Assembly: GCA_017962375.1 (NCBI GenBank)
Contig: JAGCVJ010000002.1
Location: forward strand, 1 to 64,000
Origin: Bacteroidales bacterium
GTDB taxonomy: Bacteria > Bacteroidota > Bacteroidia > Bacteroidales > UBA932
DNA length: 64,000 nt
Direction: 5' to 3'
Positions 1 through 64,000 of the stretch are shown piece by piece. A model generated the notes under the pieces. The model was given only the letters and a program-made list of their open reading frames with translations. It had not been told where the DNA came from and did no database searches. The translations under genes were made by a program, and so were the position numbers. Positions within the stretch are counted from its first letter, which is position 1. Every line of letters begins with the position of its first letter.

Positions 1-266
<266 letters not shown>

Positions 267-341
267 TACAGAGACGTTTTCTTGGCTTGTATTGTCTTTC
301 TCTCGAGCCATACGCGGGAAACCGCGATCGATATATATTCA

Positions 342-452
342 GGTGGCAACAGCAACGGGGATCCACCTCTTCCCATCCCGAACAGAGAAGTTAAGCCCGT
401 TCACGCCTATGATACTGCTATACCAAGTGGGAAAGTGGGTAGCCGCCAACTT
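342..452 (+). rRNA. rrf: 5S ribosomal RNA
   Basis: A ~111-base 5S rRNA starts at GGTGGCAAC and ends at GCCGCCAACT, so the 5' and 3' ends can form the terminal helix. The universally conserved loop sequence CCCGAACAGAGAAGTTAAGC lies in the middle (377-396). It follows the 23S 3' end by about 75 bp with no tRNA in the spacer, as expected for the distal end of an rRNA operon. The ends are estimated from the helix and could shift by one to three bases. Confidence 0.95.
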
Positions 453-453
453 C

Positions 454-489
454 AAAAGGCCTCAGGACAAGTCCTGGGGCCTTTTTTTG
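454..489 (+). terminator. rRNA operon terminator
   Basis: A strong intrinsic terminator directly follows the 5S gene. AGGCCTCAGGAC (457-468) pairs with GTCCTGGGGCCT (471-482), one G-U pair included, and is followed by a run of seven T. It ends the rRNA transcript. Confidence 0.9.
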
Positions 490-492
490 TTG

Positions 493-566
493 GCGGCCAT
501 GCCGCTTTTTTTTACGCCGCTAAAGCGGCGGGAGCTCCCTCCGGTCGCGGCGCTTTGCGCCTTGTT
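493..566 (+). other. Tandem hairpins after the rRNA terminator
   Basis: Three further short hairpins follow in series: GCGGC/GCCGC with a 3-nt loop (493-505) followed by eight T; CGCCGC/GCGGCG with loop TAAA (515-530); and GGCGC/GCGCC with loop TTT (549-561) followed by TTGTTAATT. The first looks like a second terminator. The others have no assigned function. No open frame here looks coding, and 567-628 shows no clear terminator for trmD on the other strand. Confidence 0.6.
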
Positions 567-628
567 AATTCCGTGTGCAGAGCAGGCATGGTTTCCAAGG
601 GCCTGTGGCCGCCCAAGGCCTCATAAAG

Positions 629-1303
629 TTATTTCAGGAGGTCGGGACGGAGAGCCTTGGTTCTTGCTATGGCCTGCTCGTCAAGCCATTGGGAAATCTT
701 TTCGTGATCACCGCTAAGGAGAATGTCAGGCACCTTCCAGCCTTTGAAATCGGCAGGTCTGGTGTAGATCGGAGGAGAAAGAAGCGAGTTCTGGAAACTG
801 TCTGTCAATGCAGAGGTCTCGTCTGAAAGAGCTCCTGGAATGAGGCGAACCAGCGTGTCTGTTATTGCAGCAGCTGCAATCTCGCCTCCGCTCAGAACAT
901 AATTGCCTATAGAGATTTCTTTTGTGATCAGATGCTCTCTGATTCTCTGGTCTATGCCTTTGTAATGACCGCACAGAAGAATGATGTTTTTCATCAGGCT
1001 CATTTTGTTTGCCATTGGCTGGTCGAAGAGTTCGCCGTCCGGGGACAGGTAGATTATTTCGTCGTATTTTCTCTGCCTTGTCAACTTCTTGATGACCTTA
1101 TACACAGGCTCTATCATCATAACCATTCCGGCACCACCTCCATAGCTGTAATCGTCTGTTTTCTTGTGCTTTCCTGTGGCGTAATCTCTCAAATCGTGAA
1201 TAAAGACGCTAACCAGACCCTTGTCTTTGGCACGCTTGACGATGGAGTAGCTGAGCGGACTTTCAAGAAGTTGCGGAACGCAGCTTATGATGTCTATTCT
1301 CAT
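629..1303 (-). CDS. trmD: tRNA (guanine-N1-)-methyltransferase TrmD
   Basis: Makes m1G37 in tRNAs with G36, which prevents +1 frameshifting; SAM-dependent, knotted SPOUT fold. The 224-residue product starts with [10 protein letters not shown] and carries the family blocks [10 protein letters not shown] (~53-62), [10 protein letters not shown] (~86-95), [11 protein letters not shown] (~110-120) and [13 protein letters not shown] (~129-141), which form the trefoil knot and SAM pocket. The frame stays open upstream to 1378, but that region overlaps the -7 box at 1376-1383. An in-frame ATG at 1354 would add a basic 17-residue extension, so the conserved start at 1303 is preferred. Convergent with the rRNA operon and divergent from the DUF349 gene. 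Confidence 0.95.
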
Positions 1304-1375
1304 AGAGCCTTTTTTCCGGATTTGCCTTTTTGGCAACTGTTTCTTTTCTTCCATGAATAACTGCGGTTGTGCGTG

Positions 1376-1383
1376 CAAATATA
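1376..1383 (-). promoter_or_regulatory. -7 box for trmD
   Basis: The minus strand reads TATATTTG here, a full match to the Bacteroidota -7 consensus TAnnTTTG. Transcription would begin near 1370, upstream of both candidate trmD start codons. No clear -33 element is visible. Confidence 0.55.
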
Positions 1384-1430
1384 GTGATTATATAAAATCG
1401 ATATAGATAGCGTTGTATTGCATTTTTAGT

Positions 1431-1438
1431 TATATTTG
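1431..1438 (+). promoter_or_regulatory. -7 box for the DUF349-yidC-yggS operon
   Basis: TATATTTG matches TAnnTTTG and lies 40 bp before the preferred start codon at 1478. TTG triplets upstream (1413, 1418) are closer than the usual ~20 bp, so the -33 element is uncertain. Confidence 0.55.
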
Positions 1439-1477
1439 TGGTCCATCAATTATAGTGCACTTATTAATAAAAGTCTA

Positions 1478-3358
1478 ATGGAAGAAAACACCACCGCTTT
1501 GAATGCGCAGCAGGAAGCTGAAGCAAAGCAGGAATCGATTAAAAATGAGGTTCAGCCAGAGTCTGAGATTGTAGCCCCGGTTGCCGAAGAGTCTGTTGAG
1601 CCTATTGTTGAAGTACCTGAAAACCAGGAGAATGTAATAGCAGAGGAGAATGTGGACTATTCTGAAAAGTCTCTGAATGAATTGCTGTCTGTCTTCGAGC
1701 AGATGATTCAGAAAGGAGACCAGCAGATGCTCTACAAGAATGCCGAGTCTATCAAGGCAGGTTTTTACAAGGTATTGAGAAAGGAGAAGATTGCTTCTGG
1801 ACTGTTTGTTGAACCAGGTATGGGCCAGCAGCAGAGCAACCCTTTCGAGGAGGTGGAGAAAGCTTTCAAAGACTTGTATGCCAAATATAAATCTTCCAGG
1901 GCCAATTTCAACCAGGAAATGCAGGCCAAGAAAGAGGAGAACCTCGCTGAGAAGACTAAGATAATTGAATCTATAAACGCCCTTCTTGAAAAGGCAGAGG
2001 ACGTGAATCATACTCTCCCGGCTTTCAGGGAGTTGCAGGCTAAATGGAAAGCAACCGGCAATGTTCCTCAGGAGAATGCCCGCGAGATTTGGGACCAGTA
2101 TAACCATGCCGTTGAGAAGTTCTACGATTATCTGAAGATTAACAAGGAATTCCGCGATCTGGACTTCAAGAAGAACTATGAACTGAAGACAGAACTCTGC
2201 CAGAAGGCTGAGCTTCTTGTAGAAGACAAGGATCCTGTAAAGGCTTTCAACGAGCTTCAGAAGCTTCACGAAGAGTGGAAGGAGCTGGGCCCTGTTTCCA
2301 AAGAGCAGAGAGAGGAAATCTGGGAGAGATTCAAGGCGGCAACTTCCAAGATCAACAAGAGGCATCAGGACTTCTTCTCCAACCTCAAGGAAGAGCAGAA
2401 GGCAAACCTGAAGGCCAAGACCGAGATTTGCGAGCAGGCTGAAGAGATTGCAGCCACTGAGGCCACCGATTCTAACAAGTGGAACTCCCTGTCCAAGAAG
2501 ATGGACGAGCTTCATGCCAAGTGGAGAAGCATCGGCTTTGCTTCCAAGAAAGACAACCAGAAGATTTACGACCGCTTCCGTGCCGCGTGCGACAAGTTCT
2601 ACAGCGCAAAGCGTGAGTTCTATACAAAGTTCAAGGATGTGATGCAGGAGAATTTGAGGAAGAAGGAGGAACTTTGCGAGCAGGCGGAGAAAATCAAGGA
2701 TACAGACGACTGGAAGAAAGGAACAGACCAGCTGATAAATCTGCAGAACGTATGGAAGACCATTGGTCCTGTAGCCAGGAAGCAGTCTGATGCAGTTTGG
2801 AAAAGGTTCCGCGCTGCCTGTGACGAATTCTTTGACAGGAAGGCCAAGCATTTTGGTGCTGAAGGCGAGAAATTTGAGGAGAACCTTGCCGCCAAGAAGG
2901 CTGTCATCCAGGAGATTAAAGACTATGTAAGTACTGGGGCAGACTCTGACAAGGAGGCTCTGGAGTCATTCCTGACCAAGTGGAATTCAATAGGATTTGT
3001 TCCGTTCAAGGAGAAGGATTCTCTTCAGAAAGAATTTGACGCTGCTCTGAATCTGCATTTTTCAGCCATCAGGAATCCTGAGGCAGAAAAGAAGATGGGC
3101 CGCATCCGCAGGCTTATAACAGAGGCAAAGACAAGCGGAAAGAGCGACCGCGGCATCCGCACTGAAAGGGAGAAGCTCCTCAACAAGTTCCGCAAGCTGG
3201 AGACTGACATAGCCACGCTGGAGAACAATATGGGATTCTTTGCAAAGAGCAAGAATGCGGACAAGCTCATAGAGGAGATAAAGGGCAAGATCGCTGCCGG
3301 AAAAGAGGAACTCAAGTCTCTTGAGCAGAAGATCAAAATGATAGATAAGGAATTTTAG
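1478..3358 (+). CDS. DUF349 repeat protein
   Basis: A 626-residue acidic, mostly helical cytoplasmic protein with about five DUF349 repeats. Each contains a W-x-x-I/L/T-G motif followed by a W/Y-x-R-F-type helix, for example at KWKATGNVP, EWKELGPVS, KWRSIGFAS, VWKTIGPVA and KWNSIGFVP. The family's molecular role is not established. The first ~75 residues are low-complexity and Glu-rich, and the C-terminus is a probable coiled coil. Start at ATG 1478 (MEENTTALNAQ); an upstream in-frame start at 1436 overlaps the -7 box. yidC follows after 2 bp, so the two are very likely co-transcribed. Confidence 0.85.
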   Translation: MEENTTALNAQQEAEAKQESIKNEVQPESEIVAPVAEESVEPIVEVPENQENVIAEENVDYSEKSLNELLSVFEQMIQKGDQQMLYKNAESIKAGFYKVLRKEKIASGLFVEPGMGQQQSNPFEEVEKAFKDLYAKYKSSRANFNQEMQAKKEENLAEKTKIIESINALLEKAEDVNHTLPAFRELQAKWKATGNVPQENAREIWDQYNHAVEKFYDYLKINKEFRDLDFKKNYELKTELCQKAELLVEDKDPVKAFNELQKLHEEWKELGPVSKEQREEIWERFKAATSKINKRHQDFFSNLKEEQKANLKAKTEICEQAEEIAATEATDSNKWNSLSKKMDELHAKWRSIGFASKKDNQKIYDRFRAACDKFYSAKREFYTKFKDVMQENLRKKEELCEQAEKIKDTDDWKKGTDQLINLQNVWKTIGPVARKQSDAVWKRFRAACDEFFDRKAKHFGAEGEKFEENLAAKKAVIQEIKDYVSTGADSDKEALESFLTKWNSIGFVPFKEKDSLQKEFDAALNLHFSAIRNPEAEKKMGRIRRLITEAKTSGKSDRGIRTEREKLLNKFRKLETDIATLENNMGFFAKSKNADKLIEEIKGKIAAGKEELKSLEQKIKMIDKEF

Positions 3359-3360
3359 AA

Positions 3361-5283
3361 ATGCAGAAGAATACTATTTTGGGATTTGTCCTGATAGGGC
3401 TTATCCTCATTGGTTTCAGCTGGTATAATTCACATAACTACAAGAAACAGGCCCGCGAGGCTTTCGTAAAAGATTCTCTGGCAAGGATAGAGGCTCTCAC
3501 AAACCCGAGAGTTGCCGATTCTCTCAGAGTGGCTGATTCAATTCGGAATGCCGCTTTGGGAATCAAGCCGTCTGAAGAAGTTCAGACAACGGCCAACCCT
3601 GATTCTCTGGCAGTTGCAGACACTACTCAGGTTGTTGCATTGGCAGATTCTACTCTTTCTGCAGCCCAGGGAGGGGAAGAAGAGCTGATCACTCTGGAGA
3701 ACGAAAAGCTCAAGATCATATTCACTACAAAGGGCGGCCAGATCAAGCAGTGCCAGGTTAAAGGCTACAAGACATACGGGAATGATTCTCTCTATATCGT
3801 GAAGGAGAATTACTCTGACATGTCTTTGGTGTTCAACACTATGCAGGAAGTGAGAACTTCCTCATTCAACTTCAGCGTGGCTGAGCAGACAGATTCTTCC
3901 GTTGTTTTCCGCCTTCCGTTTTCCGGCGGAGCCTATATGGATTTTGCCTACCGCCTTCCTAAGGACAGCTATCAGCTGGACTTCAACATTATAACCAATG
4001 GGCTGGGTAGCCAGATGTCCAACAATGCCAGCGACTTTGACCTCGACTGGTCTTTGAGGATATCCAGATTTGAGAAAGGCTATGACAACGAGAAGAATTA
4101 TTCTACCGTAAACTTCAAGTATCCAGGAGAAAAGACGGTGGAGGACCTCGGAATGAGGAAGGCTGAGAGCCAGAAGGAAATACCTACCAAAGTGAACTGG
4201 TTCGCTTTCCGCCAGCAGTTCTTCTCGGCGATTCTGATGTGCGACGACAATTTCTCCAACGGAAAACTTTCTTACAAGTTCCTGCCTGAGACCGATCCTG
4301 ATTCTGCCTTGTTCGACTGCAAGGCCTATATGCAGATGAGCTACGGCAGGGGAGAAGATGTGAACATTCCTCTGCACTTCTATTTCGGCCCGAATCTCTA
4401 CAAGACGCTCAAGAGCTACGGCAACTATTTCGAGAAGATAATCCCGATGGGCGGAAGCATCATCGGCTGGATAAACAGAGTGGTGATAGTCAACACTTTC
4501 GACTTCTTGAGGAAATACATTTCCAATTACGGAATCATAATCCTGATTATGACCATCCTCATCAAACTGGTGCTTTCTCCTCTGACATACAAGTCTTATC
4601 TGTCATCGGCGAAGATGAGGGTTCTCAAGCCTGAGATAGACAAGATCAACAAGAAATATCCTAAGCGGGAAGACGCTTTGAAAAAGCAGCAGGAAACGAT
4701 GGCCCTATACCGCAAGACCGGGGTGAACATGATGGGAGGCTGCCTTCCTATGCTGCTGCAGATTCCTATCCTGTTTGCAATGTTCCGCTTCTTCCCTGTT
4801 TCGTTTGAGCTTAGGCAGCATCCGTTCCTCTGGGCTTCAGACCTCAGCGGATATGACTCCATACTGGATCTGGGATTCAACATTCCGATGTACGGCAACC
4901 ACGTCAGCCTGTTCGCCATACTGATGGCCATCTCTATGTACCTGTTCTCCAAGATGAACATGCAGCAGATGCCGGACAACGGCAGCATGCCGGGAATGAA
5001 GGGAATGCAGCTGTATTTCATGCCTATTTTCATGCTGGTTCTGTGTAATAATTTCTCCGCCGGACTGAGCTACTATTATATGCTGTCCAACTTTATCGCG
5101 ATAGGGCAGAACTGGCTTATCCGCAAATATGCTGTAGACGAGGAGAAACTCTACGCCCAGCTCAAGAGCAAGGCTGAATCAAACGCAGGCAAACCTGCAA
5201 AGAAATCAAAATGGCGCGAAAGAATGGAGCAGATGATGAAGGAGCAGGAGAGGCTTCAGCGCGAAAGACAGAAGAAAAGATAA
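3361..5283 (+). CDS. yidC: Membrane protein insertase YidC
   Basis: Inserts and folds inner-membrane proteins, alone or with SecYEG. The 640-residue protein has an N-terminal anchor (~5-22), a large periplasmic beta-sandwich domain (to about residue 360) and a C-terminal insertase core with membrane segments at ILIMTILIKLVLSPLTYKSY, GGCLPMLLQIPILFAMFRFF, VSLFAILMAISMYLFS and the final pair MPIFMLVLCNNFSAGLSYYY / SNFIAIGQNWLI. The basic tail (KKSKWRERMEQMMKEQERLQ and beyond) is typical of ribosome-contacting ends. Lies between the DUF349 gene and yggS; its stop overlaps the yggS start by one base. Confidence 0.96.
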   Translation: MQKNTILGFVLIGLILIGFSWYNSHNYKKQAREAFVKDSLARIEALTNPRVADSLRVADSIRNAALGIKPSEEVQTTANPDSLAVADTTQVVALADSTLSAAQGGEEELITLENEKLKIIFTTKGGQIKQCQVKGYKTYGNDSLYIVKENYSDMSLVFNTMQEVRTSSFNFSVAEQTDSSVVFRLPFSGGAYMDFAYRLPKDSYQLDFNIITNGLGSQMSNNASDFDLDWSLRISRFEKGYDNEKNYSTVNFKYPGEKTVEDLGMRKAESQKEIPTKVNWFAFRQQFFSAILMCDDNFSNGKLSYKFLPETDPDSALFDCKAYMQMSYGRGEDVNIPLHFYFGPNLYKTLKSYGNYFEKIIPMGGSIIGWINRVVIVNTFDFLRKYISNYGIIILIMTILIKLVLSPLTYKSYLSSAKMRVLKPEIDKINKKYPKREDALKKQQETMALYRKTGVNMMGGCLPMLLQIPILFAMFRFFPVSFELRQHPFLWASDLSGYDSILDLGFNIPMYGNHVSLFAILMAISMYLFSKMNMQQMPDNGSMPGMKGMQLYFMPIFMLVLCNNFSAGLSYYYMLSNFIAIGQNWLIRKYAVDEEKLYAQLKSKAESNAGKPAKKSKWRERMEQMMKEQERLQRERQKKR

Positions 5284-5951
5284 TGAGCATAATTGAAGAA
5301 CTGTCAGCTCTCAGGAAGGAGGTTCCTTCCGGCGTGAAACTGGTTCTGGTGTCTAAATTCCAGAGCAACGAGAGCATTATGGAGGCATACAATGCCGGAC
5401 ACAAGATTTTCGCTGAGAATTACCCTCAGGAGTTCGAAAAGAAGGTGAATAGCCTTCCTAAAGACATTGAGTGGCATTTCATTGGCCATCTCCAGTCCAA
5501 CAAGATAAAAATGGTGGTTCCTTACGCTGAACTCATCCATTCTGTAGATTCCGAGAAGCTTCTGTACGAAATAGAGGATTACTGCCTAAAGCACGGCCTG
5601 AAGACCAAGGTTCTGCTGGAGATTCACGTTGCCAGAGAAGCCACCAAGCAGGGTTTTACCATGAAGGAGGCTGAAGAGCTGCTGGAAAAGCTACGGGTGC
5701 AGCCGCTTCAGTGCGTTACGCTTTCCGGTATAATGGGAATGGCCACTCTCACCGATGACAACGTAGAAATCCAGAGAGAATTCACGCTTCTATATAGTTT
5801 CTATGCAAGGATGAAGCAGCGCCATCTGCAATGGCCTGAATTCAAGGAACTTTCTATGGGCATGAGTGAAGACTACAAATATGCCATAAGGCTGGGCAGC
5901 ACCATCCTCAGGATAGGAACCAAAGTGTTCGGCCAAAGAGAGCAGAAGTAG
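5283..5951 (+). CDS. YggS/PLPBP-family PLP-binding protein
   Basis: A pyridoxal-phosphate-binding protein of the YggS (PROSC) family, which carries no known catalysis and buffers PLP and amino/keto acid pools. Length 222 aa fits the family. The PLP lysine is expected at residue 25 in LVLVSKF; FAENYPQEF, WHFIGHLQSNKIK, SGIMGMATL and the C-terminal LSMGMSEDYKYAIRLGSTILRIG are family signatures. ATG 5283 overlaps the yidC stop (TAATG), indicating translational coupling; the open frame upstream to 5211 lies inside yidC and is not conserved. Convergent with dapF, whose stop codon begins 2 bp downstream. Confidence 0.93.
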   Translation: MSIIEELSALRKEVPSGVKLVLVSKFQSNESIMEAYNAGHKIFAENYPQEFEKKVNSLPKDIEWHFIGHLQSNKIKMVVPYAELIHSVDSEKLLYEIEDYCLKHGLKTKVLLEIHVAREATKQGFTMKEAEELLEKLRVQPLQCVTLSGIMGMATLTDDNVEIQREFTLLYSFYARMKQRHLQWPEFKELSMGMSEDYKYAIRLGSTILRIGTKVFGQREQK

Positions 5952-5952
5952 G

Positions 5953-6753
5953 CTAGACTTCAATATCGCATTCGAAGACAAGGGTTGCAGGACCGGTCAG
6001 ATAGACTTCCCTGAAGCTCTTGTCTTCTGCTTTATAGTCTGCCTTCACCTCGAGTTTTCCTCCACGGGCCTGAAGCTTGTATGCAAAGCTGCTGCCCTTT
6101 GAAGAATGAGGCTTGACTTTGGATGTGAAAGCGGCTATGGCAGAGGCGGTGGCGCCGGTTCCGCACGCGAAGGTCTCAGCTTCCACTCCTCGTTCGTAAG
6201 TTCTGATTTTCAGGATAGAAGGGCATACTTCAACAAAATTCACATTGGTTCCGCCCTCGAAATAATACCTCCAGTACTTTCCCTTGGTGTCAACAGGATA
6301 GTTGTCTACGTCTTTCACGAACTCCACATAGTGAGGAGAACCGGTATCGAGGAAGAAAGACTTCTTGCCGAACTTAGGGCAGGATAGCACATCGCTCATC
6401 TTGAGCCTCACTTTCCACTGCTTGTCTTTGCGGGAGAGAATCTTGGCGTTATGGTAGCCGTCTATAGCCTCGAATTCCAGTTTCTTTATGCCCAGATAGT
6501 CAGCAAAGGCCGAGATGCATCTTCCGCCGTTCCCGCACATTGAGCCTTCACGTCCGTCAGCGTTGAAGTATCTCATTGAGAAATCGTATTTCTTGCTTTT
6601 CCCGATTAGCATCATGCCGTCGGATCCAACTCCGAATCGCCTGTCGCAGAGGCGGTTGATTTGCTTTGTGGTTAATTTGACATCACCTTTGCGGTTGTCT
6701 ATGCACACGAAGTCGTTGCCGGCTCCCTGGAATTTGTAGACGTGAATTTTCAT
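5953..6753 (-). CDS. dapF: Diaminopimelate epimerase
   Basis: Converts LL- to meso-diaminopimelate for lysine and peptidoglycan synthesis, using two cysteines without a cofactor. Both are present: MCGNGGRC near residue 73-80 and FACGTGATA near residue 208-216. The opening KFQGAGNDFVCIDN and FGVGSDGMMLI are also standard. 266 aa from ATG 6753 (MKIHVYKFQG); in-frame sequence upstream to 6798 overlaps lpxB. The lpxB stop is only 10 bp away, making a surE-lpxB-dapF operon. Confidence 0.95.
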   Translation of the reverse strand: MKIHVYKFQGAGNDFVCIDNRKGDVKLTTKQINRLCDRRFGVGSDGMMLIGKSKKYDFSMRYFNADGREGSMCGNGGRCISAFADYLGIKKLEFEAIDGYHNAKILSRKDKQWKVRLKMSDVLSCPKFGKKSFFLDTGSPHYVEFVKDVDNYPVDTKGKYWRYYFEGGTNVNFVEVCPSILKIRTYERGVEAETFACGTGATASAIAAFTSKVKPHSSKGSSFAYKLQARGGKLEVKADYKAEDKSFREVYLTGPATLVFECDIEV

Positions 6754-6763
6754 ATCAGTTGAT

Positions 6764-7966
6764 TTATGATTTTCCGTTAAGTTTCTCCAGCTGCTCAACC
6801 ATAGCCTTTGCTACCGCAACCGATGCTCCGCCGCCTCCCAGAAGGCGGTGAACTTCTGCATAGTCTTTCTTCATGGCCTCAATGTAAGGCTTGTCTTCCA
6901 GCAGCCTGTGAAGCTCGGCCGTAAGATTCTCGGAGGTGGACTGATACTGCAGCAGTTCTTTGAAAATGAATTTGTCGGCAATCAGATTTGCCAGGCTTAT
7001 GTATTTGAGTTTCTTCATGTTGACCAGATGCTTGGCTACGATATAGGAAATGTAGCTTGATTCGTAGCAAACCACCTGTGGAGTGCCTATGAGCGCAGCC
7101 TCCAGCGATGCCGTGCCGGAATTTACTATTGCGGCATCGGACTGCTTCATGATAGGGTAGGTCTGGTTGTGAATAACCGGAAGGCAGAAGCCCGAAGGAA
7201 TGCCTCCCGCTTTTCTGAAATGCTTTTCTATTACGCTATTGTAATATTCAACCGGCACGGAAGGAGCCGCTGCCAGAAGGAATTTGCGGTCTGGAAAGTT
7301 CTTTATGACATCCAGCATCCTTGGCAGAGTGTAGCTGATTTCACTTCTTCGGCTTCCGGCCAGCAAGGCTACAAACTTGTCATCGGCAGTGAATGTCTGT
7401 CCTGTCAAAGATGAAATGCGGCTGCAGAACTCTTCTTTGCTTTCCTTCATGTATGGATTCTGTTCCACGCTGTCCAGCAGAGGATTGCCTTTGTAAATGG
7501 CATCTATGTTCCATCTGTTCTTGAAATAGTTTATCTCGAACGGGAAGATTATGAACAGCCTGTCTACATATTTCTGGAGCCTCTTTCCACGGTTTTCCTT
7601 CCAGGCCCAGATTTTAGGGGCAATATAGTAGAACACCTTGAAGCCTTTTTCCTTGGCGAATTTGGCCATCCTGAAGTTGAAGCCCGGATAGTCTATCAGC
7701 ACCACAACATCGGGATTGAAATCGAGAATATCCTTTTTGCACTTGGCAAAATTGCGCATTATCTTCCCGATTTTCATCACCACCTCAAAGAATCCCATTA
7801 CAGCAGTGTCTTTATAGTGGCTTACAAGCTCTCCTCCGGCCTCTTTCATAAGGTCTCCGCCCCAGCACCTTATCTGGCAGAGGGGATCGGCCTTTTTCAG
7901 GCCTTTTATAAGATTTGAGCCGTGGAGGTCTCCGGAGGCTTCTCCCGCAATCAAGAAGTATTTCAT
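6764..7966 (-). CDS. lpxB: Lipid-A-disaccharide synthase
   Basis: Joins UDP-2,3-diacylglucosamine and lipid X to give the lipid A disaccharide, so the cell makes an LPS-type outer membrane. Family GT19; the 400-residue protein opens with KYFLIAGEASGDLHGSNLI and has the VLIDYPGFNFRMAKFAKEKG, KVFYYIAPKIWAWKENRGKR, FPFEINYF and LLAGSRRSEI blocks, then a nucleotide-sugar half with SGTASLEAALIGTPQVVCY. Start at ATG 7966; the open frame to 8026 overlaps surE. It starts 1 bp past the surE stop. Confidence 0.95.
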   Translation of the reverse strand: MKYFLIAGEASGDLHGSNLIKGLKKADPLCQIRCWGGDLMKEAGGELVSHYKDTAVMGFFEVVMKIGKIMRNFAKCKKDILDFNPDVVVLIDYPGFNFRMAKFAKEKGFKVFYYIAPKIWAWKENRGKRLQKYVDRLFIIFPFEINYFKNRWNIDAIYKGNPLLDSVEQNPYMKESKEEFCSRISSLTGQTFTADDKFVALLAGSRRSEISYTLPRMLDVIKNFPDRKFLLAAAPSVPVEYYNSVIEKHFRKAGGIPSGFCLPVIHNQTYPIMKQSDAAIVNSGTASLEAALIGTPQVVCYESSYISYIVAKHLVNMKKLKYISLANLIADKFIFKELLQYQSTSENLTAELHRLLEDKPYIEAMKKDYAEVHRLLGGGGASVAVAKAMVEQLEKLNGKS

Positions 7967-7967
7967 C

Positions 7968-8759
7968 TCAGAATTTCCAAAGTTTCTGCAAACGGTACAT
8001 TTCCTTGTATGATGTGGAGTCCACAAGATGAGGAACTATGGTTATGTATCCGTCATCTATCAGGGTGTGGTCTCCTTCATGGTCCACTGCCTTGTCCAGG
8101 AACTTTCCGCAAATCCAGTAGAACGGCTCTCCGTGAGGAGTTTTATAGTCTTCAAACTCTTCTATCCACATCCCGTCTCCCTGGTGGGCGAACTTGATTC
8201 CCTGTATCTGCTCAAGCGGAATATCCGGGAAGTTGATGTTCAGGTAAACGCCTTTCTGAGGCGGATTTGCAAGGTAGTTTTCAACGATAGGGCAGAACCA
8301 TTTTTTTACTGCTGAAAAGTCTGCGTCCGGATCGTGAGTGTTGACAGACAGCGCAATGGCCGGCACTTCATAGATGGCCGCTTCTGCCGTTGCCCCGAGG
8401 GTTCCGGAATACACTGCCGCCGTAGAAGCGTTTGAGCCATGATTAATGCCGGAGAACATCAAGTCTGGCTTATTCTCCCTGCTGAAGAACTTGTTCATGG
8501 CTATTTTCACGCAATCAGCAGGAGTTCCTGTGAAACTGTATATCTTTATCTTGTTCCCCGATGCGGTGGTTCTTTCATCTTCTTTGTTCAAAAACAGAGG
8601 CTTTCCCATGCTCAGGGCCGCGCTCATCCCGCTTTGGGCGGTTTTGGGAGCCACGGCGGTCACGTTGCCTATCGCTGAGCACAATGCAACCAGGGTATTG
8701 AATCCCTTTGATATGTATGAGTCGTCGTTGGTGATAAGAATTTCCAATTGTCTGTCCAT
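7968..8759 (-). CDS. surE: 5'/3'-nucleotidase SurE
   Basis: Metal-dependent nucleotidase acting on nucleoside monophosphates and short polyphosphates. The 263-residue product opens with LEILITNDDSYISKG (the DD motif binds the metal) and contains TGTPADCVKIAM, DLMFSGINHGSN and VYSGTLGATAEA, all SurE signatures. Start at ATG 8759 (MDRQLEILIT); a longer frame to 8780 runs through the -7 box. The -7 box ends only 7 bp before this ATG, so the message would have almost no 5' leader. First gene of surE-lpxB-dapF, divergent from gapA. Confidence 0.94.
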   Translation of the reverse strand: MDRQLEILITNDDSYISKGFNTLVALCSAIGNVTAVAPKTAQSGMSAALSMGKPLFLNKEDERTTASGNKIKIYSFTGTPADCVKIAMNKFFSRENKPDLMFSGINHGSNASTAAVYSGTLGATAEAAIYEVPAIALSVNTHDPDADFSAVKKWFCPIVENYLANPPQKGVYLNINFPDIPLEQIQGIKFAHQGDGMWIEEFEDYKTPHGEPFYWICGKFLDKAVDHEGDHTLIDDGYITIVPHLVDSTSYKEMYRLQKLWKF

Positions 8760-8766
8760 AATGTTA

Positions 8767-8774
8767 CAAAGATA
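8767..8774 (-). promoter_or_regulatory. -7 box for surE-lpxB-dapF
   Basis: Minus strand TATCTTTG, a full match to TAnnTTTG, ending 7 bp before the surE ATG. This predicts a leaderless or nearly leaderless transcript. Confidence 0.55.
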
Positions 8775-8787
8775 TACCAAAAAATTA

Positions 8788-8795
8788 TAACTTTG
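8788..8795 (+). promoter_or_regulatory. -7 box for gapA
   Basis: TAACTTTG, 35 bp before the gapA ATG. It lies 13 bp from the divergent surE box, so the two promoters overlap and probably compete. Confidence 0.6.
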
Positions 8796-8818
8796 CCGAT
8801 TGGAATATTCAAATATAA

Positions 8819-9832
<1,014 letters not shown>

Positions 9833-9850
9833 AGCCTACAGCATCAATTC

Positions 9851-9884
9851 AAAAAGGCAGATTCAAGCGAATCTGCCTTTTTTT
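9851..9884 (+). terminator. gapA terminator
   Basis: GGCAGATTC (9856-9864) pairs with GAATCTGCC (9869-9877) around a 4-nt loop, preceded by A-run and followed by seven T. A textbook intrinsic terminator 18 bp after the gapA stop. Confidence 0.93.
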
Positions 9885-9886
9885 AT

Positions 9887-9894
9887 TAAATTTG
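9887..9894 (+). promoter_or_regulatory. -7 box for the HAMP protein-trkH operon
   Basis: TAAATTTG, a full TAnnTTTG match placed just after the gapA terminator and 43 bp before the next ATG at 9938. Confidence 0.55.
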
Positions 9895-9937
9895 TGCCGT
9901 ATATGTTCACAGGTTAAAGAACGTATGCCTATTACAG

Positions 9938-10723
9938 ATGCTACTTAAGAGAAAAATATCAGTCGGGTTTGTGATACTGGGTTTCATCCTTCTGCTGTCC
10001 AGTCTTATAGCGATATTCGAGTTTATCACTATGAGAAAGACGATAGGCAAGTTCGTCAAGGATGACATCACGAGCATAAACACTACCCGAAAGCTGCTGG
10101 ACATGGCGGATCAGTACAATTTCGAGCTTCTGAGCACGATGGGTGACTCCACTTATACGGATGTCAACACTATGCCGACCGTGGGCGAAGACGACAAGTT
10201 CCTGGATACGCTGCTGAGCATCCGAAACTCCTTCAAGACGGAGCTGGAAAGGGAAACGGCAGACTCAATCCGCTATGCGTTTGTGGTTTACGCCCACATA
10301 CTTGAAGAAGCCAAAGGGGTGTGGAACGCGCCTAAGTACCAGACAAAGAAAGACTGGTACTTTGAAAGGATGTATCCTGTGTACACCCAGCTGCGCAAAT
10401 ATATCAAAGACCTTAACCTGTCTTCCCAGAAAGCTCTAAGGGATAATTCCGACGAGCTTTCGGAGGGTTTCTACCGCAGCCTGATGCCTTGTGTTGTAGC
10501 TGTTGGAATAGGTATTATCCTGCTTTTCCTTTTCAACTACTATCTCAACTTCTATTTCTTCAATCCTATGGTGCGCATAAACAGGGCCTTGCACAACTAC
10601 AAGCTTACCCGCAAGACATACGACGTGAACATCGACACAGGAGACGAAGTTGAAGAGCTGAATGAAAATATCAAGGACCTGGTAAGGGAACACAAGCAGC
10701 TTACAAAGAATCAGCAACAGTAA
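9938..10723 (+). CDS. HAMP-type two-TM membrane protein without output domain
   Basis: 261 aa. One membrane helix at ~10-30 (ISVGFVILGFILLLSSLIAI), a ~150-residue helical extracytoplasmic region, a second helix at ~183-205 (CVVAVGIGIILLFLFNYYLN), then a HAMP-like segment (FFNPMVRINRALHNYKL...GDEVEELNENIKDLVREHKQL). This is the sensor half of a histidine kinase or chemoreceptor, but the protein stops 50 residues after the membrane with no kinase, GGDEF or MCP domain. The stop is followed after 6 bp by trkH in the same direction, so it may tune potassium uptake; that is inference. Confidence 0.7.
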   Translation: MLLKRKISVGFVILGFILLLSSLIAIFEFITMRKTIGKFVKDDITSINTTRKLLDMADQYNFELLSTMGDSTYTDVNTMPTVGEDDKFLDTLLSIRNSFKTELERETADSIRYAFVVYAHILEEAKGVWNAPKYQTKKDWYFERMYPVYTQLRKYIKDLNLSSQKALRDNSDELSEGFYRSLMPCVVAVGIGIILLFLFNYYLNFYFFNPMVRINRALHNYKLTRKTYDVNIDTGDEVEELNENIKDLVREHKQLTKNQQQ

Positions 10724-10729
10724 AACAGT

Positions 10730-12178
10730 ATGAATATCAACTACATATCGAGAAACGTGGGCATTGCGCTCGTGCTCAATGCCGCATTCATGTTCTTGAG
10801 TGTGGTTGTATCGCTGTGCTATGGAATGGACGAGGCTTTCTCTCCGCTTTTCCTTAGCGGAGTAATCACTTTGGCTGCCGGCTCGTTCCCTCTTGTTTTT
10901 GTCAGGACCAGCGGAACCGTAACCATGAAGGAAGGGTTCTTCACCATAGTTCTCACCTGGCTTCTGGTGTGCGTATTCGGTGCGCTGCCATATATTCTCT
11001 GGGGCGGAGACTTTGCCGTTATAGACTGCTGGTTTGAAAGCGTAAGCGGCTATACTACAACAGGATGCACTGCGCTCAGCGATGTGGAGGCCCTGCCTCA
11101 CAGCCTTTTGTTCTGGCGTAGTTCAACGCATTATCTGGGCGGTCTGGGAGTAGTGGTGTTCATGATACTGGTGCTTCCTAACGCCAGGTCTACATTCGGA
11201 CTGAGGCTTTCATCCTTGGAGATGGGTTCGCTTTCCAAGCAGAACTACAAGTTCAAGGTGATGGAAACGGCCAAGATCATTATTATCGTTTATATCGGTT
11301 TGACAGTGCTTCAGACCATTTGCCTTGTGCTGGCGGGGATGAATTTCTTCGATGCCCTGAACCATTCGATGTCTATAGCGGCAACGGGCGGTTTCAGCAC
11401 AAAGAACAACTCGGCAGCCGCCTTTGGCTCTCCGGCCGTAGAAATAATAATGATAGTATTCATGTATCTGTCCGGCCTTCATTTCGGCCTCATTTATGTC
11501 TGCTTCCACACCAAGAGCCTGAGAATGTTCAAAGACCCGATAATCAAGTTCTACTCCCTGGTGCTTGTTGGCTCTATAGCCATAACCACTTTCAGCCTGC
11601 TGTCGGGAGGAACGGAGAAGAACTTCCTTACGGCTCTAAGGCACAGCGCGTTCATGAACGTGTCTGCCGCTTCCACCACAGGATTTGCCAATGCGGAAAC
11701 AGTGCACTGGCCGGTAGCCGCGTTGCTTATTTTCTTCTACCTGGCTTTCCAGGGGGCCTGCAGCGGCTCTACCACCGGAGGCGTGAAGGTTGACAGGATC
11801 TGCGTGAGCTTCAGCTCTCTCAAGGCCAGGCTCAGGCGCAACCTGCATCTGAACGCGGTTATCAAGCCTAGAATCGGCAGCAGGGTCCTCAGCGGCGAAA
11901 TGATAGGCGAGACCAACCTCTATCTGGTGTTCTTCACTTCCATTATTTTCGTGGGAGCCATACTGCTTTCGGCCACAGGCCTGGATCTGAAGACATCGGT
12001 GACCACCTCGCTTGCCTGCACTGCAAATACGGGCCTTACATTCGGCAGCATCAGCTCTTTCGGAAACTATGACTCATTCCCTGTGGTGAGCAAGATAATC
12101 TTCACGATAGAAATGTTCCTGGGCCGTCTTGAAATTTATCCTGTGCTCGCTTTCTTCGTAATCAAGAGGTGGAAATGA
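10730..12178 (+). CDS. trkH: TrkH-family potassium uptake protein
   Basis: Ion-conducting subunit of a Trk potassium uptake system. 482 aa with about ten membrane segments and four pore-loop repeats; selectivity-filter regions are visible at SGYTTTGCTAL, SIAATGGFSTKNN, SAASTTGFANA and ACTANTGLTFGS. The arginine-rich connector CSGSTTGGVKVDRICVSF before the last repeat is typical. The usual regulatory partner trkA is not adjacent; a HAMP-only protein precedes it instead. The final codon region overlaps the next gene's start (ATGA). Confidence 0.93.
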   Translation: MNINYISRNVGIALVLNAAFMFLSVVVSLCYGMDEAFSPLFLSGVITLAAGSFPLVFVRTSGTVTMKEGFFTIVLTWLLVCVFGALPYILWGGDFAVIDCWFESVSGYTTTGCTALSDVEALPHSLLFWRSSTHYLGGLGVVVFMILVLPNARSTFGLRLSSLEMGSLSKQNYKFKVMETAKIIIIVYIGLTVLQTICLVLAGMNFFDALNHSMSIAATGGFSTKNNSAAAFGSPAVEIIMIVFMYLSGLHFGLIYVCFHTKSLRMFKDPIIKFYSLVLVGSIAITTFSLLSGGTEKNFLTALRHSAFMNVSAASTTGFANAETVHWPVAALLIFFYLAFQGACSGSTTGGVKVDRICVSFSSLKARLRRNLHLNAVIKPRIGSRVLSGEMIGETNLYLVFFTSIIFVGAILLSATGLDLKTSVTTSLACTANTGLTFGSISSFGNYDSFPVVSKIIFTIEMFLGRLEIYPVLAFFVIKRWK

Positions 12179-13596
12179 GTGCTCTCTCCAACTTCCTGAC
12201 TTCCAAGATGGGGGAGAGGCTGGGCCTTGCTCCCACACCTTGCCAGAGCAATCTGTTTTCCAAGCTGGGAACCTTTCTGACAGGCAATGCAGACAAAGAT
12301 TTCATGATGATAGTTTCCGGTTATGCCGGAACAGGCAAGACGTCTGCCGTGGCAGCATGCATATCCACTCTGAAGTCTTTGGGAATGAAGTATGTGCTTC
12401 TGGCTCCAACCGGCCGCTCAGCCAAGGTTCTGTCCGGCTTTACGGGAGAGAATGCCAGCACTATCCACCGCCATATATACAGGATGAAGTCCCAGACAGA
12501 TCCTATGGGAGCTTTTTCGCTGAATTTCAACAAGGCCAAGGACACGGTCTATTTTGTGGATGAGGTTTCGCTGATTACCACAGGCGACGGTTCGGATTCC
12601 ATTTTCGGAAGCGGAAATCTTCTGGACGATTTGCTGGAGTTTGTCCGCCAGTCATCTTCCAACCGCCTGGTTCTCATCGGCGATCCGGCACAGCTTCCGC
12701 CGGTGGGGCTGGACATAAGCCCTGCGCTTGATCCGGAGTATATGAAGCGTTACTGCCCTGATCTTGTGACAGTTTCTCTTACAGATGTGGTGCGTCAGGC
12801 CTCCGGCAGCGGAATACTTGTAAACGCCACCGCTTTGAGGCAGCAGATAACGGACGGAGACATAGACCCTCCGGTTTTCGACATTTCTTCTTTTACCGAT
12901 ATAGCGGCGGTTACCGGAGCTACTTTGATTGAGGATCTTCAGGACGCCATTTCCAGATATGGAAGCGATGAGGTTGTTGTCCTTTGCAGAAGCAACCAGC
13001 GGGCCAACCGCTATAATCAGGGCATCCGGTCCCAGGTGCTTTTCCTGGAGGAGAAGCTTTGCAGGGGAGACAGGCTTATGGTAGTGAAGAACTGCTACCA
13101 GTTTGAAGGCGGAGACGAGAATTTTGACTTCATAGCAAACGGCGATATGGCAAAGCTGGTGAGCATTTCCAACTACAGGGAAAGGTACGGACTGCATTTT
13201 GCCGACGCCACTCTTGCCTTCCCCGACTACAACGACTGCGAGGTGGACGCCAAGGTAATTCTCGACACGCTGGACAGCAAGACTCCGGCGCTTGACAGAG
13301 AGGCGCAGACGGCTCTGTTTGAAGGCGTTTTTGCTGACTATGAGGGCATTTCACCCAAGAAGAAACGCTACAAATGCGTTCGCGAAGATCCTTATTACAA
13401 CGCACTCCAGATCAAATATTCATCGGCGATTACAGGACACAAGAGCCAGGGCGGCCAGTGGAGGTGCGTATTCATAGACAACATCCTCTGGAAGGACGAG
13501 ATTACCATCGACGACAAGAAGTGGCTTTATACCGCCCTTACCCGTGCCCAGGAGATGGTTTATTTAATTAACTTTGACAAGAAATACCTGAAATAA
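12175..13596 (+). CDS. RecD/Dda-like superfamily 1 DNA helicase
   Basis: ATP-dependent helicase-like protein, 473 aa. Walker A SGYAGTGKTSA at ~44-54, motif Ia LLAPTGRSAKVLS, Walker B VYFVDEVSL, motif III LVLIGDPAQLPPVG, and C-terminal UvrD_C_2 motifs TGHKSQGGQWRCVF and LYTALTRAQEMVYLI. It resembles the stand-alone RecD-like proteins common in Bacteroidales rather than a RecBCD subunit. Start at ATG 12175, overlapping the trkH stop by four bases; the GTG six bases upstream is less likely. Role in repair or fork processing is inferred from the family. Confidence 0.88.
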   Translation: MSALSNFLTSKMGERLGLAPTPCQSNLFSKLGTFLTGNADKDFMMIVSGYAGTGKTSAVAACISTLKSLGMKYVLLAPTGRSAKVLSGFTGENASTIHRHIYRMKSQTDPMGAFSLNFNKAKDTVYFVDEVSLITTGDGSDSIFGSGNLLDDLLEFVRQSSSNRLVLIGDPAQLPPVGLDISPALDPEYMKRYCPDLVTVSLTDVVRQASGSGILVNATALRQQITDGDIDPPVFDISSFTDIAAVTGATLIEDLQDAISRYGSDEVVVLCRSNQRANRYNQGIRSQVLFLEEKLCRGDRLMVVKNCYQFEGGDENFDFIANGDMAKLVSISNYRERYGLHFADATLAFPDYNDCEVDAKVILDTLDSKTPALDREAQTALFEGVFADYEGISPKKKRYKCVREDPYYNALQIKYSSAITGHKSQGGQWRCVFIDNILWKDEITIDDKKWLYTALTRAQEMVYLINFDKKYLK

Positions 13597-13608
13597 CACA
13601 AGACATAT

Positions 13609-15750
13609 ATGAAAAGAATAATCCTTGCACTCTCTGCACTGCTTGTTTGCTTGAGCGTTTCCGCCCAGAAGAAGAACTTTACTCTGGAGCAGATAGCAAA
13701 TGACAAATTCCCGAATGTCGAGAAATACTTGTTGCCTCCGGTCTGGGAATCCGGCGATATCCTCCAGGTAAGTACAATGGAATTTGGAGTCCTCAAGCGT
13801 GAAAGAAAGTTCTACAATGTGAAGACAGGAGCTTTCGAAGAGAATTACAAACCTCAGGAAAGCCCTCAGGAATCTCAAAACGATATCAGGGAAGACGCCA
13901 AAAAAGCCAATAAACTGATCAAGGGCGACGGAATGATTGCCAATCCTACCTACAGCCCGGATGGCAAACTTATGGCCTTCACCAATAACGGAGATCTTTA
14001 TGTGTTTGACAAAGAGGGGAACAAGGTAAAGAGAATCACGACCGACGGAAATGCCGTGATTCTCAACGGACGCGCTTCCTGGGTTTACTTTGAGGAAATC
14101 CTGGGACGCTCTTCACAGTATAAGGCTTTCTGGTGGAGCCCGGACAGCAGGACAATAGCCTTCTACCGCTTTGACGACAGCCAGGTTCCTATGTTCCCGA
14201 TCTATGATCCTTCCAAGGCCAAGGACCAGATTCTGGAAAGCCATTATCCTATGAGCGGCGAGAAGAATCCTGAGGTAAGGATAGGGTTCGCCGATGTCCA
14301 GACGGGAAGTATCGTATGGGCTGACTTCAACGAGAAGGAAGACCAGTACTTTGGCATACCATTCTGGAATTCAGAATCTTCACGCTTTATCGTTCCGTGG
14401 ATGCCAAGAGTTCAGCAGGATCTGGTATTCTACTCTGTAGACCCTAAGGACGGAAGCAAGGAGTCTATTTACAAGGAGCATCAGGACACCTGGATCGACT
14501 GGCCTGAGCAGATGCTCTTCGACCAGAACGGCCTGTATATGGTAAGGGATTTCACCATGTGGGAGCAGATCTACTACCTCTCATTTGACGGAAAGACACA
14601 GAAGTGCCTGACAGACGGCCGCAACTGGGATATCAAGCTCCTGAAGATAGACCCTAAGAAGCAGGAGCTCTATTTTACCTCCAAGAAGGAAATAAGCACT
14701 CGCGTGGATATCTACAAGGTGTCTATAAAGAAGGCCAAGACTACGAGAATCTCCACCGGGGATTATTCTTACAAGTCTCTGCAGCTCAGCGATGATTTCA
14801 AGTATATGGCAGCCATTTGCAGCAATGCCAGGACACCTAACAAGGTTGTGGTTCTCCCGACTGACGGCAGCGGAAAGATGACTGTTCTTGAAGATGCCAA
14901 AGGGAAAGACTACGACTCCTACAATATCGCTCTTCCGGAGATGGTCTATATCACCACTCCTGACGGCTATACGATCCCGGGCAAGATCACCCTTCCTCTG
15001 AACTTTGATCCTGAGAAGAAATATCCTGTCATCATCTATATGTATGGCGGACCTAACACTCCGGTCGTGGCCGACAGCTGGAGCATAATCTCATCTTCCA
15101 ACCAGTGGTGGGCTAACCAGGACGTTATCCAGTTCTCGATGGATCACCGCGGAAGCGGCCATTGCGGAAAGGAGGGCTGCAACTTCATGTACCGCAACTT
15201 CTTCTCTATCGAGCTTAAGGACTTCATAGAGTGGGCCAAATACCTCAGGAGCCTTCCTTACGTGGATGCCGACAAGATCGGAATCTACGGCTTCTCTTAC
15301 GGCGGAAGCATGGCAACTCTCTGCGTGACAGAAGGATGTGAATACTTCAAGTACGGAATTGCCGGCGGTGGAGTGTATGACTATATGCTTTACGACACCC
15401 ATTACACCGAGAGGTTTATGGATACTCCGCAGCGTAATCCTGAAGGTTTCAAGCGCACCATCATGGCAGACAGGATAAGAAAGTCCGGCTACAAGGGAGA
15501 TGCCACCAACTACCTGATGCTCACCCACGGAGCCGCAGATGATAACGTCCATATCCAGAACACAATGAGCCTGGTTCTGGAACTCCAGAAGATGGGCCGG
15601 CAGTTTGACCTTATGATCTATCCTAGGCAGCTTCACGGATATCGCGGAGTACAGGGAGCCTTCTCAGACTTCAACGACTACCGCTTCTGGTACCGTCATC
15701 TCCTCGGGAAAGAAGTGCCTGAGCCTCTTGCCAAGGCATACGGCAACTGA
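13609..15750 (+). CDS. Dipeptidyl-peptidase IV family serine peptidase (S9)
   Basis: Exported prolyl dipeptidyl peptidase of 713 aa. Signal peptide ~1-19 (MKRIILALSALLVCLSVSAQ), an eight-bladed DPPIV_N propeller, then a C-terminal alpha/beta hydrolase with nucleophile Ser in GIYGFSYGGSMA, the catalytic Asp in HGAADDNVHIQNT and His in RQLHGYRG. It also has the substrate-amine-binding Glu pair expected near GRASWVYFEEILGRSS in the propeller. Likely periplasmic and used to process peptides. Its stop codon TGA abuts the comEC stop codon on the other strand (TGATCA). Confidence 0.93.
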   Translation: MKRIILALSALLVCLSVSAQKKNFTLEQIANDKFPNVEKYLLPPVWESGDILQVSTMEFGVLKRERKFYNVKTGAFEENYKPQESPQESQNDIREDAKKANKLIKGDGMIANPTYSPDGKLMAFTNNGDLYVFDKEGNKVKRITTDGNAVILNGRASWVYFEEILGRSSQYKAFWWSPDSRTIAFYRFDDSQVPMFPIYDPSKAKDQILESHYPMSGEKNPEVRIGFADVQTGSIVWADFNEKEDQYFGIPFWNSESSRFIVPWMPRVQQDLVFYSVDPKDGSKESIYKEHQDTWIDWPEQMLFDQNGLYMVRDFTMWEQIYYLSFDGKTQKCLTDGRNWDIKLLKIDPKKQELYFTSKKEISTRVDIYKVSIKKAKTTRISTGDYSYKSLQLSDDFKYMAAICSNARTPNKVVVLPTDGSGKMTVLEDAKGKDYDSYNIALPEMVYITTPDGYTIPGKITLPLNFDPEKKYPVIIYMYGGPNTPVVADSWSIISSSNQWWANQDVIQFSMDHRGSGHCGKEGCNFMYRNFFSIELKDFIEWAKYLRSLPYVDADKIGIYGFSYGGSMATLCVTEGCEYFKYGIAGGGVYDYMLYDTHYTERFMDTPQRNPEGFKRTIMADRIRKSGYKGDATNYLMLTHGAADDNVHIQNTMSLVLELQKMGRQFDLMIYPRQLHGYRGVQGAFSDFNDYRFWYRHLLGKEVPEPLAKAYGN

Positions 15751-16824
15751 TCAGGATCCTAGAAACATTACAGTTTTTCTGAGGATTTCTATTATCAGCG
15801 ACGACAGCCATCCGGCCCACTCTCCAAGGTGAGGGACGCCGCCAAGGGCAGCAGAAACCGCTGATCCATAGACAGAAAAGGCCACAAGAGGAGCTGACAC
15901 GATATTGGATATCAGGAAATTCCCGCTTATTTTGCCAAAGTAGAGCAAGATGAGCGGGAATGTTGCTATCTGGCAGGAAAGACTTATTCCGGCTCCCCTG
16001 AACAGTGCGGAAGGTATCCTCATTCTCTTTCCGAAGACTTTGTCTATGCTTTCCTCTATGACAGGGTAAATGAAGACGATTCCGCCAACTGCCAGGAAGG
16101 ACAGCTGGAAACTTATGCTTTTAACCGCCATTGGGTTGAAGATAGTTATGATCAAGGCAGCTGCCATAATAGGCCCCAATCTATCCCTGGAACCGCTCAG
16201 CAGCTCGCATAACTTCCATAATACAAGCATGATGCATGCTCTTGACACAGAAGGGGACAATCCTGTGCAGACAGCATATAGCAGTATAACGATGCTGCTG
16301 AGGCCAAATCCCAAGTATCTGGTCCTGTAATTTCTTCTTGAAAAGGAAAACAGGGCGCATATAATTCCCCAGACAATTCCCACGTGCATTCCTGAAAGCG
16401 CCAGGGCATGGCTGATTCCGGCGTTGCGGAATGCAGTCTTTGTCTGTTTGTCCAGCCCGCTCTTGTCGCCGAGCAGAAGGGCACTTGCCACAGCCCTGTC
16501 CTGAGGATTTCCAATGGATTTCTCCATCCGGCTTTGCATGAAGCCTCTTGCTGAATTTCCCCAGGATTCTATTTTGGACTCAATTCCTGAAGGCGATTCC
16601 GCACAAATGGCCCTTCGCTGCATTCCACTGAAAAAGAATGATATGCAGCAAACAAATACAAACAGCCTTTTATTTTTCCGAAACAGATATAGCCCCATTA
16701 TGAATAATGAGGTCATCAATGATGTAAAGAAAAAGTTCTCAGAAAATTCGGAGGGATAAAACTCTCCGTACGAAGCAATTCCAAGAATGAAACTCAAAGT
16801 CAACGCCACGCCCAGCCTCTTCAT
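15751..16824 (-). CDS. Short ComEC/Rec2-family membrane protein
   Basis: 357 aa with about nine membrane segments. It contains the Competence-domain signature AGISHALALSGMHVG, preceded by ASALLLGDKSGLDKQTKTAFRNAG, and GLSPSVSRACIMLVLW, all typical of ComEC, the DNA-uptake channel. ComEC proteins usually run 600-800 aa; here the N-terminal OB-like region is short and there is no metallo-beta-lactamase domain. Both ends are fixed (divergent ackA promoter upstream, convergent DPP IV gene downstream), so this is a natural short form, not a frame break seen here. Whether it supports DNA uptake is unknown. Confidence 0.8.
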   Translation of the reverse strand: MKRLGVALTLSFILGIASYGEFYPSEFSENFFFTSLMTSLFIMGLYLFRKNKRLFVFVCCISFFFSGMQRRAICAESPSGIESKIESWGNSARGFMQSRMEKSIGNPQDRAVASALLLGDKSGLDKQTKTAFRNAGISHALALSGMHVGIVWGIICALFSFSRRNYRTRYLGFGLSSIVILLYAVCTGLSPSVSRACIMLVLWKLCELLSGSRDRLGPIMAAALIITIFNPMAVKSISFQLSFLAVGGIVFIYPVIEESIDKVFGKRMRIPSALFRGAGISLSCQIATFPLILLYFGKISGNFLISNIVSAPLVAFSVYGSAVSAALGGVPHLGEWAGWLSSLIIEILRKTVMFLGS

Positions 16825-16836
16825 ATCTCTATGCTT

Positions 16837-16875
16837 TTAACTTGTTCAAAGTTAATGCTATTTTTATTAAATTTG
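16837..16875. promoter_or_regulatory. Divergent comEC/ackA promoters with inverted repeat
   Basis: Minus-strand TAACTTTG (16847-16854) serves comEC and plus-strand TAAATTTG (16868-16875) serves ackA. A 7-bp inverted repeat TTAACTT-N5-AAGTTAA (16837-16855) covers the comEC -7 box and is a candidate operator. Confidence 0.5.
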
Positions 16876-16902
16876 CACGATAACGAAACAATTTTCAAGA
16901 AT

Positions 16903-18111
16903 ATGATAATACTGGTTTTAAACTGCGGAAGTTCTTCAATCAAGTACCAGGTGCTGGATATGAGGAGCGAAAGTGAGTATTCTCTCCTGGCTAAAGGTCT
17001 GGTGGAGAGAATCGGCATGGAAGAGGGTGACATTACCCACTCTGTTCCGGGAAAAGACAAACACAAGATACACAAGCCTGTAGCTGACCACACCGAGGGC
17101 ATAAAGGACGTGCTCGGCCTGCTGGTTGACTCTGAATGGGGAGTTCTCCGCTCTCTGGACGAGATAGAGGCTGTAGGCCATAGAGTTGTGCACGGCGGCG
17201 AGTATTTCACCCAGAGCTGCATCATAGACCAGAGGGTAAAGGACGGCATAGAAAAGTGCGCTTCCCTGGCTCCGCTTCACAATCCTGCCGGACTGCTCGG
17301 AATCAACGCCGTTGAGAGCATTCTTCCAAAGGTGCCTCAGGTGGCTGTATTCGACACTTCATTCCTCCAGACAATTCCTAATTACGCTTATACATACGGT
17401 CTTCCTTACGAGTATTACGAGAAGGACAAGATCCGCCGCTACGGTTTCCACGGCACCAGCCACAGATTTGTTTCAAAGGCCGGAGCCGAACTGGCAGGCA
17501 TAGACTACAACGACTCCAACATCATTACCTGCCACCTCGGAAACGGCAGCAGCGTAACCGCCGTAAAGAACGGAAGAGCAGTGGATACATCTCTGGGACT
17601 CAAGACTATAGATGGTCTTATTATGGGTACGAGATGCGGCAGCCTGGATCCGGGAGTTGTAACCTACATAATGAAGAAATACAATCTTACCGCAGACCAG
17701 ATGGAGAACATACTTACAAAGAAGAGCGGATTTGTGGGAGTATCCGGAGTGTCTTCAGACTGCAGAGATCTGGAAGAGGCAGCAGCACGCGGAGAAAAGA
17801 GAGCCCAGCTGGCTCTTGAGATTTTCCGCTATGGCCTTCTGAAGTTTGTGGGAGCATTCTCTGCCGCAATGGGCGGTGTAGACCTGATTGTGTTCACCGG
17901 AGGAATTGGCGAGAATGACCCTAAGACCAGAGCTTATATCGGCCAGAAATGCGCTTACCTGGGAGTTGACTTTGACGATGAGCTGAATGCCGGCCTGAGA
18001 GGAAAAAGCGCAATTCTTACCAAGAAAGATTCTAAGGTTAAGGTTGCCGTGGTATGCACCAACGAGGAGCTGGTGATTGCCACCGATACTATGAAGCTTG
18101 TTAAAATGTAA
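16903..18111 (+). CDS. ackA: Acetate kinase
   Basis: Transfers phosphate between acetyl-phosphate and ADP, making ATP in fermentation. 402 aa; family signatures are VLNCGSSSIKYQV at the N-terminus, GHRVVHGGEYF, FDTSFLQTIP, RRYGFHGTSHRFV, CHLGNGSSV and VFTGGIGENDPKTR. Length and motifs fit acetate kinase rather than the shorter (~355 aa) butyrate kinases. Start at ATG 16903; the upstream open frame crosses the promoter. The following gene is a phosphate butyryltransferase-type enzyme, not a typical Pta. Confidence 0.95.
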   Translation: MIILVLNCGSSSIKYQVLDMRSESEYSLLAKGLVERIGMEEGDITHSVPGKDKHKIHKPVADHTEGIKDVLGLLVDSEWGVLRSLDEIEAVGHRVVHGGEYFTQSCIIDQRVKDGIEKCASLAPLHNPAGLLGINAVESILPKVPQVAVFDTSFLQTIPNYAYTYGLPYEYYEKDKIRRYGFHGTSHRFVSKAGAELAGIDYNDSNIITCHLGNGSSVTAVKNGRAVDTSLGLKTIDGLIMGTRCGSLDPGVVTYIMKKYNLTADQMENILTKKSGFVGVSGVSSDCRDLEEAAARGEKRAQLALEIFRYGLLKFVGAFSAAMGGVDLIVFTGGIGENDPKTRAYIGQKCAYLGVDFDDELNAGLRGKSAILTKKDSKVKVAVVCTNEELVIATDTMKLVKM

Positions 18112-18141
18112 TTGAAAACCAATAAATTAAGCAATAGAATT

Positions 18142-19041
18142 ATGAGAACATTTGACGAAGTATATGAGCTTCTCAAGGCTAATCCAAAGAGAAGGCTGGC
18201 AGTTGCCTGGGGCGTTGACGAGCATTCTGTCTGCGCAGCAAGCATGGCAATAGACGCCGGATTCTGCGAGGCCACCCTTTACGGAGACCGCAAAATGATA
18301 GAGGCTGTCTGCGCCAAGGAGAACATCGACATCAACAAGTTCAGCATCGTGGACGTTCCTGTAGAGCTGAAGGCCATCCAGGCTGCAGTTACCGCTGTTC
18401 ACAACGGCGAGGCAGACGTTCTGATGAAGGGCCTTTGCTCAACCGACAAGTACATGAGGGGAATCCTGAACAAGGAGTGGGGCCTGCTGCCTCCTAAGGC
18501 AGTTTTGAGCCACATCTCTGTGATGCAGCATCCTAACTATCCTAAGTTCTTGGTATTCGGCGATATGGCTGTGATTCCTCTGCCTGACTTCAAGCAGAAG
18601 ACCGCCATTCTGAAGTATATCGTGAACGTTTGCAAGTCTCTGGGCGTAGCCAATCCTAAGATTGCCGCTGTTGCCGCTACCGAGCAGATGCTGGACGGCA
18701 TGCCGGCCTGCGTTGAGGCAGCAATGCTTGCAAAGATGGCAGACCGCGGCCAGCTTCCTGGCCAGATTGACGGCCCTCTGGCTCTGGACGTTGCCATCAA
18801 CAAGGAGGCAGCTGCTATCAAGAAGCTCAAGAGCGAGGTTGCAGGAGATGCTGACGGACTGCTGTTCCCTAACATCGAGAGCGGCAATGTGTTCTACAAG
18901 TCCAACACCATGCTTGTTCCTGGCGTCAGGACAGCTGCTTTCGTAGCCGGCGCATCTGCTCCTTGCGTTCTTTCTTCAAGGGCAGACAGCATAGATACCA
19001 AGCTCAACTCCATAGCACTGGCCTGCCTGCAGGTTAAATAG
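18142..19041 (+). CDS. Phosphate acetyl/butyryltransferase (Ptb-type)
   Basis: Exchanges CoA and phosphate on a short-chain acyl group. The 299-aa length and pattern (RRLAVAWGVDEHSVCAA, GEADVLMKGLCSTDKYMRGIL, SHISVMQHPNYPKFLVFGDMAV, GQIDGPLALDVAINKEAA, SGNVFYKSNTMLVPG) place it in the PTA_PTB family, closest to phosphate butyryltransferase. It sits just downstream of ackA, so the pair can turn acyl-CoA into acid plus ATP. ATG 18142 is preferred over an in-frame TTG at 18112 next to the ackA stop. Substrate (acetyl-, propionyl- or butyryl-CoA) cannot be read from sequence. Confidence 0.85.
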   Translation: MRTFDEVYELLKANPKRRLAVAWGVDEHSVCAASMAIDAGFCEATLYGDRKMIEAVCAKENIDINKFSIVDVPVELKAIQAAVTAVHNGEADVLMKGLCSTDKYMRGILNKEWGLLPPKAVLSHISVMQHPNYPKFLVFGDMAVIPLPDFKQKTAILKYIVNVCKSLGVANPKIAAVAATEQMLDGMPACVEAAMLAKMADRGQLPGQIDGPLALDVAINKEAAAIKKLKSEVAGDADGLLFPNIESGNVFYKSNTMLVPGVRTAAFVAGASAPCVLSSRADSIDTKLNSIALACLQVK

Positions 19042-19044
19042 TCT

Positions 19045-20169
19045 ATGAAGCGTTGCCTCATACTTGCTCTGTCCCTGATTCTGGCCTTTTGCCATAGGTC
19101 CGGGCAGCAAGTTGCGGATAATGCGGCTGGAGAGGGTTCCTCTTCGGCCGCTTATTTTATCATCAAGGGCAATGATACCCTGATTTCTCTAAGCAGCTGG
19201 GATCTTTCTGTTGACAGATATGTTCTTGTTCCCAGAGACAGTTCAGCTCTCCTTGCGGCCGATCCTATGGCCATTCCTTATCCGATTGAGAGCTGCGTCT
19301 GCATGTCAACTACATATCTGCCTCATATAAAGCTTATTGGAAAGGCAGAATCTGTCAAGGGAGTCAGCGGCACAAGGTTCATTTACGACAGCCTCTACAG
19401 CAGCAGGGCTTCCAATGGCTTGATAGCCGATGTAGGTGCCGAGACAGCTCCGGACTACGAGAAGATACTGAGCCTGAAAGCCGATGTGGTTCTGGCATAC
19501 GGAATAGAAGGCTCAGACAACAGCTATATAGAAAAGCTCCGCAAGCTAGGCCAGAAGGTTGTGGTAATCAACGATTATCTGGAACATACTGTAACCGGTA
19601 GGCTGGAATACCTGAAACTGTTCGGCAAGCTTTTCGGCAAAGAGGCGGTTGCCGATTCGGTTTTTAAAGCCCGCAAAGAAGAATATTTGAATGCCAGGCA
19701 GTTGTGCGCTGAGGTTGAGAAACCGGCCAAGGCGCTGGTAAACATGCCATTCAAGGGCATTTGGTATCTCCCCGGGAATAACAGCTATATGGCTGAACTC
19801 GTGCGGGATGCAGGTGGAGAGATAATAGGGGCGGAGGAAGGCGAGTGCGCCTCTTCTCAGAAGAGTTTTGAGCATATGTATTCCCTTGCTCTTGAATCAG
19901 ATGTATGGATTCATCTCAACTCAGCCCGAAGCAAGGCTGAGGTTCTGGCAGAGAATCCTCTGTTCAAGAATATTCCTGCCTTTAAGAGCGGGCAGATGTA
20001 TAACAATGTGAAGAGGGTAACTCCAGAGGGGGGAAGCGATTTCTGGGAGAGCGGAGCGGTCAATCCCGCTGAAATCCTGAAAGACTTGATTCAGATTTTC
20101 CATCCCGATATCGCGGAGAAGAATTTCCCTGGCAGAGAAATGGTTTATTATATCAAACTGGATGAATAG
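19045..20169 (+). CDS. Orphan ABC-type periplasmic substrate-binding protein
   Basis: 374 aa. N-terminal hydrophobic export signal (MKRCLILALSLILAFC); a Cys follows LAF, a weak lipobox. The body follows the BtuF/FepB fold: a first lobe with PIESCVCMSTTYLPHIKLIG and PDYEKILSLKADVVLAYG, a long linking helix, and a second lobe with FKGIWYLPGNNSYMAELVRDAGGE and ALESDVWIHL. Such proteins deliver cobalamin, haem or siderophores to an importer. No permease or ATPase gene is nearby; it is 3 bp after the Ptb gene and overlaps the next gene by 8 bp. The ligand is unknown. Confidence 0.8.
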   Translation: MKRCLILALSLILAFCHRSGQQVADNAAGEGSSSAAYFIIKGNDTLISLSSWDLSVDRYVLVPRDSSALLAADPMAIPYPIESCVCMSTTYLPHIKLIGKAESVKGVSGTRFIYDSLYSSRASNGLIADVGAETAPDYEKILSLKADVVLAYGIEGSDNSYIEKLRKLGQKVVVINDYLEHTVTGRLEYLKLFGKLFGKEAVADSVFKARKEEYLNARQLCAEVEKPAKALVNMPFKGIWYLPGNNSYMAELVRDAGGEIIGAEEGECASSQKSFEHMYSLALESDVWIHLNSARSKAEVLAENPLFKNIPAFKSGQMYNNVKRVTPEGGSDFWESGAVNPAEILKDLIQIFHPDIAEKNFPGREMVYYIKLDE

Positions 20170-21439
20170 AGTTTATGATTTGGCAATAATAGGGGGCGGG
20201 GCTGCAGGCCTGATGGCAGCTGCCTGGATCTCAGAAAAGTACAGGGATTCTGAGAGCCGTCCTTCTGTTGTTCTTTTGGAAAAGATGCCTCGCTGCGGCC
20301 GGAAAATCAACATCACCGGCAAGGGGAGATGCAACCTGACCAATACCCGAATGTGGGATGAGTTTTCCCCTCATGTTCACCCCAACAGCCAGTTCTTCAA
20401 GAATGCCTTCTACAACTTCTCCTCTCACGACACTATGGATTTCTTCAAGTCCATAGGCCTGGAACTCAGCGTGGAAAGAGGGCAGAGAGTTTACCCCAAG
20501 AGCATGAGGGCAATGGATGTCACCGATGCTCTGGTGAATCATATAAGACGGTGCGCTGTTGTGGAAACCGTTACCGGGTTCGAGGTGAAGGAAATCAGCA
20601 GGGATGATCTTTTCTGCATAAAGTCTGAGCAGGAAACAATTCTTTCGAAAAAGGTTCTGCTGACCACAGGCGGGCTTTCCTATCCTTCCACAGGCAGCAG
20701 CGGAGACGGCTATGCTTTTGCAAAGGCTCTGGGTCACAGCATAGTGCATTGCCGCCCGTCCCTTACTGCTCTCATTCCTTCCGGATACAGAGAAAAGGAC
20801 GGCACGCTTCTTCCGTTTGGCAAGTCTTTGCAGGGCCTTCAGCTGAAGAACGTCTCATTGTCTCTTGAAGTCAATTCCAATGTGGTTCAGGAGGAGTTCG
20901 GCGATGTGGATTTCACCGACGGGGGAATCGAGGGCTCTCTGGGCTTTCGCCTAAGCCGCAAGGCGGTAGAGGCTCTGGACAACGGCCAGAAGGTGGCTCT
21001 TCTGCTGGATCTCAAGCCTGCTCTTTCAGAAGATCAGATTACCCAGAGAATAAAGAGAGAAGCCTCGTCGGGGAACAATACAGTTAAATATCTTCTTTCT
21101 AAACTGCTTCCAAGACAGCTTGTTACACCTTTCCTTATGATGAACCGCCAGCTGCTTTCAATGCATAATGCTGAGGCTGCAAGACTGCTTCCTGCCTTGC
21201 TTAAATCTCTCAGGTTTGATATAGTTTCATACGTGGGATTTGAGAGGTGCGTGGTTACAAACGGAGGAGTATCTCTCAAGGAAGTTTCCCAGAAGACTAT
21301 GGAAAGCAAGCTTGCCCCGGGGCTGTTCTTTGCCGGGGAAGTGCTTGATCTGGATGGAGATACAGGGGGCTATAATCTTCAGATAGCTTTCTCCACCGCC
21401 GTTCTTGCCGTATCCGGCATTATGAGCGCAGCTCAATAG
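20162..21439 (+). CDS. HI0933/YhiN-family FAD-dependent oxidoreductase
   Basis: 425-aa flavoprotein. Dinucleotide-binding motif LAIIGGGAAGLMAA at the N-terminus, then MPRCGRKINITGKGRCNLTNT, a hallmark of the HI0933 (YhiN, BaiN-like) family, TTGGLSYPSTGSSGDGYAFAKALGH, FTDGGIEGSLGFRLSR, and the C-terminal FAD segment PGLFFAGEVLDLDGDTGGYNLQIAFSTAVLA. The physiological substrate of most members is unknown; some act on bile-acid intermediates. Last gene of the ackA operon; its end overlaps the convergent hypothetical gene by 20 bp. Confidence 0.88.
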   Translation: MNRVYDLAIIGGGAAGLMAAAWISEKYRDSESRPSVVLLEKMPRCGRKINITGKGRCNLTNTRMWDEFSPHVHPNSQFFKNAFYNFSSHDTMDFFKSIGLELSVERGQRVYPKSMRAMDVTDALVNHIRRCAVVETVTGFEVKEISRDDLFCIKSEQETILSKKVLLTTGGLSYPSTGSSGDGYAFAKALGHSIVHCRPSLTALIPSGYREKDGTLLPFGKSLQGLQLKNVSLSLEVNSNVVQEEFGDVDFTDGGIEGSLGFRLSRKAVEALDNGQKVALLLDLKPALSEDQITQRIKREASSGNNTVKYLLSKLLPRQLVTPFLMMNRQLLSMHNAEAARLLPALLKSLRFDIVSYVGFERCVVTNGGVSLKEVSQKTMESKLAPGLFFAGEVLDLDGDTGGYNLQIAFSTAVLAVSGIMSAAQ

Positions 21440-21908
21440 CAACATCTTTGTACGTTAGACTGTAATTTTTATTGGGCTCGATCTCGAAAGCCTGGATGTC
21501 TTCCAGTTCCAGGGCTAAGATGTCTCCGCTTCTTAGCGACATGTATTCCGAAGCTCTCTCTAGAGCCGAGTCAAAGAAATCAAATCCTTCATAAGGGCCG
21601 GAGCCTTCAATTTGCGTGGCTTCAGAGAGGAAGATGCTGTTGTCCAGGGTGCGTCCTTCATTTACATCGTATGTGGCCAGATGCACTCCGTAGCCGCATA
21701 CCGAGTAATGCCTGTGGGCATAGTCTTGCCTTACGCATTTTCCTGCTCTTGAGATCTTTACGAATACAAGCGGTATGGCCCTGACTGTCTCTATCCTGTC
21801 GGGAACATAATAGACGAACTTGCCGTCATCTGACTTGTCGCGGCAGAGTGCGGTGTCGGGGCTGGTGTAGAAATTCTCGCTCTGGTATGGGAAAAAGAAA
21901 AGGTTCAT
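21420..21908 (-). CDS. Hypothetical protein, possibly FAH-like
   Basis: 162 aa, no signal peptide or membrane segment. I do not recognise the family firmly. The segment IPLVFVKISRAGKCV and the C-terminal SLRSGDILALELEDIQAF loosely recall fumarylacetoacetate-hydrolase-type proteins (PLVFxK and LxxGD), but the metal-binding acidic triad is not clear. Its start overlaps the stop of the exonuclease gene by four bases (ATGA), so it is translationally coupled to a dnaN-exonuclease unit. Its 3' end overlaps the convergent flavoprotein gene. Confidence 0.6.
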   Translation of the reverse strand: MNLFFFPYQSENFYTSPDTALCRDKSDDGKFVYYVPDRIETVRAIPLVFVKISRAGKCVRQDYAHRHYSVCGYGVHLATYDVNEGRTLDNSIFLSEATQIEGSGPYEGFDFFDSALERASEYMSLRSGDILALELEDIQAFEIEPNKNYSLTYKDVAIELRS

Positions 21909-22681
21909 TTCTTGTATTTTTCCGGATGAACGCGGATGTCCCTTAGGACTCTCTTGGTGTATTCGGTGAATTTGCCGTTTTCCATCCAGCTGTAATAGCC
22001 AGGGTCCTGCTTTAGGACATCAACCACGCTCTTGTCCTTGTATTTCCCGAACCCGAACACGGCGTCTCCCTTGTCGTTGAGAACAATGGCTCCGGCAAGG
22101 TCTATATTGCGGTTCTTCACCGAAAAATCGGCCAGGGCATCCACATCGTTTTGAAGCGAATCGCTGTATTTGTCGAGCTGGGCCTTGAGAACCTCCATTG
22201 TTGCAACTGTGTCTGCCTCAGCTCCGTGCGCTCCTTCCAGCTCCTTGTGGCAGTAGAACTTGTAGGCTGCCGCCAGAGTTCTCGGCTCCATCTTGTGGTA
22301 AATGTTCTGCACGTCTATCAGCTTGTGGCGCCTGAAATCAAAGTCCACTCCGCATCTCATAAACTCTTCGGCGAGCATAGGGATGTCGAACTTTATGGAG
22401 TTGTATCCGGCTATGTCGCAGCCTTCCATCTGCTGGGCCAGGCTCTTGGCTATCTGCTTGAAGGAAGGGCAGTCCTTAACGTCTTCGTCCGTGATATGAT
22501 GAATGGCCGTAGATGCCTCCGGAATATGCATCCCGGGGTTTATTCTGCGGGTTTTGATATCGGTGTGCCCGTCCGGAAACAGTTTTACAAACGAGATTTC
22601 TATGATCCTGTCTTGGGACACGTCGAGCCCGGTACTCTCTATGTCAAAGAATACCAGAGGTCTTTTGAGGTTGATTTCCAT
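21905..22681 (-). CDS. DEDDh 3'-5' exonuclease (DnaQ-like)
   Basis: 258 aa. DnaQ-superfamily exonuclease with motif I VFFDIESTGLD (Asp/Glu), motif II GYNSIKFDIPML and motif III GAHGAEADTVATMEVL, giving the DEDDh catalytic set. The C-terminal ~60 residues (AIVLNDKGDAVFGFGKYKDKSV...YSWMENGKF) match the small tail domain seen in Bacteroidales exonucleases encoded next to dnaN. Could be the proofreading subunit or a separate repair nuclease. The gene lies 11 bp after dnaN in the same direction. Confidence 0.9.
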   Translation of the reverse strand: MEINLKRPLVFFDIESTGLDVSQDRIIEISFVKLFPDGHTDIKTRRINPGMHIPEASTAIHHITDEDVKDCPSFKQIAKSLAQQMEGCDIAGYNSIKFDIPMLAEEFMRCGVDFDFRRHKLIDVQNIYHKMEPRTLAAAYKFYCHKELEGAHGAEADTVATMEVLKAQLDKYSDSLQNDVDALADFSVKNRNIDLAGAIVLNDKGDAVFGFGKYKDKSVVDVLKQDPGYYSWMENGKFTEYTKRVLRDIRVHPEKYKK

Positions 22682-22692
22682 ATTGAGTTATG

Positions 22693-23811
22693 TTAGAGCC
22701 TCATAGGCATAAGCAGAGCGCAGATTTCCTGGTTGGAGTCTGTCTGCTCTGCAGGCTGCATAAGGGCTGCCTTGGTAGGTTCTGCAAGCTTGATGCAGAT
22801 CTGGTCGTAAGGCAGGTTTGCAAGTATCTCAATCAGGAACTGGCTCTTGAAGGCAATTCTCATAGGCTCGCCTACATACTGGCAGCTTATGGTTTCTTTT
22901 GCGCTCATTGAGAAGTCCAGGTCCTGAGCCGTAATCTCAAGCCTTCCGTCCGCAACCTTGAACACTATCTGTCCGGTAGACTGGTTTGCGCATACTGCAA
23001 CTCGTCTTGTGGCGTTGAGGATATCTGTCCTTGAGACTGTTATGATATTGTTGTTGTTCTTAGGGATAACCTTGGTGTAGTCTGGATAGGTTCCTTCAAT
23101 CAGGCGGCAAACCACCAGCTGCTGGTCGAACTTGAAGAAAGCGTTCTTCTTGTCGAAGCTGATGGAAACGGTTTCATCCGACAGCCTTGCCAGGTTGTTT
23201 TTCAGTATGTTGGCCGGCTTCTTAGGCAGCACGAACGAGCTTTTTACTCCTGCCACGTCTTTTCTCTCGAAGCAAACCAGCTTGTGGGCGTTGGAAGCCA
23301 CAAAAGTGGTGTAGCCTTCGTTGATATCGAAGAATACTCCGTTCATCACCGGCCTCAGTGGTTCCTCAGCTGTAGCGTAGATAGTGCCGTTGAGAGCCTC
23401 GCAGAGCACTCCTGCAGGCATTTCTATCTTCTTTGGATCCACCAGCATAGGGAGTTCAGGATACTCGTCCGGAAGCAGGCAAGGGATGCTTGCGGTACCG
23501 CTTGCCCAAGTGATGGTCAGGATGTTCTTTTCTTCATTTGTCTCGAACTTTACCGGCTGGGTAGGGAGTTCCTTGAAGGAGTTGGTCAGCAGAGTAGCGG
23601 GAACAGCAATACGTCCCTCTTCTCCAACGTCCTCAATGTCCATAATGGTCTTCAGTGTTGTCTCCTGGTCTGATCCGGTGATTGTCAGGCTCTTGCCTTC
23701 CAACTCAAGAAGGAAGTTCTCCAGTATCTGGAGTGAGCTCTTTTGTGGAACTACCTTGGAAACAGACAGTAAAGCCTGTAAAAAATCTGTACTTGTTGCT
23801 GTAAACCTCAT
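22693..23811 (-). CDS. dnaN: DNA polymerase III beta subunit (sliding clamp)
   Basis: 372 aa, the standard three-domain clamp length. N-terminal MRFTATSTDFLQALLSVSKVVPQKSSLQILENFLLE region, central GVFFDINEGYTTFVASNAHKLVCFER and the C-terminal ending CALLMPMRL, which matches the clamp's conserved M-P-M-R tail. Forms the processivity ring on DNA. The gene is not beside dnaA here. It leads a dnaN-exonuclease-hypothetical unit with its own -7 box at 23864-23871. Confidence 0.97.
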   Translation of the reverse strand: MRFTATSTDFLQALLSVSKVVPQKSSLQILENFLLELEGKSLTITGSDQETTLKTIMDIEDVGEEGRIAVPATLLTNSFKELPTQPVKFETNEEKNILTITWASGTASIPCLLPDEYPELPMLVDPKKIEMPAGVLCEALNGTIYATAEEPLRPVMNGVFFDINEGYTTFVASNAHKLVCFERKDVAGVKSSFVLPKKPANILKNNLARLSDETVSISFDKKNAFFKFDQQLVVCRLIEGTYPDYTKVIPKNNNNIITVSRTDILNATRRVAVCANQSTGQIVFKVADGRLEITAQDLDFSMSAKETISCQYVGEPMRIAFKSQFLIEILANLPYDQICIKLAEPTKAALMQPAEQTDSNQEICALLMPMRL

Positions 23812-23863
23812 ATCTGTTGTTTTTTAAGTTTCAATAAATATTATGACTCAGTTCTTAACCCAA

Positions 23864-23871
23864 CAAATATA
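23864..23871 (-). promoter_or_regulatory. -7 box for dnaN
   Basis: Minus strand TATATTTG, full TAnnTTTG match, 52 bp before the dnaN start. Confidence 0.55.
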
Positions 23872-23880
23872 CTAAAAAAA

Positions 23881-25074
23881 CTATATCCCTGACAAAGGTT
23901 TTATGTCAAATCCTTCACCGGTGCCAACATGGAAGTTTGCGCCTTTGAGCTGGTCCTCGTAAATGAAGTAAGGCAGGTCCTTGAATATATTGCGGGCAGT
24001 TTCCTCGGCTTTTTTGTATTCATTGTCTTCAGGCATTCTCCAGCGGCCGAACTTTACAGCTGGCTCACGCCTGATTGCATCAATGAGGGAAATGTCTGGA
24101 ATTATCTCATTGTGGACTGCATCAGCCAGAATGTCCAGGATGTTTGGATTGCTCTGGACGTATGCCTTGGAGAGGCCGCAGACGTTGGATGTGGAAATGA
24201 GCTTGTACTTGAGGAATTCATCTGCGATAATATCGTCAAAGGTCATTCCCAGGGCCTTCTTGATGATATCCATGGTGCGTCTTGCCTGCATCTTGCCCAC
24301 TGCCATGGCAGAAGCCTTGCTCAAGAATTCTTTTCTTGGGCAGTTGCCTGTAGCAATCATTTCCATAAGACCTTCCTTGCCTTTAGGGCCCCTGTAAATC
24401 ATTAAGTGGAGACCAAGCTGTATGACAAAGAGTTCTGGCTGGAGAAGCTTCTGTGGAGTCTTTGCGTTGTCTTCTGAAAACAGCTCCTGAAGATAGTAGG
24501 CATCAGCCTCGCAAACTGATTGTTTCCACGCTTCAATATTCGCAAGGGTAGAGTAGGTGAGGCCCTTGTACAGAGGATCCATTCCGGAAAGAGTGATATC
24601 CAGGATTCCCAGCGTGTCTTCCGAGGTGATTTTCCAGAGGAGATTCTCCCTTTCCACTTCCGCAAGGAATTCAGTTATGTAGGTGTGTTTGTCACCGATC
24701 TCGAAGAGTTTGCGGTAGACGGCAAGGCCTCTTTCTCTTATCGGGAGGTCCTTGATGAAGTCATAGGAAGTCCTGAAAGGCTCCAGCCACTCAGAGGGCG
24801 TTGCAATGTGCTTTTCTTTCTTTTCGCCGGATTCCGCCTCTTGGCTGGCATTTGCAGCCAAGGTTATCTTTGTGGTAAGGTCCATATATTTTCCCATCAT
24901 TCCAGAGTCCTGGAAATGAGTGAAGAACGTTGACGGGTCATTCTCCTTCTCTCCAAAGGCCAGCAGTTCCTTCTTGAAATCCTCAATCTCCTGCTTGAAG
25001 CCTTCATTGTTTGTCTTCAAGCCGTCCAGGCCGTCTATGTAGCCCTGGACCATCATTTTTATAACAACGTCCAT
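23881..25074 (-). CDS. Unknown cytoplasmic protein, second gene of a pair
   Basis: 397 aa, family not recognised. No signal peptide, no membrane helix, no Walker or other catalytic motif that I can name. It looks alpha-helical and acidic, with a probable short coiled coil at ~15-40 (LKTNNEGFKQEIEDFKKELL) and Cys only at isolated positions. The start is 1 bp after the stop of the neighbouring unknown gene, so the two are almost certainly made together. They lie between dnaN and rpoD with their own promoter. Codon use matches the core genome, which argues against recent transfer. Confidence 0.75.
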   Translation of the reverse strand: MDVVIKMMVQGYIDGLDGLKTNNEGFKQEIEDFKKELLAFGEKENDPSTFFTHFQDSGMMGKYMDLTTKITLAANASQEAESGEKKEKHIATPSEWLEPFRTSYDFIKDLPIRERGLAVYRKLFEIGDKHTYITEFLAEVERENLLWKITSEDTLGILDITLSGMDPLYKGLTYSTLANIEAWKQSVCEADAYYLQELFSEDNAKTPQKLLQPELFVIQLGLHLMIYRGPKGKEGLMEMIATGNCPRKEFLSKASAMAVGKMQARRTMDIIKKALGMTFDDIIADEFLKYKLISTSNVCGLSKAYVQSNPNILDILADAVHNEIIPDISLIDAIRREPAVKFGRWRMPEDNEYKKAEETARNIFKDLPYFIYEDQLKGANFHVGTGEGFDIKPLSGI

Positions 25075-25075
25075 A

Positions 25076-25852
25076 TTATTCGATTTCTAAAAGTTTATAC
25101 TTGCCATCCGGAGAATCAGGTGAGAGCCTGAGACATACTGGCTTGACAGGCTGGCTGTACCACTGCCTGCATTCTTCCGAGAGGGTTTCCTTCTTGTTCC
25201 AAAGCTCCTCAATCTGGTCCTGGTAAGGCTGGGCGCTCCACTGGATCGTCTCAAGGCTTCCGGTTGCAATTGCCTTGCAGATCGTGTCGGTGAATTCCTT
25301 GTAAAATTCATTGCTGCAGTCGATCATAGCCCTGAATTGAGGCATTGCGGCTAGAGCGGCGAAATCGGAACTCGGCTTTGATAGCATCTTGAGGTTCTCA
25401 GCGATGCTTGCCATGGCCCTCTGAGGGTCGGTCCTTGTGTCGTTGTATTCTACAAAGTCCTTGTAAAGCCTGCCGAACCCTTCAATGGTCCTCAGCCATC
25501 CGCTTTTCTTGGCCTGCAGGTCTGCCCACAAGCTGCTGTGGGTGAAGGTGTAATAGGGGTCTGCCTGGATTTTCTGGATGATCTCGTCGCAGTACTGTGC
25601 AACATCCGTCCATCCCATTTTTTCGGCCGCCTGCTTGTTGGCAAACACGCGGTCCATAGCCACGGCTCCAGCGCCTGCGGTATAAAGCCCGTTCTGCTTT
25701 GACTTTTCCTCCGCCTCCTCGTTTGTGGAGCATTGGTTGAGAAGGTCCAGCCATTTTCTGTAATACTCTGCCTGATAAGGTGTTCTGGGGCAGTTCCCGA
25801 ATCTCTGGACATAGAGCCCATAGAGTTCCTTAGATGTATTTATATCGTTCAT
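25076..25852 (-). CDS. Unknown cytoplasmic protein, first gene of a pair
   Basis: 258 aa from ATG 25852 (MNDINTSKELYGLYVQRFG), family not recognised. Helical and rich in Trp/Tyr (AEYYRKWLDLLNQ, SSLWADLQAKKSGWLRTIEGFGRLYKDF), without signal or membrane helices. The frame continues upstream to a GTG at 25888, but that codon touches the -7 box and would need a start at the transcript's very end. A distant likeness in layout to phasin or PhaE-type helical proteins is possible but I cannot support it by motif. Confidence 0.72.
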   Translation of the reverse strand: MNDINTSKELYGLYVQRFGNCPRTPYQAEYYRKWLDLLNQCSTNEEAEEKSKQNGLYTAGAGAVAMDRVFANKQAAEKMGWTDVAQYCDEIIQKIQADPYYTFTHSSLWADLQAKKSGWLRTIEGFGRLYKDFVEYNDTRTDPQRAMASIAENLKMLSKPSSDFAALAAMPQFRAMIDCSNEFYKEFTDTICKAIATGSLETIQWSAQPYQDQIEELWNKKETLSEECRQWYSQPVKPVCLRLSPDSPDGKYKLLEIE

Positions 25853-25889
25853 TGTGTTGAGGTATGATTCAAAATCTTTCTTGAACACT

Positions 25890-25897
25890 CAAATTTA
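25890..25897 (-). promoter_or_regulatory. -7 box for the unknown gene pair
   Basis: Minus strand TAAATTTG, full TAnnTTTG match, 37 bp before ATG 25852. It makes the GTG at 25888 an unlikely start. The 98-bp region shared with divergent rpoD shows no clear -7 box for rpoD. Confidence 0.55.
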
Positions 25898-25986
25898 CAA
25901 AATAACTTGTAACTATGGAAAGCCGGCATTCGTATAAGACTTGCAACACTTTTTGATTGTTGAATGTTATCAAGACTTAATAATAG

Positions 25987-26847
25987 ATGAGACAGCTAAA
26001 AATCACAAAGTCCATCACGAACCGCGAAAGTGCGTCATTGGACAAGTACCTCCAGGAGATAGGAAGGGAGGAGAGAATCACAATTGAAGACGAGGTAGAA
26101 CTCGCCCAGAGAATCAAGAAAGGAGACCAGGCAGCCCTTGAGAAGCTGACCAAGGCCAACCTGAGGTTTGTGGTATCTGTGGCAAAGCAGTACCAGAACC
26201 AGGGCCTGAGCCTTCCGGACCTTATCAACGAAGGAAACCTGGGACTTATAAAGGCAGCCGAGAAGTTCGACGAGACCAGAGGCTTCAAGTTCATTTCATA
26301 CGCAGTGTGGTGGATCCGCCAGTCTATTCTCCAGGCTCTGGCAGAGCAGTCAAGAATAGTTCGCCTTCCGCTTAACCAGGTGGGCGCCTTGAACAAGATC
26401 AACAAGATAATCAACAAGTTCGAGCAGGAGCACGAGAGGCAGCCGTCACCGGACGAAGTAGCCGAACTGCTCGAGACCTCAAAAGAGAAAGTGGCTGATA
26501 CACAGAGAGTGTCCGGCCGTCATATCTCTATAGACGCACCATTTGTAGAGGGCGAGGACAACAGCCTTCTGGACGTGCTTCCTAACAACGACTCTCCTTC
26601 AGCAGACCGCGGCCTAATCAACGAATCGCTGAAGATGGAGATAGAAAGAGCGCTTTCAACCCTTACAGAAAGGGAGAGAAATATCATAAAGTACTTCTTC
26701 GGCATCGGATGCCAGGAGAAGACTCTTGAGGAAATCGGCGAGACTTTCAACCTCACACGCGAGAGGGTAAGGCAGATAAAGGAGAAGGCAATCCGCCGCC
26801 TCAAATCTTCCGGCAGGAAGAAACTTCTGATGAACTACCTCGGTTAA
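25987..26847 (+). CDS. rpoD: Primary sigma factor RpoD (SigA)
   Basis: Housekeeping sigma factor of RNA polymerase, 286 aa, the short form found in Bacteroidota that lacks the long region 1.1 and non-conserved insert and reads the TAnnTTTG/-33 promoters. Region 1.2 starts with [10 protein letters not shown], region 2 has [36 protein letters not shown] and [17 protein letters not shown], region 3 [15 protein letters not shown], region 4 LTEREREN-type [15 protein letters not shown] and the helix-turn-helix [20 protein letters not shown]. Confidence 0.97.
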
Positions 26848-26868
26848 CATTCACATTTGCAGCAAGAT

Positions 26869-28263
26869 ATGTTTACCTTACTGTCTTTTGAGAGAATATC
26901 AGAGGCTTTCATAAAGTTCAGCGATATGCTCTGCACCTATCCGGAGTTCGTGCTTCTGATAGGCGGCGGCCTGTTCTTCTTGTTCTATTCAGGATTTGTC
27001 CCGATCAGGTACTTTGGCAAGGCAGTCAAGTCTCTGGGCAAGAAAGACGACTCTCCGGGTCAGATCAGCTCCTTCCAGGCCCTTATGGGCGCCATTGCCG
27101 CAACCGTGGGAATGGGCAGCATAGCCGGCGTGGCAATAGCCTTGATGCTCGGCGGACCGGGCGCCATCTTCTGGATGTGGGTGAGCGCCATCGTAGGTAT
27201 GGCAACCAAGTTCTTTGAAGGAACGCTGGCTATTATGTACAAAGGAAAGGACGATGCGGGAGAAGTGCAGGGCGGCCCAATGTACATGATTACCGAAGGC
27301 CTTGGAAAGAACTGGAAGCCGCTGGCCGTATTCTTCTCCGTGGTGGGACTTATCGGAACCCTCTGCATTATGCAGGCAAACCAGTTCACTGAGGCGGTGA
27401 TGACCATATTCACCAAGCCTGCCGGCATTCCTGACAGCCTTCTTGTGAAATTCATAATCGGCTGCTGCATAGTGGCTATCGTGGCTCCGGTTATCCTGGG
27501 AGGAATCAAGAGAATCGCCAATATCTCATCCAAGATAGTTCCTCTTATGGTGGGCCTGTACTTTATTCTGGTGGCCTATATCATCCTGACCAACCTTTCT
27601 GTGGTTCCTCAGGTCTTCGGCGATATTTTCAGGGGAGCTTTCAATTTCAAGGCAGGTGTAGGCGGAGCGATTGGCTCCTTCTTCATGGTGGCAACAATCG
27701 GTGCCAGAAGAGCAACTCTGGTGAATGAGGCCGGCGTGGGAACCGCCAGCATGATGCACGGCGCGTCAAAGAACAACGAGCCTGTAAGAGAGGGTCTTGT
27801 GGCCATGCTCGGGCCTTTCTGCGATTCCGGAATCGTCTGCACTCTCACCGCTGTAGCCATTCTTATCGCATCGGCCTCGGGAGGCTATGTGATTCCTGCC
27901 GCTGGTTCGGACGTCAAAGGCCTGGAGATAGCCCTGAACGCTTTCAGCGCCGCTGTAAACTATGGAAAACTAGGAGGATATCTGCTTATGGTGATGGTGT
28001 TCTTCTTCGCCTTCTCCACCATGTTCTCCTACTCATATTACGGAATGAAGTGCACGAGCTACCTGTTCGGCACCAAATACGGCAAATACTACAATTACTT
28101 CTTCCTGGCGATGCTCATCGTGTGCGCCATGATTCCTCTGAAGCTGGCTGTGGCCGTTATAGACCTGGCTTACCTTCTGATGGCCTGCGCCACAATGTTC
28201 ACCCTTCTGTCCCTTAGCCCTAGGGTCAAGAAGGCTGCAAGGGAGTACTTCAAAAAGAAATGA
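26869..28263 (+). CDS. AGCS-family sodium:alanine/glycine symporter
   Basis: 464 aa with about ten membrane helices; imports alanine or glycine with sodium. The family signatures GGPGAIFWMWVSAIVGMATKF, EVQGGPMYMITEGLGKNWK, GIKRIANISSKIVPLMVGLYF and NEAGVGTASMMHGAS are present. ATG 26869 (MFTLLSFERI) is preferred; a TTG 12 bases upstream is also in frame. It follows rpoD by 21 bp and overlaps argS by four bases (ATGA). Confidence 0.92.
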   Translation: MFTLLSFERISEAFIKFSDMLCTYPEFVLLIGGGLFFLFYSGFVPIRYFGKAVKSLGKKDDSPGQISSFQALMGAIAATVGMGSIAGVAIALMLGGPGAIFWMWVSAIVGMATKFFEGTLAIMYKGKDDAGEVQGGPMYMITEGLGKNWKPLAVFFSVVGLIGTLCIMQANQFTEAVMTIFTKPAGIPDSLLVKFIIGCCIVAIVAPVILGGIKRIANISSKIVPLMVGLYFILVAYIILTNLSVVPQVFGDIFRGAFNFKAGVGGAIGSFFMVATIGARRATLVNEAGVGTASMMHGASKNNEPVREGLVAMLGPFCDSGIVCTLTAVAILIASASGGYVIPAAGSDVKGLEIALNAFSAAVNYGKLGGYLLMVMVFFFAFSTMFSYSYYGMKCTSYLFGTKYGKYYNYFFLAMLIVCAMIPLKLAVAVIDLAYLLMACATMFTLLSLSPRVKKAAREYFKKK

Positions 28264-30074
28264 CAATGACACCAGACATATTCTTAAGACCGCTTGTAGC
28301 CCAGGCCATCAAGGCTCTGTACGGAGTGGAGGCTGATGAAAAGATGATTCAGCCGCAGCCTACAAGAAAGGAATTCGAGGGAGACATTACTGTTGTGACT
28401 TTCCCGCTTCTTAGGATCAGCCACAAGTCGCCTGAGGAAACCGCCAGTCAGATAGGCAATTATCTGAAGGAAAACAGCAGTGAAATCGAGTCTTTCAATG
28501 TGGTAAAGGGCTTTCTGAACATCAAGCTCTCCCAGAAGTTCTGGCAGGAGGTGTTCACCGCTATTTTCAATGCTCCCGACTACGGCCAGCTGCCATCCAG
28601 CGGCAAGACGGTGATGGTGGAATACTCATCGCCGAATACCAACAAGCCGCTTCACCTTGGCCATATCCGCAATATTCTCCTGGGATGGAGCATCTCCAAG
28701 CTGATGGAGGCCAACGGCCATAACGTAGTGAAAACCAACATAGTCAATGATAGGGGAATTCATATATGCAAGAGTATGCTCTCCTGGCTGATGTGCGCAA
28801 ATGGAGCCACTCCGCAGTCTACCGGAACAAAGGGTGACCATTTTGTTGGAGACTACTATGTGAAGTTCAACAACATACTCAAGGAGCAGGCGGCCCAGAT
28901 TCTGGCAAAGGGAACCCCTGAGGAAGATCCTGACAAGGAAAAGGCTAGAGTGAAGGAGGCCGAAAGAACGGCTCCCGTGCAGCTCGAGGCCCAGAGTATG
29001 CTCCGCCGCTGGGAGCAGGGCGATCCTGAGGTTGTGAACCTTTGGAAGATGATGAACGGCTGGGTGTATGAAGGCTTTGACCAGACCTACGAAAGGCTGG
29101 GCGTGAACTTTGACATAATCTACTACGAGTCAGATACCTACAAGCTCGGCAAAAAGACCGTGCTGGAGGGCCTGGAGAAAGGCGTTTTCGAGAGGCATCC
29201 GGACGGAAGCGTATGGTGCGACCTAACCTCTGACGGACTGGACCAGAAGCTTCTTCTCAGGAGCGACGGCACTTCCGTTTATATGACTCAGGACATAGGA
29301 ACCGCACAGGAAAGATACAAGACCTATCACTTCGACCAGATGGTCTACGTGGTCGGCGACGAGCAGAACTATCATTTCCAGGTGCTGAAGCTCATACTTT
29401 CCAAGCTCGGATTCGACTGGGCCAAGTCTATCTACCACATGTCTTACGGAATGGTGGAACTGCCTGACGGCAAGATGAAATCCAGGGAAGGCACTGTTGT
29501 GGACGCAGACGATCTGCTCCAGACAATGTACGAGACCGCAAAGGAGAACTCCCTAGAGCTGGGCAAGCTTTCAGACATGGACGAGAGCGAGAAGGAAAAG
29601 CTCTTCGAGATGCTCGGCCTGGGCGCTCTCAAGTACTTCATCATCAAGGTTGACCCTAGGAAGAAGATGCTCTTCAACCCTAAGGAATCCATCGATTTCA
29701 ACGGCAATACAGGCCCGTTCATCCAGTACACTCACGCCCGCATCAAATCCATCCTCAGAAGGGCTGAAAGCCAGGGTCTGGAGTGCAAGGCGACAGAAAC
29801 GGAGTTTAACCCTAAGGAGATTGAGCTGGTGAAGATCCTAAACTCTTTCCCTGCCAAGGTGAAGGAGGCCGGTGACGCCATGAGCCCGGCCCTGATAGCA
29901 AACTACTGCTACGACCTGGCAAAGGAATTCAACCAGTATTATCACGATTATTCTATCCTCAGAGAAGAGGACAGCAGCATAAGAAGCCAGAGGCTCGCCA
30001 TTGCCGCGTCAATAGCAAAGACTCTGGTTAAGGGAATGGATATACTTGGAATTCAGCTTCCTGAAAGAATGTAA
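28260..30074 (+). CDS. argS: Arginyl-tRNA synthetase
   Basis: Class I aminoacyl-tRNA synthetase charging tRNA-Arg, 604 aa. N-terminal Arg_tRNA_synt_N domain, the HIGH-type motif in SSPNTNKPLHLGHIRNILLG (HLGH), KSREGTVVDADDLLQTMYE (the KMSKS-region equivalent, here MKSREG), and the C-terminal anticodon-binding DALR domain with FIQYTHARIKSILRRAE and EFNQYYHDYSIL. Start ATG 28260 overlaps the symporter stop; a second ATG follows two codons later and cannot be excluded. Confidence 0.96.
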   Translation: MTMTPDIFLRPLVAQAIKALYGVEADEKMIQPQPTRKEFEGDITVVTFPLLRISHKSPEETASQIGNYLKENSSEIESFNVVKGFLNIKLSQKFWQEVFTAIFNAPDYGQLPSSGKTVMVEYSSPNTNKPLHLGHIRNILLGWSISKLMEANGHNVVKTNIVNDRGIHICKSMLSWLMCANGATPQSTGTKGDHFVGDYYVKFNNILKEQAAQILAKGTPEEDPDKEKARVKEAERTAPVQLEAQSMLRRWEQGDPEVVNLWKMMNGWVYEGFDQTYERLGVNFDIIYYESDTYKLGKKTVLEGLEKGVFERHPDGSVWCDLTSDGLDQKLLLRSDGTSVYMTQDIGTAQERYKTYHFDQMVYVVGDEQNYHFQVLKLILSKLGFDWAKSIYHMSYGMVELPDGKMKSREGTVVDADDLLQTMYETAKENSLELGKLSDMDESEKEKLFEMLGLGALKYFIIKVDPRKKMLFNPKESIDFNGNTGPFIQYTHARIKSILRRAESQGLECKATETEFNPKEIELVKILNSFPAKVKEAGDAMSPALIANYCYDLAKEFNQYYHDYSILREEDSSIRSQRLAIAASIAKTLVKGMDILGIQLPERM

Positions 30075-31814
30075 ATGCGCCAAACGGAGGAAATAGGACA
30101 TCCGAAGTTCCTGCCCACGACAAAAGACGAGGTCAAGCGTCTGGGCTGGGAACAGCTGGATGTCATTCTTTTTTCCGGTGACGCCTACATCGACCATCCT
30201 TCCTTTGGCACTGCTGTCATAGCCAGGGTTCTGGAAAGGGAAGGCTACAAGGTGGGAGTGGTTCCCCAGCCCAACTGGAGAGATGACCTGAGAGACTTCA
30301 AGAAGCTAGGCCGCCCAAGGCTTTTCTTCGGGGTGAATTCCGGTGCAATGGACTCAATGGTAAACCATTACACCTCTTTTAAAAGACTCCGCAGCAACGA
30401 CTCTTACACTCCTAATGGAGCTGCCGGTTTCCGTCCTGACTATGCAGTTACCGTATATACCCAGATTCTCAAGAAGCTTTTTCCCGATGTTCCTGTTGTA
30501 ATTGGCGGCATTGAGGCATCGCTGAGGAGATTCACCCATTACGACTTCTGGCAGGACAAGCTTCTCCCGTCTGTGCTTGTTTCAAGCGGAGCGGATTTCC
30601 TTACCTACGGAATGGGGGAGAAGGGTACCCTCCAGATTGCCAGATATTTAGACGGCAACCAGGAACAATACACCCTAAGACAGCTCCTCCAAACCGCATA
30701 TTTCAGCGAGGACAAACCAGAAGAAGACTCAAACACCACCATACTCCCATCTTACGAGCAGTGCTGCAAAGACAAGAAAGCATTCATAAAGAATTTCAAC
30801 GAGGTTGAACTTCAGGCCAATCTGCTCAAGCCCAAGCGTCTTATTGAGCCTTGCCAGGGCGGATTTGTGTATGTGAACGAGCCTTTCCCGCCACTGAGCC
30901 AGAAGGAGCTGGATTCCGTGTATGACCTTCCTTATACCTTCCTTCCTCATCCAAGATACAAGGGCAAGCCCATTCCGGCCTTCGAGATGATCAAAAACTC
31001 CATCACCATCCACCGCGGATGCTTCGGCGGCTGCAGTTTCTGCACCATAGCCGCCCACCAGGGAAAGTTCATCCAGAGCCGAAGCAAAGACTCCATAATC
31101 AAGGAAATAGAGCAGCTCAAGACCATACAGGGCTTTGCCGGCAACCTTTCGGACGTTGGCGCTCCTTCTGCCAACATGTACAAGATGGGCGGCAAAGACA
31201 AGACTCTCTGCGAAAAATGCAGGAGAAAGACCTGCCTCTTCCCCAAGATGTGCCCAAACCTGGACCATTCCCACAGGCCTTTGATCAATCTTTATCGCGA
31301 TATAGACAAGATCAAAGGCATCCGCCATTCCTACATCGGAAGCGGCGTTAGATATGACCTTCTTCTGGATGAAAACGGTTTCCTTGACGATACTTCAAGG
31401 GAATACTTCACCGAACTCATTACCAAGCATATAAGCGGCCGTTTCAAGGTGGCTCCGGAACATACTGAAGACCACATCCTGAACCTTATGAACAAGCCTT
31501 CCTTCAAGCTGTTCTGCACAATGAAGCGCGAGTTCGAGAAAATCAACAAGAAGCAGAACCTCAGGCAGCAGATTGTCCCATATTTCATCTCCTCCCATCC
31601 TGGCTGCAAACTCTCCGACATGAAGGCCCTTTCTTCCAACAAAAACCTGAAGGGAGTGTTCACCGAGCAGGTCCAGAGCTTCACTCCAACCCCTATGACA
31701 CGAAGCTCTGTGATGTATTACACCGGCCTTGACCCGCAAACCCTCAAGCCAGTTTTCGTTGAAAAGAACATCTCCCGCCTCAGGGAGCAGAAATCTTATT
31801 TCTTCAAGAAATAA
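30075..31814 (+). CDS. YgiQ-family radical SAM protein
   Basis: 579 aa. Radical SAM cluster motif CFGGCSFC near residue 316-323 (IHRGCFGGCSFCTIAAHQGKF), with the N-terminal UPF0313 domain (PTTKDEVKRLGWEQLDVILF, DAYIDHPSF, VIARVLEREGYKVG) and a C-terminal Cys cluster CEKCRRKTCLFPKMCPNLDHSH that may hold a second metal or cluster. Function of the family is unknown. ATG immediately follows the argS stop, so it belongs to the same transcript. Confidence 0.92.
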   Translation: MRQTEEIGHPKFLPTTKDEVKRLGWEQLDVILFSGDAYIDHPSFGTAVIARVLEREGYKVGVVPQPNWRDDLRDFKKLGRPRLFFGVNSGAMDSMVNHYTSFKRLRSNDSYTPNGAAGFRPDYAVTVYTQILKKLFPDVPVVIGGIEASLRRFTHYDFWQDKLLPSVLVSSGADFLTYGMGEKGTLQIARYLDGNQEQYTLRQLLQTAYFSEDKPEEDSNTTILPSYEQCCKDKKAFIKNFNEVELQANLLKPKRLIEPCQGGFVYVNEPFPPLSQKELDSVYDLPYTFLPHPRYKGKPIPAFEMIKNSITIHRGCFGGCSFCTIAAHQGKFIQSRSKDSIIKEIEQLKTIQGFAGNLSDVGAPSANMYKMGGKDKTLCEKCRRKTCLFPKMCPNLDHSHRPLINLYRDIDKIKGIRHSYIGSGVRYDLLLDENGFLDDTSREYFTELITKHISGRFKVAPEHTEDHILNLMNKPSFKLFCTMKREFEKINKKQNLRQQIVPYFISSHPGCKLSDMKALSSNKNLKGVFTEQVQSFTPTPMTRSSVMYYTGLDPQTLKPVFVEKNISRLREQKSYFFKK

Positions 31815-31824
31815 ATCAAAATGT

Positions 31825-31854
31825 TTTGCGATTCAAAAAAATAGATTATAATTG
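31825..31854 (+). promoter_or_regulatory. Promoter for the H1-like protein and ClC genes
   Basis: TTTG (31825-31828), 18 bp spacer, then TATAATTG (31847-31854), a 7/8 match to the -7 box. Transcription would begin near 31860, about 25 nt before the non-ATG start. Confidence 0.5.
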
Positions 31855-31886
31855 CATCGTAAAACATTTACCAACCTAATAACCTT

Positions 31887-32639
31887 TTGAAAGTGACTAC
31901 TGTTAAGAAGACTCAGAAAAAAGAGACTTCAAAGACTGTTGCCAAGAAGGCACAGCCGGTGAAGGCTGCTAAGGCTGCTCCCAAGAAGGAAACGCCAAAG
32001 AAAGCTGCCCCTAAGAAGGAAGCTAAAGCTCCGGTTAAGAAAGCTGCGGCAAAAGTAACTGTAAAAAAGACTGTTGCAAAGAAGCCTGTTGCTGCTGTTG
32101 CAAAGAAAGTGGAAGAGCCTAAGAAGAAGGCTCCTGCCAAGAAAGTTGCAGCAAAGCCGTCGCCGAAGAAGGTTGAGGTAAAAGAGCCAAAGAAGCCTGA
32201 ATCCACTCTGGACCGCATAAAGATCAAGCCTTCCACAGTAGATGTGCAGAGGACCACTCCGGTTTCCGTGACAACAGAAAGGCCTAAGAACGTGGGAATG
32301 GATCCAAGCGGAAAGCGCAGGCTGGTAGTCAGCTACGACAACATGAAGGAAGATGTTGCGGCTGCTTTCAAGGAGAAGTATCCTAGAGGATATTCAGACT
32401 ATATGGCAGACCTGTTCAAGGTGGACAAGCCAGATGGAACCTCTTTCTACGCAATTACCCTGGAAACCGATGACGCTCTCTATCTGATAAAGATGGTAGT
32501 AACCATAGACAGGCTGGAAGATGCCCAGAAGAGTCTTTTCCCTGATGCAGACTCCTCTGACGACATACCTACCGAGGGAGAAACCTTCCCTGACGACAAT
32601 ACTGAGAACATGTCGGACTCTGACGATGACTCTGAGTAA
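31887..32639 (+). CDS. Histone H1-like Lys/Ala/Pro-rich protein with acidic tail
   Basis: About 250 aa. Residues ~1-105 are repeated KKA/PKK/AAK stretches like eukaryotic H1 tails and bacterial HctB-type proteins, expected to bind DNA or RNA non-specifically. A compact folded part follows (~135-215, RRLVVSYDNMKEDVAAAFKE, YSDYMADLFKVDKPDGTSFY), then a strongly acidic tail ending in DSDDDSE. No ATG exists before residue ~139, so translation must begin at TTG 31887 or GTG 31893 (an upstream in-frame stop is at 31860). It overlaps the ClC gene by 14 bp. Confidence 0.75.
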   Translation: MKVTTVKKTQKKETSKTVAKKAQPVKAAKAAPKKETPKKAAPKKEAKAPVKKAAAKVTVKKTVAKKPVAAVAKKVEEPKKKAPAKKVAAKPSPKKVEVKEPKKPESTLDRIKIKPSTVDVQRTTPVSVTTERPKNVGMDPSGKRRLVVSYDNMKEDVAAAFKEKYPRGYSDYMADLFKVDKPDGTSFYAITLETDDALYLIKMVVTIDRLEDAQKSLFPDADSSDDIPTEGETFPDDNTENMSDSDDDSE

Positions 32640-34383
32640 GCGACTCGGAGAATGGCTCAGGAGAATGCCGGAGAACCGCGAGGTTCTCCTTTTGGCATTT
32701 ATTGTAGGCCTGGGATGCGGCCTGGCGGCAACTTTGCTGCTGGAAGCCATCCATCTGGTGCAGTGGGTTCTGGTGGGCTGGTTTAAGACTTCCTCTTCCA
32801 GCTGGCTGTATCTGGTTTACCCTGGAGTGGGCATGCTGATTGCCTATCTGATAGTAAGATACATTGTAAAAGACAACATAGGGCACGGAGTGACAAAGGT
32901 GCTGCTGGCAATCTCCCGCTACGATTCCAAGATCAAGCCCCACAACACCTGGTCTTCAATGCTTACCAGCGCCATCACAATCGGCTTTGGAGGTTCTGTT
33001 GGAGCTGAGGCCCCGATAGTTTATACCGGAGCTGCAATAGGCTCTAACATAGGCAGAAAGGCAGGCTTGTCGTACAAGAATGTTACCCTGCTTCTGGGAT
33101 GCGGAGCTGCCGGAGCAATAGCCGGAATCTTCAAGGCTCCGATGGCTGGAGTGCTGTTTACCCTGGAGATACTGATGTTCAACATGTCCATGACGAGCAT
33201 CCTGCCTCTGGTTTTAAGCAGCGTTACCAGCACCACGGTTACCTATCTTCTCATGGGAGATGCGGTTGCGTTTGACAACACGCTTACTCCGTTTATGATG
33301 GGCAACATCCCGTTCTATGTGCTGTTCGGAGTGGTCTGCGGCTTTGCCTCTCTTTATTTTACCCGCGCTACTCTGTTTACGGAAGACAAGGTGAAGGCCA
33401 TAGCCAATCCATTCACCCGCTGGGCTTTGTGCGCAATAGGGCTGGGCATAATGATTTTCCTTTTCCCTCCGCTTTACGGCGAGGGCTACGGAGTGCTTAC
33501 AGACCTTCTTAACGACAATGACATGCACTCGGTGGGCAACACCGTGTTCGCCGATCTGTTCTCCTGGAAGTGGACTCTTCCAATATTCTTTGCCCTGGTA
33601 TTTCTTGTAAAGGTGTTCTCGATGAGTTTCACCAATGCCGGCGGCGGAGTGGGAGGAACCTTCGGACCTACGCTGTTCATGGGCGGAATTTTCGGCTTTG
33701 TGGTAGCCCGCAGCTCCAATCTTCTGGGCCTGGACCTGCCTGAAACCAACTTCGTTCTGGTGGGAATGGCGGGCCTTATGGCGGGAGTTATGCAGGCCCC
33801 TCTGACGGCAATCTTCCTTATCGCCGAGATAACAGGAGGCTACACCCTTCTGATGCCGTTGATCATCACCTCCGTGATATCTTACGCAACCATCAGGATG
33901 TTTGAGCCTTATTCCATATATACCAAGCGAATAGCCAAGAGAGGATACCTTCTCACTCACGACTCTGACAAGGCCGTTCTCACCCTTCTGAAGATAGAGG
34001 ATGTGCTGGAAACCAATTTCTCCCCGATAGAGGAAGGATCTTCGCTGGGCGATTTGCTGCCTGTCATATCTAATTCCACCAGAGACATTTACCCGGTTCT
34101 GGACAAGGAGGGCCGGCTGCTTGGCACCGTGTGGCTCAACGATGTGAAGAAAGTTATGTTTGACAGTTCCAATTACTCCAAACCGGTTTCGGACTATATG
34201 GAAAAGGAGGAAATCTGCGCCTATGACACTGACAGGATGGAGGATGTAATGAACAAATTTGAGCAGACCGGCGGCTGGAATCTTCCTGTGATAGACAAAG
34301 ACGGCAAGTGGAAAGGCTTTGTGTCAAAGTCCCATATATTCTTTGCCTACAGGGAGCGGCTCCATGAAGTTAGCCACGACTGA
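32626..34383 (+). CDS. ClC-family chloride channel/transporter with CBS domains
   Basis: 585 aa. ClC core of about 18 helices with NIGHGVTKVLLA, the gating-glutamate motif GGSVGAEAPIV, CGAAGAIAGIFKAPMAGVLF and GGGVGGTFGPTLFMGG lining the anion path, and MAGLMAGVMQAPLTAIFLIAEITGGY. Two CBS domains follow (~residue 450 to the end, around DVLETNFSPIEEGSSLGDLL and VSDYMEKEEICAYDTDRMED), which in relatives bind nucleotides. Start at ATG 32626 inside the previous gene; an upstream in-frame region from 32521 is its shadow. Confidence 0.9.
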   Translation: MTLSKRLGEWLRRMPENREVLLLAFIVGLGCGLAATLLLEAIHLVQWVLVGWFKTSSSSWLYLVYPGVGMLIAYLIVRYIVKDNIGHGVTKVLLAISRYDSKIKPHNTWSSMLTSAITIGFGGSVGAEAPIVYTGAAIGSNIGRKAGLSYKNVTLLLGCGAAGAIAGIFKAPMAGVLFTLEILMFNMSMTSILPLVLSSVTSTTVTYLLMGDAVAFDNTLTPFMMGNIPFYVLFGVVCGFASLYFTRATLFTEDKVKAIANPFTRWALCAIGLGIMIFLFPPLYGEGYGVLTDLLNDNDMHSVGNTVFADLFSWKWTLPIFFALVFLVKVFSMSFTNAGGGVGGTFGPTLFMGGIFGFVVARSSNLLGLDLPETNFVLVGMAGLMAGVMQAPLTAIFLIAEITGGYTLLMPLIITSVISYATIRMFEPYSIYTKRIAKRGYLLTHDSDKAVLTLLKIEDVLETNFSPIEEGSSLGDLLPVISNSTRDIYPVLDKEGRLLGTVWLNDVKKVMFDSSNYSKPVSDYMEKEEICAYDTDRMEDVMNKFEQTGGWNLPVIDKDGKWKGFVSKSHIFFAYRERLHEVSHD

Positions 34384-34391
34384 TTTTTTCG

Positions 34392-34399
34392 TATCTTTA
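34392..34399 (+). promoter_or_regulatory. Possible -7 box for tex
   Basis: TATCTTTA, a 7/8 match to TAnnTTTG, 20 bp before the tex ATG in a 36-bp gap. Confidence 0.35.
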
Positions 34400-34419
34400 C
34401 ACGTTAACCGACGTGTAAC

Positions 34420-36555
34420 ATGAATACACTTTACATCAATTTCATAGCAGACAAGCTGGGCGTAAAGCCTTGGCGGGTAGAGAACTGCATCCAGCTCCTG
34501 GAAGAAGGGGCAACTGTTCCTTTCATTTCCCGTTACAGGAAGGAGGCCACAGGAAGCATGACAGACGTGGAGGTGGCCGAGACCAATTTCCATTACCAGA
34601 AGTTCCTGGAACTGGACAAGAGGAAGGAAGCTGTAGGGGGGAGCATAGAAGAGCAGGGGAAGATGACGCCCGATCTGAAAGCCCTGATAGACAGCTGTGT
34701 GGAAGCCCAGAGGCTGGAAGATATCTATCTGCCTTACAGGCCGAAGAGGAAGACCAGAGCCTCCGTGGCCAAGGAAAAAGGCCTGGAGCCGCTTGCCCAG
34801 ACTATGCTTTCTCTGGAGCTCAGGGATCCGGCCAAGGAAGCGGAAAAGTTTCTCGGCAAGGATGTGCCAAACGTGGAAGACGCTCTTCAGGGAGCCCGTG
34901 ACATCATAGCCGAGCAGATATCGGAGACCATAGAAATCAGGGAAGAGCTCAGGAGCTACTACGGCCGCAGCGGCATTCTCAAGACCAAGTTAGTCAAGGG
35001 AAAAGAGGAAGAAGGAGAGAAGTACAGAGATTATTTTGGATACTCCGCTCCGCTTTCCAGAATGCCTTCACACAGGGTGCTGGCAGTGCTCAGGGCTGTG
35101 AACGAGAAGATTCTTTCGGTAAGCGTGAAGACCGATCCTCAAATATCGCTGAAGATAATCAACCGAATATTCTACAAGGGGAAGAGATATCCTCAGAAGG
35201 AACTCTTTGACCAGCTGAAACTCGCTCAGGAAGACAGCCTTGCAAGGCTCTTGTACCCTTCTGTGGAGAACGAGACTCTGAAGGCCGCCAAGGAAAAGGC
35301 AGACCTGGAAGCCGTCAAGATTTTCGGCGAGAACCTCAGGCAGCTGCTTCTGGCCGCTCCGGTGGGGCAGAAGAGGACTATGGCCATAGACCCCGGCTTC
35401 CGCACGGGATGCAAGGTGGTGTGCCTGAGCAATGAGGGAGACCTTCTTCATCACGATGTGATTTATCCGCATCCGCCTGTAAACCAGAAGATGGAGGCCA
35501 TGACTAAGATTACCGGAATGGTGGAAAAATACGCAATTGAAGTTCTCGCGATAGGCAATGGAACGGCTTCCAGGGAAACGGAAGGCTTTATCAGAAGATT
35601 GGGCTTTGACCATCCGGTAAAGATATATTCCGTGAGCGAAGACGGGGCTTCCATTTATTCCGCTTCCGAGACCGCAAGGCAGGAGTTCCCGGACGAGGAC
35701 GTAACCGTAAGAGGCGCTGTATCAATCGGAAGGCGCCTTATGGATCCCCTTGCAGAGCTGGTGAAGATAGACCCCAAGTCTCTGGGAGTGGGGCAGTACC
35801 AGCACGATGTGGACCAGACGCTTCTGAAGCAGAAGCTGGACGATGTGGTGGAATACTGCGTGAACACTGTGGGTGTGAACTTGAACACCGCCAGCAGGCA
35901 TCTTTTGTCATACGTTTCCGGCATCGGGCCTGCGCTGGCTTCAAACATAGTATCTTACAGGGCTTCCAACGGAGCTTTCAAGTCAAGGAAAGAACTCTCC
36001 GAAGTTCCTCGCCTGGGGCAGAAGGCCTATCAGCTGAGTGCGGGTTTCTTGAGGATTCCGGGCGCTGCCAATCCGCTGGATAATTCAGCTGTTCATCCGG
36101 AGCGTTATGCCCTGGTTGAGAAGATGGCAAAGGATGCCGGATGCAAGGTTTCGGAGCTCATCGGCAACACGCAGAAGATAGATTCCATACCGCTTGACCA
36201 CTACGTAAACGATGAAGTTGGAATGCCAACTCTCAAGGATATTGCCCAGGAACTGAAAAAGCCCGGCAGAGACCCTAGAGAAAGCGCCAAGGACTTCGAA
36301 TTCTCTTCCGAAATATCTACTATAGAGGATCTTAGAGAGGGAATGGAACTCCCCGGAATAGTTACCAACCTGACGGCTTTCGGAGCCTTTGTAGACATAG
36401 GAATTAAGCAGAACGGCCTGATCCACATATCCAATATGGGAAGAAAATTCGTGCGCAATTCTTCGGATGTGCTGAAGCTTCACCAGCAGATAAAAGTGCA
36501 GGTTATGGGAGTGGACCTGAAAAGGCAGAGAATACAATTGAGGCTGCTGGAGTAG
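34420..36555 (+). CDS. tex: Tex-family RNA-binding transcription accessory protein
   Basis: 711 aa. N-terminal Tex_N helical domain (WRVENCIQLLEEGATVPFISRYRKEATGSMTD), a YqgF-like RNase H fold (AIDPGFRTGCKVVCLSNEGDLL), helix-hairpin-helix segments (HLLSYVSGIGPALASNIVSYR, LSEVPRLGQKAYQLSAGFLRI) and a C-terminal S1 domain (GIVTNLTAFGAFVDIGIKQNGLIHIS). Binds nucleic acid and affects transcription in other bacteria. All domains are intact. Confidence 0.95.
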   Translation: MNTLYINFIADKLGVKPWRVENCIQLLEEGATVPFISRYRKEATGSMTDVEVAETNFHYQKFLELDKRKEAVGGSIEEQGKMTPDLKALIDSCVEAQRLEDIYLPYRPKRKTRASVAKEKGLEPLAQTMLSLELRDPAKEAEKFLGKDVPNVEDALQGARDIIAEQISETIEIREELRSYYGRSGILKTKLVKGKEEEGEKYRDYFGYSAPLSRMPSHRVLAVLRAVNEKILSVSVKTDPQISLKIINRIFYKGKRYPQKELFDQLKLAQEDSLARLLYPSVENETLKAAKEKADLEAVKIFGENLRQLLLAAPVGQKRTMAIDPGFRTGCKVVCLSNEGDLLHHDVIYPHPPVNQKMEAMTKITGMVEKYAIEVLAIGNGTASRETEGFIRRLGFDHPVKIYSVSEDGASIYSASETARQEFPDEDVTVRGAVSIGRRLMDPLAELVKIDPKSLGVGQYQHDVDQTLLKQKLDDVVEYCVNTVGVNLNTASRHLLSYVSGIGPALASNIVSYRASNGAFKSRKELSEVPRLGQKAYQLSAGFLRIPGAANPLDNSAVHPERYALVEKMAKDAGCKVSELIGNTQKIDSIPLDHYVNDEVGMPTLKDIAQELKKPGRDPRESAKDFEFSSEISTIEDLREGMELPGIVTNLTAFGAFVDIGIKQNGLIHISNMGRKFVRNSSDVLKLHQQIKVQVMGVDLKRQRIQLRLLE

Positions 36556-36575
36556 GGATGTAGGGCTATTCTTAT

Positions 36576-36583
36576 TATCTTTA
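36576..36583 (+). promoter_or_regulatory. Possible -7 box for the glycosyltransferase operon
   Basis: TATCTTTA, 7/8 match to TAnnTTTG, 19 bp before the ATG at 36603. Confidence 0.35.
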
Positions 36584-36602
36584 CAGGCTAAATGGTTAGA
36601 AT

Positions 36603-37334
36603 ATGGCAGAGAAGCTGGTAGTGATACCTACATATAACGAGAAGGAGAATATCGAGAAGATTACCCGCAAGGTCTTTTCCCTTGAGGGAGATTTCCATAT
36701 ACTGGTGGTAGACGACGGTTCCCCTGACGGAACGGCAGACATAGTGAAGAATCTCCAGGGAGAATTCCCGGAAAGGCTGCACCTTATCCAGAGAAGCGGC
36801 AAACTGGGCCTTGGAACGGCTTACATCACGGCTTTCAAGTGGGCGCTGGAAAACGGCTATGAGTATGTGTTTGAGATGGATGCGGACTTTTCCCACAATC
36901 CGGACGATTTGATCCGCCTCTACGATGCCTGCGCCAAGGACGGGGCGGATATGTCAATAGGCTCCCGCTACTGCAACGGCGTGAGCGTCATCAACTGGCC
37001 GATTGGCCGCGTGGTGATGTCTTACTTTGCATCATACTATGTGCGCAAGGTGCTGAGGATGAAAGTGTACGACTGCACAGCCGGGTTTGTCTGCTACACC
37101 CGCAAAGTGCTTCAGACCATAGACCTGGACAAGGTCAAGATGAAGGGTTACGGCTTCCAGATAGAGATGAAGTACACCACCCACAAGCTGGGCTTCAAGA
37201 TTAAGGAAGTGCCAATCATCTTCGTTGACCGCAAGGAAGGATCCTCCAAGATGAGTTCAGGCATATTCGGCGAGGCCTTTTGGGGAGTTATCGCAATGAG
37301 ATTCAGAAAATTCAGGCCTAAGAAAGAAAGCTGA
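36603..37334 (+). CDS. Polyprenol-phosphate glycosyltransferase (DPM1-like, GT2)
   Basis: 243 aa, one GT-A domain without the membrane tail seen in some relatives. KLVVIPTYNEKENIEKI, VVDDGSPDGTADIV, RSGKLGLGTAYITAFKWAL, FEMDADFSHNPDDL (the metal-binding DAD) and DCTAGFVCYTRKVL match dolichyl/polyprenol-phosphate mannosyl- or glucosyltransferases. It would load a lipid carrier with a sugar for later use in glycan or protein modification. Overlaps the dihydroorotase gene by one base. Confidence 0.9.
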   Translation: MAEKLVVIPTYNEKENIEKITRKVFSLEGDFHILVVDDGSPDGTADIVKNLQGEFPERLHLIQRSGKLGLGTAYITAFKWALENGYEYVFEMDADFSHNPDDLIRLYDACAKDGADMSIGSRYCNGVSVINWPIGRVVMSYFASYYVRKVLRMKVYDCTAGFVCYTRKVLQTIDLDKVKMKGYGFQIEMKYTTHKLGFKIKEVPIIFVDRKEGSSKMSSGIFGEAFWGVIAMRFRKFRPKKES

Positions 37335-38764
37335 TGAACCTTCTCCTGAAAAACGGCACCATTGTTAACGAAGGCGAAGTCTTCAGGGGAAGCATTGTCA
37401 TCAGCGGCGAGCGCATTTCTGAAATAATCAGGGAGTCTGATCCTCAATACAATTCACGAATAGATAATGCTCTGCAGAAGGCGGAGGTCATGGACCTTAC
37501 AGGCCTCCATGTGTTTCCGGGAATTATAGACAGCCACGTGCATTTCCGTGAGCCAGGAGACGGGGTGAAGGGAACTATCGAGAGCGAAAGCAGGGCTGCC
37601 GTTATGGGCGGCGTGACTTCCTTTATGGATATGCCGAACAACTCTCCTGCCGCCACAACTCTCCAGATGCTTGAAGACAAGTTTGCTTCAGCCGCAAAGA
37701 GTTCTTACGCCAACTATTCATTCTATCTTGGGGCCAGCAACAGCAATCTGGAAGAGATACGCCATATACCGGAACGGGATGTTTGCGGAGTGAAGGTGTT
37801 TATGGGTTCGTCTACTGGCAACTTGCTTGTAGACAGCGGCAAAGCCCTGGAAGACATTTTCCTCGTAAGCCCTTGCCTGATAGCCGTTCACTGTGAAGAC
37901 AACAGCATTATTTCATCCAACCTGAAAGACGCTGCGCAAAAATACCGTGACAATATACCGTCACTGGCCCATCCTCTGATCAGGAGCCGCCAGGCCTGCG
38001 TCAGCAGCAGCGAGAGGGCCATTGCCCTGGCCCAGAAATACAACTCGAGGCTTCATATCCTTCACATTACCACAGAGGAAGAAGTCCAGATGCTGGAAGA
38101 TATAATTAATCCCGATTCCTGGAATTTCAACGATTCTCATCGCAGAGCATTGATAACAGGGGAGGCGTGCCCTTCCTACCTGTGGTTCTGCAGCAAGGAC
38201 TACGAGCATTACGGCAACCTGATAAAATGTAATCCTGCAATCAAGGATGAAGAGGATATGCTTGCTCTCAGAAAGGCCTTGAAAGACGGCGTTTTGAAGA
38301 CTGTGGGAAGCGATCACGCCCCTCATCTTCTGAGCGACAAGCTGAAGCCATACGCCCAGTGCCCGTCCGGAATACCTCTTGTCCAGTACAGCCTCCAGAT
38401 GATGCTTTCTCTCTGCAAGGCAGGGGTTTTCACTCTTGAGGATGTGGCTGACAGGATGGCTCATGGCCCGGCAAAGTGTTTCTCTCTGAAAGACAGGGGA
38501 TTCATCAGGGAGGGCTTTTATGCGGACTTGGCAATAGTTGACCTTGAAAAGGCATCCGATTCTGCCGAGAATCCTCAGACGAAGTGCCGCTGGAGCCCGT
38601 TCTCGGAGGAAGGCATAGTTTTCCATCCGGAGGAAGGCACAGACCAGATGCTGCCTTCATTCCCTTGCTCGGTGACGCATACCATAGTAAATGGATGCCT
38701 TGTTGTAAACAACGGCACAATTACAGACGAAAAGCGCGTTAAAAGGCTTGAATTTGACAGATAA
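37334..38764 (+). CDS. pyrC: Dihydroorotase
   Basis: Zinc amidohydrolase closing the dihydroorotate ring in pyrimidine synthesis, 476 aa. Metal ligands in IIDSHVHFREPGDGVKGTIE, AVHCEDNSII, RLHILHITTEEE and TVGSDHAPHLLSDK; MDMPNNSPA is the usual loop. Length fits the class I (PyrC/allantoinase-like) enzymes of Bacteroidales. Translationally coupled to the glycosyltransferase upstream (TGATG). pyrD is elsewhere in this window at 56.3 kb. Confidence 0.93.
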   Translation: MNLLLKNGTIVNEGEVFRGSIVISGERISEIIRESDPQYNSRIDNALQKAEVMDLTGLHVFPGIIDSHVHFREPGDGVKGTIESESRAAVMGGVTSFMDMPNNSPAATTLQMLEDKFASAAKSSYANYSFYLGASNSNLEEIRHIPERDVCGVKVFMGSSTGNLLVDSGKALEDIFLVSPCLIAVHCEDNSIISSNLKDAAQKYRDNIPSLAHPLIRSRQACVSSSERAIALAQKYNSRLHILHITTEEEVQMLEDIINPDSWNFNDSHRRALITGEACPSYLWFCSKDYEHYGNLIKCNPAIKDEEDMLALRKALKDGVLKTVGSDHAPHLLSDKLKPYAQCPSGIPLVQYSLQMMLSLCKAGVFTLEDVADRMAHGPAKCFSLKDRGFIREGFYADLAIVDLEKASDSAENPQTKCRWSPFSEEGIVFHPEEGTDQMLPSFPCSVTHTIVNGCLVVNNGTITDEKRVKRLEFDR

Positions 38765-38776
38765 TACTCAAGATAT

Positions 38777-39691
38777 ATGACTCAAGGCAAAGGCTTGTGG
38801 AAAGCGTACATATTGGCCATTTTCTCAATCACGGCGTGGGGATTTTCCTTTGTCTGGGAAGATTATCTGATCAAGAACCACATTGAGATTTTCACTTTCA
38901 TCTTCGAGAGGATGATCCTTGCCGCGGCCATTATGTGGATAGTGGGGGGAATTCTTGGGAAAATCCAGAAGATCCAGAAAGGGGACATGAAATGGATGTT
39001 CCTTCTGGGCTTTGGCGAGCCTTTCATCTATTTCCTCGGCGAAAACTTCGGCATCAAATACACATCGGGAGTTATGGCTGCCATAATTATAGCCACCATT
39101 CCGCTTTTCTGCACCGTTGTAGACCGTATTCTCTACAAGTTCAGGCTCTCCTTTGCCAAGGTCATGGGCTGCCTGCTTTCCCTTATAGGAATAGCGCTTT
39201 TCATGCTGGAGAAAACCGGTTCCGGATCTTCTCAGCTCAAGGGCATATTGCTTCTGCTTTTCTTCGCCGTTGGCGGCGCACTCATTTACGGCTATGTAAC
39301 CAACAAGATGATAAGCCGTTACAACCCTATGACCATTGTAACTTACCAATTCTCCTTCGGTGCATTGCTCTTTTTGCCTTTCTTCCTGATCTTCGGCTTG
39401 AAGGGCCTTACACCTGAGTTTTTCTCAGCTCCTGTACAGTCCAAGATTCTGGCTCTGGCCGTGCTCTGCTCCTGCGTATGCTTCGGCCTTTGGGCCTTCT
39501 GCACCGGAAAGCTGGGCGTTACAAGGGTGAACATATTCTCGGCTCTTATACCTCTTGTGAGCGCCACCGCCTCATACTTCCTGTATCCGGGCCAGGAAAC
39601 CTTTACTCCGCTCAAATTTGTCGGCATAATACTGACGATTTTGGGAGTGATTATAGTTCAGATAGTTAAAGACAAACAAATACAGCCATGA
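38777..39691 (+). CDS. EamA/DMT-family transporter
   Basis: 304 aa with ten predicted membrane helices in two EamA repeats (first ~5-138, second ~155-298), for example ILAIFSITAWGFSFVWEDYL and GILLLLFFAVGGALIYGYVT. Exports small metabolites in related cases; substrate not predictable. It begins 12 bp after dihydroorotase and overlaps the lipoprotein gene by four bases (ATGA). Confidence 0.88.
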   Translation: MTQGKGLWKAYILAIFSITAWGFSFVWEDYLIKNHIEIFTFIFERMILAAAIMWIVGGILGKIQKIQKGDMKWMFLLGFGEPFIYFLGENFGIKYTSGVMAAIIIATIPLFCTVVDRILYKFRLSFAKVMGCLLSLIGIALFMLEKTGSGSSQLKGILLLLFFAVGGALIYGYVTNKMISRYNPMTIVTYQFSFGALLFLPFFLIFGLKGLTPEFFSAPVQSKILALAVLCSCVCFGLWAFCTGKLGVTRVNIFSALIPLVSATASYFLYPGQETFTPLKFVGIILTILGVIIVQIVKDKQIQP

Positions 39692-40914
39692 AAAAGATTT
39701 TAATTATTGCCGCGGCAGTTTTGCTGCTTGCTTCCTGCCAGGACAAAAAGGTTTTAGACGCAGACCCTGCTGCCTATGACTTTACCGAGGTTATCACCAC
39801 TGGCACTCCTTTTGACCTTGGAATCATCGGTGACGACTTTACCCGCCTGCAGATTCATTACGCTTCTGTAACCAAAACAGATGCAGAGCATTACGCTGTA
39901 AAGGGCTTTTCCAAGGCAGGGGAGACAGTTCAGCCTTTTGAGGGAACCATGGAGATAGCTTCCATCTACAAAATCAAGCCTAATCCTGATGAACCTACGG
40001 AAGAAATTGATCCGGACGCCTATGAACTTGTTTGCAATTATGTCTTCACACAGCCGGACGGCAAGTTTGAAGGCAAAGCTGTCAACGATATTCTTCTCAA
40101 AGGCGGCAAGGCTTCTACAGACGACAGCTTTTTAGGCGCAGACGGCTATTCCAACAACCAGCATATCGGAACTTTCACATCCACAGACGGAGTGAAGAAG
40201 ATTGCCAACTGGGGAGACTGGCGCATTCCAGAGTCCGGAGACCTTGACCAGGGAGTAGGCGAGTTCATCCCGAGCGAGAAGTATCACAGCAAAGGCTGGG
40301 CTTCTTACTACAACGCCCTCTATGCCAGTGATGAGGTTGAAAAGGAAAACGCTATGTTCGCCGAGAGCAGAAAATGGTGGGATCCGGAGGCTCCGGTTCT
40401 TACCGCTCAGGGCCCTAGAAACTTGATGGACAACCCAATGAAGCAGTATGAACCAGACACCTATTTTGTAGAAGCCACCACTCCAAAGGGCCCAACTACC
40501 ATCATATTCCCGACAACAGACGCTCCTGAATACACAGATATCAACTTTGACGGCTATCCAGATCTTTTCCAGATGTGCGACGACGGTTATTGCTATCTGT
40601 ATGATCCTCAGCTCAAGGAATTTGGCGGCTGCCCTTCCTACAACAGCATAAAGTACAAGGGCTATATCCAAATCTATCCTGAAGGCCAGTACATTACCAC
40701 CTCCAATTATGACCTGTACACCGGCAAGCATTTCTTCTGTATGTACAAGTACGACTCAGACAAAGGCTTCTATCCAATCGGCAGCATCACCGAGAAAGAC
40801 GGTGCATGGGAAGAGTTTGACCAGGACGGCAACAAGGTAAAAGACGCCTCCACTCCTGCCGAACTTTCACAGGTGTGGAAAGATTACATCGACCGCACAA
40901 TGGCTCAGTACTAG
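39688..40914 (+). CDS. Lipoprotein with FG-GAP/XAC2610-like segment
   Basis: 408 aa. Lipoprotein signal MKKILIIAAAVLLLASCQDKK (lipobox LASC). The family is not recognised as a whole. The part around residues 290-300, DINFDGYPDLFQMCDDGYCYLYD, has the calcium-loop D-x-N-x-D-G-x-x-D pattern of FG-GAP and XAC2610-type proteins, followed by a repeated Y-rich stretch. Likely surface- or periplasm-facing. Last gene of the unit starting at 36603. Confidence 0.75.
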   Translation: MKKILIIAAAVLLLASCQDKKVLDADPAAYDFTEVITTGTPFDLGIIGDDFTRLQIHYASVTKTDAEHYAVKGFSKAGETVQPFEGTMEIASIYKIKPNPDEPTEEIDPDAYELVCNYVFTQPDGKFEGKAVNDILLKGGKASTDDSFLGADGYSNNQHIGTFTSTDGVKKIANWGDWRIPESGDLDQGVGEFIPSEKYHSKGWASYYNALYASDEVEKENAMFAESRKWWDPEAPVLTAQGPRNLMDNPMKQYEPDTYFVEATTPKGPTTIIFPTTDAPEYTDINFDGYPDLFQMCDDGYCYLYDPQLKEFGGCPSYNSIKYKGYIQIYPEGQYITTSNYDLYTGKHFFCMYKYDSDKGFYPIGSITEKDGAWEEFDQDGNKVKDASTPAELSQVWKDYIDRTMAQY

Positions 40915-40936
40915 ACCCAATTGCATAATAAAGATT

Positions 40937-40985
40937 AGCTCTGGGATAAGGACTCTTTAGAACAACCTCCCGGAGCTTTTCTTTT
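40937..40985 (+). terminator. Terminator after the lipoprotein gene
   Basis: AGCTCTGGGA (40937-40946) pairs fully with TCCCGGAGCT (40968-40977; one G-U pair) around a 21-nt loop and is followed by TTTCTTTT. Confidence 0.75.
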
Positions 40986-41014
40986 AGCCCATAATCCACA
41001 AATTCAACTTTAAG

Positions 41015-41055
41015 AAGGGGGTCGAATTCGACCCCCTTTGGCAATGAATGCCAAA
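41015..41055. repeat. 24-bp perfect palindrome plus adjacent hairpin
   Basis: Positions 41015-41038 form a 24-bp perfect palindrome with five G / five C blocks on either side of TCGAATTCGA. It is followed with a two-base overlap by TTTGGCA-N5-TGCCAAA (41037-41055). They lie between convergent genes at the edge of the accessory block. They could act as a two-way terminator or be a mobile-element trace. Confidence 0.65.
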
Positions 41056-41139
41056 CACATTCTCATGGACATTATTAACGTTGATGTAGCCAGACAAAGC
41101 CGCATATTTCTCCCGTTAAATCTCTATGCTCCGATTACA

Positions 41140-42639
41140 TTATTTAACGTAATAGCCGCCGTTTTTTCGTGAACCACGATGCTCAATAAGTCCCATTTTT
41201 TTCAGTATCGCCATTTGCTTCTCTACCGTAGGTAATGGACGTGTTAATTTTTCGGCCACTTGATTTGTTTTGATACCGGGCGTTGAATATATAAGGAGAT
41301 ATATTTGTTTAAGATTTTCATTTAACGCTTTTATTCCACCATTTATTCCACCATTTATTCCACCATTTATTCCACCATTTTCTTCTCTATCAAAATGTGG
41401 CGTAAGCGGATGCTTGAAGCGTATGGTCAGGCAAACAAAGTTGGGAATGATCTCAAATTCCGGTTTGGGCAGGCCTGCAGCCTTGCACTCTCCGAAGATA
41501 TCTGGAATTCCTCTCCCCCAGGCTTCCATAAGCCCGCTCTTGAAGAAAACATTGGAAATGATTTCATTGATTGGCTCAGAATGGGGATGTTTTTGGAAGT
41601 CCTCTACTGTGGTGCCGTGAGGAAAGTTGCCTGGGTTCATAAACTCGATGCGGTTGTCGTAGATAGCAACGCTTGGAGTTCTGGCTCCAGACCACCATGT
41701 CCTATGAACAAGAAGGTTCAGCGTGGCTTCTCTCAAGGCCTTGAAAGGAATAGTTAAAGTATCAACTCGTTCTTTCTGATTCATATTGCCAGCAAGGAAC
41801 ATATGTTTCTGGCAAAAGGAAATAATGGCATCATATTGTTCAAATAGGTTCCCGTAGCAGACCATCTGGTCTCGGAACTTGTCCATATCTATTCCTTCAA
41901 AGCGTGCCAGCCTGACTTTGCACTGGGAAAAGATACGGTTTGGCGCCTTGCCGAATAGGGCAATTGCTCCGTTTGTAAGCAGGCCATCACCAGTTCTGAG
42001 ATCAAAGTGATCCAATTTTGCCTGACGGCTTTTGAGATAGGCAGCTTCACGAGGAATACGGCCTTTGTTGATACCGGAATTAATGACATTGTCTATGGAT
42101 TTTGCACTGATGTTCTTGATTTCGGCTTCAAGGCAAGGGGTTTTCTCCCAGCTGAACTTTTTGGGATTGCTAAGACGAATGCGTTCATCGTACATTTCTC
42201 GAGGCATCGGTTTGGTAGTGTTCTCCACTTTGTAGAAAGGCTTGCCGTCATAAGTATAAGGTGCTGAATATCCTATTGGGGCCGGGAACCAGATAGCTAT
42301 AATTTTCTTTCCAGCACTAACAGGTATATCAATGTACTGGGCGGAGAGATCTATAGCAGGAGAGATTTTTGTCATTTCCCACGCAACCTCCTGCATTGTC
42401 CTGTCTGCCACATCCTGTCCATTGATTTTCAGGGAGTCTGGTGTGATGCCAAAAAATAGCCAACCGCCTTCTGTATTGAGGAAGGCACAACCAGACTGCA
42501 TTCCTGCAACAATCTCCCCAGTTGTCTTCTTTACTTCAAGAATCCTTCCTTCATCTCTGTGGATAATATTCTCGATGTCTTTAATAGTCAATTCCTTCAC
42601 ACTATTGCGCGACAGCTTTCCCTTCTTCTCCATAGCCAT
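41140..42639 (-). CDS. AlbA_2 (Schlafen-type) ATP-binding regulator with GGIN repeat
   Basis: 499 aa. N-terminal AlbA_2/divergent AAA-4 domain (~17-140; EGRILEVKKTTGEIVAGMQSGCAFLNTEGGWLFFGI), a central COG2865-type GHKL-like ATPase part (NLLVHRTWW, ...NRIEFMNPGNFP, FFKSGLMEAWGRGIPDIFGEC), then four GGIN repeats (NGGINGGINGGINGGI) and a C-terminal winged helix (TNQVAEKLTRPLPTVEKQMAILKKMGLIEHRGSRKNGGYYV). Such proteins are accessory transcription regulators or defence-associated. Start is ATG 42639 or 42633. The 12-bp DNA repeat behind GGIN makes its length unstable in principle. Confidence 0.85.
   Translation of the reverse strand: MAMEKKGKLSRNSVKELTIKDIENIIHRDEGRILEVKKTTGEIVAGMQSGCAFLNTEGGWLFFGITPDSLKINGQDVADRTMQEVAWEMTKISPAIDLSAQYIDIPVSAGKKIIAIWFPAPIGYSAPYTYDGKPFYKVENTTKPMPREMYDERIRLSNPKKFSWEKTPCLEAEIKNISAKSIDNVINSGINKGRIPREAAYLKSRQAKLDHFDLRTGDGLLTNGAIALFGKAPNRIFSQCKVRLARFEGIDMDKFRDQMVCYGNLFEQYDAIISFCQKHMFLAGNMNQKERVDTLTIPFKALREATLNLLVHRTWWSGARTPSVAIYDNRIEFMNPGNFPHGTTVEDFQKHPHSEPINEIISNVFFKSGLMEAWGRGIPDIFGECKAAGLPKPEFEIIPNFVCLTIRFKHPLTPHFDREENGGINGGINGGINGGIKALNENLKQIYLLIYSTPGIKTNQVAEKLTRPLPTVEKQMAILKKMGLIEHRGSRKNGGYYVK
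41331..41378. repeat. Four perfect copies of a 12-bp tandem repeat
   Basis: TTATTCCACCAT is repeated four times without mismatch inside the AlbA_2 gene and encodes the GGIN units on the minus strand. Because the unit is 12 bp, gain or loss keeps the frame and changes linker length. Confidence 0.95.
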
Positions 42640-42966
42640 AATACTCTTTTTAAAAGTTTATGGCTACAATAGTATACCATTTATTCTTAAACCGGATGCC
42701 AAATGGTACATTTATCCTGTCCGCCCCCAAAGATTTACGAATCTACGATTATACTCAACGATTAAGGGTTATTCACAATCGCAGGATTGTACAATCAAAT
42801 GTTGGAAATAAGTGCATTATTTGGTAAATTTGGAAGCATTTTGGGAGAATTGTTTACCTCGATATCAGGATAATACCATTTTCTCATCTTGCAGACATAA
42901 TGAAAGAAAGCGTTTAACGCTATTCTACGATAGTGAATCTGGACAATTCAAGCAAAGGTAGAATAG
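42640..42966. other. 327-bp gene-free stretch with promoter and inverted repeats
   Basis: No gene is supported here. Contents: a minus-strand near -7 box TACTATTG (42667-42674) for the AlbA_2 gene with the inverted repeat TACCATTT-N18-AAATGGTA (42675-42682 / 42701-42708) behind it; ACAATC-GCAG-GATTGT at 42775-42790; a good plus-strand promoter (TTG 42802-42804, 20 bp, TAAATTTG 42825-42832); and an inverted repeat CTATTCTAC/GTAGAATAG (42920-42928 / 42958-42966) ending exactly where the DUF499-like frame opens. A 24-codon frame at 42799 has no support as a gene. Confidence 0.6.
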
Positions 42967-43515
42967 AGCGAGACGCTCGCACTGGCTATATCTCGGGCCT
43001 CGGTCCGCGCTATGATTTCCGGTCCTGAGGCCATTGAGCGCTCTGTCCGTAAATATTGCGAAGTGGGACTGTTCAATGTGGCGGTAGGTACTGGGGAAAA
43101 CTGGGACAAGATTTACCAGAATACAGATACCATCCCATTCCTCAATGCCCAAAGCGAAGAGTACTGGCTGGTTGATCCGAGCGTACAGTTCAAGCCTGAG
43201 GGTACTTCAGATGCGACCGAAAAGCCTGATATGCCGGAGCCTGGTACTCCAGAAGGCGGAGAGACTCCTATACCTCCGGAGCAGACGGTCAAGGCATTTA
43301 AGTCCCTAACTATATCCGGTAGCATAGATATGGCCAGTTGGACTCAGCTCTTCAGCAGTTTCATTATGCCCCTAAAGAACAACAATCTAAAATTGGAAGT
43401 TTCCTTTAAAGCCAAATCCACCCATCTTGCTCCGCTTGACGAAAATTCACCTATTTATAGAGCCGTCAAGGAATCTGCTGCCCAACTTGGTCTAGATATG
43501 GAAACTGAGGAATAA
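42967..43515 (+). pseudogene. C-terminal fragment resembling a DUF499 protein
   Basis: An open frame runs from just after a TAG at 42964 to 43515; first ATG at 43012 would give 167 aa. The segment YWLVDPSVQFKPEG, a Pro-rich linker (PEPGTPEGGETPIPPEQ), and the ending LKLEVSFKAKSTHLAPLDEN...AAQLGLDMETEE resemble the last ~170 residues of DUF499 proteins, large predicted ATPases found with DUF1156 methyltransferases in defence islands. No 5' part of such a gene (usually over 900 codons) is present, so this is best read as a remnant. Family assignment is from memory of the tail and only moderate. Confidence 0.55.
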
Positions 43516-43548
43516 TCTTTTGTCCAATAAAAAGGTACACACTTCCCA

Positions 43549-43578
43549 TTGTAGATAGTTATCATAGCCATATCTTTG
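43549..43578 (+). promoter_or_regulatory. Promoter of the HTH gene, flanked by inverted repeat
   Basis: TTG (43549-43551), 19 bp, TATCTTTG (43571-43578). The arms GTTATC (43558-43563) and GATAAC (43586-43591) bracket the -7 box, a candidate autoregulatory operator. Confidence 0.55.
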
Positions 43579-43595
43579 CATAAAAGATAACGGTT

Positions 43596-44240
43596 ATGAA
43601 AACAACAATAGGTAATCTTATTGAGAAAGAAGTCCGTAAACAACAATGGTCTATAGGTAAATTTGCCGAGGCTATTTGTTGCGGAAGAAAGAATGTTTAT
43701 GACATCTTTAAAAGAAGCAGTATCGACATACTGCACTTAGCTAAAATTTCGGAGGTTCTTAGACATAATTTCTTTGAAGATTTGGTGAATAATCCTGAAC
43801 TTGTTGATTTTAGCAATCCAGTGATAGCAAGAGAATTCGAGAAGAAGCGAGCTTTATCGCAATTCATGGAAGTAATGCCTAGAGTTCTTGATAAACTGGG
43901 TTTCAATACTTGCATAGTAAAGATTATTTCCAGTGAATTTCAGGAAAAAGATTTACCTGATTTTGGTCTTTCTGATTTCAATGTTACTTTCACTGAAGGT
44001 GAGTGGTTAGCAGATAGGATTCCTAAATACAAGGAGTTCATGGGGTATCAATCAAAGTTTTCTTCAAAAGGCATAAGAGTTGATTTCTGGAGGAACCCGA
44101 TTTCTGGTTGGATATCGATAGATATTAAGCTTGATTTCAAGACGGAGGAAGAATGGATGGAGACAATGAGCTTTGTAAAGGAAGAATGCATCCCCCAGGC
44201 GTTTAGCTTAAGCTATTATAGGTGGTCTCTAAAACATTAA
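43596..44240 (+). CDS. HTH (XRE-like) protein
   Basis: 214 aa. Residues ~1-60 look like a Cro/C1-type helix-turn-helix (EKEVRKQQWSIGKFAEAICCGRKNVYDIFKRSSIDILHLAKISEVL). The rest (~70-214) is an alpha/beta domain I do not recognise, containing DLPDFGLSDFNVTFTEGEWL and GWISIDIKLDF. The gene is more AT-rich than the core genome and lies between the DUF499-like remnant and a CoiA-like gene (17 bp gap), so it may regulate or partner that gene. Confidence 0.75.
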   Translation: MKTTIGNLIEKEVRKQQWSIGKFAEAICCGRKNVYDIFKRSSIDILHLAKISEVLRHNFFEDLVNNPELVDFSNPVIAREFEKKRALSQFMEVMPRVLDKLGFNTCIVKIISSEFQEKDLPDFGLSDFNVTFTEGEWLADRIPKYKEFMGYQSKFSSKGIRVDFWRNPISGWISIDIKLDFKTEEEWMETMSFVKEECIPQAFSLSYYRWSLKH

Positions 44241-44257
44241 CGATTTGAGTAGCTGTT

Positions 44258-45157
44258 ATGAATGATTTGTTGATCAATTTTGCATTTGATTCTAATAATA
44301 ACATTGTTTTTGCAAAGGATGCCATTAAAGGAATTCAATACAAGTGTCCTGAATGTGGAGAGGAACTGGTTTTTAAGAGCAGTGGGAAAACCGGACCAGG
44401 ATCCCGAAGGCCACATTTTGCTCATAAAGGAGGTGGAGGATTGAACTGTACTCCGGAGTCTATGTTACATTCAGCTTTCAAACTGAAGACAGCTGAAATC
44501 CTGCAAGGGAAGATAGCATCCGGATGTAAGGAATTTATAATCAACTGGAAATGTGATGAGTGTCAAAAGTCCTACAAAGGGAATCTGTTGTATCTGGCAA
44601 AGGATGTGAAGATTGAGTATGATTTGGGAATATGTCGGCCGGATATTGCTTTGCTGGATGGTAATGGTAAGGTTATAATTGCTATTGAGATAGTGAATAC
44701 TCATTACCCGGAAGAAGGGGTGCTTAAATACTATAGGGATAACGGAATCGTGCTTGTTCAGTATAATGTTACGGAAGATGATTTGCTCAACATTGAAGGA
44801 AGATTGCAAAATCCGGATAATGTGTCATTATGTTTAGATTCGAAATGTCCTGTATGTAATATTTCATTTTTTAGACGAGTATTAAGGAAATATCCTGTCG
44901 TCTGCCGCCAATGCAATTCTAAAGGATATGCTTATGTGGCAGAGTGCTATTCACTGCTAGGCCATATTTGGTATCCAAGAATTTCTAATAGCGATTGGGA
45001 AATATTGAAATCCAATGGATTTGATTTGAGTCAAATGATGATAAAGAATCTCATTATAAACAATGTAAATATTGAGGTTATAGCTGATAAATGTATGTGT
45101 AAACCTAGGTTTGTTTTAAGCTTACCTCGTCCAACCAAGAGGAGTCGGAGGTTTTAA
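44258..45157 (+). CDS. CoiA-like zinc-finger/nuclease-fold protein
   Basis: 299 aa. N-terminal CoiA-type zinc ribbon CPECGEELVFKSSG and RRPHFAHKG, typical of the competence-protein CoiA family, then a PD-(D/E)XK nuclease-like core (YDLGICRPDIALLDGNGKVIIAIEIVNTHYPEEGVLKYY), and a second CxxC...CxxC ribbon (CPVCNISFFRRVLRKYPVVCRQC). The basic end is KRSRRF. Such proteins occur in competence, phage and island contexts; a nuclease role is inferred. AT-rich like its neighbour, suggesting transfer. Confidence 0.78.
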   Translation: MNDLLINFAFDSNNNIVFAKDAIKGIQYKCPECGEELVFKSSGKTGPGSRRPHFAHKGGGGLNCTPESMLHSAFKLKTAEILQGKIASGCKEFIINWKCDECQKSYKGNLLYLAKDVKIEYDLGICRPDIALLDGNGKVIIAIEIVNTHYPEEGVLKYYRDNGIVLVQYNVTEDDLLNIEGRLQNPDNVSLCLDSKCPVCNISFFRRVLRKYPVVCRQCNSKGYAYVAECYSLLGHIWYPRISNSDWEILKSNGFDLSQMMIKNLIINNVNIEVIADKCMCKPRFVLSLPRPTKRSRRF

Positions 45158-45170
45158 GTAATTCTTTCAT

Positions 45171-45178
45171 TACCTTTG
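45171..45178 (+). promoter_or_regulatory. Possible -7 box for the M48 peptidase gene
   Basis: TACCTTTG, full TAnnTTTG match, 34 bp before the ATG at 45213. No clear -33 element. Confidence 0.45.
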
Positions 45179-45212
45179 TCTTACAAAAACAGATAGCGTT
45201 TTTTTAGGTGCT

Positions 45213-46403
45213 ATGAAAAGATTATTAATGTTCTTGTTATTGTGTGTGGCTGTATCTATGACTGTATTCGGTCAGGATGTCAAGAAGAAAATCATCAGAC
45301 GGATGGATGTTCTTCAATATCTGCCGGATACAAGTGACGGTAATCCTGAGACATTCTGGAAAGCTCTGCTGGAAACTGAGAATCCGATAACAGAGACATT
45401 TGATAAAATCTACAAGCGGGATAGGGGAATTGGTGCAAAAGCCAGGGAAAAGATTGACGAGGCTATACTTCTTCATGTACGCCATTATGCAGACATTATA
45501 AAGTATAATCCAATCTTGGACTCCATCGCTGAGAATATTCTTATCGGGAGTAGCGGAAAGGTTCGTCTGTATGATTTGGAAAAGTTTACAGATAATGCTT
45601 TTGCTGCTCCAAATGGCAATGTGGTGATATACCGTGGTCTGCAGAATTTGTTTTCAAGATATAAAGAAGAATTGCTTACGGCAATCATTGCTCACGAGGT
45701 TGCCCATGTTTTACTCAGGCATAGTCTTGTGCAAGAGTATATGCAGAGAAAGAACGAACGTAACAACATGATTGCAGCTTCTATTGCTGTTGGATTACAG
45801 GCGTTTGCAGACGGAATGAATTCAGCTTATTCCGGTCAGGCCGTCAATAACGCAGCCTATTATACCAGCATCTTCAATTCGGCAAAATATGACTCCTTTA
45901 TGTATCAGTTCAAGTATAGCCGGGAGATTGAACTTCAGGCCGATATTGTGGCATTCAGGCTACTGGACTGGGTTGGTATAGGCGGAGAGCGAATGAAAGA
46001 AGCTCTTAGATTAATGGCAGATCCTTTTGAGTATTTCTCGAAGCTGGACGATCATTATACTATTCCTCAGCGAATTGCTGTTTTGGAACAATTGGAGATG
46101 GGGCCTAGAGTAAAAGGTGTCAAACGCGTGGCGCCCGGAACAGAAAAGAATGTAGGAATCGTCCCAGGAAAGGTGAGAGAAATCTCGTCCCGTTATGTGG
46201 TAATTAAGGTTGGTGAAAAAGCAAGGCTAAAAACTATCTCAGGCAAAGAAGCTTTGTGGCGGACCAAAGATTCTTCTGTGGTTAAGGTCTATTCAGATGG
46301 CAGGGTCAAGGGATTGACCTCAGGGATTGCTATGGTCTGGGCCTATGAGAAAGAAGGTTCCGATAATACGGAACTGCATGCAGTCAGCGTGGTTGACCTC
46401 TAA
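45213..46403 (+). CDS. M48-family zinc peptidase with probable C-terminal Ig-like (BIG2) domain
   Basis: 396 aa. Signal peptide ~1-20 (MKRLLMFLLLCVAVSMTVFG), so exported. HExxH zinc site in IIAHEVAHVLLRH with the third ligand expected in REIELQADIVAFRLL (ExxxD-type helix). After ~residue 310 a basic linker leads to an ~80-residue beta-rich tail whose end, LWRTKDSSVVKVYSDGRVKGLTSGIAMVWAY, fits the BIG2 pattern (S/D-S-V-V-x-V-x-x-x-G-x-V-x-G-x-x-x-G). Target proteins are unknown. Last gene of the accessory block. Confidence 0.82.
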   Translation: MKRLLMFLLLCVAVSMTVFGQDVKKKIIRRMDVLQYLPDTSDGNPETFWKALLETENPITETFDKIYKRDRGIGAKAREKIDEAILLHVRHYADIIKYNPILDSIAENILIGSSGKVRLYDLEKFTDNAFAAPNGNVVIYRGLQNLFSRYKEELLTAIIAHEVAHVLLRHSLVQEYMQRKNERNNMIAASIAVGLQAFADGMNSAYSGQAVNNAAYYTSIFNSAKYDSFMYQFKYSREIELQADIVAFRLLDWVGIGGERMKEALRLMADPFEYFSKLDDHYTIPQRIAVLEQLEMGPRVKGVKRVAPGTEKNVGIVPGKVREISSRYVVIKVGEKARLKTISGKEALWRTKDSSVVKVYSDGRVKGLTSGIAMVWAYEKEGSDNTELHAVSVVDL

Positions 46404-46414
46404 GTCTGAATATG

Positions 46415-46595
46415 CTCGGCGATGGTGCCTTTTGCCGCGAAAATCTCGGCGATGGTGTCTTGTAAGTAGCTGAGTTTCAATACATCCTAAAAAGCACCTG
46501 CCGTTTTTGCGGGGGTGCTTTTTGGGATGTGCTGTCTATCAGGATGTTACAGCCCACCATCGCCGGGCAGCGATCTCCGGGAGGTCATCGCCGGA
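46415..46595. repeat. Short GGCGATGG repeats around a terminator
   Basis: CTCGGCGATGGTG occurs twice in direct order (46415-46427, 46445-46457) and in inverted order as CCACCATCGCCGGG (46555-46568), with a further partial CATCGCCGG at about 46586. They flank the terminator at 46489-46523 at the right edge of the accessory block. Confidence 0.7.
46489..46523. terminator. Two-way terminator between M48 gene and htpG
   Basis: AAAAAGCACC pairs with GGTGCTTTTT, extended inward by TGCCG/GCGGG around a T-loop. Oligo-T follows on either strand, so it can end both convergent transcripts. Confidence 0.85.
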
Positions 46596-46615
46596 GCTGG
46601 CAACGCTGAGCCCGG

Positions 46616-48670
46616 TTATTTGAGCAGGCTGAGGCTTCTGGAGACGAAGTCTGAGAGCTGCTTGCCTTTTAGCATGCCGTTGGCAAGAAGGGCAAGGTCA
46701 GAGATCTGCTTGAGAAGGGTGTTGCCTCTGCCGAATTCTTTCATCAGGTCTCTCTTCTGGTCCTGGAGACTGGTGAGGGTGGAGTTGAGCTTGGTGCGTT
46801 TGTCCTTCATCTCCTGAGGAATGTCCTCGTCCTTTTTGTCCTTGGTGTCTTTTTCTATGAGGTCAAGGGCGTCTTTGACGTTGGCTATCTGGGCCTTGAG
46901 GTCGTTGGCCTTTTCTCCGGTCTGCTCGTCTTTCTGCTTGATGATCTGCTTTACCAGAGGGTTTTCAACGTTGAGCTTGAGGGTGTAGGAGTCTGGCATC
47001 TCGCCGTAGAAGTTCAATCCTCCGCCAAGGGAGCTCATCTCCTTGTAGCGGCGCATGAACTCGTTCTGGGTAATAAGCAGAGGAGCTCCGTTTTCGCCCA
47101 TATTCTCGGCTTGGAGAGTATATCTGCCTTCCTCCGGGAGAACGGCCGCAAAAGCGTACTCCAGGTCCAGTTCCTCGCCTTCCTTGAGCTCCGGTTTCTT
47201 GTTGTCTTCCTTCTTTATGAGGTTGTCTATGCTGTCTGAGTCTACGCGGGCGAATGTGCTGTCCTTGATCTTGGTCTCAAGCAGATTCACGAAGTGGGAG
47301 TCCAGCTGGCTGTCGAACAGCAGAACCTGGTAGCCCTTGCTCTTGGCGGCCTCAATGAACTGGTACTGGGCCACTGCGTCTGTAGCGTATAGATATACTA
47401 CCTTCTTGTCTTTGTCTTTCTGTTCTTTTTCTATAAGCTTTGCAAAGTCTTCATAGTTAAGGTATTTGCCGTCTGTGGTCTTGAACAGGGCAAACTTCAT
47501 GGCCCTTTCGCAGAACTTCTCGTCGGTGAGCATGCCGTATTCTATGAAGAGCTTCAGGTTGTCCCACTTGCTCTCGAATTCTTCCTTCTTGTCCTTGGAT
47601 ATTTCTTCCAGGCGGTCGGCCACTTTCTTTGTGATGTAGGTGGATATCTTCTTGACGTTGGCATCGGCCTGAAGGTAGCTTCTGGAGACGTTAAGAGGAA
47701 TGTCAGGAGAGTCAATCACTCCGTATAGCAGGGTAAGGAACTCAGGCACTATGTTCTCCACCTGATCGGTGACGAACATCTGGTTGCAGTAGAGCTGGAT
47801 ACGGTTCTTGGACACATCCATGCGGTCCTTGATCTTAGGGAAGTAGAGGATACCCGTCAGGTTGAATGGATAGTCCACGTTCAGGTGAATCCAGAACAGA
47901 GGATCTTCCTTCATAGGGTAGAGCTTACGGTAGAAATCAAGGTACTCTTCATCCTTTATATCACTTGGAGTCTTGGCCCATAGAGGCTCTGAGTCGTTGA
48001 CTATCTTGTCTTTGTCCGTATCTACATACTTGCCGTCTTTCCATTCAGTTTCCTTGCCGAAGGCAATCTTAACAGGCATGAACTTGCAGTATTTGCTGAG
48101 GAGTTCTTCAATCTTGTTCTTGGTGGAGAATTCCTTGCTGTCGTCGTCAAGGTACAGGGTGATCTTGGTTCCGCGGTCATCTTTCTTGCACTCTTCCATC
48201 GTGAACTCAGGACTTCCGTCGCAGCTCCACTTGACGCCTTTGCTGCCTTCCTTGTAGCTCAGCGATTCGATTTCCACTTTCTTGGAAACCATAAAGGCGG
48301 AATAGAAGCCCAGCCCGAAATGGCCGATAATGCTGTCTATCTGGTCTTTGTACTTTTCCAGAAACTCTCCTGCGGAGGAGAATGCTATCTGGTTGATGTA
48401 TTTGTCGATTTCCTCGGCAGTCATGCCGACACCTCGGTCGGTTATGGTGAGTATGTTCTTCTTCTCGTTAGCCTCGATGTGGATGGTGGTGTCTCCCATC
48501 TCACCCTTGAACTCTCCCTTGCCGGCTATGGCGCCCAGTTTCTGTGTGGCGTCTACAGCGTTGGCTACCAGTTCCCTGAGAAAGATCTCATGGTCTGAAT
48601 ACAGGAATTTCTTTATAACCGGAAATATGTTTTCCGTAGTTACTCCTATCTGTCCTTTTGTCTTGGTCAT
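46616..48670 (-). CDS. htpG: HtpG (bacterial Hsp90 chaperone)
   Basis: 684 aa. GHKL ATPase N-domain with FLRELVANAVDATQKL, TITDRGVGMTAEEIDKYINQIAFSSAGEF and GHFGLGFYSAFMVS, a middle domain (SDIKDEEYLDFYRKLYP, GILYFPKIKDRMDVSKNRIQLYCNQMFV, LNVSRSYLQ) and a C-terminal dimer domain, with a Lys/Asp-rich insert (TKDKKDEDIPQEMKDKRTK). ATG 48670 matches the usual start (TENIFPVIKKF follows); an in-frame ATG at 48709 lies right at the 3' base of a terminator hairpin and is less likely. No heat-shock operator of the CIRCE type is seen. Confidence 0.95.
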   Translation of the reverse strand: MTKTKGQIGVTTENIFPVIKKFLYSDHEIFLRELVANAVDATQKLGAIAGKGEFKGEMGDTTIHIEANEKKNILTITDRGVGMTAEEIDKYINQIAFSSAGEFLEKYKDQIDSIIGHFGLGFYSAFMVSKKVEIESLSYKEGSKGVKWSCDGSPEFTMEECKKDDRGTKITLYLDDDSKEFSTKNKIEELLSKYCKFMPVKIAFGKETEWKDGKYVDTDKDKIVNDSEPLWAKTPSDIKDEEYLDFYRKLYPMKEDPLFWIHLNVDYPFNLTGILYFPKIKDRMDVSKNRIQLYCNQMFVTDQVENIVPEFLTLLYGVIDSPDIPLNVSRSYLQADANVKKISTYITKKVADRLEEISKDKKEEFESKWDNLKLFIEYGMLTDEKFCERAMKFALFKTTDGKYLNYEDFAKLIEKEQKDKDKKVVYLYATDAVAQYQFIEAAKSKGYQVLLFDSQLDSHFVNLLETKIKDSTFARVDSDSIDNLIKKEDNKKPELKEGEELDLEYAFAAVLPEEGRYTLQAENMGENGAPLLITQNEFMRRYKEMSSLGGGLNFYGEMPDSYTLKLNVENPLVKQIIKQKDEQTGEKANDLKAQIANVKDALDLIEKDTKDKKDEDIPQEMKDKRTKLNSTLTSLQDQKRDLMKEFGRGNTLLKQISDLALLANGMLKGKQLSDFVSRSLSLLK

Positions 48671-48710
48671 ATTGTTGATGTTTTTGTTATTGTCTTCTAT
48701 TGGGTACATA

Positions 48711-48752
48711 AAAAACCTCCCGATGGTGTTTCAATCTTTGTACCATCGGGAG
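48711..48752 (-). terminator. Terminator after the GIN-domain gene
   Basis: On the minus strand CTCCCGATGGT pairs perfectly with ACCATCGGGAG (48717-48727 / 48742-48752, 14-nt loop) and is followed by GTTTTTT. It separates the sigma/anti-sigma/GIN unit from htpG. Confidence 0.8.
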
Positions 48753-48756
48753 AGTT

Positions 48757-48771
48757 GTGACAATTTGTCAC
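48757..48771. repeat. 15-bp palindrome upstream of htpG
   Basis: GTGACAA-T-TTGTCAC, perfect 7-bp arms around one base. It lies between the GIN-domain gene's stop and the terminator, so it could be an operator for htpG or part of a 3' structure. Confidence 0.6.
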
Positions 48772-48794
48772 TCTATGTATGGATTTGTTTTGGT

Positions 48795-49694
48795 CTACTT
48801 GTGCGTGACTGCTGCACCGCGGCTCCTTTCAATAAGCACTTTGTCCGGATCTCCGTGATATACCAGGGTGGAAGCTCCGCTGACTTCTCCTGAAATCCTC
48901 TTGGTAACATTGATATCAGCCTTGGAAGCTCCGCTCAGTTCAATGGCGAGTTCCTTGGTCTGGAAACTGGAACCCTTGAAGATAGAGGCTCCGCTGCAGT
49001 CCAGGGCGGTGTTGTCTGTCTTGCCGCTGGCATTCAGAATAGATGCTCCGCTCAAGTCGGCGTCCAGCTTGTCGGAAACGTTTCCGGTGAGGAAAAGCTT
49101 AGACGCTCCGCTCAGGTCGCATTTTGCCCTGTCCCAAGAGCCGGCAATCACGACTTCAGCCGCTCCGCTAAGGTCAAAGTCTATAATGTCTGCGCTGAGC
49201 TTGTTAAGCCTTGCCTTTGCGGCTCCGCTGAGGTCTATCTTGCAGCTCTTTTCAGAGAAAGACTCTCTGCACATCAGAGTTGCGGCGCCGGAAAGGTCTA
49301 TTTTAGTCAGAGAAGCCAGGTCAGCAACAACTTTCACCGGGCCCTTGAGGTTCTTTGTGCGTGAGAACCATTTGTTTTTGCTGTCGGATATGTTGTATCC
49401 GTTCTCAACTCTCAGAATGAGAATTCCGCCGCTTTCGCTTACTATGATGTGTTCCAGAGTCTTGGCCGGAGCATAGACGGTAACCTTGCCGCTGCGTCCG
49501 CGGGTAACTTCTACCTGAAATACACCGCCCGCCCTCACTCCGTTCAGGGAGGAGAATTTATAGGTTTTGTTGGCGAGGTTCTCTTCAGATGAATTGACCA
49601 CTATAACTTTTCCGCTCTTGCTGTTCTGGGCATTAGAGCTGGCTGCAAGCAGAATGGCCGATACAAGCAGCAATGATGCAAAAATCTTTTTCAT
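48795..49694 (-). CDS. GIN-domain (DUF2807) exported beta-helix protein
   Basis: 299 aa. Signal peptide ~1-22 (MKKIFASLLLVSAILLAASSNAQ). From residue ~130 a right-handed-helix-like repeat appears about every 20 residues with the core LSGAS/LSGAA/CSGAS (KIDLSGAATL, KIDLSGAAKA, DLSGAAEVV, DLSGASKLF, DLSGASILN, DCSGASIFK, ELSGASKAD, VSGASTLV). This is the GIN domain, common next to ECF sigma/anti-sigma pairs in Bacteroidota. Likely periplasmic or surface-exposed; function unknown. It is 27 bp after the anti-sigma-like gene. Confidence 0.88.
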   Translation of the reverse strand: MKKIFASLLLVSAILLAASSNAQNSKSGKVIVVNSSEENLANKTYKFSSLNGVRAGGVFQVEVTRGRSGKVTVYAPAKTLEHIIVSESGGILILRVENGYNISDSKNKWFSRTKNLKGPVKVVADLASLTKIDLSGAATLMCRESFSEKSCKIDLSGAAKARLNKLSADIIDFDLSGAAEVVIAGSWDRAKCDLSGASKLFLTGNVSDKLDADLSGASILNASGKTDNTALDCSGASIFKGSSFQTKELAIELSGASKADINVTKRISGEVSGASTLVYHGDPDKVLIERSRGAAVTHK

Positions 49695-49721
49695 ATCTGT
49701 AATGTTTTAATTATCTGGTTG

Positions 49722-50252
49722 TTATTCTTCTGTTTCATTATTCATCGCGATGAAAGTCTTAATCTTCTTCAGGCCTTCCATCTTCTGGTTGTAGTACTCC
49801 TTGATGATCTTCTGCTTTTCCTTCTTGGAAAGATTTGAAGGAAGCTGCAGAGCCAGAAGCTCGTCATCTTCAGTGATGGAAGATATGGAGTAGAGCGCGT
49901 CTTCCTTGTAGCCTTCTGACAGGCTGTGGCTGTCTTCGGTCAGCTCTTTGCCCATTTCCATAAGGCTCAGGCGGTACTTTTGCTCCATCCTGTTGATGGA
50001 TTCGTCCGGACTGGCCTTGGCAAGAAGCAGAATGACAGCTATTGCGCACACGGCAGGTGAGAGAACCCAAGCGGCCTTTTTTCCGGCGCTCTGGTCGTTG
50101 AACCAGGAAGAAATCCTTTGCCAGAAGCCTGTATTTTGGCTCTCGAGTTTCTTCAGGAACCTTTCCTGGTGCCCAAGAGGCAATTCAGCCTCTTCTGTCT
50201 GCATTCTTCTCTGAGAGAATACTTTCTCCAGTCTGGTGTCAAAATCTTTCAT
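49722..50252 (-). CDS. Single-TM anti-sigma-like protein
   Basis: 176 aa. Cytoplasmic N-terminus of ~55 residues, one membrane helix at ~61-79 (WVLSPAVCAIAVILLLA), and a periplasmic helical tail with SNLSKKEKQKIIKEYYNQKME. Layout and a 14-bp overlap with the sigma gene indicate the cognate anti-sigma factor, but no zinc-binding ZAS motif is visible. The assignment rests on context. Confidence 0.78.
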   Translation of the reverse strand: MKDFDTRLEKVFSQRRMQTEEAELPLGHQERFLKKLESQNTGFWQRISSWFNDQSAGKKAAWVLSPAVCAIAVILLLAKASPDESINRMEQKYRLSLMEMGKELTEDSHSLSEGYKEDALYSISSITEDDELLALQLPSNLSKKEKQKIIKEYYNQKMEGLKKIKTFIAMNNETEE

Positions 50253-50751
50253 ATAAACCTTCTTTTTTCAACATGGAGGCAAGCTTCTGCCGTCCTCTCA
50301 TATAGTTGCTTCTTATTGAATTTTCTTTCATGGAAGTGATCTCGGCGATCTCCTCGTAGTCATAGCCTTCTATCAGCTTGAGAGACATTATCTGGCGGCA
50401 GCCTTTAGGCAGGCGGGCAATAGTGGCGATAACCTTTGACACTATGTTTGTCTGGCTGCCCTCGCCGTAGTCCTGGGTGAAAGAGACCTCCTCTTCTGCC
50501 TTGATCTCAGACTGATAGGTCTGGTATCTTTTTCTCCTTCTGACGACATCCAGCGACTTGTTTATGCAAGAGCGCATGAGGTAGGCGCCGATATTGTCTA
50601 TTTTCGACAGGCTGGAGCATACCTTTAGTATGGTGTCTTGCATGACATCTTCAGCTTCCTGGCTGTTGCCAAGGATGCGAAGCGAGGCAAGATACAGACT
50701 GCGCGAATGCTCGCCGTAGATTTGTTCGATTTCCTGTCGGTCTGTCTTCAT
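50239..50751 (-). CDS. ECF-type RNA polymerase sigma factor
   Basis: 170 aa. Sigma region 2 (IYGEHSRSLYLASLRILGNSQEAEDVMQDTILKV...IGAYLMRSCINKSLDVVRRRKR) and region 4 (IARLPKGCRQIMSLKLIEGYDYEEIAEITSMKENSIRSNYMRGRQKL) are complete; region 3 is absent as in all ECF factors. Start at ATG 50751 (MKTDRQEIEQIYG). It heads sigma, anti-sigma, GIN-domain gene, all minus strand, and probably controls them. Confidence 0.92.
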   Translation of the reverse strand: MKTDRQEIEQIYGEHSRSLYLASLRILGNSQEAEDVMQDTILKVCSSLSKIDNIGAYLMRSCINKSLDVVRRRKRYQTYQSEIKAEEEVSFTQDYGEGSQTNIVSKVIATIARLPKGCRQIMSLKLIEGYDYEEIAEITSMKENSIRSNYMRGRQKLASMLKKEGLYERF

Positions 50752-50765
50752 TCCACTATAATGAC

Positions 50766-50814
50766 GCAACAATTTTGCCGTTGTTGCAATTTAGGCATTA
50801 AAAAGTTAAATTTG
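50766..50814. promoter_or_regulatory. P5CDH promoter and divergent inverted repeat
   Basis: Plus-strand promoter: TTG (50784-50786), 20 bp, TAAATTTG (50807-50814). The perfect inverted repeat GCAACAA-N8-TTGTTGC (50766-50787) includes the -33 TTG and lies between the ECF sigma and P5CDH genes, 15 bp from the sigma start. Confidence 0.65.
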
Positions 50815-50851
50815 TATTCATTCATACCGTAATATCTATAAAAGACTTTAT

Positions 50852-52489
50852 ATGAACAATTCTATTTTCAGTTTTCCTGTGCCGGCAAACGAGCCTGTAA
50901 AGACTTATCTTGCAGGAAGTCCGGAGCGCATTGCAATAGATGCGGAACTAAAGAGACAAAGCAAAACCATAATTGAGATTCCTCTTATCATCGGAGGAAA
51001 GGAGGTGAAGACTGGCAATATGGGCCAAGTAGTTGAGCCTCATAACCATAAGCACGTGCTCGCCAAGTACCACAAGGCTGGCGAGAAGGAGGTTCAGATG
51101 GCTGTTGACGCAGCTATGGCGGCTCACAATAAATGGGCCGAGACTCCTTGGACAACCAGAGCTGCCATCCTTCTGAAGGCAGCAGACCTGATTGCCGGAA
51201 AATACAGGGCTCTGATCAACGCAGCCTGCATGCTCGGCCAGAGCAAGAACATGTTCCAGGCAGAAATAGACTCCGCCTGCGAGCTGATAGACTTCCTCCG
51301 CTACAACGCGGCATACGCTTCAGAGATCTACGCCATGCAGCCAAAGTGCGCCGCCGGCCAGATCAACTCAATGGAATACAGGCCTCTGGAGGGCTTCATC
51401 CTGGCCGTAACTCCGTTCAACTTCACATCCATTGCATCCAACCTTAACATGACGCCAGTGCTGATGGGCAACACCACCGTATGGAAGCCTTCTACAACGG
51501 CTCTGCTGTCTAACTACTATGTAATGAAGGTGTTTATGGAGGCTGGCCTTCCTGCAGGAGTTGTGAATTTCGTTCCGGGCCCTGGTTCCGTTATCGGAAA
51601 GGTTGCCTGCGCAAGTCCTGACCTGGGCGGTATTCACTTCACCGGTTCAACAGCCACGTTCCAGGGTCTTTGGAAGACTGTCGGGATGAATATAGACAAG
51701 TACAAGACATATCCTCGCCTGGTTGGAGAAACCGGCGGAAAAGACTTTATTTTCGTTCACAAGAGCGCAGACGCTGAGGCAGTTGCCAACGCCGCTTTCT
51801 GCGGGGCATTTGAGTTTGCCGGCCAGAAGTGCTCTGCCGCCAGCCGAATGTACTGCCCTAAGAGCCTGTGGCCAAAGGTGCTCAAGGGAATGAAGGAAAG
51901 GTGCGAGCAGGTAAAGGTAGGGGATGTCACCGATCCTGAGAACTTCGTGAACGCCGTAATCGACGAGCCTTCATTCGACAACATAGCCAAGGCAATCAAC
52001 TACGCCAAGAGAAGCAAAGACGCTGAAATAGTTATTGGCGGCCAGTGCGACAAGAGCGTGGGCTACTTTATCCAGCCAACCGTAATCCTTGCCAAGAAGC
52101 CTCATTTCAAGACAATGGAAGAGGAACTGTTCGGACCGGTTCTGACCGTGTATGTATATGAGGACAAGGATCTTGACAAGACTCTGGAACTCTTGGACAC
52201 CACTTCTCCATACGGCCTTACCGGCTCCGTATTCGGGCAGGACAGGCTCGCTTGCGACTATATATCCGGCAAGCTTCGCTACTGCGCAGGAAACTTCTAT
52301 GTAAATGACAAACCGACAGGCGCCGTGGTAGGTCTGCAGCCGTTCGGAGGCAGCCGCGCTTCAGGCACCAACGACAAGGCCGGCAGCTCGTTCAACCTTA
52401 TGAGATGGGTTACTTCAAGGGCTATCAAGGAGACGCTGGTTCCGCCTACCGCCTGGAAGTATTCATACATGAAAAAAGACACAAAATAA
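50852..52489 (+). CDS. pruA: L-glutamate gamma-semialdehyde (P5C) dehydrogenase
   Basis: 545 aa, the long P5CDH form. Oxidises glutamate semialdehyde to glutamate in proline and arginine breakdown with NAD. Signatures: LAVTPFNFTSIASNLNMTPVLMGNTTVWKPS, the general-base Glu in LVGETGGKDFIFVH, the catalytic Cys in FEFAGQKCSAASRMY, and GLTGSVFGQDR / QPFGGSRASGTNDKAGS near the end. A proline dehydrogenase is not in this window. Confidence 0.92.
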   Translation: MNNSIFSFPVPANEPVKTYLAGSPERIAIDAELKRQSKTIIEIPLIIGGKEVKTGNMGQVVEPHNHKHVLAKYHKAGEKEVQMAVDAAMAAHNKWAETPWTTRAAILLKAADLIAGKYRALINAACMLGQSKNMFQAEIDSACELIDFLRYNAAYASEIYAMQPKCAAGQINSMEYRPLEGFILAVTPFNFTSIASNLNMTPVLMGNTTVWKPSTTALLSNYYVMKVFMEAGLPAGVVNFVPGPGSVIGKVACASPDLGGIHFTGSTATFQGLWKTVGMNIDKYKTYPRLVGETGGKDFIFVHKSADAEAVANAAFCGAFEFAGQKCSAASRMYCPKSLWPKVLKGMKERCEQVKVGDVTDPENFVNAVIDEPSFDNIAKAINYAKRSKDAEIVIGGQCDKSVGYFIQPTVILAKKPHFKTMEEELFGPVLTVYVYEDKDLDKTLELLDTTSPYGLTGSVFGQDRLACDYISGKLRYCAGNFYVNDKPTGAVVGLQPFGGSRASGTNDKAGSSFNLMRWVTSRAIKETLVPPTAWKYSYMKKDTK

Positions 52490-52499
52490 TATTCATACA

Positions 52500-53630
52500 A
52501 TGGCAAAATCTGTACATCAGCTTCATCAGGAGGCAATGGTGGTTGACACCCATTGCGACACGCCTCTGAGGATAGATGAAGAGCACGCAGACCTCGGCGT
52601 AAGGAGCAACGAGGGACACAACGATTTCATCAGGATGAAAGAAGGCGGACTGGACCTTATGTTCTACGCTATCTTCACCCGTGTAAGGCTTACTCCAGAC
52701 CAGTCTACCGTTCAGGCAGTCAGGCTGATAGGCGAGACCAAGGACATGATTGCCGCCAACCGCGACAAGGTGGCCCTGGCTTATTCCGTGCGCCATGCCC
52801 GCCAGATCAAAAAGAGCGGAAGGGGAGCCATAATGCTTGGAATGGAGAATGGTTCTCCAATCCAGAACGACCTGGCTCTTCTGCACGAGTTCTACCGCAT
52901 GGGAGTGCGTTACATAACTCTTTGCCACTGCGCCCATAACCAGCTCTGCGACAGCTGCGCTCCAAAGGAGGCCCAGTGGCACGGCCTTTCTCCTTTCGGA
53001 AAGAAGGTTGTGGCCGAGATGAACCGTCTTGGAATGATAGTGGACGTAAGCCACCTTTCAGATGAGTCTTTCTATGACTGCCTCAAGTATTCCAAGGCTC
53101 CTATCGTAGCTACACATTCCTGCTGCAGAGCGCTTTGCAAGCATCCAAGGAATATGACCGACAAGATGATCAAAGACCTGGCAAAGGCCGGCGGAGTGAT
53201 CCAGATCAACTTCTATCCTGCTTTCCTCAGCGATGCCTACGGCACTGACGCTTACTTCGATGCGGCCGACGCCTACGATGCAGCAATGAAGGCCTACTGG
53301 AGAAGCGGCAAGAAAGGCAAGAAGGAAATCGCCGAGCTTAAAAAGCATACGGCCTATCTGAAGAAGAATTTCCCTTCTCCTTCCTACAAGCTTCTGGTTG
53401 ACCACATTGAGCACGTAATTGACCTTGTTGGAATAGATTACGTAGGTCTTGGCTCAGACTATGACGGAATCGAGATGCCGCCAATCGGCCTTGAGGACGT
53501 AAGCAAGTTCGAGGTCATCACCCGTGAGCTTCGCCACAGGGGATACTCAGACGAGGACATCAAGAAGGTTCTCGGCGAGAACTTCCTCAGAGCTTTCACC
53601 CAGGTAGAGGACATGGCTCTCACCTTCTAG
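52500..53630 (+). CDS. Membrane dipeptidase-type metallopeptidase (M19)
   Basis: 376 aa. Renal-dipeptidase family: the zinc-ligand start VVDTHCDTPLRIDEEHADLG, then MLGMENGSPI, RYITLCHCAHNQLCD, MIVDVSHLSDESFYDCL, PIVATHSCCRALCKHPRNMTD and the C-terminal GLGSDYDGIEMPPIGLEDVSKF. No signal peptide is evident, so it appears cytoplasmic, hydrolysing dipeptides, possibly feeding the neighbouring P5CDH with amino acids (inference). It is 10 bp after pruA. Confidence 0.92.
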   Translation: MAKSVHQLHQEAMVVDTHCDTPLRIDEEHADLGVRSNEGHNDFIRMKEGGLDLMFYAIFTRVRLTPDQSTVQAVRLIGETKDMIAANRDKVALAYSVRHARQIKKSGRGAIMLGMENGSPIQNDLALLHEFYRMGVRYITLCHCAHNQLCDSCAPKEAQWHGLSPFGKKVVAEMNRLGMIVDVSHLSDESFYDCLKYSKAPIVATHSCCRALCKHPRNMTDKMIKDLAKAGGVIQINFYPAFLSDAYGTDAYFDAADAYDAAMKAYWRSGKKGKKEIAELKKHTAYLKKNFPSPSYKLLVDHIEHVIDLVGIDYVGLGSDYDGIEMPPIGLEDVSKFEVITRELRHRGYSDEDIKKVLGENFLRAFTQVEDMALTF

Positions 53631-53646
53631 AATTTTGCTTTGCATT

Positions 53647-53689
53647 AAAAGAAAGAGAGTGACTGTATTCAGCCACTCTCTTCTTTTTA
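53647..53689. terminator. Two-way terminator after the dipeptidase
   Basis: AGAGAGTG-A-CTG pairs with CAG-C-CACTCTCT around TATT (one mismatch), with T-rich sequence following on both strands. It serves the dipeptidase and the convergent serine hydrolase gene. Confidence 0.85.
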
Positions 53690-53702
53690 TAAGTTTCGGT
53701 TT

Positions 53703-55019
53703 CTATTCGGTCTTTGTAGTGTCGGCTGGCGCTTCTGACTGCTCCTTTGCGATAGGCTCGGTAAGGCCGGCGTCTTTCAGTATCTGGTCAATCTTTCTGA
53801 CAAGATCCCAGCGGTCTTTGTCATTGCGGTTCTCGAATACCAGAACGGTAAGGTCTGCTTCAGGGAAGTAGCCCTCGTAGATCTGGAATCCGCCGTTGTC
53901 GCCTGTGTGGTAAACCTTCTTAGGGAAGCCAGGCTGCTGCTCGATGAACCATCCGTAGCCGTAGAAAGTGTTGTCGCGGTTCTGGTAGGTTGAGAACTTG
54001 CTGCCGGATACATTGTTAACCAGACTCCAGGCCTCTTCCTTTGCTCTTGCAGGGAGTATCTTGTTGTCTCTCATGGCCTTGATCCAGTTTGCAAACTCGT
54101 GGGTGGAGGTGTAGAGTCCGCCGTCGGCCTTGGTGGCGAAGAAGGTTTCCTCTCCGTAGTCGCATTCTGCGAATTTGCTGTGAGGAGTGTCGTCGGACTT
54201 CTTTTCAGGCTCGTAGTTGACTGCTCCTGCAGGCTTGTCGGAATCTACGCTGGCGGCCTCATTTCCGTCTTCCAGAATGTAGCCGTGTGCCATATTAGGT
54301 ATCTTGCTTTCGTTCTCTTCTGAGAAATAGAGAGTAGAAAGCATCTTGGCTGGGGTGAACAGTTTCTCCTTCATGAAGTCGTCGAAACTCATGCCGCTCA
54401 GCTTTTCGATGAACAGGTACAGCAGCTGGAAGGTAGGGTTGATGTACTGGTATTCAGTGCCAGGAGTGAAGTTGAGTTCTTTAAGGCCCTTCATGTACTC
54501 GATAGACTGCATGTCTGTGCACTTGAGCATGAAGTTGAGGTCAGTCCTTGGACGGGTGTCAGGAATGCCTGAGGCGTGGCTCATCAGATGGGCCGGAGTG
54601 ATGTCGGTGAAAGGCGCTTTCTTCTTTGGAAGATAAGGAGTTACAAGAGGGGATACATCGTAGATGCTCTTTTGGATATCCAGTTTTCCCTCTTCTGCCA
54701 GCTTGAGTATGGCAACTGCTGAGAACTGCTTTGAGCAGGATGCGATGTTGAAGAAAGTGTTGCCGTCTATCTTGTAGCCTCGGGCGATGTCGGAGCATCC
54801 GTATCCCTTGTCAAAGAGGATGGAATCTCCCTTCATGATAAGCACGGCACCGCCTGGTTCGGCGAACATGGTGTCGATAGGGGTGTACCTATCAACCATC
54901 AGTGAATCAACTTTCTGCATTGCATCGGCGATAGGGTCTGCCGCCTTCTTTTCAGAACAAGCTGTCATAGCTGCAATTGTTAATGTTAAGAGCAAGCTCT
55001 TGATTATAAACTTTTTCAT
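53703..55019 (-). CDS. Class C beta-lactamase-fold serine hydrolase lipoprotein
   Basis: 438 aa. Signal with a TAC lipobox (MKKFIIKSLLLTLTIAAMTACSEKK). Beta-lactamase/PBP4-like fold: nucleophile in FNIASCSKQF (S-x-x-K), the YxN motif in EYQYINPTFQ, and an HTG triad in VYHTGDNGGFQIYEG. Members act on peptides or esters; a true beta-lactamase is not implied. 15 bp after cinA, in the pyrD-cinA-hydrolase transcript. Confidence 0.85.
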   Translation of the reverse strand: MKKFIIKSLLLTLTIAAMTACSEKKAADPIADAMQKVDSLMVDRYTPIDTMFAEPGGAVLIMKGDSILFDKGYGCSDIARGYKIDGNTFFNIASCSKQFSAVAILKLAEEGKLDIQKSIYDVSPLVTPYLPKKKAPFTDITPAHLMSHASGIPDTRPRTDLNFMLKCTDMQSIEYMKGLKELNFTPGTEYQYINPTFQLLYLFIEKLSGMSFDDFMKEKLFTPAKMLSTLYFSEENESKIPNMAHGYILEDGNEAASVDSDKPAGAVNYEPEKKSDDTPHSKFAECDYGEETFFATKADGGLYTSTHEFANWIKAMRDNKILPARAKEEAWSLVNNVSGSKFSTYQNRDNTFYGYGWFIEQQPGFPKKVYHTGDNGGFQIYEGYFPEADLTVLVFENRNDKDRWDLVRKIDQILKDAGLTEPIAKEQSEAPADTTKTE

Positions 55020-55034
55020 ATTATTAGTTGTTTG

Positions 55035-56306
55035 TCAAATTTTTCCGGCTATAAGACTCCTCCTGAACAGATCCAGGGCGGAGGCTGCGAAACGTTCTAT
55101 GTTGATCTTCCTGGTGCTCTTGGAAACAATGGTTGCCGTAACCGTGCCCTTAGGTCCGCTGGCGGCCATCCACAGTGTTCCCACCGGTTTAGACGGGGTG
55201 CCGCCGCTCGGGCCTGCAATGCCTGAGGTGGAAATGGAATAGGTGGTTCCGAGCTTCTTCCTCACTCCTTTCGCCATCTCCTTGACACACTCTCTGCTTA
55301 CAGCTCCGTATTTCTTGATTGTCTTTTCGCTGACTCCGATAGTGCTGATTTTTACGGAGTTGTCATAGCTTATCACGCTGCCCCAGTAATATCTGCTGGA
55401 GCCCGGTATTCCGGTAAGAAGATGTGCAACATATCCGCCGGTGCAAGATTCCGCGGTGCTGATGGTGGCTCCTCTTTCAAGCAGAAGCTCTCCCGCCACT
55501 GTCTGAGGATTGGTTTCTCCCTCTCCGTAAACAGCATCGCCGAGAATCTGTTTCAGAGAAGCTGAATACTTGTCCAGTTCCTCTTCTCCTTCTTTCTGGG
55601 TGGTACCGTAAATGGAGAGCCTGAGCCTGACTCCCAGGATAGGGTTAGGCAGGTAGGCCAGATGCAGGTTTTCCGGCAGGGAATCCTCCCATTTTTCAAT
55701 CATTTTGCTCAGGACGCTCTCTGCGATCCCGAAGGTGCAGATGGTCCTGTGGAATATCTTGTCAAGCTTGTAATGTGCTTGAATTGCGGCAATTACATTT
55801 GGAACGGCATTCTCGGTTTCAAACGGAACCCCGGGCATGGAAAACAGCAGATTGTCTCTGCCGAACTTTTCCTTTGGGAAGTGGAACTGCATGATAGGGG
55901 CGGTTCCGATCTTGTTTGGAATGACAGTGCAGTTTTGAGGAACATCTGCCTGCATACGGTTTATGTCAAGCATTTGTATTCCTCTTGCTGTGAGGATGTT
56001 CTTGATGATTTCCATCTGAGAGCGGCTGCGCTTGAACCTTTTGCTGCCGCTAAGGGTCATAAGGACGTTTTTGGTTATGTCGTCTTTGGTAGGCCCCAGG
56101 CCGCCTGTGGCAATGACTATGTCAGAAGATTTGAGGCATCGTTTTAAAGTGTCCAGGATATCCTTGCGGGAATCTGAGCAGGACGCTATATGAACCACCT
56201 TGATTCCTGACTTGTTCAGAGCTCTGGAGATGAAAGCCGAGTTAGTGTCTAAAATCTGTCCTATCAGTATTTCGTCTCCGATTGTGCATATAGATGCAGT
56301 TGTCAT
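55035..56306 (-). CDS. cinA: CinA-family nicotinamide-nucleotide amidohydrolase
   Basis: 423 aa, full two-domain length. N-terminal MoaB/MoCF-like pyrophosphatase half (ICTIGDEILIGQILDTNSAFIS, IVIATGGLGPTKDDITK, PGVPFETENA) and C-terminal NMN amidohydrolase half (GATISTAESCTGGYVAHLLTGIPGSS, STSGIAGPSGGTPSKPVGTLW). Recycles NMN into NAD synthesis. Starts four bases inside the pyrD end (ATGA overlap). Confidence 0.93.
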   Translation of the reverse strand: MTTASICTIGDEILIGQILDTNSAFISRALNKSGIKVVHIASCSDSRKDILDTLKRCLKSSDIVIATGGLGPTKDDITKNVLMTLSGSKRFKRSRSQMEIIKNILTARGIQMLDINRMQADVPQNCTVIPNKIGTAPIMQFHFPKEKFGRDNLLFSMPGVPFETENAVPNVIAAIQAHYKLDKIFHRTICTFGIAESVLSKMIEKWEDSLPENLHLAYLPNPILGVRLRLSIYGTTQKEGEEELDKYSASLKQILGDAVYGEGETNPQTVAGELLLERGATISTAESCTGGYVAHLLTGIPGSSRYYWGSVISYDNSVKISTIGVSEKTIKKYGAVSRECVKEMAKGVRKKLGTTYSISTSGIAGPSGGTPSKPVGTLWMAASGPKGTVTATIVSKSTRKINIERFAASALDLFRRSLIAGKI

Positions 56307-57349
56307 TTCTGTCTTTCCATTAAAGTTCTGACAATGAACTTGTTGATTTTCTTTACGAACTTAGGCCCGTTGTAGATGAATCCGGTATAGACCTGAATGA
56401 GAGAAGCGCCGCTGTCCAGCATTTCCATAGCCTGCTGCGGCGTCATTATGCCGCCGCTGGCAATAATCGGCAGATGGCCGTTGGTCTTGGCGTAGATGTA
56501 TTTCACCAGTTCCAGGCTTCTGTCGTACAGAGGCTGGCCGCTCAGTCCTCCCTGGCCTGCCTTGCTGATAAGCTTCTTGTTTGATTTGAGAGCCTCTCTC
56601 TTGCTGGTGGTGTTGGCTGCAATGATGCCGTCCAGGCCCGAGATGAGCACAAGATTGATGATGTCATCTAGATAATCCTTGGTCACATCCGGAGAAATCT
56701 TCAGCAGGATAGGGCGGTAATCATCATACATTATCCTCAGTTCCAGCAGCTTGTCTATGATAGGGGTAATGTTCTCAAGGCTCTGGTTCTTTGTGGCGTC
56801 CTTAACGTTGGGGCAGGAGACGTTCAGAACAAAGTAGTCCACGAAATCGTACAGGTATTCAAAGGAAAACTCATAGTCTTTGTAGGCGTCTGCCATGGAG
56901 GTGTCTCTGCCCTTGGTTATGCTGCAACCGATAGGGCAGCGGCTCTTGTCCTTCTGCAGATGAGAAACAGCGTGCCTGATGCCTTTGTTGTTGATTCCCA
57001 TCCTGTTGACTATAGCCTTGTCTTTGGTCAGCCGGAAGCATCTTGGCTTAGGATTCCCGTCTTGTGGCTTGGGTGTGAGACTACCAATCTCCACAAAGCC
57101 GAAACCGAAGTTAGCCAAGGCGTTATAGGCGTCTCCGTCTTTGTCAAAGCCGGCTGCAAGGCCAACCGGATTCTTGAACTTCACTCCAAAGACCTCCTTT
57201 TCCAGACACGGCTTCCTATAGCTGTATATCAGTCTGATCAAAACCGGCATCAGAGGAATCTTGTCCAGCAGTTTCAGTACGGCTGAAACAAAGTCGTGAA
57301 TCTTCTCGGGTTGCCAGAGAAACAAGATGCTTCTTATGAGCTTGTACAT
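56303..57349 (-). CDS. pyrD: Dihydroorotate dehydrogenase (quinone), class 2
   Basis: 348 aa. Oxidises dihydroorotate to orotate at the membrane with quinone as acceptor. Features: an N-terminal membrane-contact helix region (YKLIRSILFLWQPEKIHDFVSAVLKLL), FKNPVGLAAGFDKDGDAYNAL, GSLTPKPQDGNPKPR, NRMGINNKG, catalytic Ser in LNVSCPNVKD, and the FMN site IASGGIMTPQQAMEML and QVYTGFIYNGPKFV. It has its own -7 box with a palindrome. Confidence 0.95.
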   Translation of the reverse strand: MYKLIRSILFLWQPEKIHDFVSAVLKLLDKIPLMPVLIRLIYSYRKPCLEKEVFGVKFKNPVGLAAGFDKDGDAYNALANFGFGFVEIGSLTPKPQDGNPKPRCFRLTKDKAIVNRMGINNKGIRHAVSHLQKDKSRCPIGCSITKGRDTSMADAYKDYEFSFEYLYDFVDYFVLNVSCPNVKDATKNQSLENITPIIDKLLELRIMYDDYRPILLKISPDVTKDYLDDIINLVLISGLDGIIAANTTSKREALKSNKKLISKAGQGGLSGQPLYDRSLELVKYIYAKTNGHLPIIASGGIMTPQQAMEMLDSGASLIQVYTGFIYNGPKFVKKINKFIVRTLMERQK

Positions 57350-57354
57350 ATATA

Positions 57355-57379
57355 CCTTATATTATATAAGGCAAATTTA
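57355..57379 (-). promoter_or_regulatory. pyrD promoter with overlapping palindrome
   Basis: Minus-strand -7 box TAAATTTG (57379-57372) overlaps the stop codon of the upstream XRE gene. Directly after it lies CCTTATA-TAA-TATAAGG (57371-57355), a 17-bp palindrome covering the expected transcription start; the pyrD ATG is 6 bp further. A candidate operator. Confidence 0.55.
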
Positions 57380-58078
57380 AGAAAAAGACTCGAAGGTTCC
57401 GTCGGAGTAAAGCAGTATCACTTTCTTGATTGTTTTTTCTTTTTGTGGGGCTGGAATTTGCCTGGTAGGGGCCGGTTTTTCCTCAAATTTTGGATTCTCA
57501 GCGGGTTGAGGAACCTTTGCTTCGACCTCAACTTTCTTATAATCAGCCTCTTGCATTAATTTAAGGCGTTTTTCCAGTTCTCCTTGTTCCAGAGGCGGAA
57601 ACGGGTGAAAAACGGGATTTTCGTCTTCGGCCGGGAAATCATCAATCTCAGAAGGGAGATCAGAGTCGGATGGAGCAGTTTTCTCGTCCGCAAAACCAAA
57701 AAGATTCCCGTTTTCATATTGAGGCTCTTCATTTGCGTCAAAAATACCCATATCTCCGTTTTTCTCGGTATTTTCTTTTTCTGCGTTAAATTGACGTATA
57801 GTTGAAGGCACTTCGCCAATGGTATTATTTGCGTCAATTAGACGCTCTCCGCGAAAATTTTTGTCGGGATTCTTATAAGGCTGTCCCACTCCGCTGAGCA
57901 ACCACTCCACATTCAAATTCGGCAATTTTGTCATAATTGCCTTTATGAAGTCATAACTAGGGTTGTTTCTTCCGCTCATCAGGTTCGACAGAGTAGACCT
58001 CTGGATGTCCAAAAGAGAAGACAGTTGGGCGGCTGATAGTTTTTCGAGGTTGAGAATGGTCTGTAAACGCTCTTTCAT
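57377..58078 (-). CDS. XRE-family regulator
   Basis: 233 aa. N-terminal helix-turn-helix (residues ~1-62: MKERLQTILNLEKLSAAQLSSLLDIQRSTLSNLMSGRNNPSYDFI), then NVEWLLSGVGQPYK, a common ending of this HTH class, and a long low-complexity acidic/Pro-rich linker (~75-200) ending in a small VILLYSDGTFESF tail. Such Bacteroidales regulators are of unknown target. ATG 58078 preferred over a start four codons upstream. Its promoter carries a perfect inverted repeat, suggesting self-control. Confidence 0.85.
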   Translation of the reverse strand: MKERLQTILNLEKLSAAQLSSLLDIQRSTLSNLMSGRNNPSYDFIKAIMTKLPNLNVEWLLSGVGQPYKNPDKNFRGERLIDANNTIGEVPSTIRQFNAEKENTEKNGDMGIFDANEEPQYENGNLFGFADEKTAPSDSDLPSEIDDFPAEDENPVFHPFPPLEQGELEKRLKLMQEADYKKVEVEAKVPQPAENPKFEEKPAPTRQIPAPQKEKTIKKVILLYSDGTFESFS

Positions 58079-58099
58079 AAATGTCAACATTAGTTTTTA

Positions 58100-58134
58100 C
58101 AAAAATAAACAAATGTTTTGAAATTTGCAAAACA
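58100..58134 (-). promoter_or_regulatory. XRE gene promoter and operator
   Basis: Minus strand: GTTTTG (58133-58128), 20 bp, TATTTTTG (58107-58100), a good -33/-7 pair. The inverted repeat TGTTTTG-N7-CAAAACA (58114-58134) covers the -33 element, as expected for an autorepressor site. Confidence 0.6.
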
Positions 58135-58587
58135 AAATAGAATAATTCGTCAAGTTCACAAATTTATCAAAATTGCGTAGTTCTTATAAATACGGCTTAG
58201 AATAGCGCAGAAAGGGCATACGCAAAGCAAACCATATTTAAAGATGCAATTTAGATAACTCTATATAATAATCATTATATCAAATAGATAAGTAAATTTT
58301 CAATTATAGATACAGTCCTAATTACGCATTTTGCCCTCAAGATGCATGCTCTGTTGTTAAAGCAATACTTTGATGATAATTTGTAAATAATGAAAAATCA
58401 ATACTTTACAAAACTTTCAAAATTTTCATAAAGATTGCTGATACTATGCACTCCTGAAGCGAAGCTTTATTGCGCAATTTGAAAATTCAATGTTGTGAAT
58501 TGTGAACTTTTTGTGTTCAATGTTGTGAAATTTGAAAAATGCAAAACCTCGTATTTTAAGAGATTTCTTCTTTCGTGGACAATTATG

Positions 58588-58595
58588 TATCTTTG
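58588..58595 (+). promoter_or_regulatory. -7 box for queA
   Basis: TATCTTTG, full TAnnTTTG match, 17 bp before the proposed TTG start at 58613. It lies downstream of every earlier possible start in the frame. Confidence 0.55.
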
Positions 58596-58612
58596 CTGAA
58601 AATAACGCGAAA

Positions 58613-59827
58613 TTGAAGCCGATTGTTAAAATATCTGATTACACCTATCCCCTCCCCCAGGAGCGGATAGCCAAATATCCGCTGGAGCAGAGAGACTCTT
58701 CCAAGCTTCTGGTCTATGAAAATGGCAGTTTTTGTGACGACTCCTTTTTTAATTTGAGCAGCCATATTCCGGAGAATTCCTTTATGGTTTTCAACGACAC
58801 AAAGGTGGTTCCTGCCCGACTTTTCTTCAAAAAAGAAACGGGCGCTTTGATAGAAATTTTGTGCTTAAATCCGGATTTTCCGTCTGATTATGCCCAGTCT
58901 TTTGCCTCAAAAAAGAGCTGTATTTGGAGTGCAGTTGTCGGAAATGCCAAGAAATGGAAGGGCGGATTAGTGTATTTTTTCTCTGATTCGGCCTCAAAAG
59001 GGCTCAATTTTAGGGCTGAACTGGTGGAAAAAGGAGAAGGAAAGGCGTCAAAAGTCCGTTTTTTGTGGGATTCAGACCTTACTTTCTCCGAGGTTCTGGA
59101 AAAATGCGGGAAAGTTCCTATTCCGCCGTACCTGAATCGCGACACGGAAGACATAGACAAAACCAGATACCAGACCATTTACGCTCATTACGAGGGATCC
59201 GTGGCTGCTCCTACTGCCGGCCTTCATTTTACTGATAGAGTGCTTAAATCTCTGGATAACAAGAATATAAAGCGCGAAAATATTTGTCTTCACGTTGGGG
59301 CCGGCACATTTGTTCCGGTAAAAAGCGAGTACATATCCGAGCACAAGATGCACAGCGAGCCTTTTTCCGTAACCAGGGGTTTCCTGGAGGATCTTCTTGC
59401 AGCTGTAGCTGATCACCGCGTGGTTGCCGTTGGAACCACTTCTACGCGCTGCCTGGAGAGCTTATATTATATAGGTGTGCATTGCATAGAGAATCCGGAT
59501 TCCTCTCTGATGCCTGTAACTCAGTGGGAACCATACGAAAAGGATTATCCATACTCTATCTGTGAGGCTCTGCAGGCCATAATAGGCTATATGGACAGGT
59601 TCAATATGGGCACTCTGATGGCAGGAACTTCCATTATCATTGTTCCTGGCTTCAAGTACAGGGTTGTGGATATGCTTGTGACCAATTTCCATCAGCCGCA
59701 GAGCACTCTTTTGCTGCTTATTGGAGCCTTTATAGGTGACGGCTGGAAGGATCTCTATGCCCATGCTCTGGAGGGCGGATACCGTTTTCTCAGCTATGGA
59801 GACAGTTCTCTGCTCTTCCGTAAATAA
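58613..59827 (+). CDS. queA: S-adenosylmethionine:tRNA ribosyltransferase-isomerase QueA
   Basis: Makes epoxyqueuosine in tRNA from 7-aminomethyl-7-deazaguanine and SAM. About 404 aa. Signatures: YPLPQERIAKYPLEQRDSSKLL, VFNDTKVVPARLFF, PIPPYLNRDTEDIDKTRYQTIYA, GSVAAPTAGLHFTD, HVGAGTFVPVKSE, VGTTSTRCLESLYY, TSIIIVPGFKYRVVDMLVTNFHQPQSTLLLLI. There is no ATG in frame before the conserved KISDYTYPLP; the frame upstream starts only with TTG (58532, before the promoter; 58613, after it). TTG 58613 is therefore proposed. Confidence 0.92.
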   Translation: MKPIVKISDYTYPLPQERIAKYPLEQRDSSKLLVYENGSFCDDSFFNLSSHIPENSFMVFNDTKVVPARLFFKKETGALIEILCLNPDFPSDYAQSFASKKSCIWSAVVGNAKKWKGGLVYFFSDSASKGLNFRAELVEKGEGKASKVRFLWDSDLTFSEVLEKCGKVPIPPYLNRDTEDIDKTRYQTIYAHYEGSVAAPTAGLHFTDRVLKSLDNKNIKRENICLHVGAGTFVPVKSEYISEHKMHSEPFSVTRGFLEDLLAAVADHRVVAVGTTSTRCLESLYYIGVHCIENPDSSLMPVTQWEPYEKDYPYSICEALQAIIGYMDRFNMGTLMAGTSIIIVPGFKYRVVDMLVTNFHQPQSTLLLLIGAFIGDGWKDLYAHALEGGYRFLSYGDSSLLFRK

Positions 59828-59850
59828 AACATTTGGAATTTGTTACGTTT

Positions 59851-59882
59851 TTTGGGGAAATTGAAACAGATTTCTAAATTTG
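59851..59882 (+). promoter_or_regulatory. Promoter of the acyltransferase gene
   Basis: TTTG (59851-59854), 20 bp, TAAATTTG (59875-59882); 21 bp before the ATG. No terminator is seen between queA and this promoter. Confidence 0.65.
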
Positions 59883-59903
59883 TAATGGTCAAACAATTGC
59901 GAA

Positions 59904-61082
59904 ATGCCTGAACAAAACACCATATTCGACTCCATAAGGCCTTATTATGACAGTGAAATTCCTGCCTCAATAGCCCGTATGCGCACTTTTGAGCATATAG
60001 ATGACATTGCAGAGTTCCTGAAGATAGAGGGCGGCGGAGACACTCTTCGCAAGACTTTGGACCAGTGTCATACGGTGGATGACTTTCAGGACAAGATTAT
60101 GGCTGCGGTGGTTGAACATGTGCTTTCAAATACCAGCGCGGGGGTGGAATTCACAGGTCTTGGGTATTTCGCCCACGGCAAGAAGCATCTGATTCTGGCC
60201 AATCATAGAGATATTGTGCTGGATCCTGCCATAATTCAGCTCATTTTGCACCGCAATCATGTGACTACCACTGAAATAGCAGTGGGAGACAACCTTATTA
60301 CCTCTCAGTTCATAGAGGACGTCTGCAGAAGCAACAAGATGATAAAAGTTACCCGCAGCACTTCTCCAAGGGAGGTTTACATGTCTTCTATGCTGCTTTC
60401 CAAGTATATCCGCTGCCAGGTGGCATCCCAGACCAGTTCCATCTGGATTGCCCAGAGGAACGGGCGCACCAAAGACGGTCACGACCTGACAGAGCAGGGG
60501 CTTCTGAAGATGGTTCAGATGAGCGGCAGCGGAGACTTTTACGCAGACATGTGCGAGCTGGACATTCTCCCGGCTGCCATTTCATACGAGTTTGAGCCTT
60601 GCGATGGCTTGAAAGCCAGAGAGTTGTTTATATCCAGGCGGCATGCTTACGTCAAGAAGGAAGGGGAGGATCTGAATAGCATCCTTACGGGAATGAGCGG
60701 CTGGAAGGGGCGTATCAGAATATGCTTCACCGAGCCGATTCTCCCTTCTGAGGTTGAATACTGCGCCAAATTCGAGAAAAACGAGAGATTCCTGGAGCTG
60801 GGCAAAATCATAGACCGCCAGATCCATTCAGCATACTATCTGTGGCCGAACAATTATATCGCCGAGGCCATTCTGGCTGAAAGAGAGGGCAGGGAACCTG
60901 TTCAAAGGGGCAGATACAGCAAGGCCGCCCAAGAGACCTTCCTCTCCCACATGGAAGAGCAGCTGAAACCAATTGTCAAGGAAATGGTTGAAAGCAAGGA
61001 GCTTGGAGCGGAGGGCAAAGAAAATGTGCAGAAAGAGCTCGAAGACATCTTCCTGCACATCTACGCCAATCCTCTGCACTAG
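59904..61082 (+). CDS. Glycerol-phosphate-type acyltransferase
   Basis: 392 aa. PlsC-like acyltransferase: the catalytic NHxxxxD motif in LILANHRDIVLDPA, the substrate motif in WIAQRNGRTKDGHDLTEQGLLKMV, and a later ISYEFEP-type block. The N-terminal ~80 residues and helical C-terminus are specific to a Bacteroidales subfamily. It likely acylates a glycerol-phosphate or related lipid at the membrane, exact substrate unknown. Its stop overlaps the stop of the convergent lipoprotein gene by four bases. Confidence 0.82.
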   Translation: MPEQNTIFDSIRPYYDSEIPASIARMRTFEHIDDIAEFLKIEGGGDTLRKTLDQCHTVDDFQDKIMAAVVEHVLSNTSAGVEFTGLGYFAHGKKHLILANHRDIVLDPAIIQLILHRNHVTTTEIAVGDNLITSQFIEDVCRSNKMIKVTRSTSPREVYMSSMLLSKYIRCQVASQTSSIWIAQRNGRTKDGHDLTEQGLLKMVQMSGSGDFYADMCELDILPAAISYEFEPCDGLKARELFISRRHAYVKKEGEDLNSILTGMSGWKGRIRICFTEPILPSEVEYCAKFEKNERFLELGKIIDRQIHSAYYLWPNNYIAEAILAEREGREPVQRGRYSKAAQETFLSHMEEQLKPIVKEMVESKELGAEGKENVQKELEDIFLHIYANPLH

Positions 61083-61849
61083 TATTTCTTCTCTATCTCG
61101 TCTTCACGGTTTTCTATGTATTCCACAAAGCGCTTCCTGAGGCTCTCCGGAAGGCTGTTGTCTGCCTTTACTTTCTTCTCGATTTCCCACATCTGGTCTT
61201 CCACCCTCTTGGCTTCTTTTTTATTGCGTTCCTTGAGTAGCCTTTCATACTTGGAAAGCATGCCGTAAATGCCATATTTCTCGCAGAGGGAGTTCAGGGT
61301 AGGCTTTTCCTGCTCCTTTTTCTTTGCTTCTTCTTTGGCGGCTTCAGCCTTCTTCTCTTCAATTTCTTGAGCTACAATCGTTTGCTGGCTTTGAAGCTTG
61401 TTAATGATCATAGACAGATTCTCGGCTTTGGCCAGGATTGCGTCAGCTTCTTTGCGGCTGAATTCCTTGTTTGACTTGAATACAACAACCTTTTCCGTGG
61501 AGTCTGAAGTGTTCAGCACAGGGAGTATGTTGTCCAGATCCTGGGCTTGGAGAGTGAGGTCTTCTCTGACCTTCACGCCACGTTCATCTACGGGAACAAT
61601 CTCTATAGAGAGGGAGTCAATGGCTTCCTGGGAAACCTTCTTCATAGGCACTGTGGCCTGGATGTTCCATTTGGAATTGTCTTCTGGATTCTGAGCTGTG
61701 AAAACGGTTACGTCTTCGCCCAGAGTGAATTCGGAAAACGCGTTGCCGAGGAATTCCACCATTGACTTGTCAAAAACGGCATCTTCGGCAGGGGAGGAGC
61801 AGGAGGCTATAACCAATGCGGCAGCCAGGAGTAATGCAATTCTTTTCAT
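61079..61849 (-). CDS. Coiled-coil lipoprotein of unknown function
   Basis: 256 aa. Lipoprotein signal MKRIALLLAAALVIASCSSP (lipobox IASC). A beta-rich middle part (~20-110) is followed by a long charged coiled coil (~130-200; QQTIVAQEIEEKKAEAAKEE then KKKEQEK) and a helical end. Family not recognised. Start ATG 61849. It lies 14 bp after xth and probably shares its transcript. Confidence 0.75.
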   Translation of the reverse strand: MKRIALLLAAALVIASCSSPAEDAVFDKSMVEFLGNAFSEFTLGEDVTVFTAQNPEDNSKWNIQATVPMKKVSQEAIDSLSIEIVPVDERGVKVREDLTLQAQDLDNILPVLNTSDSTEKVVVFKSNKEFSRKEADAILAKAENLSMIINKLQSQQTIVAQEIEEKKAEAAKEEAKKKEQEKPTLNSLCEKYGIYGMLSKYERLLKERNKKEAKRVEDQMWEIEKKVKADNSLPESLRKRFVEYIENREDEIEKKY

Positions 61850-61863
61850 ATTATGAGTTTTTG

Positions 61864-62619
61864 TCAAATGTCTATGTCCAGTTCAACGGGGCAGTGGTCG
61901 CTCCCGAAGATTTCTGTATGTATCTTGGCGTCAGATAGTTTGCTGTCAAGCCTTTTGGATGACAGGAAATAGTCTATTCTCCATCCGGTGTTCCTCTTCC
62001 TGGCCTGGAAGCGGTAGCTCCACCATGAATAAACGCCTTCCAGATCGGGATAGAAGTGCCTCCATGTATCGGTGAAGCCCGATTCCAGAAGGAGGGTGAA
62101 TTTCTCCCTTTCCTCGTCTGTGAAGCCTGCGTTGCGGCGGTTGGTCTTGGGGTTCTTCAGGTCTATCTCCTTGTGGGCCACGTTCATGTCTCCGCAAACT
62201 ATGACAGGTTTCTTCTTGTCCAGACCGGTCAGGAAGGCTCTGAAATCGTCTTCCCACCTCATCCTGTAATCCAGCCTCTTGAGTTCCTCCTGGGAGTTGG
62301 GCGTATATACGCAGACCAAGTAAAAGCCGTTGAATTCCAGGGTAATGACTCTTCCTTCATGGTCGTGCTCGTCTATCCCCATCCCGTAGGTTACATTCAA
62401 AGGTTCAACCTTGGTGAACACGGCGGTTCCGCTGTAGCCTTTTTTCTCTGCAAAGTTCCAGTAAGACTTGTAGGCTGGGAAATCCAGATCCAGCTGGCCG
62501 CTCTGCATCTTGGTTTCCTGAAGGCAGAAAATGTCTGCGTCCAGGCTTTTGAATGATTCGGAAAAACCTTTGCCTTCGCAGGCGCGGAGGCCGTTTACGT
62601 TCCAGGAGACGAGTTTCAT
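61864..62619 (-). CDS. xth: Exodeoxyribonuclease III
   Basis: Base-excision-repair AP endonuclease/3' exonuclease of the EEP fold, 251 aa. MKLVSWNVNGLRAC opens it; metal/catalytic blocks are FCLQETKMQ, YSGTAVFTK, VCVYTPNSQ, PVIVCGDMNVAHKEIDL, AGFTDEEREKF, YSWWSYRFQARKRNTGWRIDYFL and GSDHCPVELDI. ATG 62619 matches the family start; upstream in-frame sequence crosses the promoter. Divergent from the trp leader. Confidence 0.95.
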   Translation of the reverse strand: MKLVSWNVNGLRACEGKGFSESFKSLDADIFCLQETKMQSGQLDLDFPAYKSYWNFAEKKGYSGTAVFTKVEPLNVTYGMGIDEHDHEGRVITLEFNGFYLVCVYTPNSQEELKRLDYRMRWEDDFRAFLTGLDKKKPVIVCGDMNVAHKEIDLKNPKTNRRNAGFTDEEREKFTLLLESGFTDTWRHFYPDLEGVYSWWSYRFQARKRNTGWRIDYFLSSKRLDSKLSDAKIHTEIFGSDHCPVELDIDI

Positions 62620-62641
62620 CGCGATTAATATTTTGCAATAA

Positions 62642-62649
62642 CAAAAATA
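62642..62649 (-). promoter_or_regulatory. -7 box for xth
   Basis: Minus strand TATTTTTG, full TAnnTTTG match, 22 bp before the xth ATG. It is 7 bp from the -33 element of the divergent trp promoter. Confidence 0.55.
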
Positions 62650-62656
62650 CGAAATA

Positions 62657-62687
62657 TTGTGTATGATAGAGAAAATGTTTAAATTTG
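62657..62687 (+). promoter_or_regulatory. Promoter of the trp leader and trpB
   Basis: TTG (62657-62659), exactly 20 bp, TAAATTTG (62680-62687). Transcription should begin around 62691-62694, only two to five bases before the leader-peptide ATG. Confidence 0.7.
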
Positions 62688-62695
62688 CCTTTGAA

Positions 62696-62752
62696 ATGAT
62701 ACGACTTGCATCTATAAACTTCTGGTGGCGCACTTGCAGTATTCCTCTGTAA
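62696..62752 (+). CDS. Tryptophan leader peptide (TrpL-like)
   Basis: Eighteen codons, peptide MIRLASINFWWRTCSIPL, with tandem Trp codons TGG TGG at 62723-62728. It lies between a strong promoter and the terminator in front of trpB2, so its role is to sense charged tRNA-Trp: a ribosome stalled at the Trp codons would cover segment 1 (62732-62739). The stop TAA (62750-62752) sits inside segment 2. The name trpL is used by analogy only; the sequence is not related to the E. coli peptide. Confidence 0.75.
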   Translation: MIRLASINFWWRTCSIPL

Positions 62753-62799
62753 GTCGGTAACCTGTAGTTTTTTATGATATATGGCACGCTGGCTTACAG
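62732..62799 (+). promoter_or_regulatory. Alternative pause and antiterminator pairings of the trp leader
   Basis: Segment 1, ACTTGCAG (62732-62739), pairs with segment 2, CTGTAAGT (62747-62754), over 8 bp with one G-U pair and a 7-nt loop. Segment 2 extended (62747-62758) instead pairs with segment 3 (62788-62799): CTGTAAG with CTTACAG is perfect, extended by TCGGT with GCTGG using three G-U pairs, 12 bp in all. Segment 3 includes the loop and part of both arms of the terminator, so 2:3 pairing excludes termination. Confidence 0.75.
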
Positions 62800-62816
62800 C
62801 GTGCCATAGTTTTTTT
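62780..62816 (+). terminator. Attenuator terminator of trpB
   Basis: TATGGCACGCTG (62780-62791) pairs perfectly with CAGCGTGCCATA (62797-62808) around the 5-nt loop GCTTA and is followed by G and seven T. It lies 25 bp before the trpB ATG on the same strand, so it must be read through for trpB expression. Confidence 0.93.
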
Positions 62817-62841
62817 ATTAACTCTCAAAACCCATATCACC

Positions 62842-64000
62842 ATGAGACAAAAAAAGTATCTGTTAGGCGAATCTGAGATTCCGACCCATTTTTTCAACAT
62901 GCAGGCTGTAATGCCTAACAAGCCTCTCCCGATTCTGAATCCGGCAACAAGGGAACCATTGAAGGCGGAGGATCTTTATCCGATTTTCTGCCAGGAATGC
63001 GCTAACCAGGAGTTCAATGCAAAAGATGTATGGATTCCCATTCCGGAAGAGTTGAGGCAGATGTACGCTTCTTACAGATGCACGCCTCTTGTCAGGGCAT
63101 ACGACCTGGAGGAGGCTCTGGGTACTCCGGCTCACATTTATTTCAAGAACGAGAGCGTTAGCCCTGCCGGTTCTCACAAGCTCAATTCCGCTCTGGCACA
63201 GGCGTATTACGCCAAGAAACAGGGAATTACCAACATCACTACAGAAACCGGAGCCGGGCAGTGGGGAGGGGCGCTTTCATACGCTGCCAGCAAATTCGGC
63301 CTGGAATGCGCAGTCTATATGGTGAAGGTCAGCTATGAGCAGAAGCCGTACCGCAAAAGCATAATGCAGACTTTCGGGGCGGCAATCACTCCTTCTCCGT
63401 CTATGAGCACAAGGGCCGGTAAAGATATAATCACGGCAAATCCGGCCGACAACGGTTCGCTTGGATGCGCCATCTCGGAAGCCATTGAGCTGGCCGTGAC
63501 AACTCCGGGCTGCCGCTATACTTTGGGCTCCGTGCTCAACCACGTGTGCCTGCACCAGACGGTAATCGGCCTGGAGGCTGAAAAGCAGATGGAGCTTGCA
63601 GGGGAGTATCCCGATATAGTAATAGCTTGTTTTGGAGGCGGTTCCAACTTCTCTGGCATTGCCTATCCGTTTATGAGGCACAATATCCTTGAAGGAAGGA
63701 AAACCAGATTCATTGCCGCGGAGCCTGCATCCTGCCCTAAGCTTACCAGAGGCCGGTTCGAATATGATTTCGCTGATGAAGCGGGGCTTACCCCTCTGCT
63801 TCCTATGTACACTCTGGGCCACACTTTCAAGCCTTCCAGCATCCACGCAGGCGGACTTCGTTATCACGGAGCAGGAGTGATACTGTCTCAGCTGATGAAA
63901 GACGGGTATATGGAAGCCGTGGACATTGAGCAGAAAGAGTCTTTCAGGGCGGGGATCCTCTTTGCCCGCACAGAAGGAATTATACCGGCTCCAGAGTCTT
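62842..64000 (+). CDS. trpB: Tryptophan synthase beta chain, TrpB2 type (partial)
   Basis: At least 386 aa, running past the window end. PLP-dependent enzyme joining indole and serine to tryptophan. The sequence is the TrpB2 type: long N-terminus with IPTHFFNMQAVMPNKPLPILNP, the PLP lysine in ESVSPAGSHKLNSALAQAYYA, TTETGAGQWGGALSYAA, SPSMSTRAGKDII, phosphate-binding IACFGGGSNFSGIAYP, and LGHTFKPSSIHAGGLRYHGAGV. The start ATG 62842 follows the attenuator. No other trp gene is visible in the window, so whether this is the first gene of a trp operon cannot be seen. Confidence 0.93.
   Translation, partial: MRQKKYLLGESEIPTHFFNMQAVMPNKPLPILNPATREPLKAEDLYPIFCQECANQEFNAKDVWIPIPEELRQMYASYRCTPLVRAYDLEEALGTPAHIYFKNESVSPAGSHKLNSALAQAYYAKKQGITNITTETGAGQWGGALSYAASKFGLECAVYMVKVSYEQKPYRKSIMQTFGAAITPSPSMSTRAGKDIITANPADNGSLGCAISEAIELAVTTPGCRYTLGSVLNHVCLHQTVIGLEAEKQMELAGEYPDIVIACFGGGSNFSGIAYPFMRHNILEGRKTRFIAAEPASCPKLTRGRFEYDFADEAGLTPLLPMYTLGHTFKPSSIHAGGLRYHGAGVILSQLMKDGYMEAVDIEQKESFRAGILFARTEGIIPAPES

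Follow-up and report, generated by a model that had tools for sequence, protein, structure and literature searches.

A ribosome-mediated tryptophan attenuator very probably controls trpB2, the gene for a stand-alone tryptophan synthase beta, in a 64,000-nucleotide stretch of Bacteroidales DNA (hereafter, the window) that was analysed from sequence. The sequence hallmarks of an amino-acid attenuator are found there, namely a leader ORF, mutually exclusive pairings, a terminator, and a target gene of the tryptophan pathway. This kind of attenuator is known, and already within the phylum; what this case adds is the recurrence of trpB2 as its target and the placement of the leader’s start codon near the predicted 5′ end of the transcript.

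The source genome is a 2.17 Mb, 87%-complete member of the Bacteroidales. Its trpB2 scores above the cut-offs of the NF009057 and TIGR01415 profiles and below that of TIGR00263 (trpB1). Between trpB2 and its divergent neighbor, xth, lies a gap of 222 bases, and this gap contains the promoter, the leader ORF, the 1:2 and 2:3 pairings, and the terminator, with features as follows.

61864–62619, − strand: xth (exodeoxyribonuclease III), the divergent neighbor, by profile match
62657–62659, + strand: −33-like TTG of a predicted Bacteroides-type promoter, by sequence (consensus from PMC7366714, in excerpt)
62680–62687, + strand: predicted −7 box, TAAATTTG, matching TAnnTTTG at 6/6 positions
62696–62752, + strand: leader peptide ORF, MIRLASINFWWRTCSIPL, 18 codons plus TAA (62750–62752), with counterparts before the trpB2 genes of relatives
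62723–62728, + strand: putatively regulatory tandem Trp codons, TGG TGG, by sequence and by frequency against controls
62732–62739, + strand: segment 1, ACTTGCAG, whose partner is 62747–62754, by pairing and fold
62747–62758, + strand: segment 2, CTGTAAGTCGGT, which holds the stop codon and can pair with segment 1 or segment 3
62788–62799, + strand: segment 3, GCTGGCTTACAG, which pairs with segment 2 to form the antiterminator and overlaps the terminator’s loop and its two arms, by pairing and fold
62780–62808, + strand: intrinsic terminator hairpin 3:4, 12 bp with a 5-base loop, GCTTA, by fold, covariation, and shuffles
62810–62816, + strand: T7 tract of the terminator, by sequence
62842–64000, + strand: trpB2, 454 aa, continuing to 64206 beyond the window, by profile matches and ORF end

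Since xth is divergent and lies on the − strand, the + strand terminator is not its own, and the idea that the hairpin serves as another gene’s terminator was ruled out. On the downstream side, a gene for phospholipase A1 (PF02253) begins on the same strand approximately 24 bases after trpB2 (2731–3573 in locus L094, equivalent to 64230–65075 in the numbering of the window and hence beyond its end), and readthrough might therefore reach it as well. At the opposite end, the window opens within the 3′ portion of a 23S rRNA gene, after which comes a 5S rRNA gene (positions 1–451).

An earlier first-pass annotation of this DNA had described an 18-codon leader with tandem TGG codons, mutually exclusive 1:2 (8 bp) and 2:3 (12 bp) pairings, and a 12-bp terminator with a tract of seven T, and its coordinates and counts proved to be correct to the base, with the computed folds in agreement. 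The 1:2 pairing contributes −8.0 kcal/mol, and a fold of 62720–62779 extends its helix to −15.3 kcal/mol. The 2:3 pairing comprises 12 contiguous pairs, G-U counted (62747–62758 with 62788–62799), and is included in the fold of 62741–62799 at −18.7 kcal/mol. The 3:4 hairpin itself reaches −21.8 kcal/mol and is separated from the T7 tract by a single G, while a fold of 62765–62816 returns the terminator at −23.2 kcal/mol. Taken as a whole, the RNA from 62694 to 62816 folds at −42.3 kcal/mol (z −4.75), and none of 200 shuffles was equally stable. The terminator fold of 62741–62816, at −23.3 kcal/mol, exceeds the antiterminator fold in stability (−18.7 kcal/mol), and the choice between them would therefore be kinetic, made while the RNA is being transcribed, as it is in E. 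coli.

With a TGG codon in its A site, a stalled ribosome would shield about ten bases downstream, and the spacing of the pairings was judged against this geometry. From the anatomy of the leader, stalling, termination, and a response to tryptophan may be predicted as follows. Transcription would begin slightly upstream of the leader AUG, by a few bases, a ribosome would load at once, and RNA polymerase would proceed. When charged tRNA-Trp is scarce, the ribosome would stall at 62723–62728 and cover segment 1 (62732–62739), whereupon segment 2 would be free to capture segment 3 as soon as base 62799 has emerged, blocking the terminator and allowing trpB2 to be transcribed. When charged tRNA-Trp is plentiful, the ribosome would instead reach the stop codon at 62750 and cover segment 2, the 3:4 hairpin would form, and transcription would end near 62810–62816. 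If the leader were not translated at all, 1:2 and 3:4 would form together, and transcription would also end.

Support for this reading comes from the relatives of trpB2. The sample comprised 80 trpB2 genes with upstream sequence, i.e., those of 79 relatives together with the window’s (locus L055 came without upstream sequence); many of the relatives’ records are named for ruminant gut samples, and the nearest TrpB2 among the 80 loci fetched is 96% identical to that of the window. Under a strict rule (an ATG start, two adjacent in-frame TGG codons, at most 30 codons, and a location within 300 bases upstream), a leader was found in 54/80 genes on the sense strand, in 0/80 on the antisense strand, and in a mean of 0.3/80 over 20 rounds of dinucleotide shuffles. 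The Trp-Trp leader before trpB2 is thus not a product of chance. In the window’s own 300-base upstream region, just 0.3% of 2000 dinucleotide shuffles held an ATG-initiated ORF of at most 30 codons with adjacent Trp codons. A looser reading, which admits GTG starts, for example, places a short Trp-Trp leader before 56 of the 80 genes, the count having been lowered from 57 when L009, with a GTG frame inside a coding sequence, was dropped. For 54 of the 56, a terminator hairpin as defined by a scripted rule follows the leader (shuffles give 5.1 of 56), and high-scoring hairpins follow 51 of them (0.0 in shuffles).

The search of orthologues for tandem Trp codons in a short upstream frame, as proposed by the first-pass annotation, was therefore largely borne out by the 56 genes, with the qualification that the leader is missing from the other 24. 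Nineteen of these share 75–79% identity, and five are close relatives (L009, L013, L014, L033, and L037). Eleven further trpB2 upstream regions yielded six with a Trp-Trp leader (G201, G203, G206, G208, G006, and G007) and four without one (G198, G202, G204, and G205). In two of the loci without a Trp-Trp leader (L161 and L162, from G205 and G202, respectively), trpB2 lies close behind the apparent end of another ORF, and its control may therefore come from an upstream promoter. A different arrangement was seen at L166, from a genome that possesses trpA (G002), where a short ORF ending in YWRWRTK precedes trpB2; its Trp codons are split by Arg, and none are adjacent.

A promoter had also been claimed in the first-pass annotation, and here the outcome depends on the promoter type considered. 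The box TAAATTTG agrees with the Bacteroides consensus at all six defined positions, and a TTG (62657–62659) sits 20 bases before it. A sigma-70 signal did not rise above chance (two sites, with 2.2 expected), and that candidate was rejected in favor of the Bacteroides box. In the excerpted text of PMC7366714, the Bacteroides box is centered at −7, and the transcription start is accordingly predicted near 62690–62691, with a 5′ UTR of about 5–6 bases (or 4–6 by another estimate). With 8 bases separating the box from the leader ATG, an almost leaderless mRNA is predicted. In B. thetaiotaomicron, about 3.7% of 5′ UTRs are below 10 bases, and Bacteroidota mRNAs are described as being without classical Shine-Dalgarno sequences (both from excerpts of PMC7366714). 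No Shine-Dalgarno sequence is evident in the window’s leader sequence.

The same spacing recurs among the relatives. A box matching at least five of the six positions and ending 5–9 bases before an in-frame start codon was found in 41/56 trpB2 leaders versus 13/56 and 9/56 in two control intervals of equal width further upstream. The five-of-six rule is lax, being satisfied somewhere in 59% of shuffled regions. The box occurs at this spacing in 6 of 47 other leaders, mostly those of trpB1 and trpE. This comparison set of 47 was taken from 56 loci, with contig-edge cases, the window, and two repeats omitted, and it includes eight trpB2 leaders. When a 16-base interval lying 15–30 bases before the start codon was considered, such boxes were also found in 38/56 trpB2 leaders and in 40/47 of the others.

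An mRNA of this form raises the question of action in trans. In Sinorhizobium meliloti, the trpL transcript rnTrpL begins at the leader AUG (PMC7298713, in excerpt), much as the window’s transcript is predicted to begin within a few bases of it, and the released leader RNA or peptide of the window, like rnTrpL/peTrpL, might also act in trans. The predicted RNA of approximately 120 bases, with its almost leaderless ORF, would suit such a role. The two systems differ in that the S. meliloti target is trpE(G) and that trans roles have been reported there. The leader peptide of the trpB2 relatives is variable outside the Trp run and the Arg that follows it, which counts against action in trans. 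This Arg, mostly encoded by CGC, directly follows the Trp run in 45/56 trpB2 leaders and in 18/47 of the others. Trans action seems unlikely, and it would add to attenuation in cis rather than replace it.

Attenuation in cis depends on the pairings, which were examined in an alignment (A1) of 30 of the 56 trpB2 leaders, representing the window’s subgroup. L053, which is near-identical to L041, was omitted, as were subgroups with other pairings. The invariance of the TGG codons in A1 is no evidence in itself, since the leaders were located by the string TGGTGG. The terminator stem covaries. For 3:4, 89.8% of cells are paired, compared with 77.7% after column shuffles and 25–52% when the strands are slid against each other. 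Two-sided changes occur in 7 of its 12 pairs (shuffles average 4.5, and 11 of 500 reach seven), and they occupy 46 cells versus 17.2 in shuffles, a value that none of the 500 shuffles attained. The terminator pair 120/137 is broken in 9 of the 30 leaders.

The upstream pairings tell a different story within the subgroup. For 2:3, 90.8% of cells are paired, falling to 23–39% when the strands are offset by one to three columns, and column shuffles remain nearly as paired (89.7%) because 2:3 hardly varies. Its outermost counted pair is unpaired in 26/30 leaders and holds in 3/30. Two-sided change is seen in 3 of 11 pairs, with a mean of 0.4 in shuffles and 0/500 reaching three. For 1:2, 97.1% of cells are paired (again 23–39% under the same offsets), and two-sided change is confined to 2 of 8 pairs, a level that 31/500 shuffles reach. 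As both pairings barely vary within the window’s subgroup, the evidence there is one of conservation more than covariation. Segment 2 (CTGTAAG) scarcely changes across the subgroup, which is to be expected where one strand has to serve two partners.

Between subgroups, segments 2 and 3 have been rewritten jointly, with pairs such as GATCGG/CCGATC, TTTCGG/CCGAAA, TTCCGG/CCGGAA, TCTCCGG/CCGGAGA, and GTCGCAA/TTGCGAC. The best 2:3 helices among 54 leaders form 24 different strings, many of which are length variants of CTGTAAG/CTTACAG. When the 2:3 duplex was compared with shuffles, 40/54 trpB2 leaders reached p ≤ 0.05 (2.7 expected; the window’s z is −3.3), as did 22/47 of the other leaders. In a further comparison, segment 3 was swapped between unlike loci, and the native pair ranked in the best 5% for 28/54 trpB2 leaders and for 10/47 of the others. 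The compensatory changes anticipated by the first-pass annotation are thus found in the terminator and, between subgroups, in segments 2 and 3, but they are weak within the subgroup for 1:2 and 2:3.

An additional outer helix, in which bases immediately 5′ to the Trp codons pair with bases beyond segment 2, was noticed by eye around the Trp codons of five loci (L005, L015, L020, L038, and L040), being striking in the last three. It beats shuffles at p ≤ 0.05 in 12/54 trpB2 leaders and in 10/47 of the others. In the window, it was rejected (z +0.8 and a rank of 0.97 against other loci); as it is not better than shuffles there, nothing is claimed for it beyond the pairs present in the window’s fold.

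The genes that carry this class of leader were explored with a covariance model (R1) trained solely on the 30 aligned trpB2 leaders. R1 matches 59/393 genomes of the order (61 places) and 15/119 of the family (15 places, one shared), or 75 places in total, and some of these genomes may be of the same species as the training loci. Target genes were read at 44 of the 75 places, comprising the order’s best 30 and all those of the family, the remaining 31 being the weakest. Every one of the 44 precedes a trp gene: trpB1 in 19 cases, trpE in 14, trpB2 in 10 (window included), and trpD in one. These identities were checked by tblastn, with that of L140 as TrpD assigned by TIGR01245; L135 was counted as trpE because the reference labelled trpB1 (L097) is actually the neighboring TrpE. 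Adjacent Trp codons occur at all 44 places, as befits a model trained on such leaders, and they lie 107–242 bases from the gene start in 40 of them and 338–495 bases in the other four (L117, L118, L123, and L128). At L127 (G006:C131:3149–3436), two R1 matches stand head to tail before a single trpE, which is suggestive of possible tandem Trp attenuators. In genus-mates with a trp operon (G198, G199, and G206), trpB1 has its own upstream frame with adjacent Trp codons.

These findings bear on an alternative, i.e., that the hairpin is a fixed, partial terminator blind to tryptophan, the leader ORF serving only to keep ribosomes near the polymerase and the Trp codons being incidental. The terminator fold is indeed the thermodynamically preferred one. 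Nevertheless, incidental codons would not be expected to stand adjacent before 54 of 80 trpB2 genes against 0.3 expected while the remainder of the peptide varies, nor would the complementarity between segments 2 and 3 be expected to persist, and all 44 of the R1 places examined lie before trp genes and have adjacent Trp codons (albeit as R1 was trained to find). This alternative is accordingly regarded as very improbable, and attenuation of the E. coli trp type, as originally proposed for this DNA, is supported by the anatomy of the leader, its conservation, its covariation, and the genes that it precedes.

Among known systems, the closest is Bacteroid-trp (RF01692), a cis-regulatory RNA of Bacteroidetes (Weinberg et al. 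2010, PMC2864571). It is described as resembling the E. coli leader in structure and as being conserved upstream of the trp operon of F. psychrophilum (PMC6414381), an organism in which “strong clues” are reported to point to attenuation by leader peptides ahead of amino-acid operons (PMC9723704). Leader-like sORFs are also reported for B. thetaiotaomicron, though the word tryptophan is absent from the excerpts of PMC7366714, and the excerpts of PMC4833913 and PMC3766115 contain nothing on Bacteroidetes trp leaders. Among the full-text literature matches listed, no title or abstract mentions a trpB2 attenuator in Bacteroidetes, which lends weak support to its absence from print. Work by Vitreschak in 2004 reportedly covers some attenuators beyond proteobacteria.

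RF01692 matches 16/198 genomes of the order, 10 of them above its cut-off of 49 bits. All 12 of the RF01692 loci examined carry a leader with 2–3 Trp codons, a likeness to the window’s element in addition to their shared phylum; 10 precede trpB1, one precedes trpE, and one runs off its contig. R1 also found 9 of the 16 RF01692 places (G030, G118, G173, G166, G144, G002, G165, G060, and G105). Conversely, RF01692 matches the trpB2 leaders of G449, G464, G510, G433, and G277 at R1 places with 31–42 bits, below cut-off, and gave no match at E ≤ 1 to those of G493, G504, and G480. At gathering, it matched none of the 18 trpB2 loci scanned, 15 of which have the leader. It found nothing in the window at E ≤ 10 or in the source genome (G000) at E ≤ 1. 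The window’s sequence subgroup, then, escapes the Rfam model. The window’s element differs further in targeting trpB2 and in having a start codon near its predicted 5′ end, and it falls outside RF01692 as defined, although it would work in the same way and is probably related to it.

The E. coli trp leader (RF00513, Trp_leader) shares the 1:2 / 2:3 / 3:4 logic, just as the first-pass annotation had asserted. Its companion assertion that the sequences are unrelated is not entirely accurate, in that 13 bases, TGGTGGCGCACTT, at 62723–62735 are identical to those of trpL in E. coli K-12, along with the peptide WWRT. The same 13 bases are present in 19/56 trpB2 leaders. In the window, RF00513 scores 22.9 bits (E 0.018), below its gathering threshold of 41 bits. 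The window’s leader differs from that of E. coli in targeting trpB2 rather than trpE, in having a Bacteroides promoter, and in the distance from the last Trp codon to the stop, which is seven codons versus three; as a result, the window’s stop lies inside segment 2. Matches to STnc180 (E 0.0059), VrrA, mir-62, and SNORA41 were all far below gathering and were taken as chance. Another Trp attenuator before a gene called trpB2 has been predicted for trpB2A of Corynebacterium diphtheriae (PMC1262725, in excerpt), although that bacterium belongs to another phylum and its gene to an operon with trpA.

Control by a T-box, a TRAP-like protein, or a riboswitch in place of the ribosome might be considered for any structured 5′ region before a tryptophan gene, but it is exceedingly improbable here, where no Rfam family of these kinds reached gathering across the window or appeared even at E ≤ 10 in 62560–62900, and where the ORF’s tandem Trp codons stand in register with the pairings, a feature that T-box, TRAP, and riboswitch systems are not known to have.

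The TrpB2 family condenses indole with serine, and the ribosome-mediated attenuator can be considered in that light. An archaeal TrpB2 has been implicated in indole salvage (Hiyama et al. 2014, as cited in the excerpted text of PMC11085991). Searches of the source genome returned no trpB1 above the TIGR00263 cut-off (its sole hits, trpB2 itself and a weak match, fall short of it), no trpA above cut-off (one 19-bit match), and no match to Chorismate_bind (trpE), in an assembly that is 87% complete. Within the genus, 3 of 13 genomes, with the source genome counted among the 13, possess trpB1, trpA, and Chorismate_bind all above cut-off. Similarly, none of the nine genomes with an R1-detected trpB2 leader has trpA above cut-off, three of them giving matches of 18–20 bits, while the trpA search was positive in 14/14 control genomes. 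With trpA, trpB1, and Chorismate_bind all below cut-off in the source genome, the switch most likely controls the salvage of outside indole under the direction of charged tRNA-Trp, a reading that rests on genes undetected in an incomplete assembly. A strict link between the trpB2 leader and the loss of trpA was rejected, as some genomes have both the leader and trpA (G206 and G007) and others have neither (G202, G204, and G205). G198 possesses trpA and a trpB2 without the Trp-Trp leader.

There is perhaps an even chance that, in Bacteroidales whose tryptophan pathway has been lost, an almost leaderless attenuator switches an indole-salvage trpB2, the one tryptophan-forming gene left, and so tunes the capture of neighbors’ indole to the charging of tRNA-Trp. 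If this is true, a ribosome must engage the RNA at its very first bases and remain near the polymerase in Bacteroidota, and the leader would offer a 120-base test object for ribosome-polymerase coupling in the phylum. The proposal also carries a prediction for indole cross-feeding, whereby uncharged tRNA-Trp would switch on the capture of indole in bacteria that lack a tryptophan pathway. More broadly, the trpB1, trpE, and trpB2 leaders of Bacteroidales can be joined into what is apparently one class, partly missed by the existing Rfam model.
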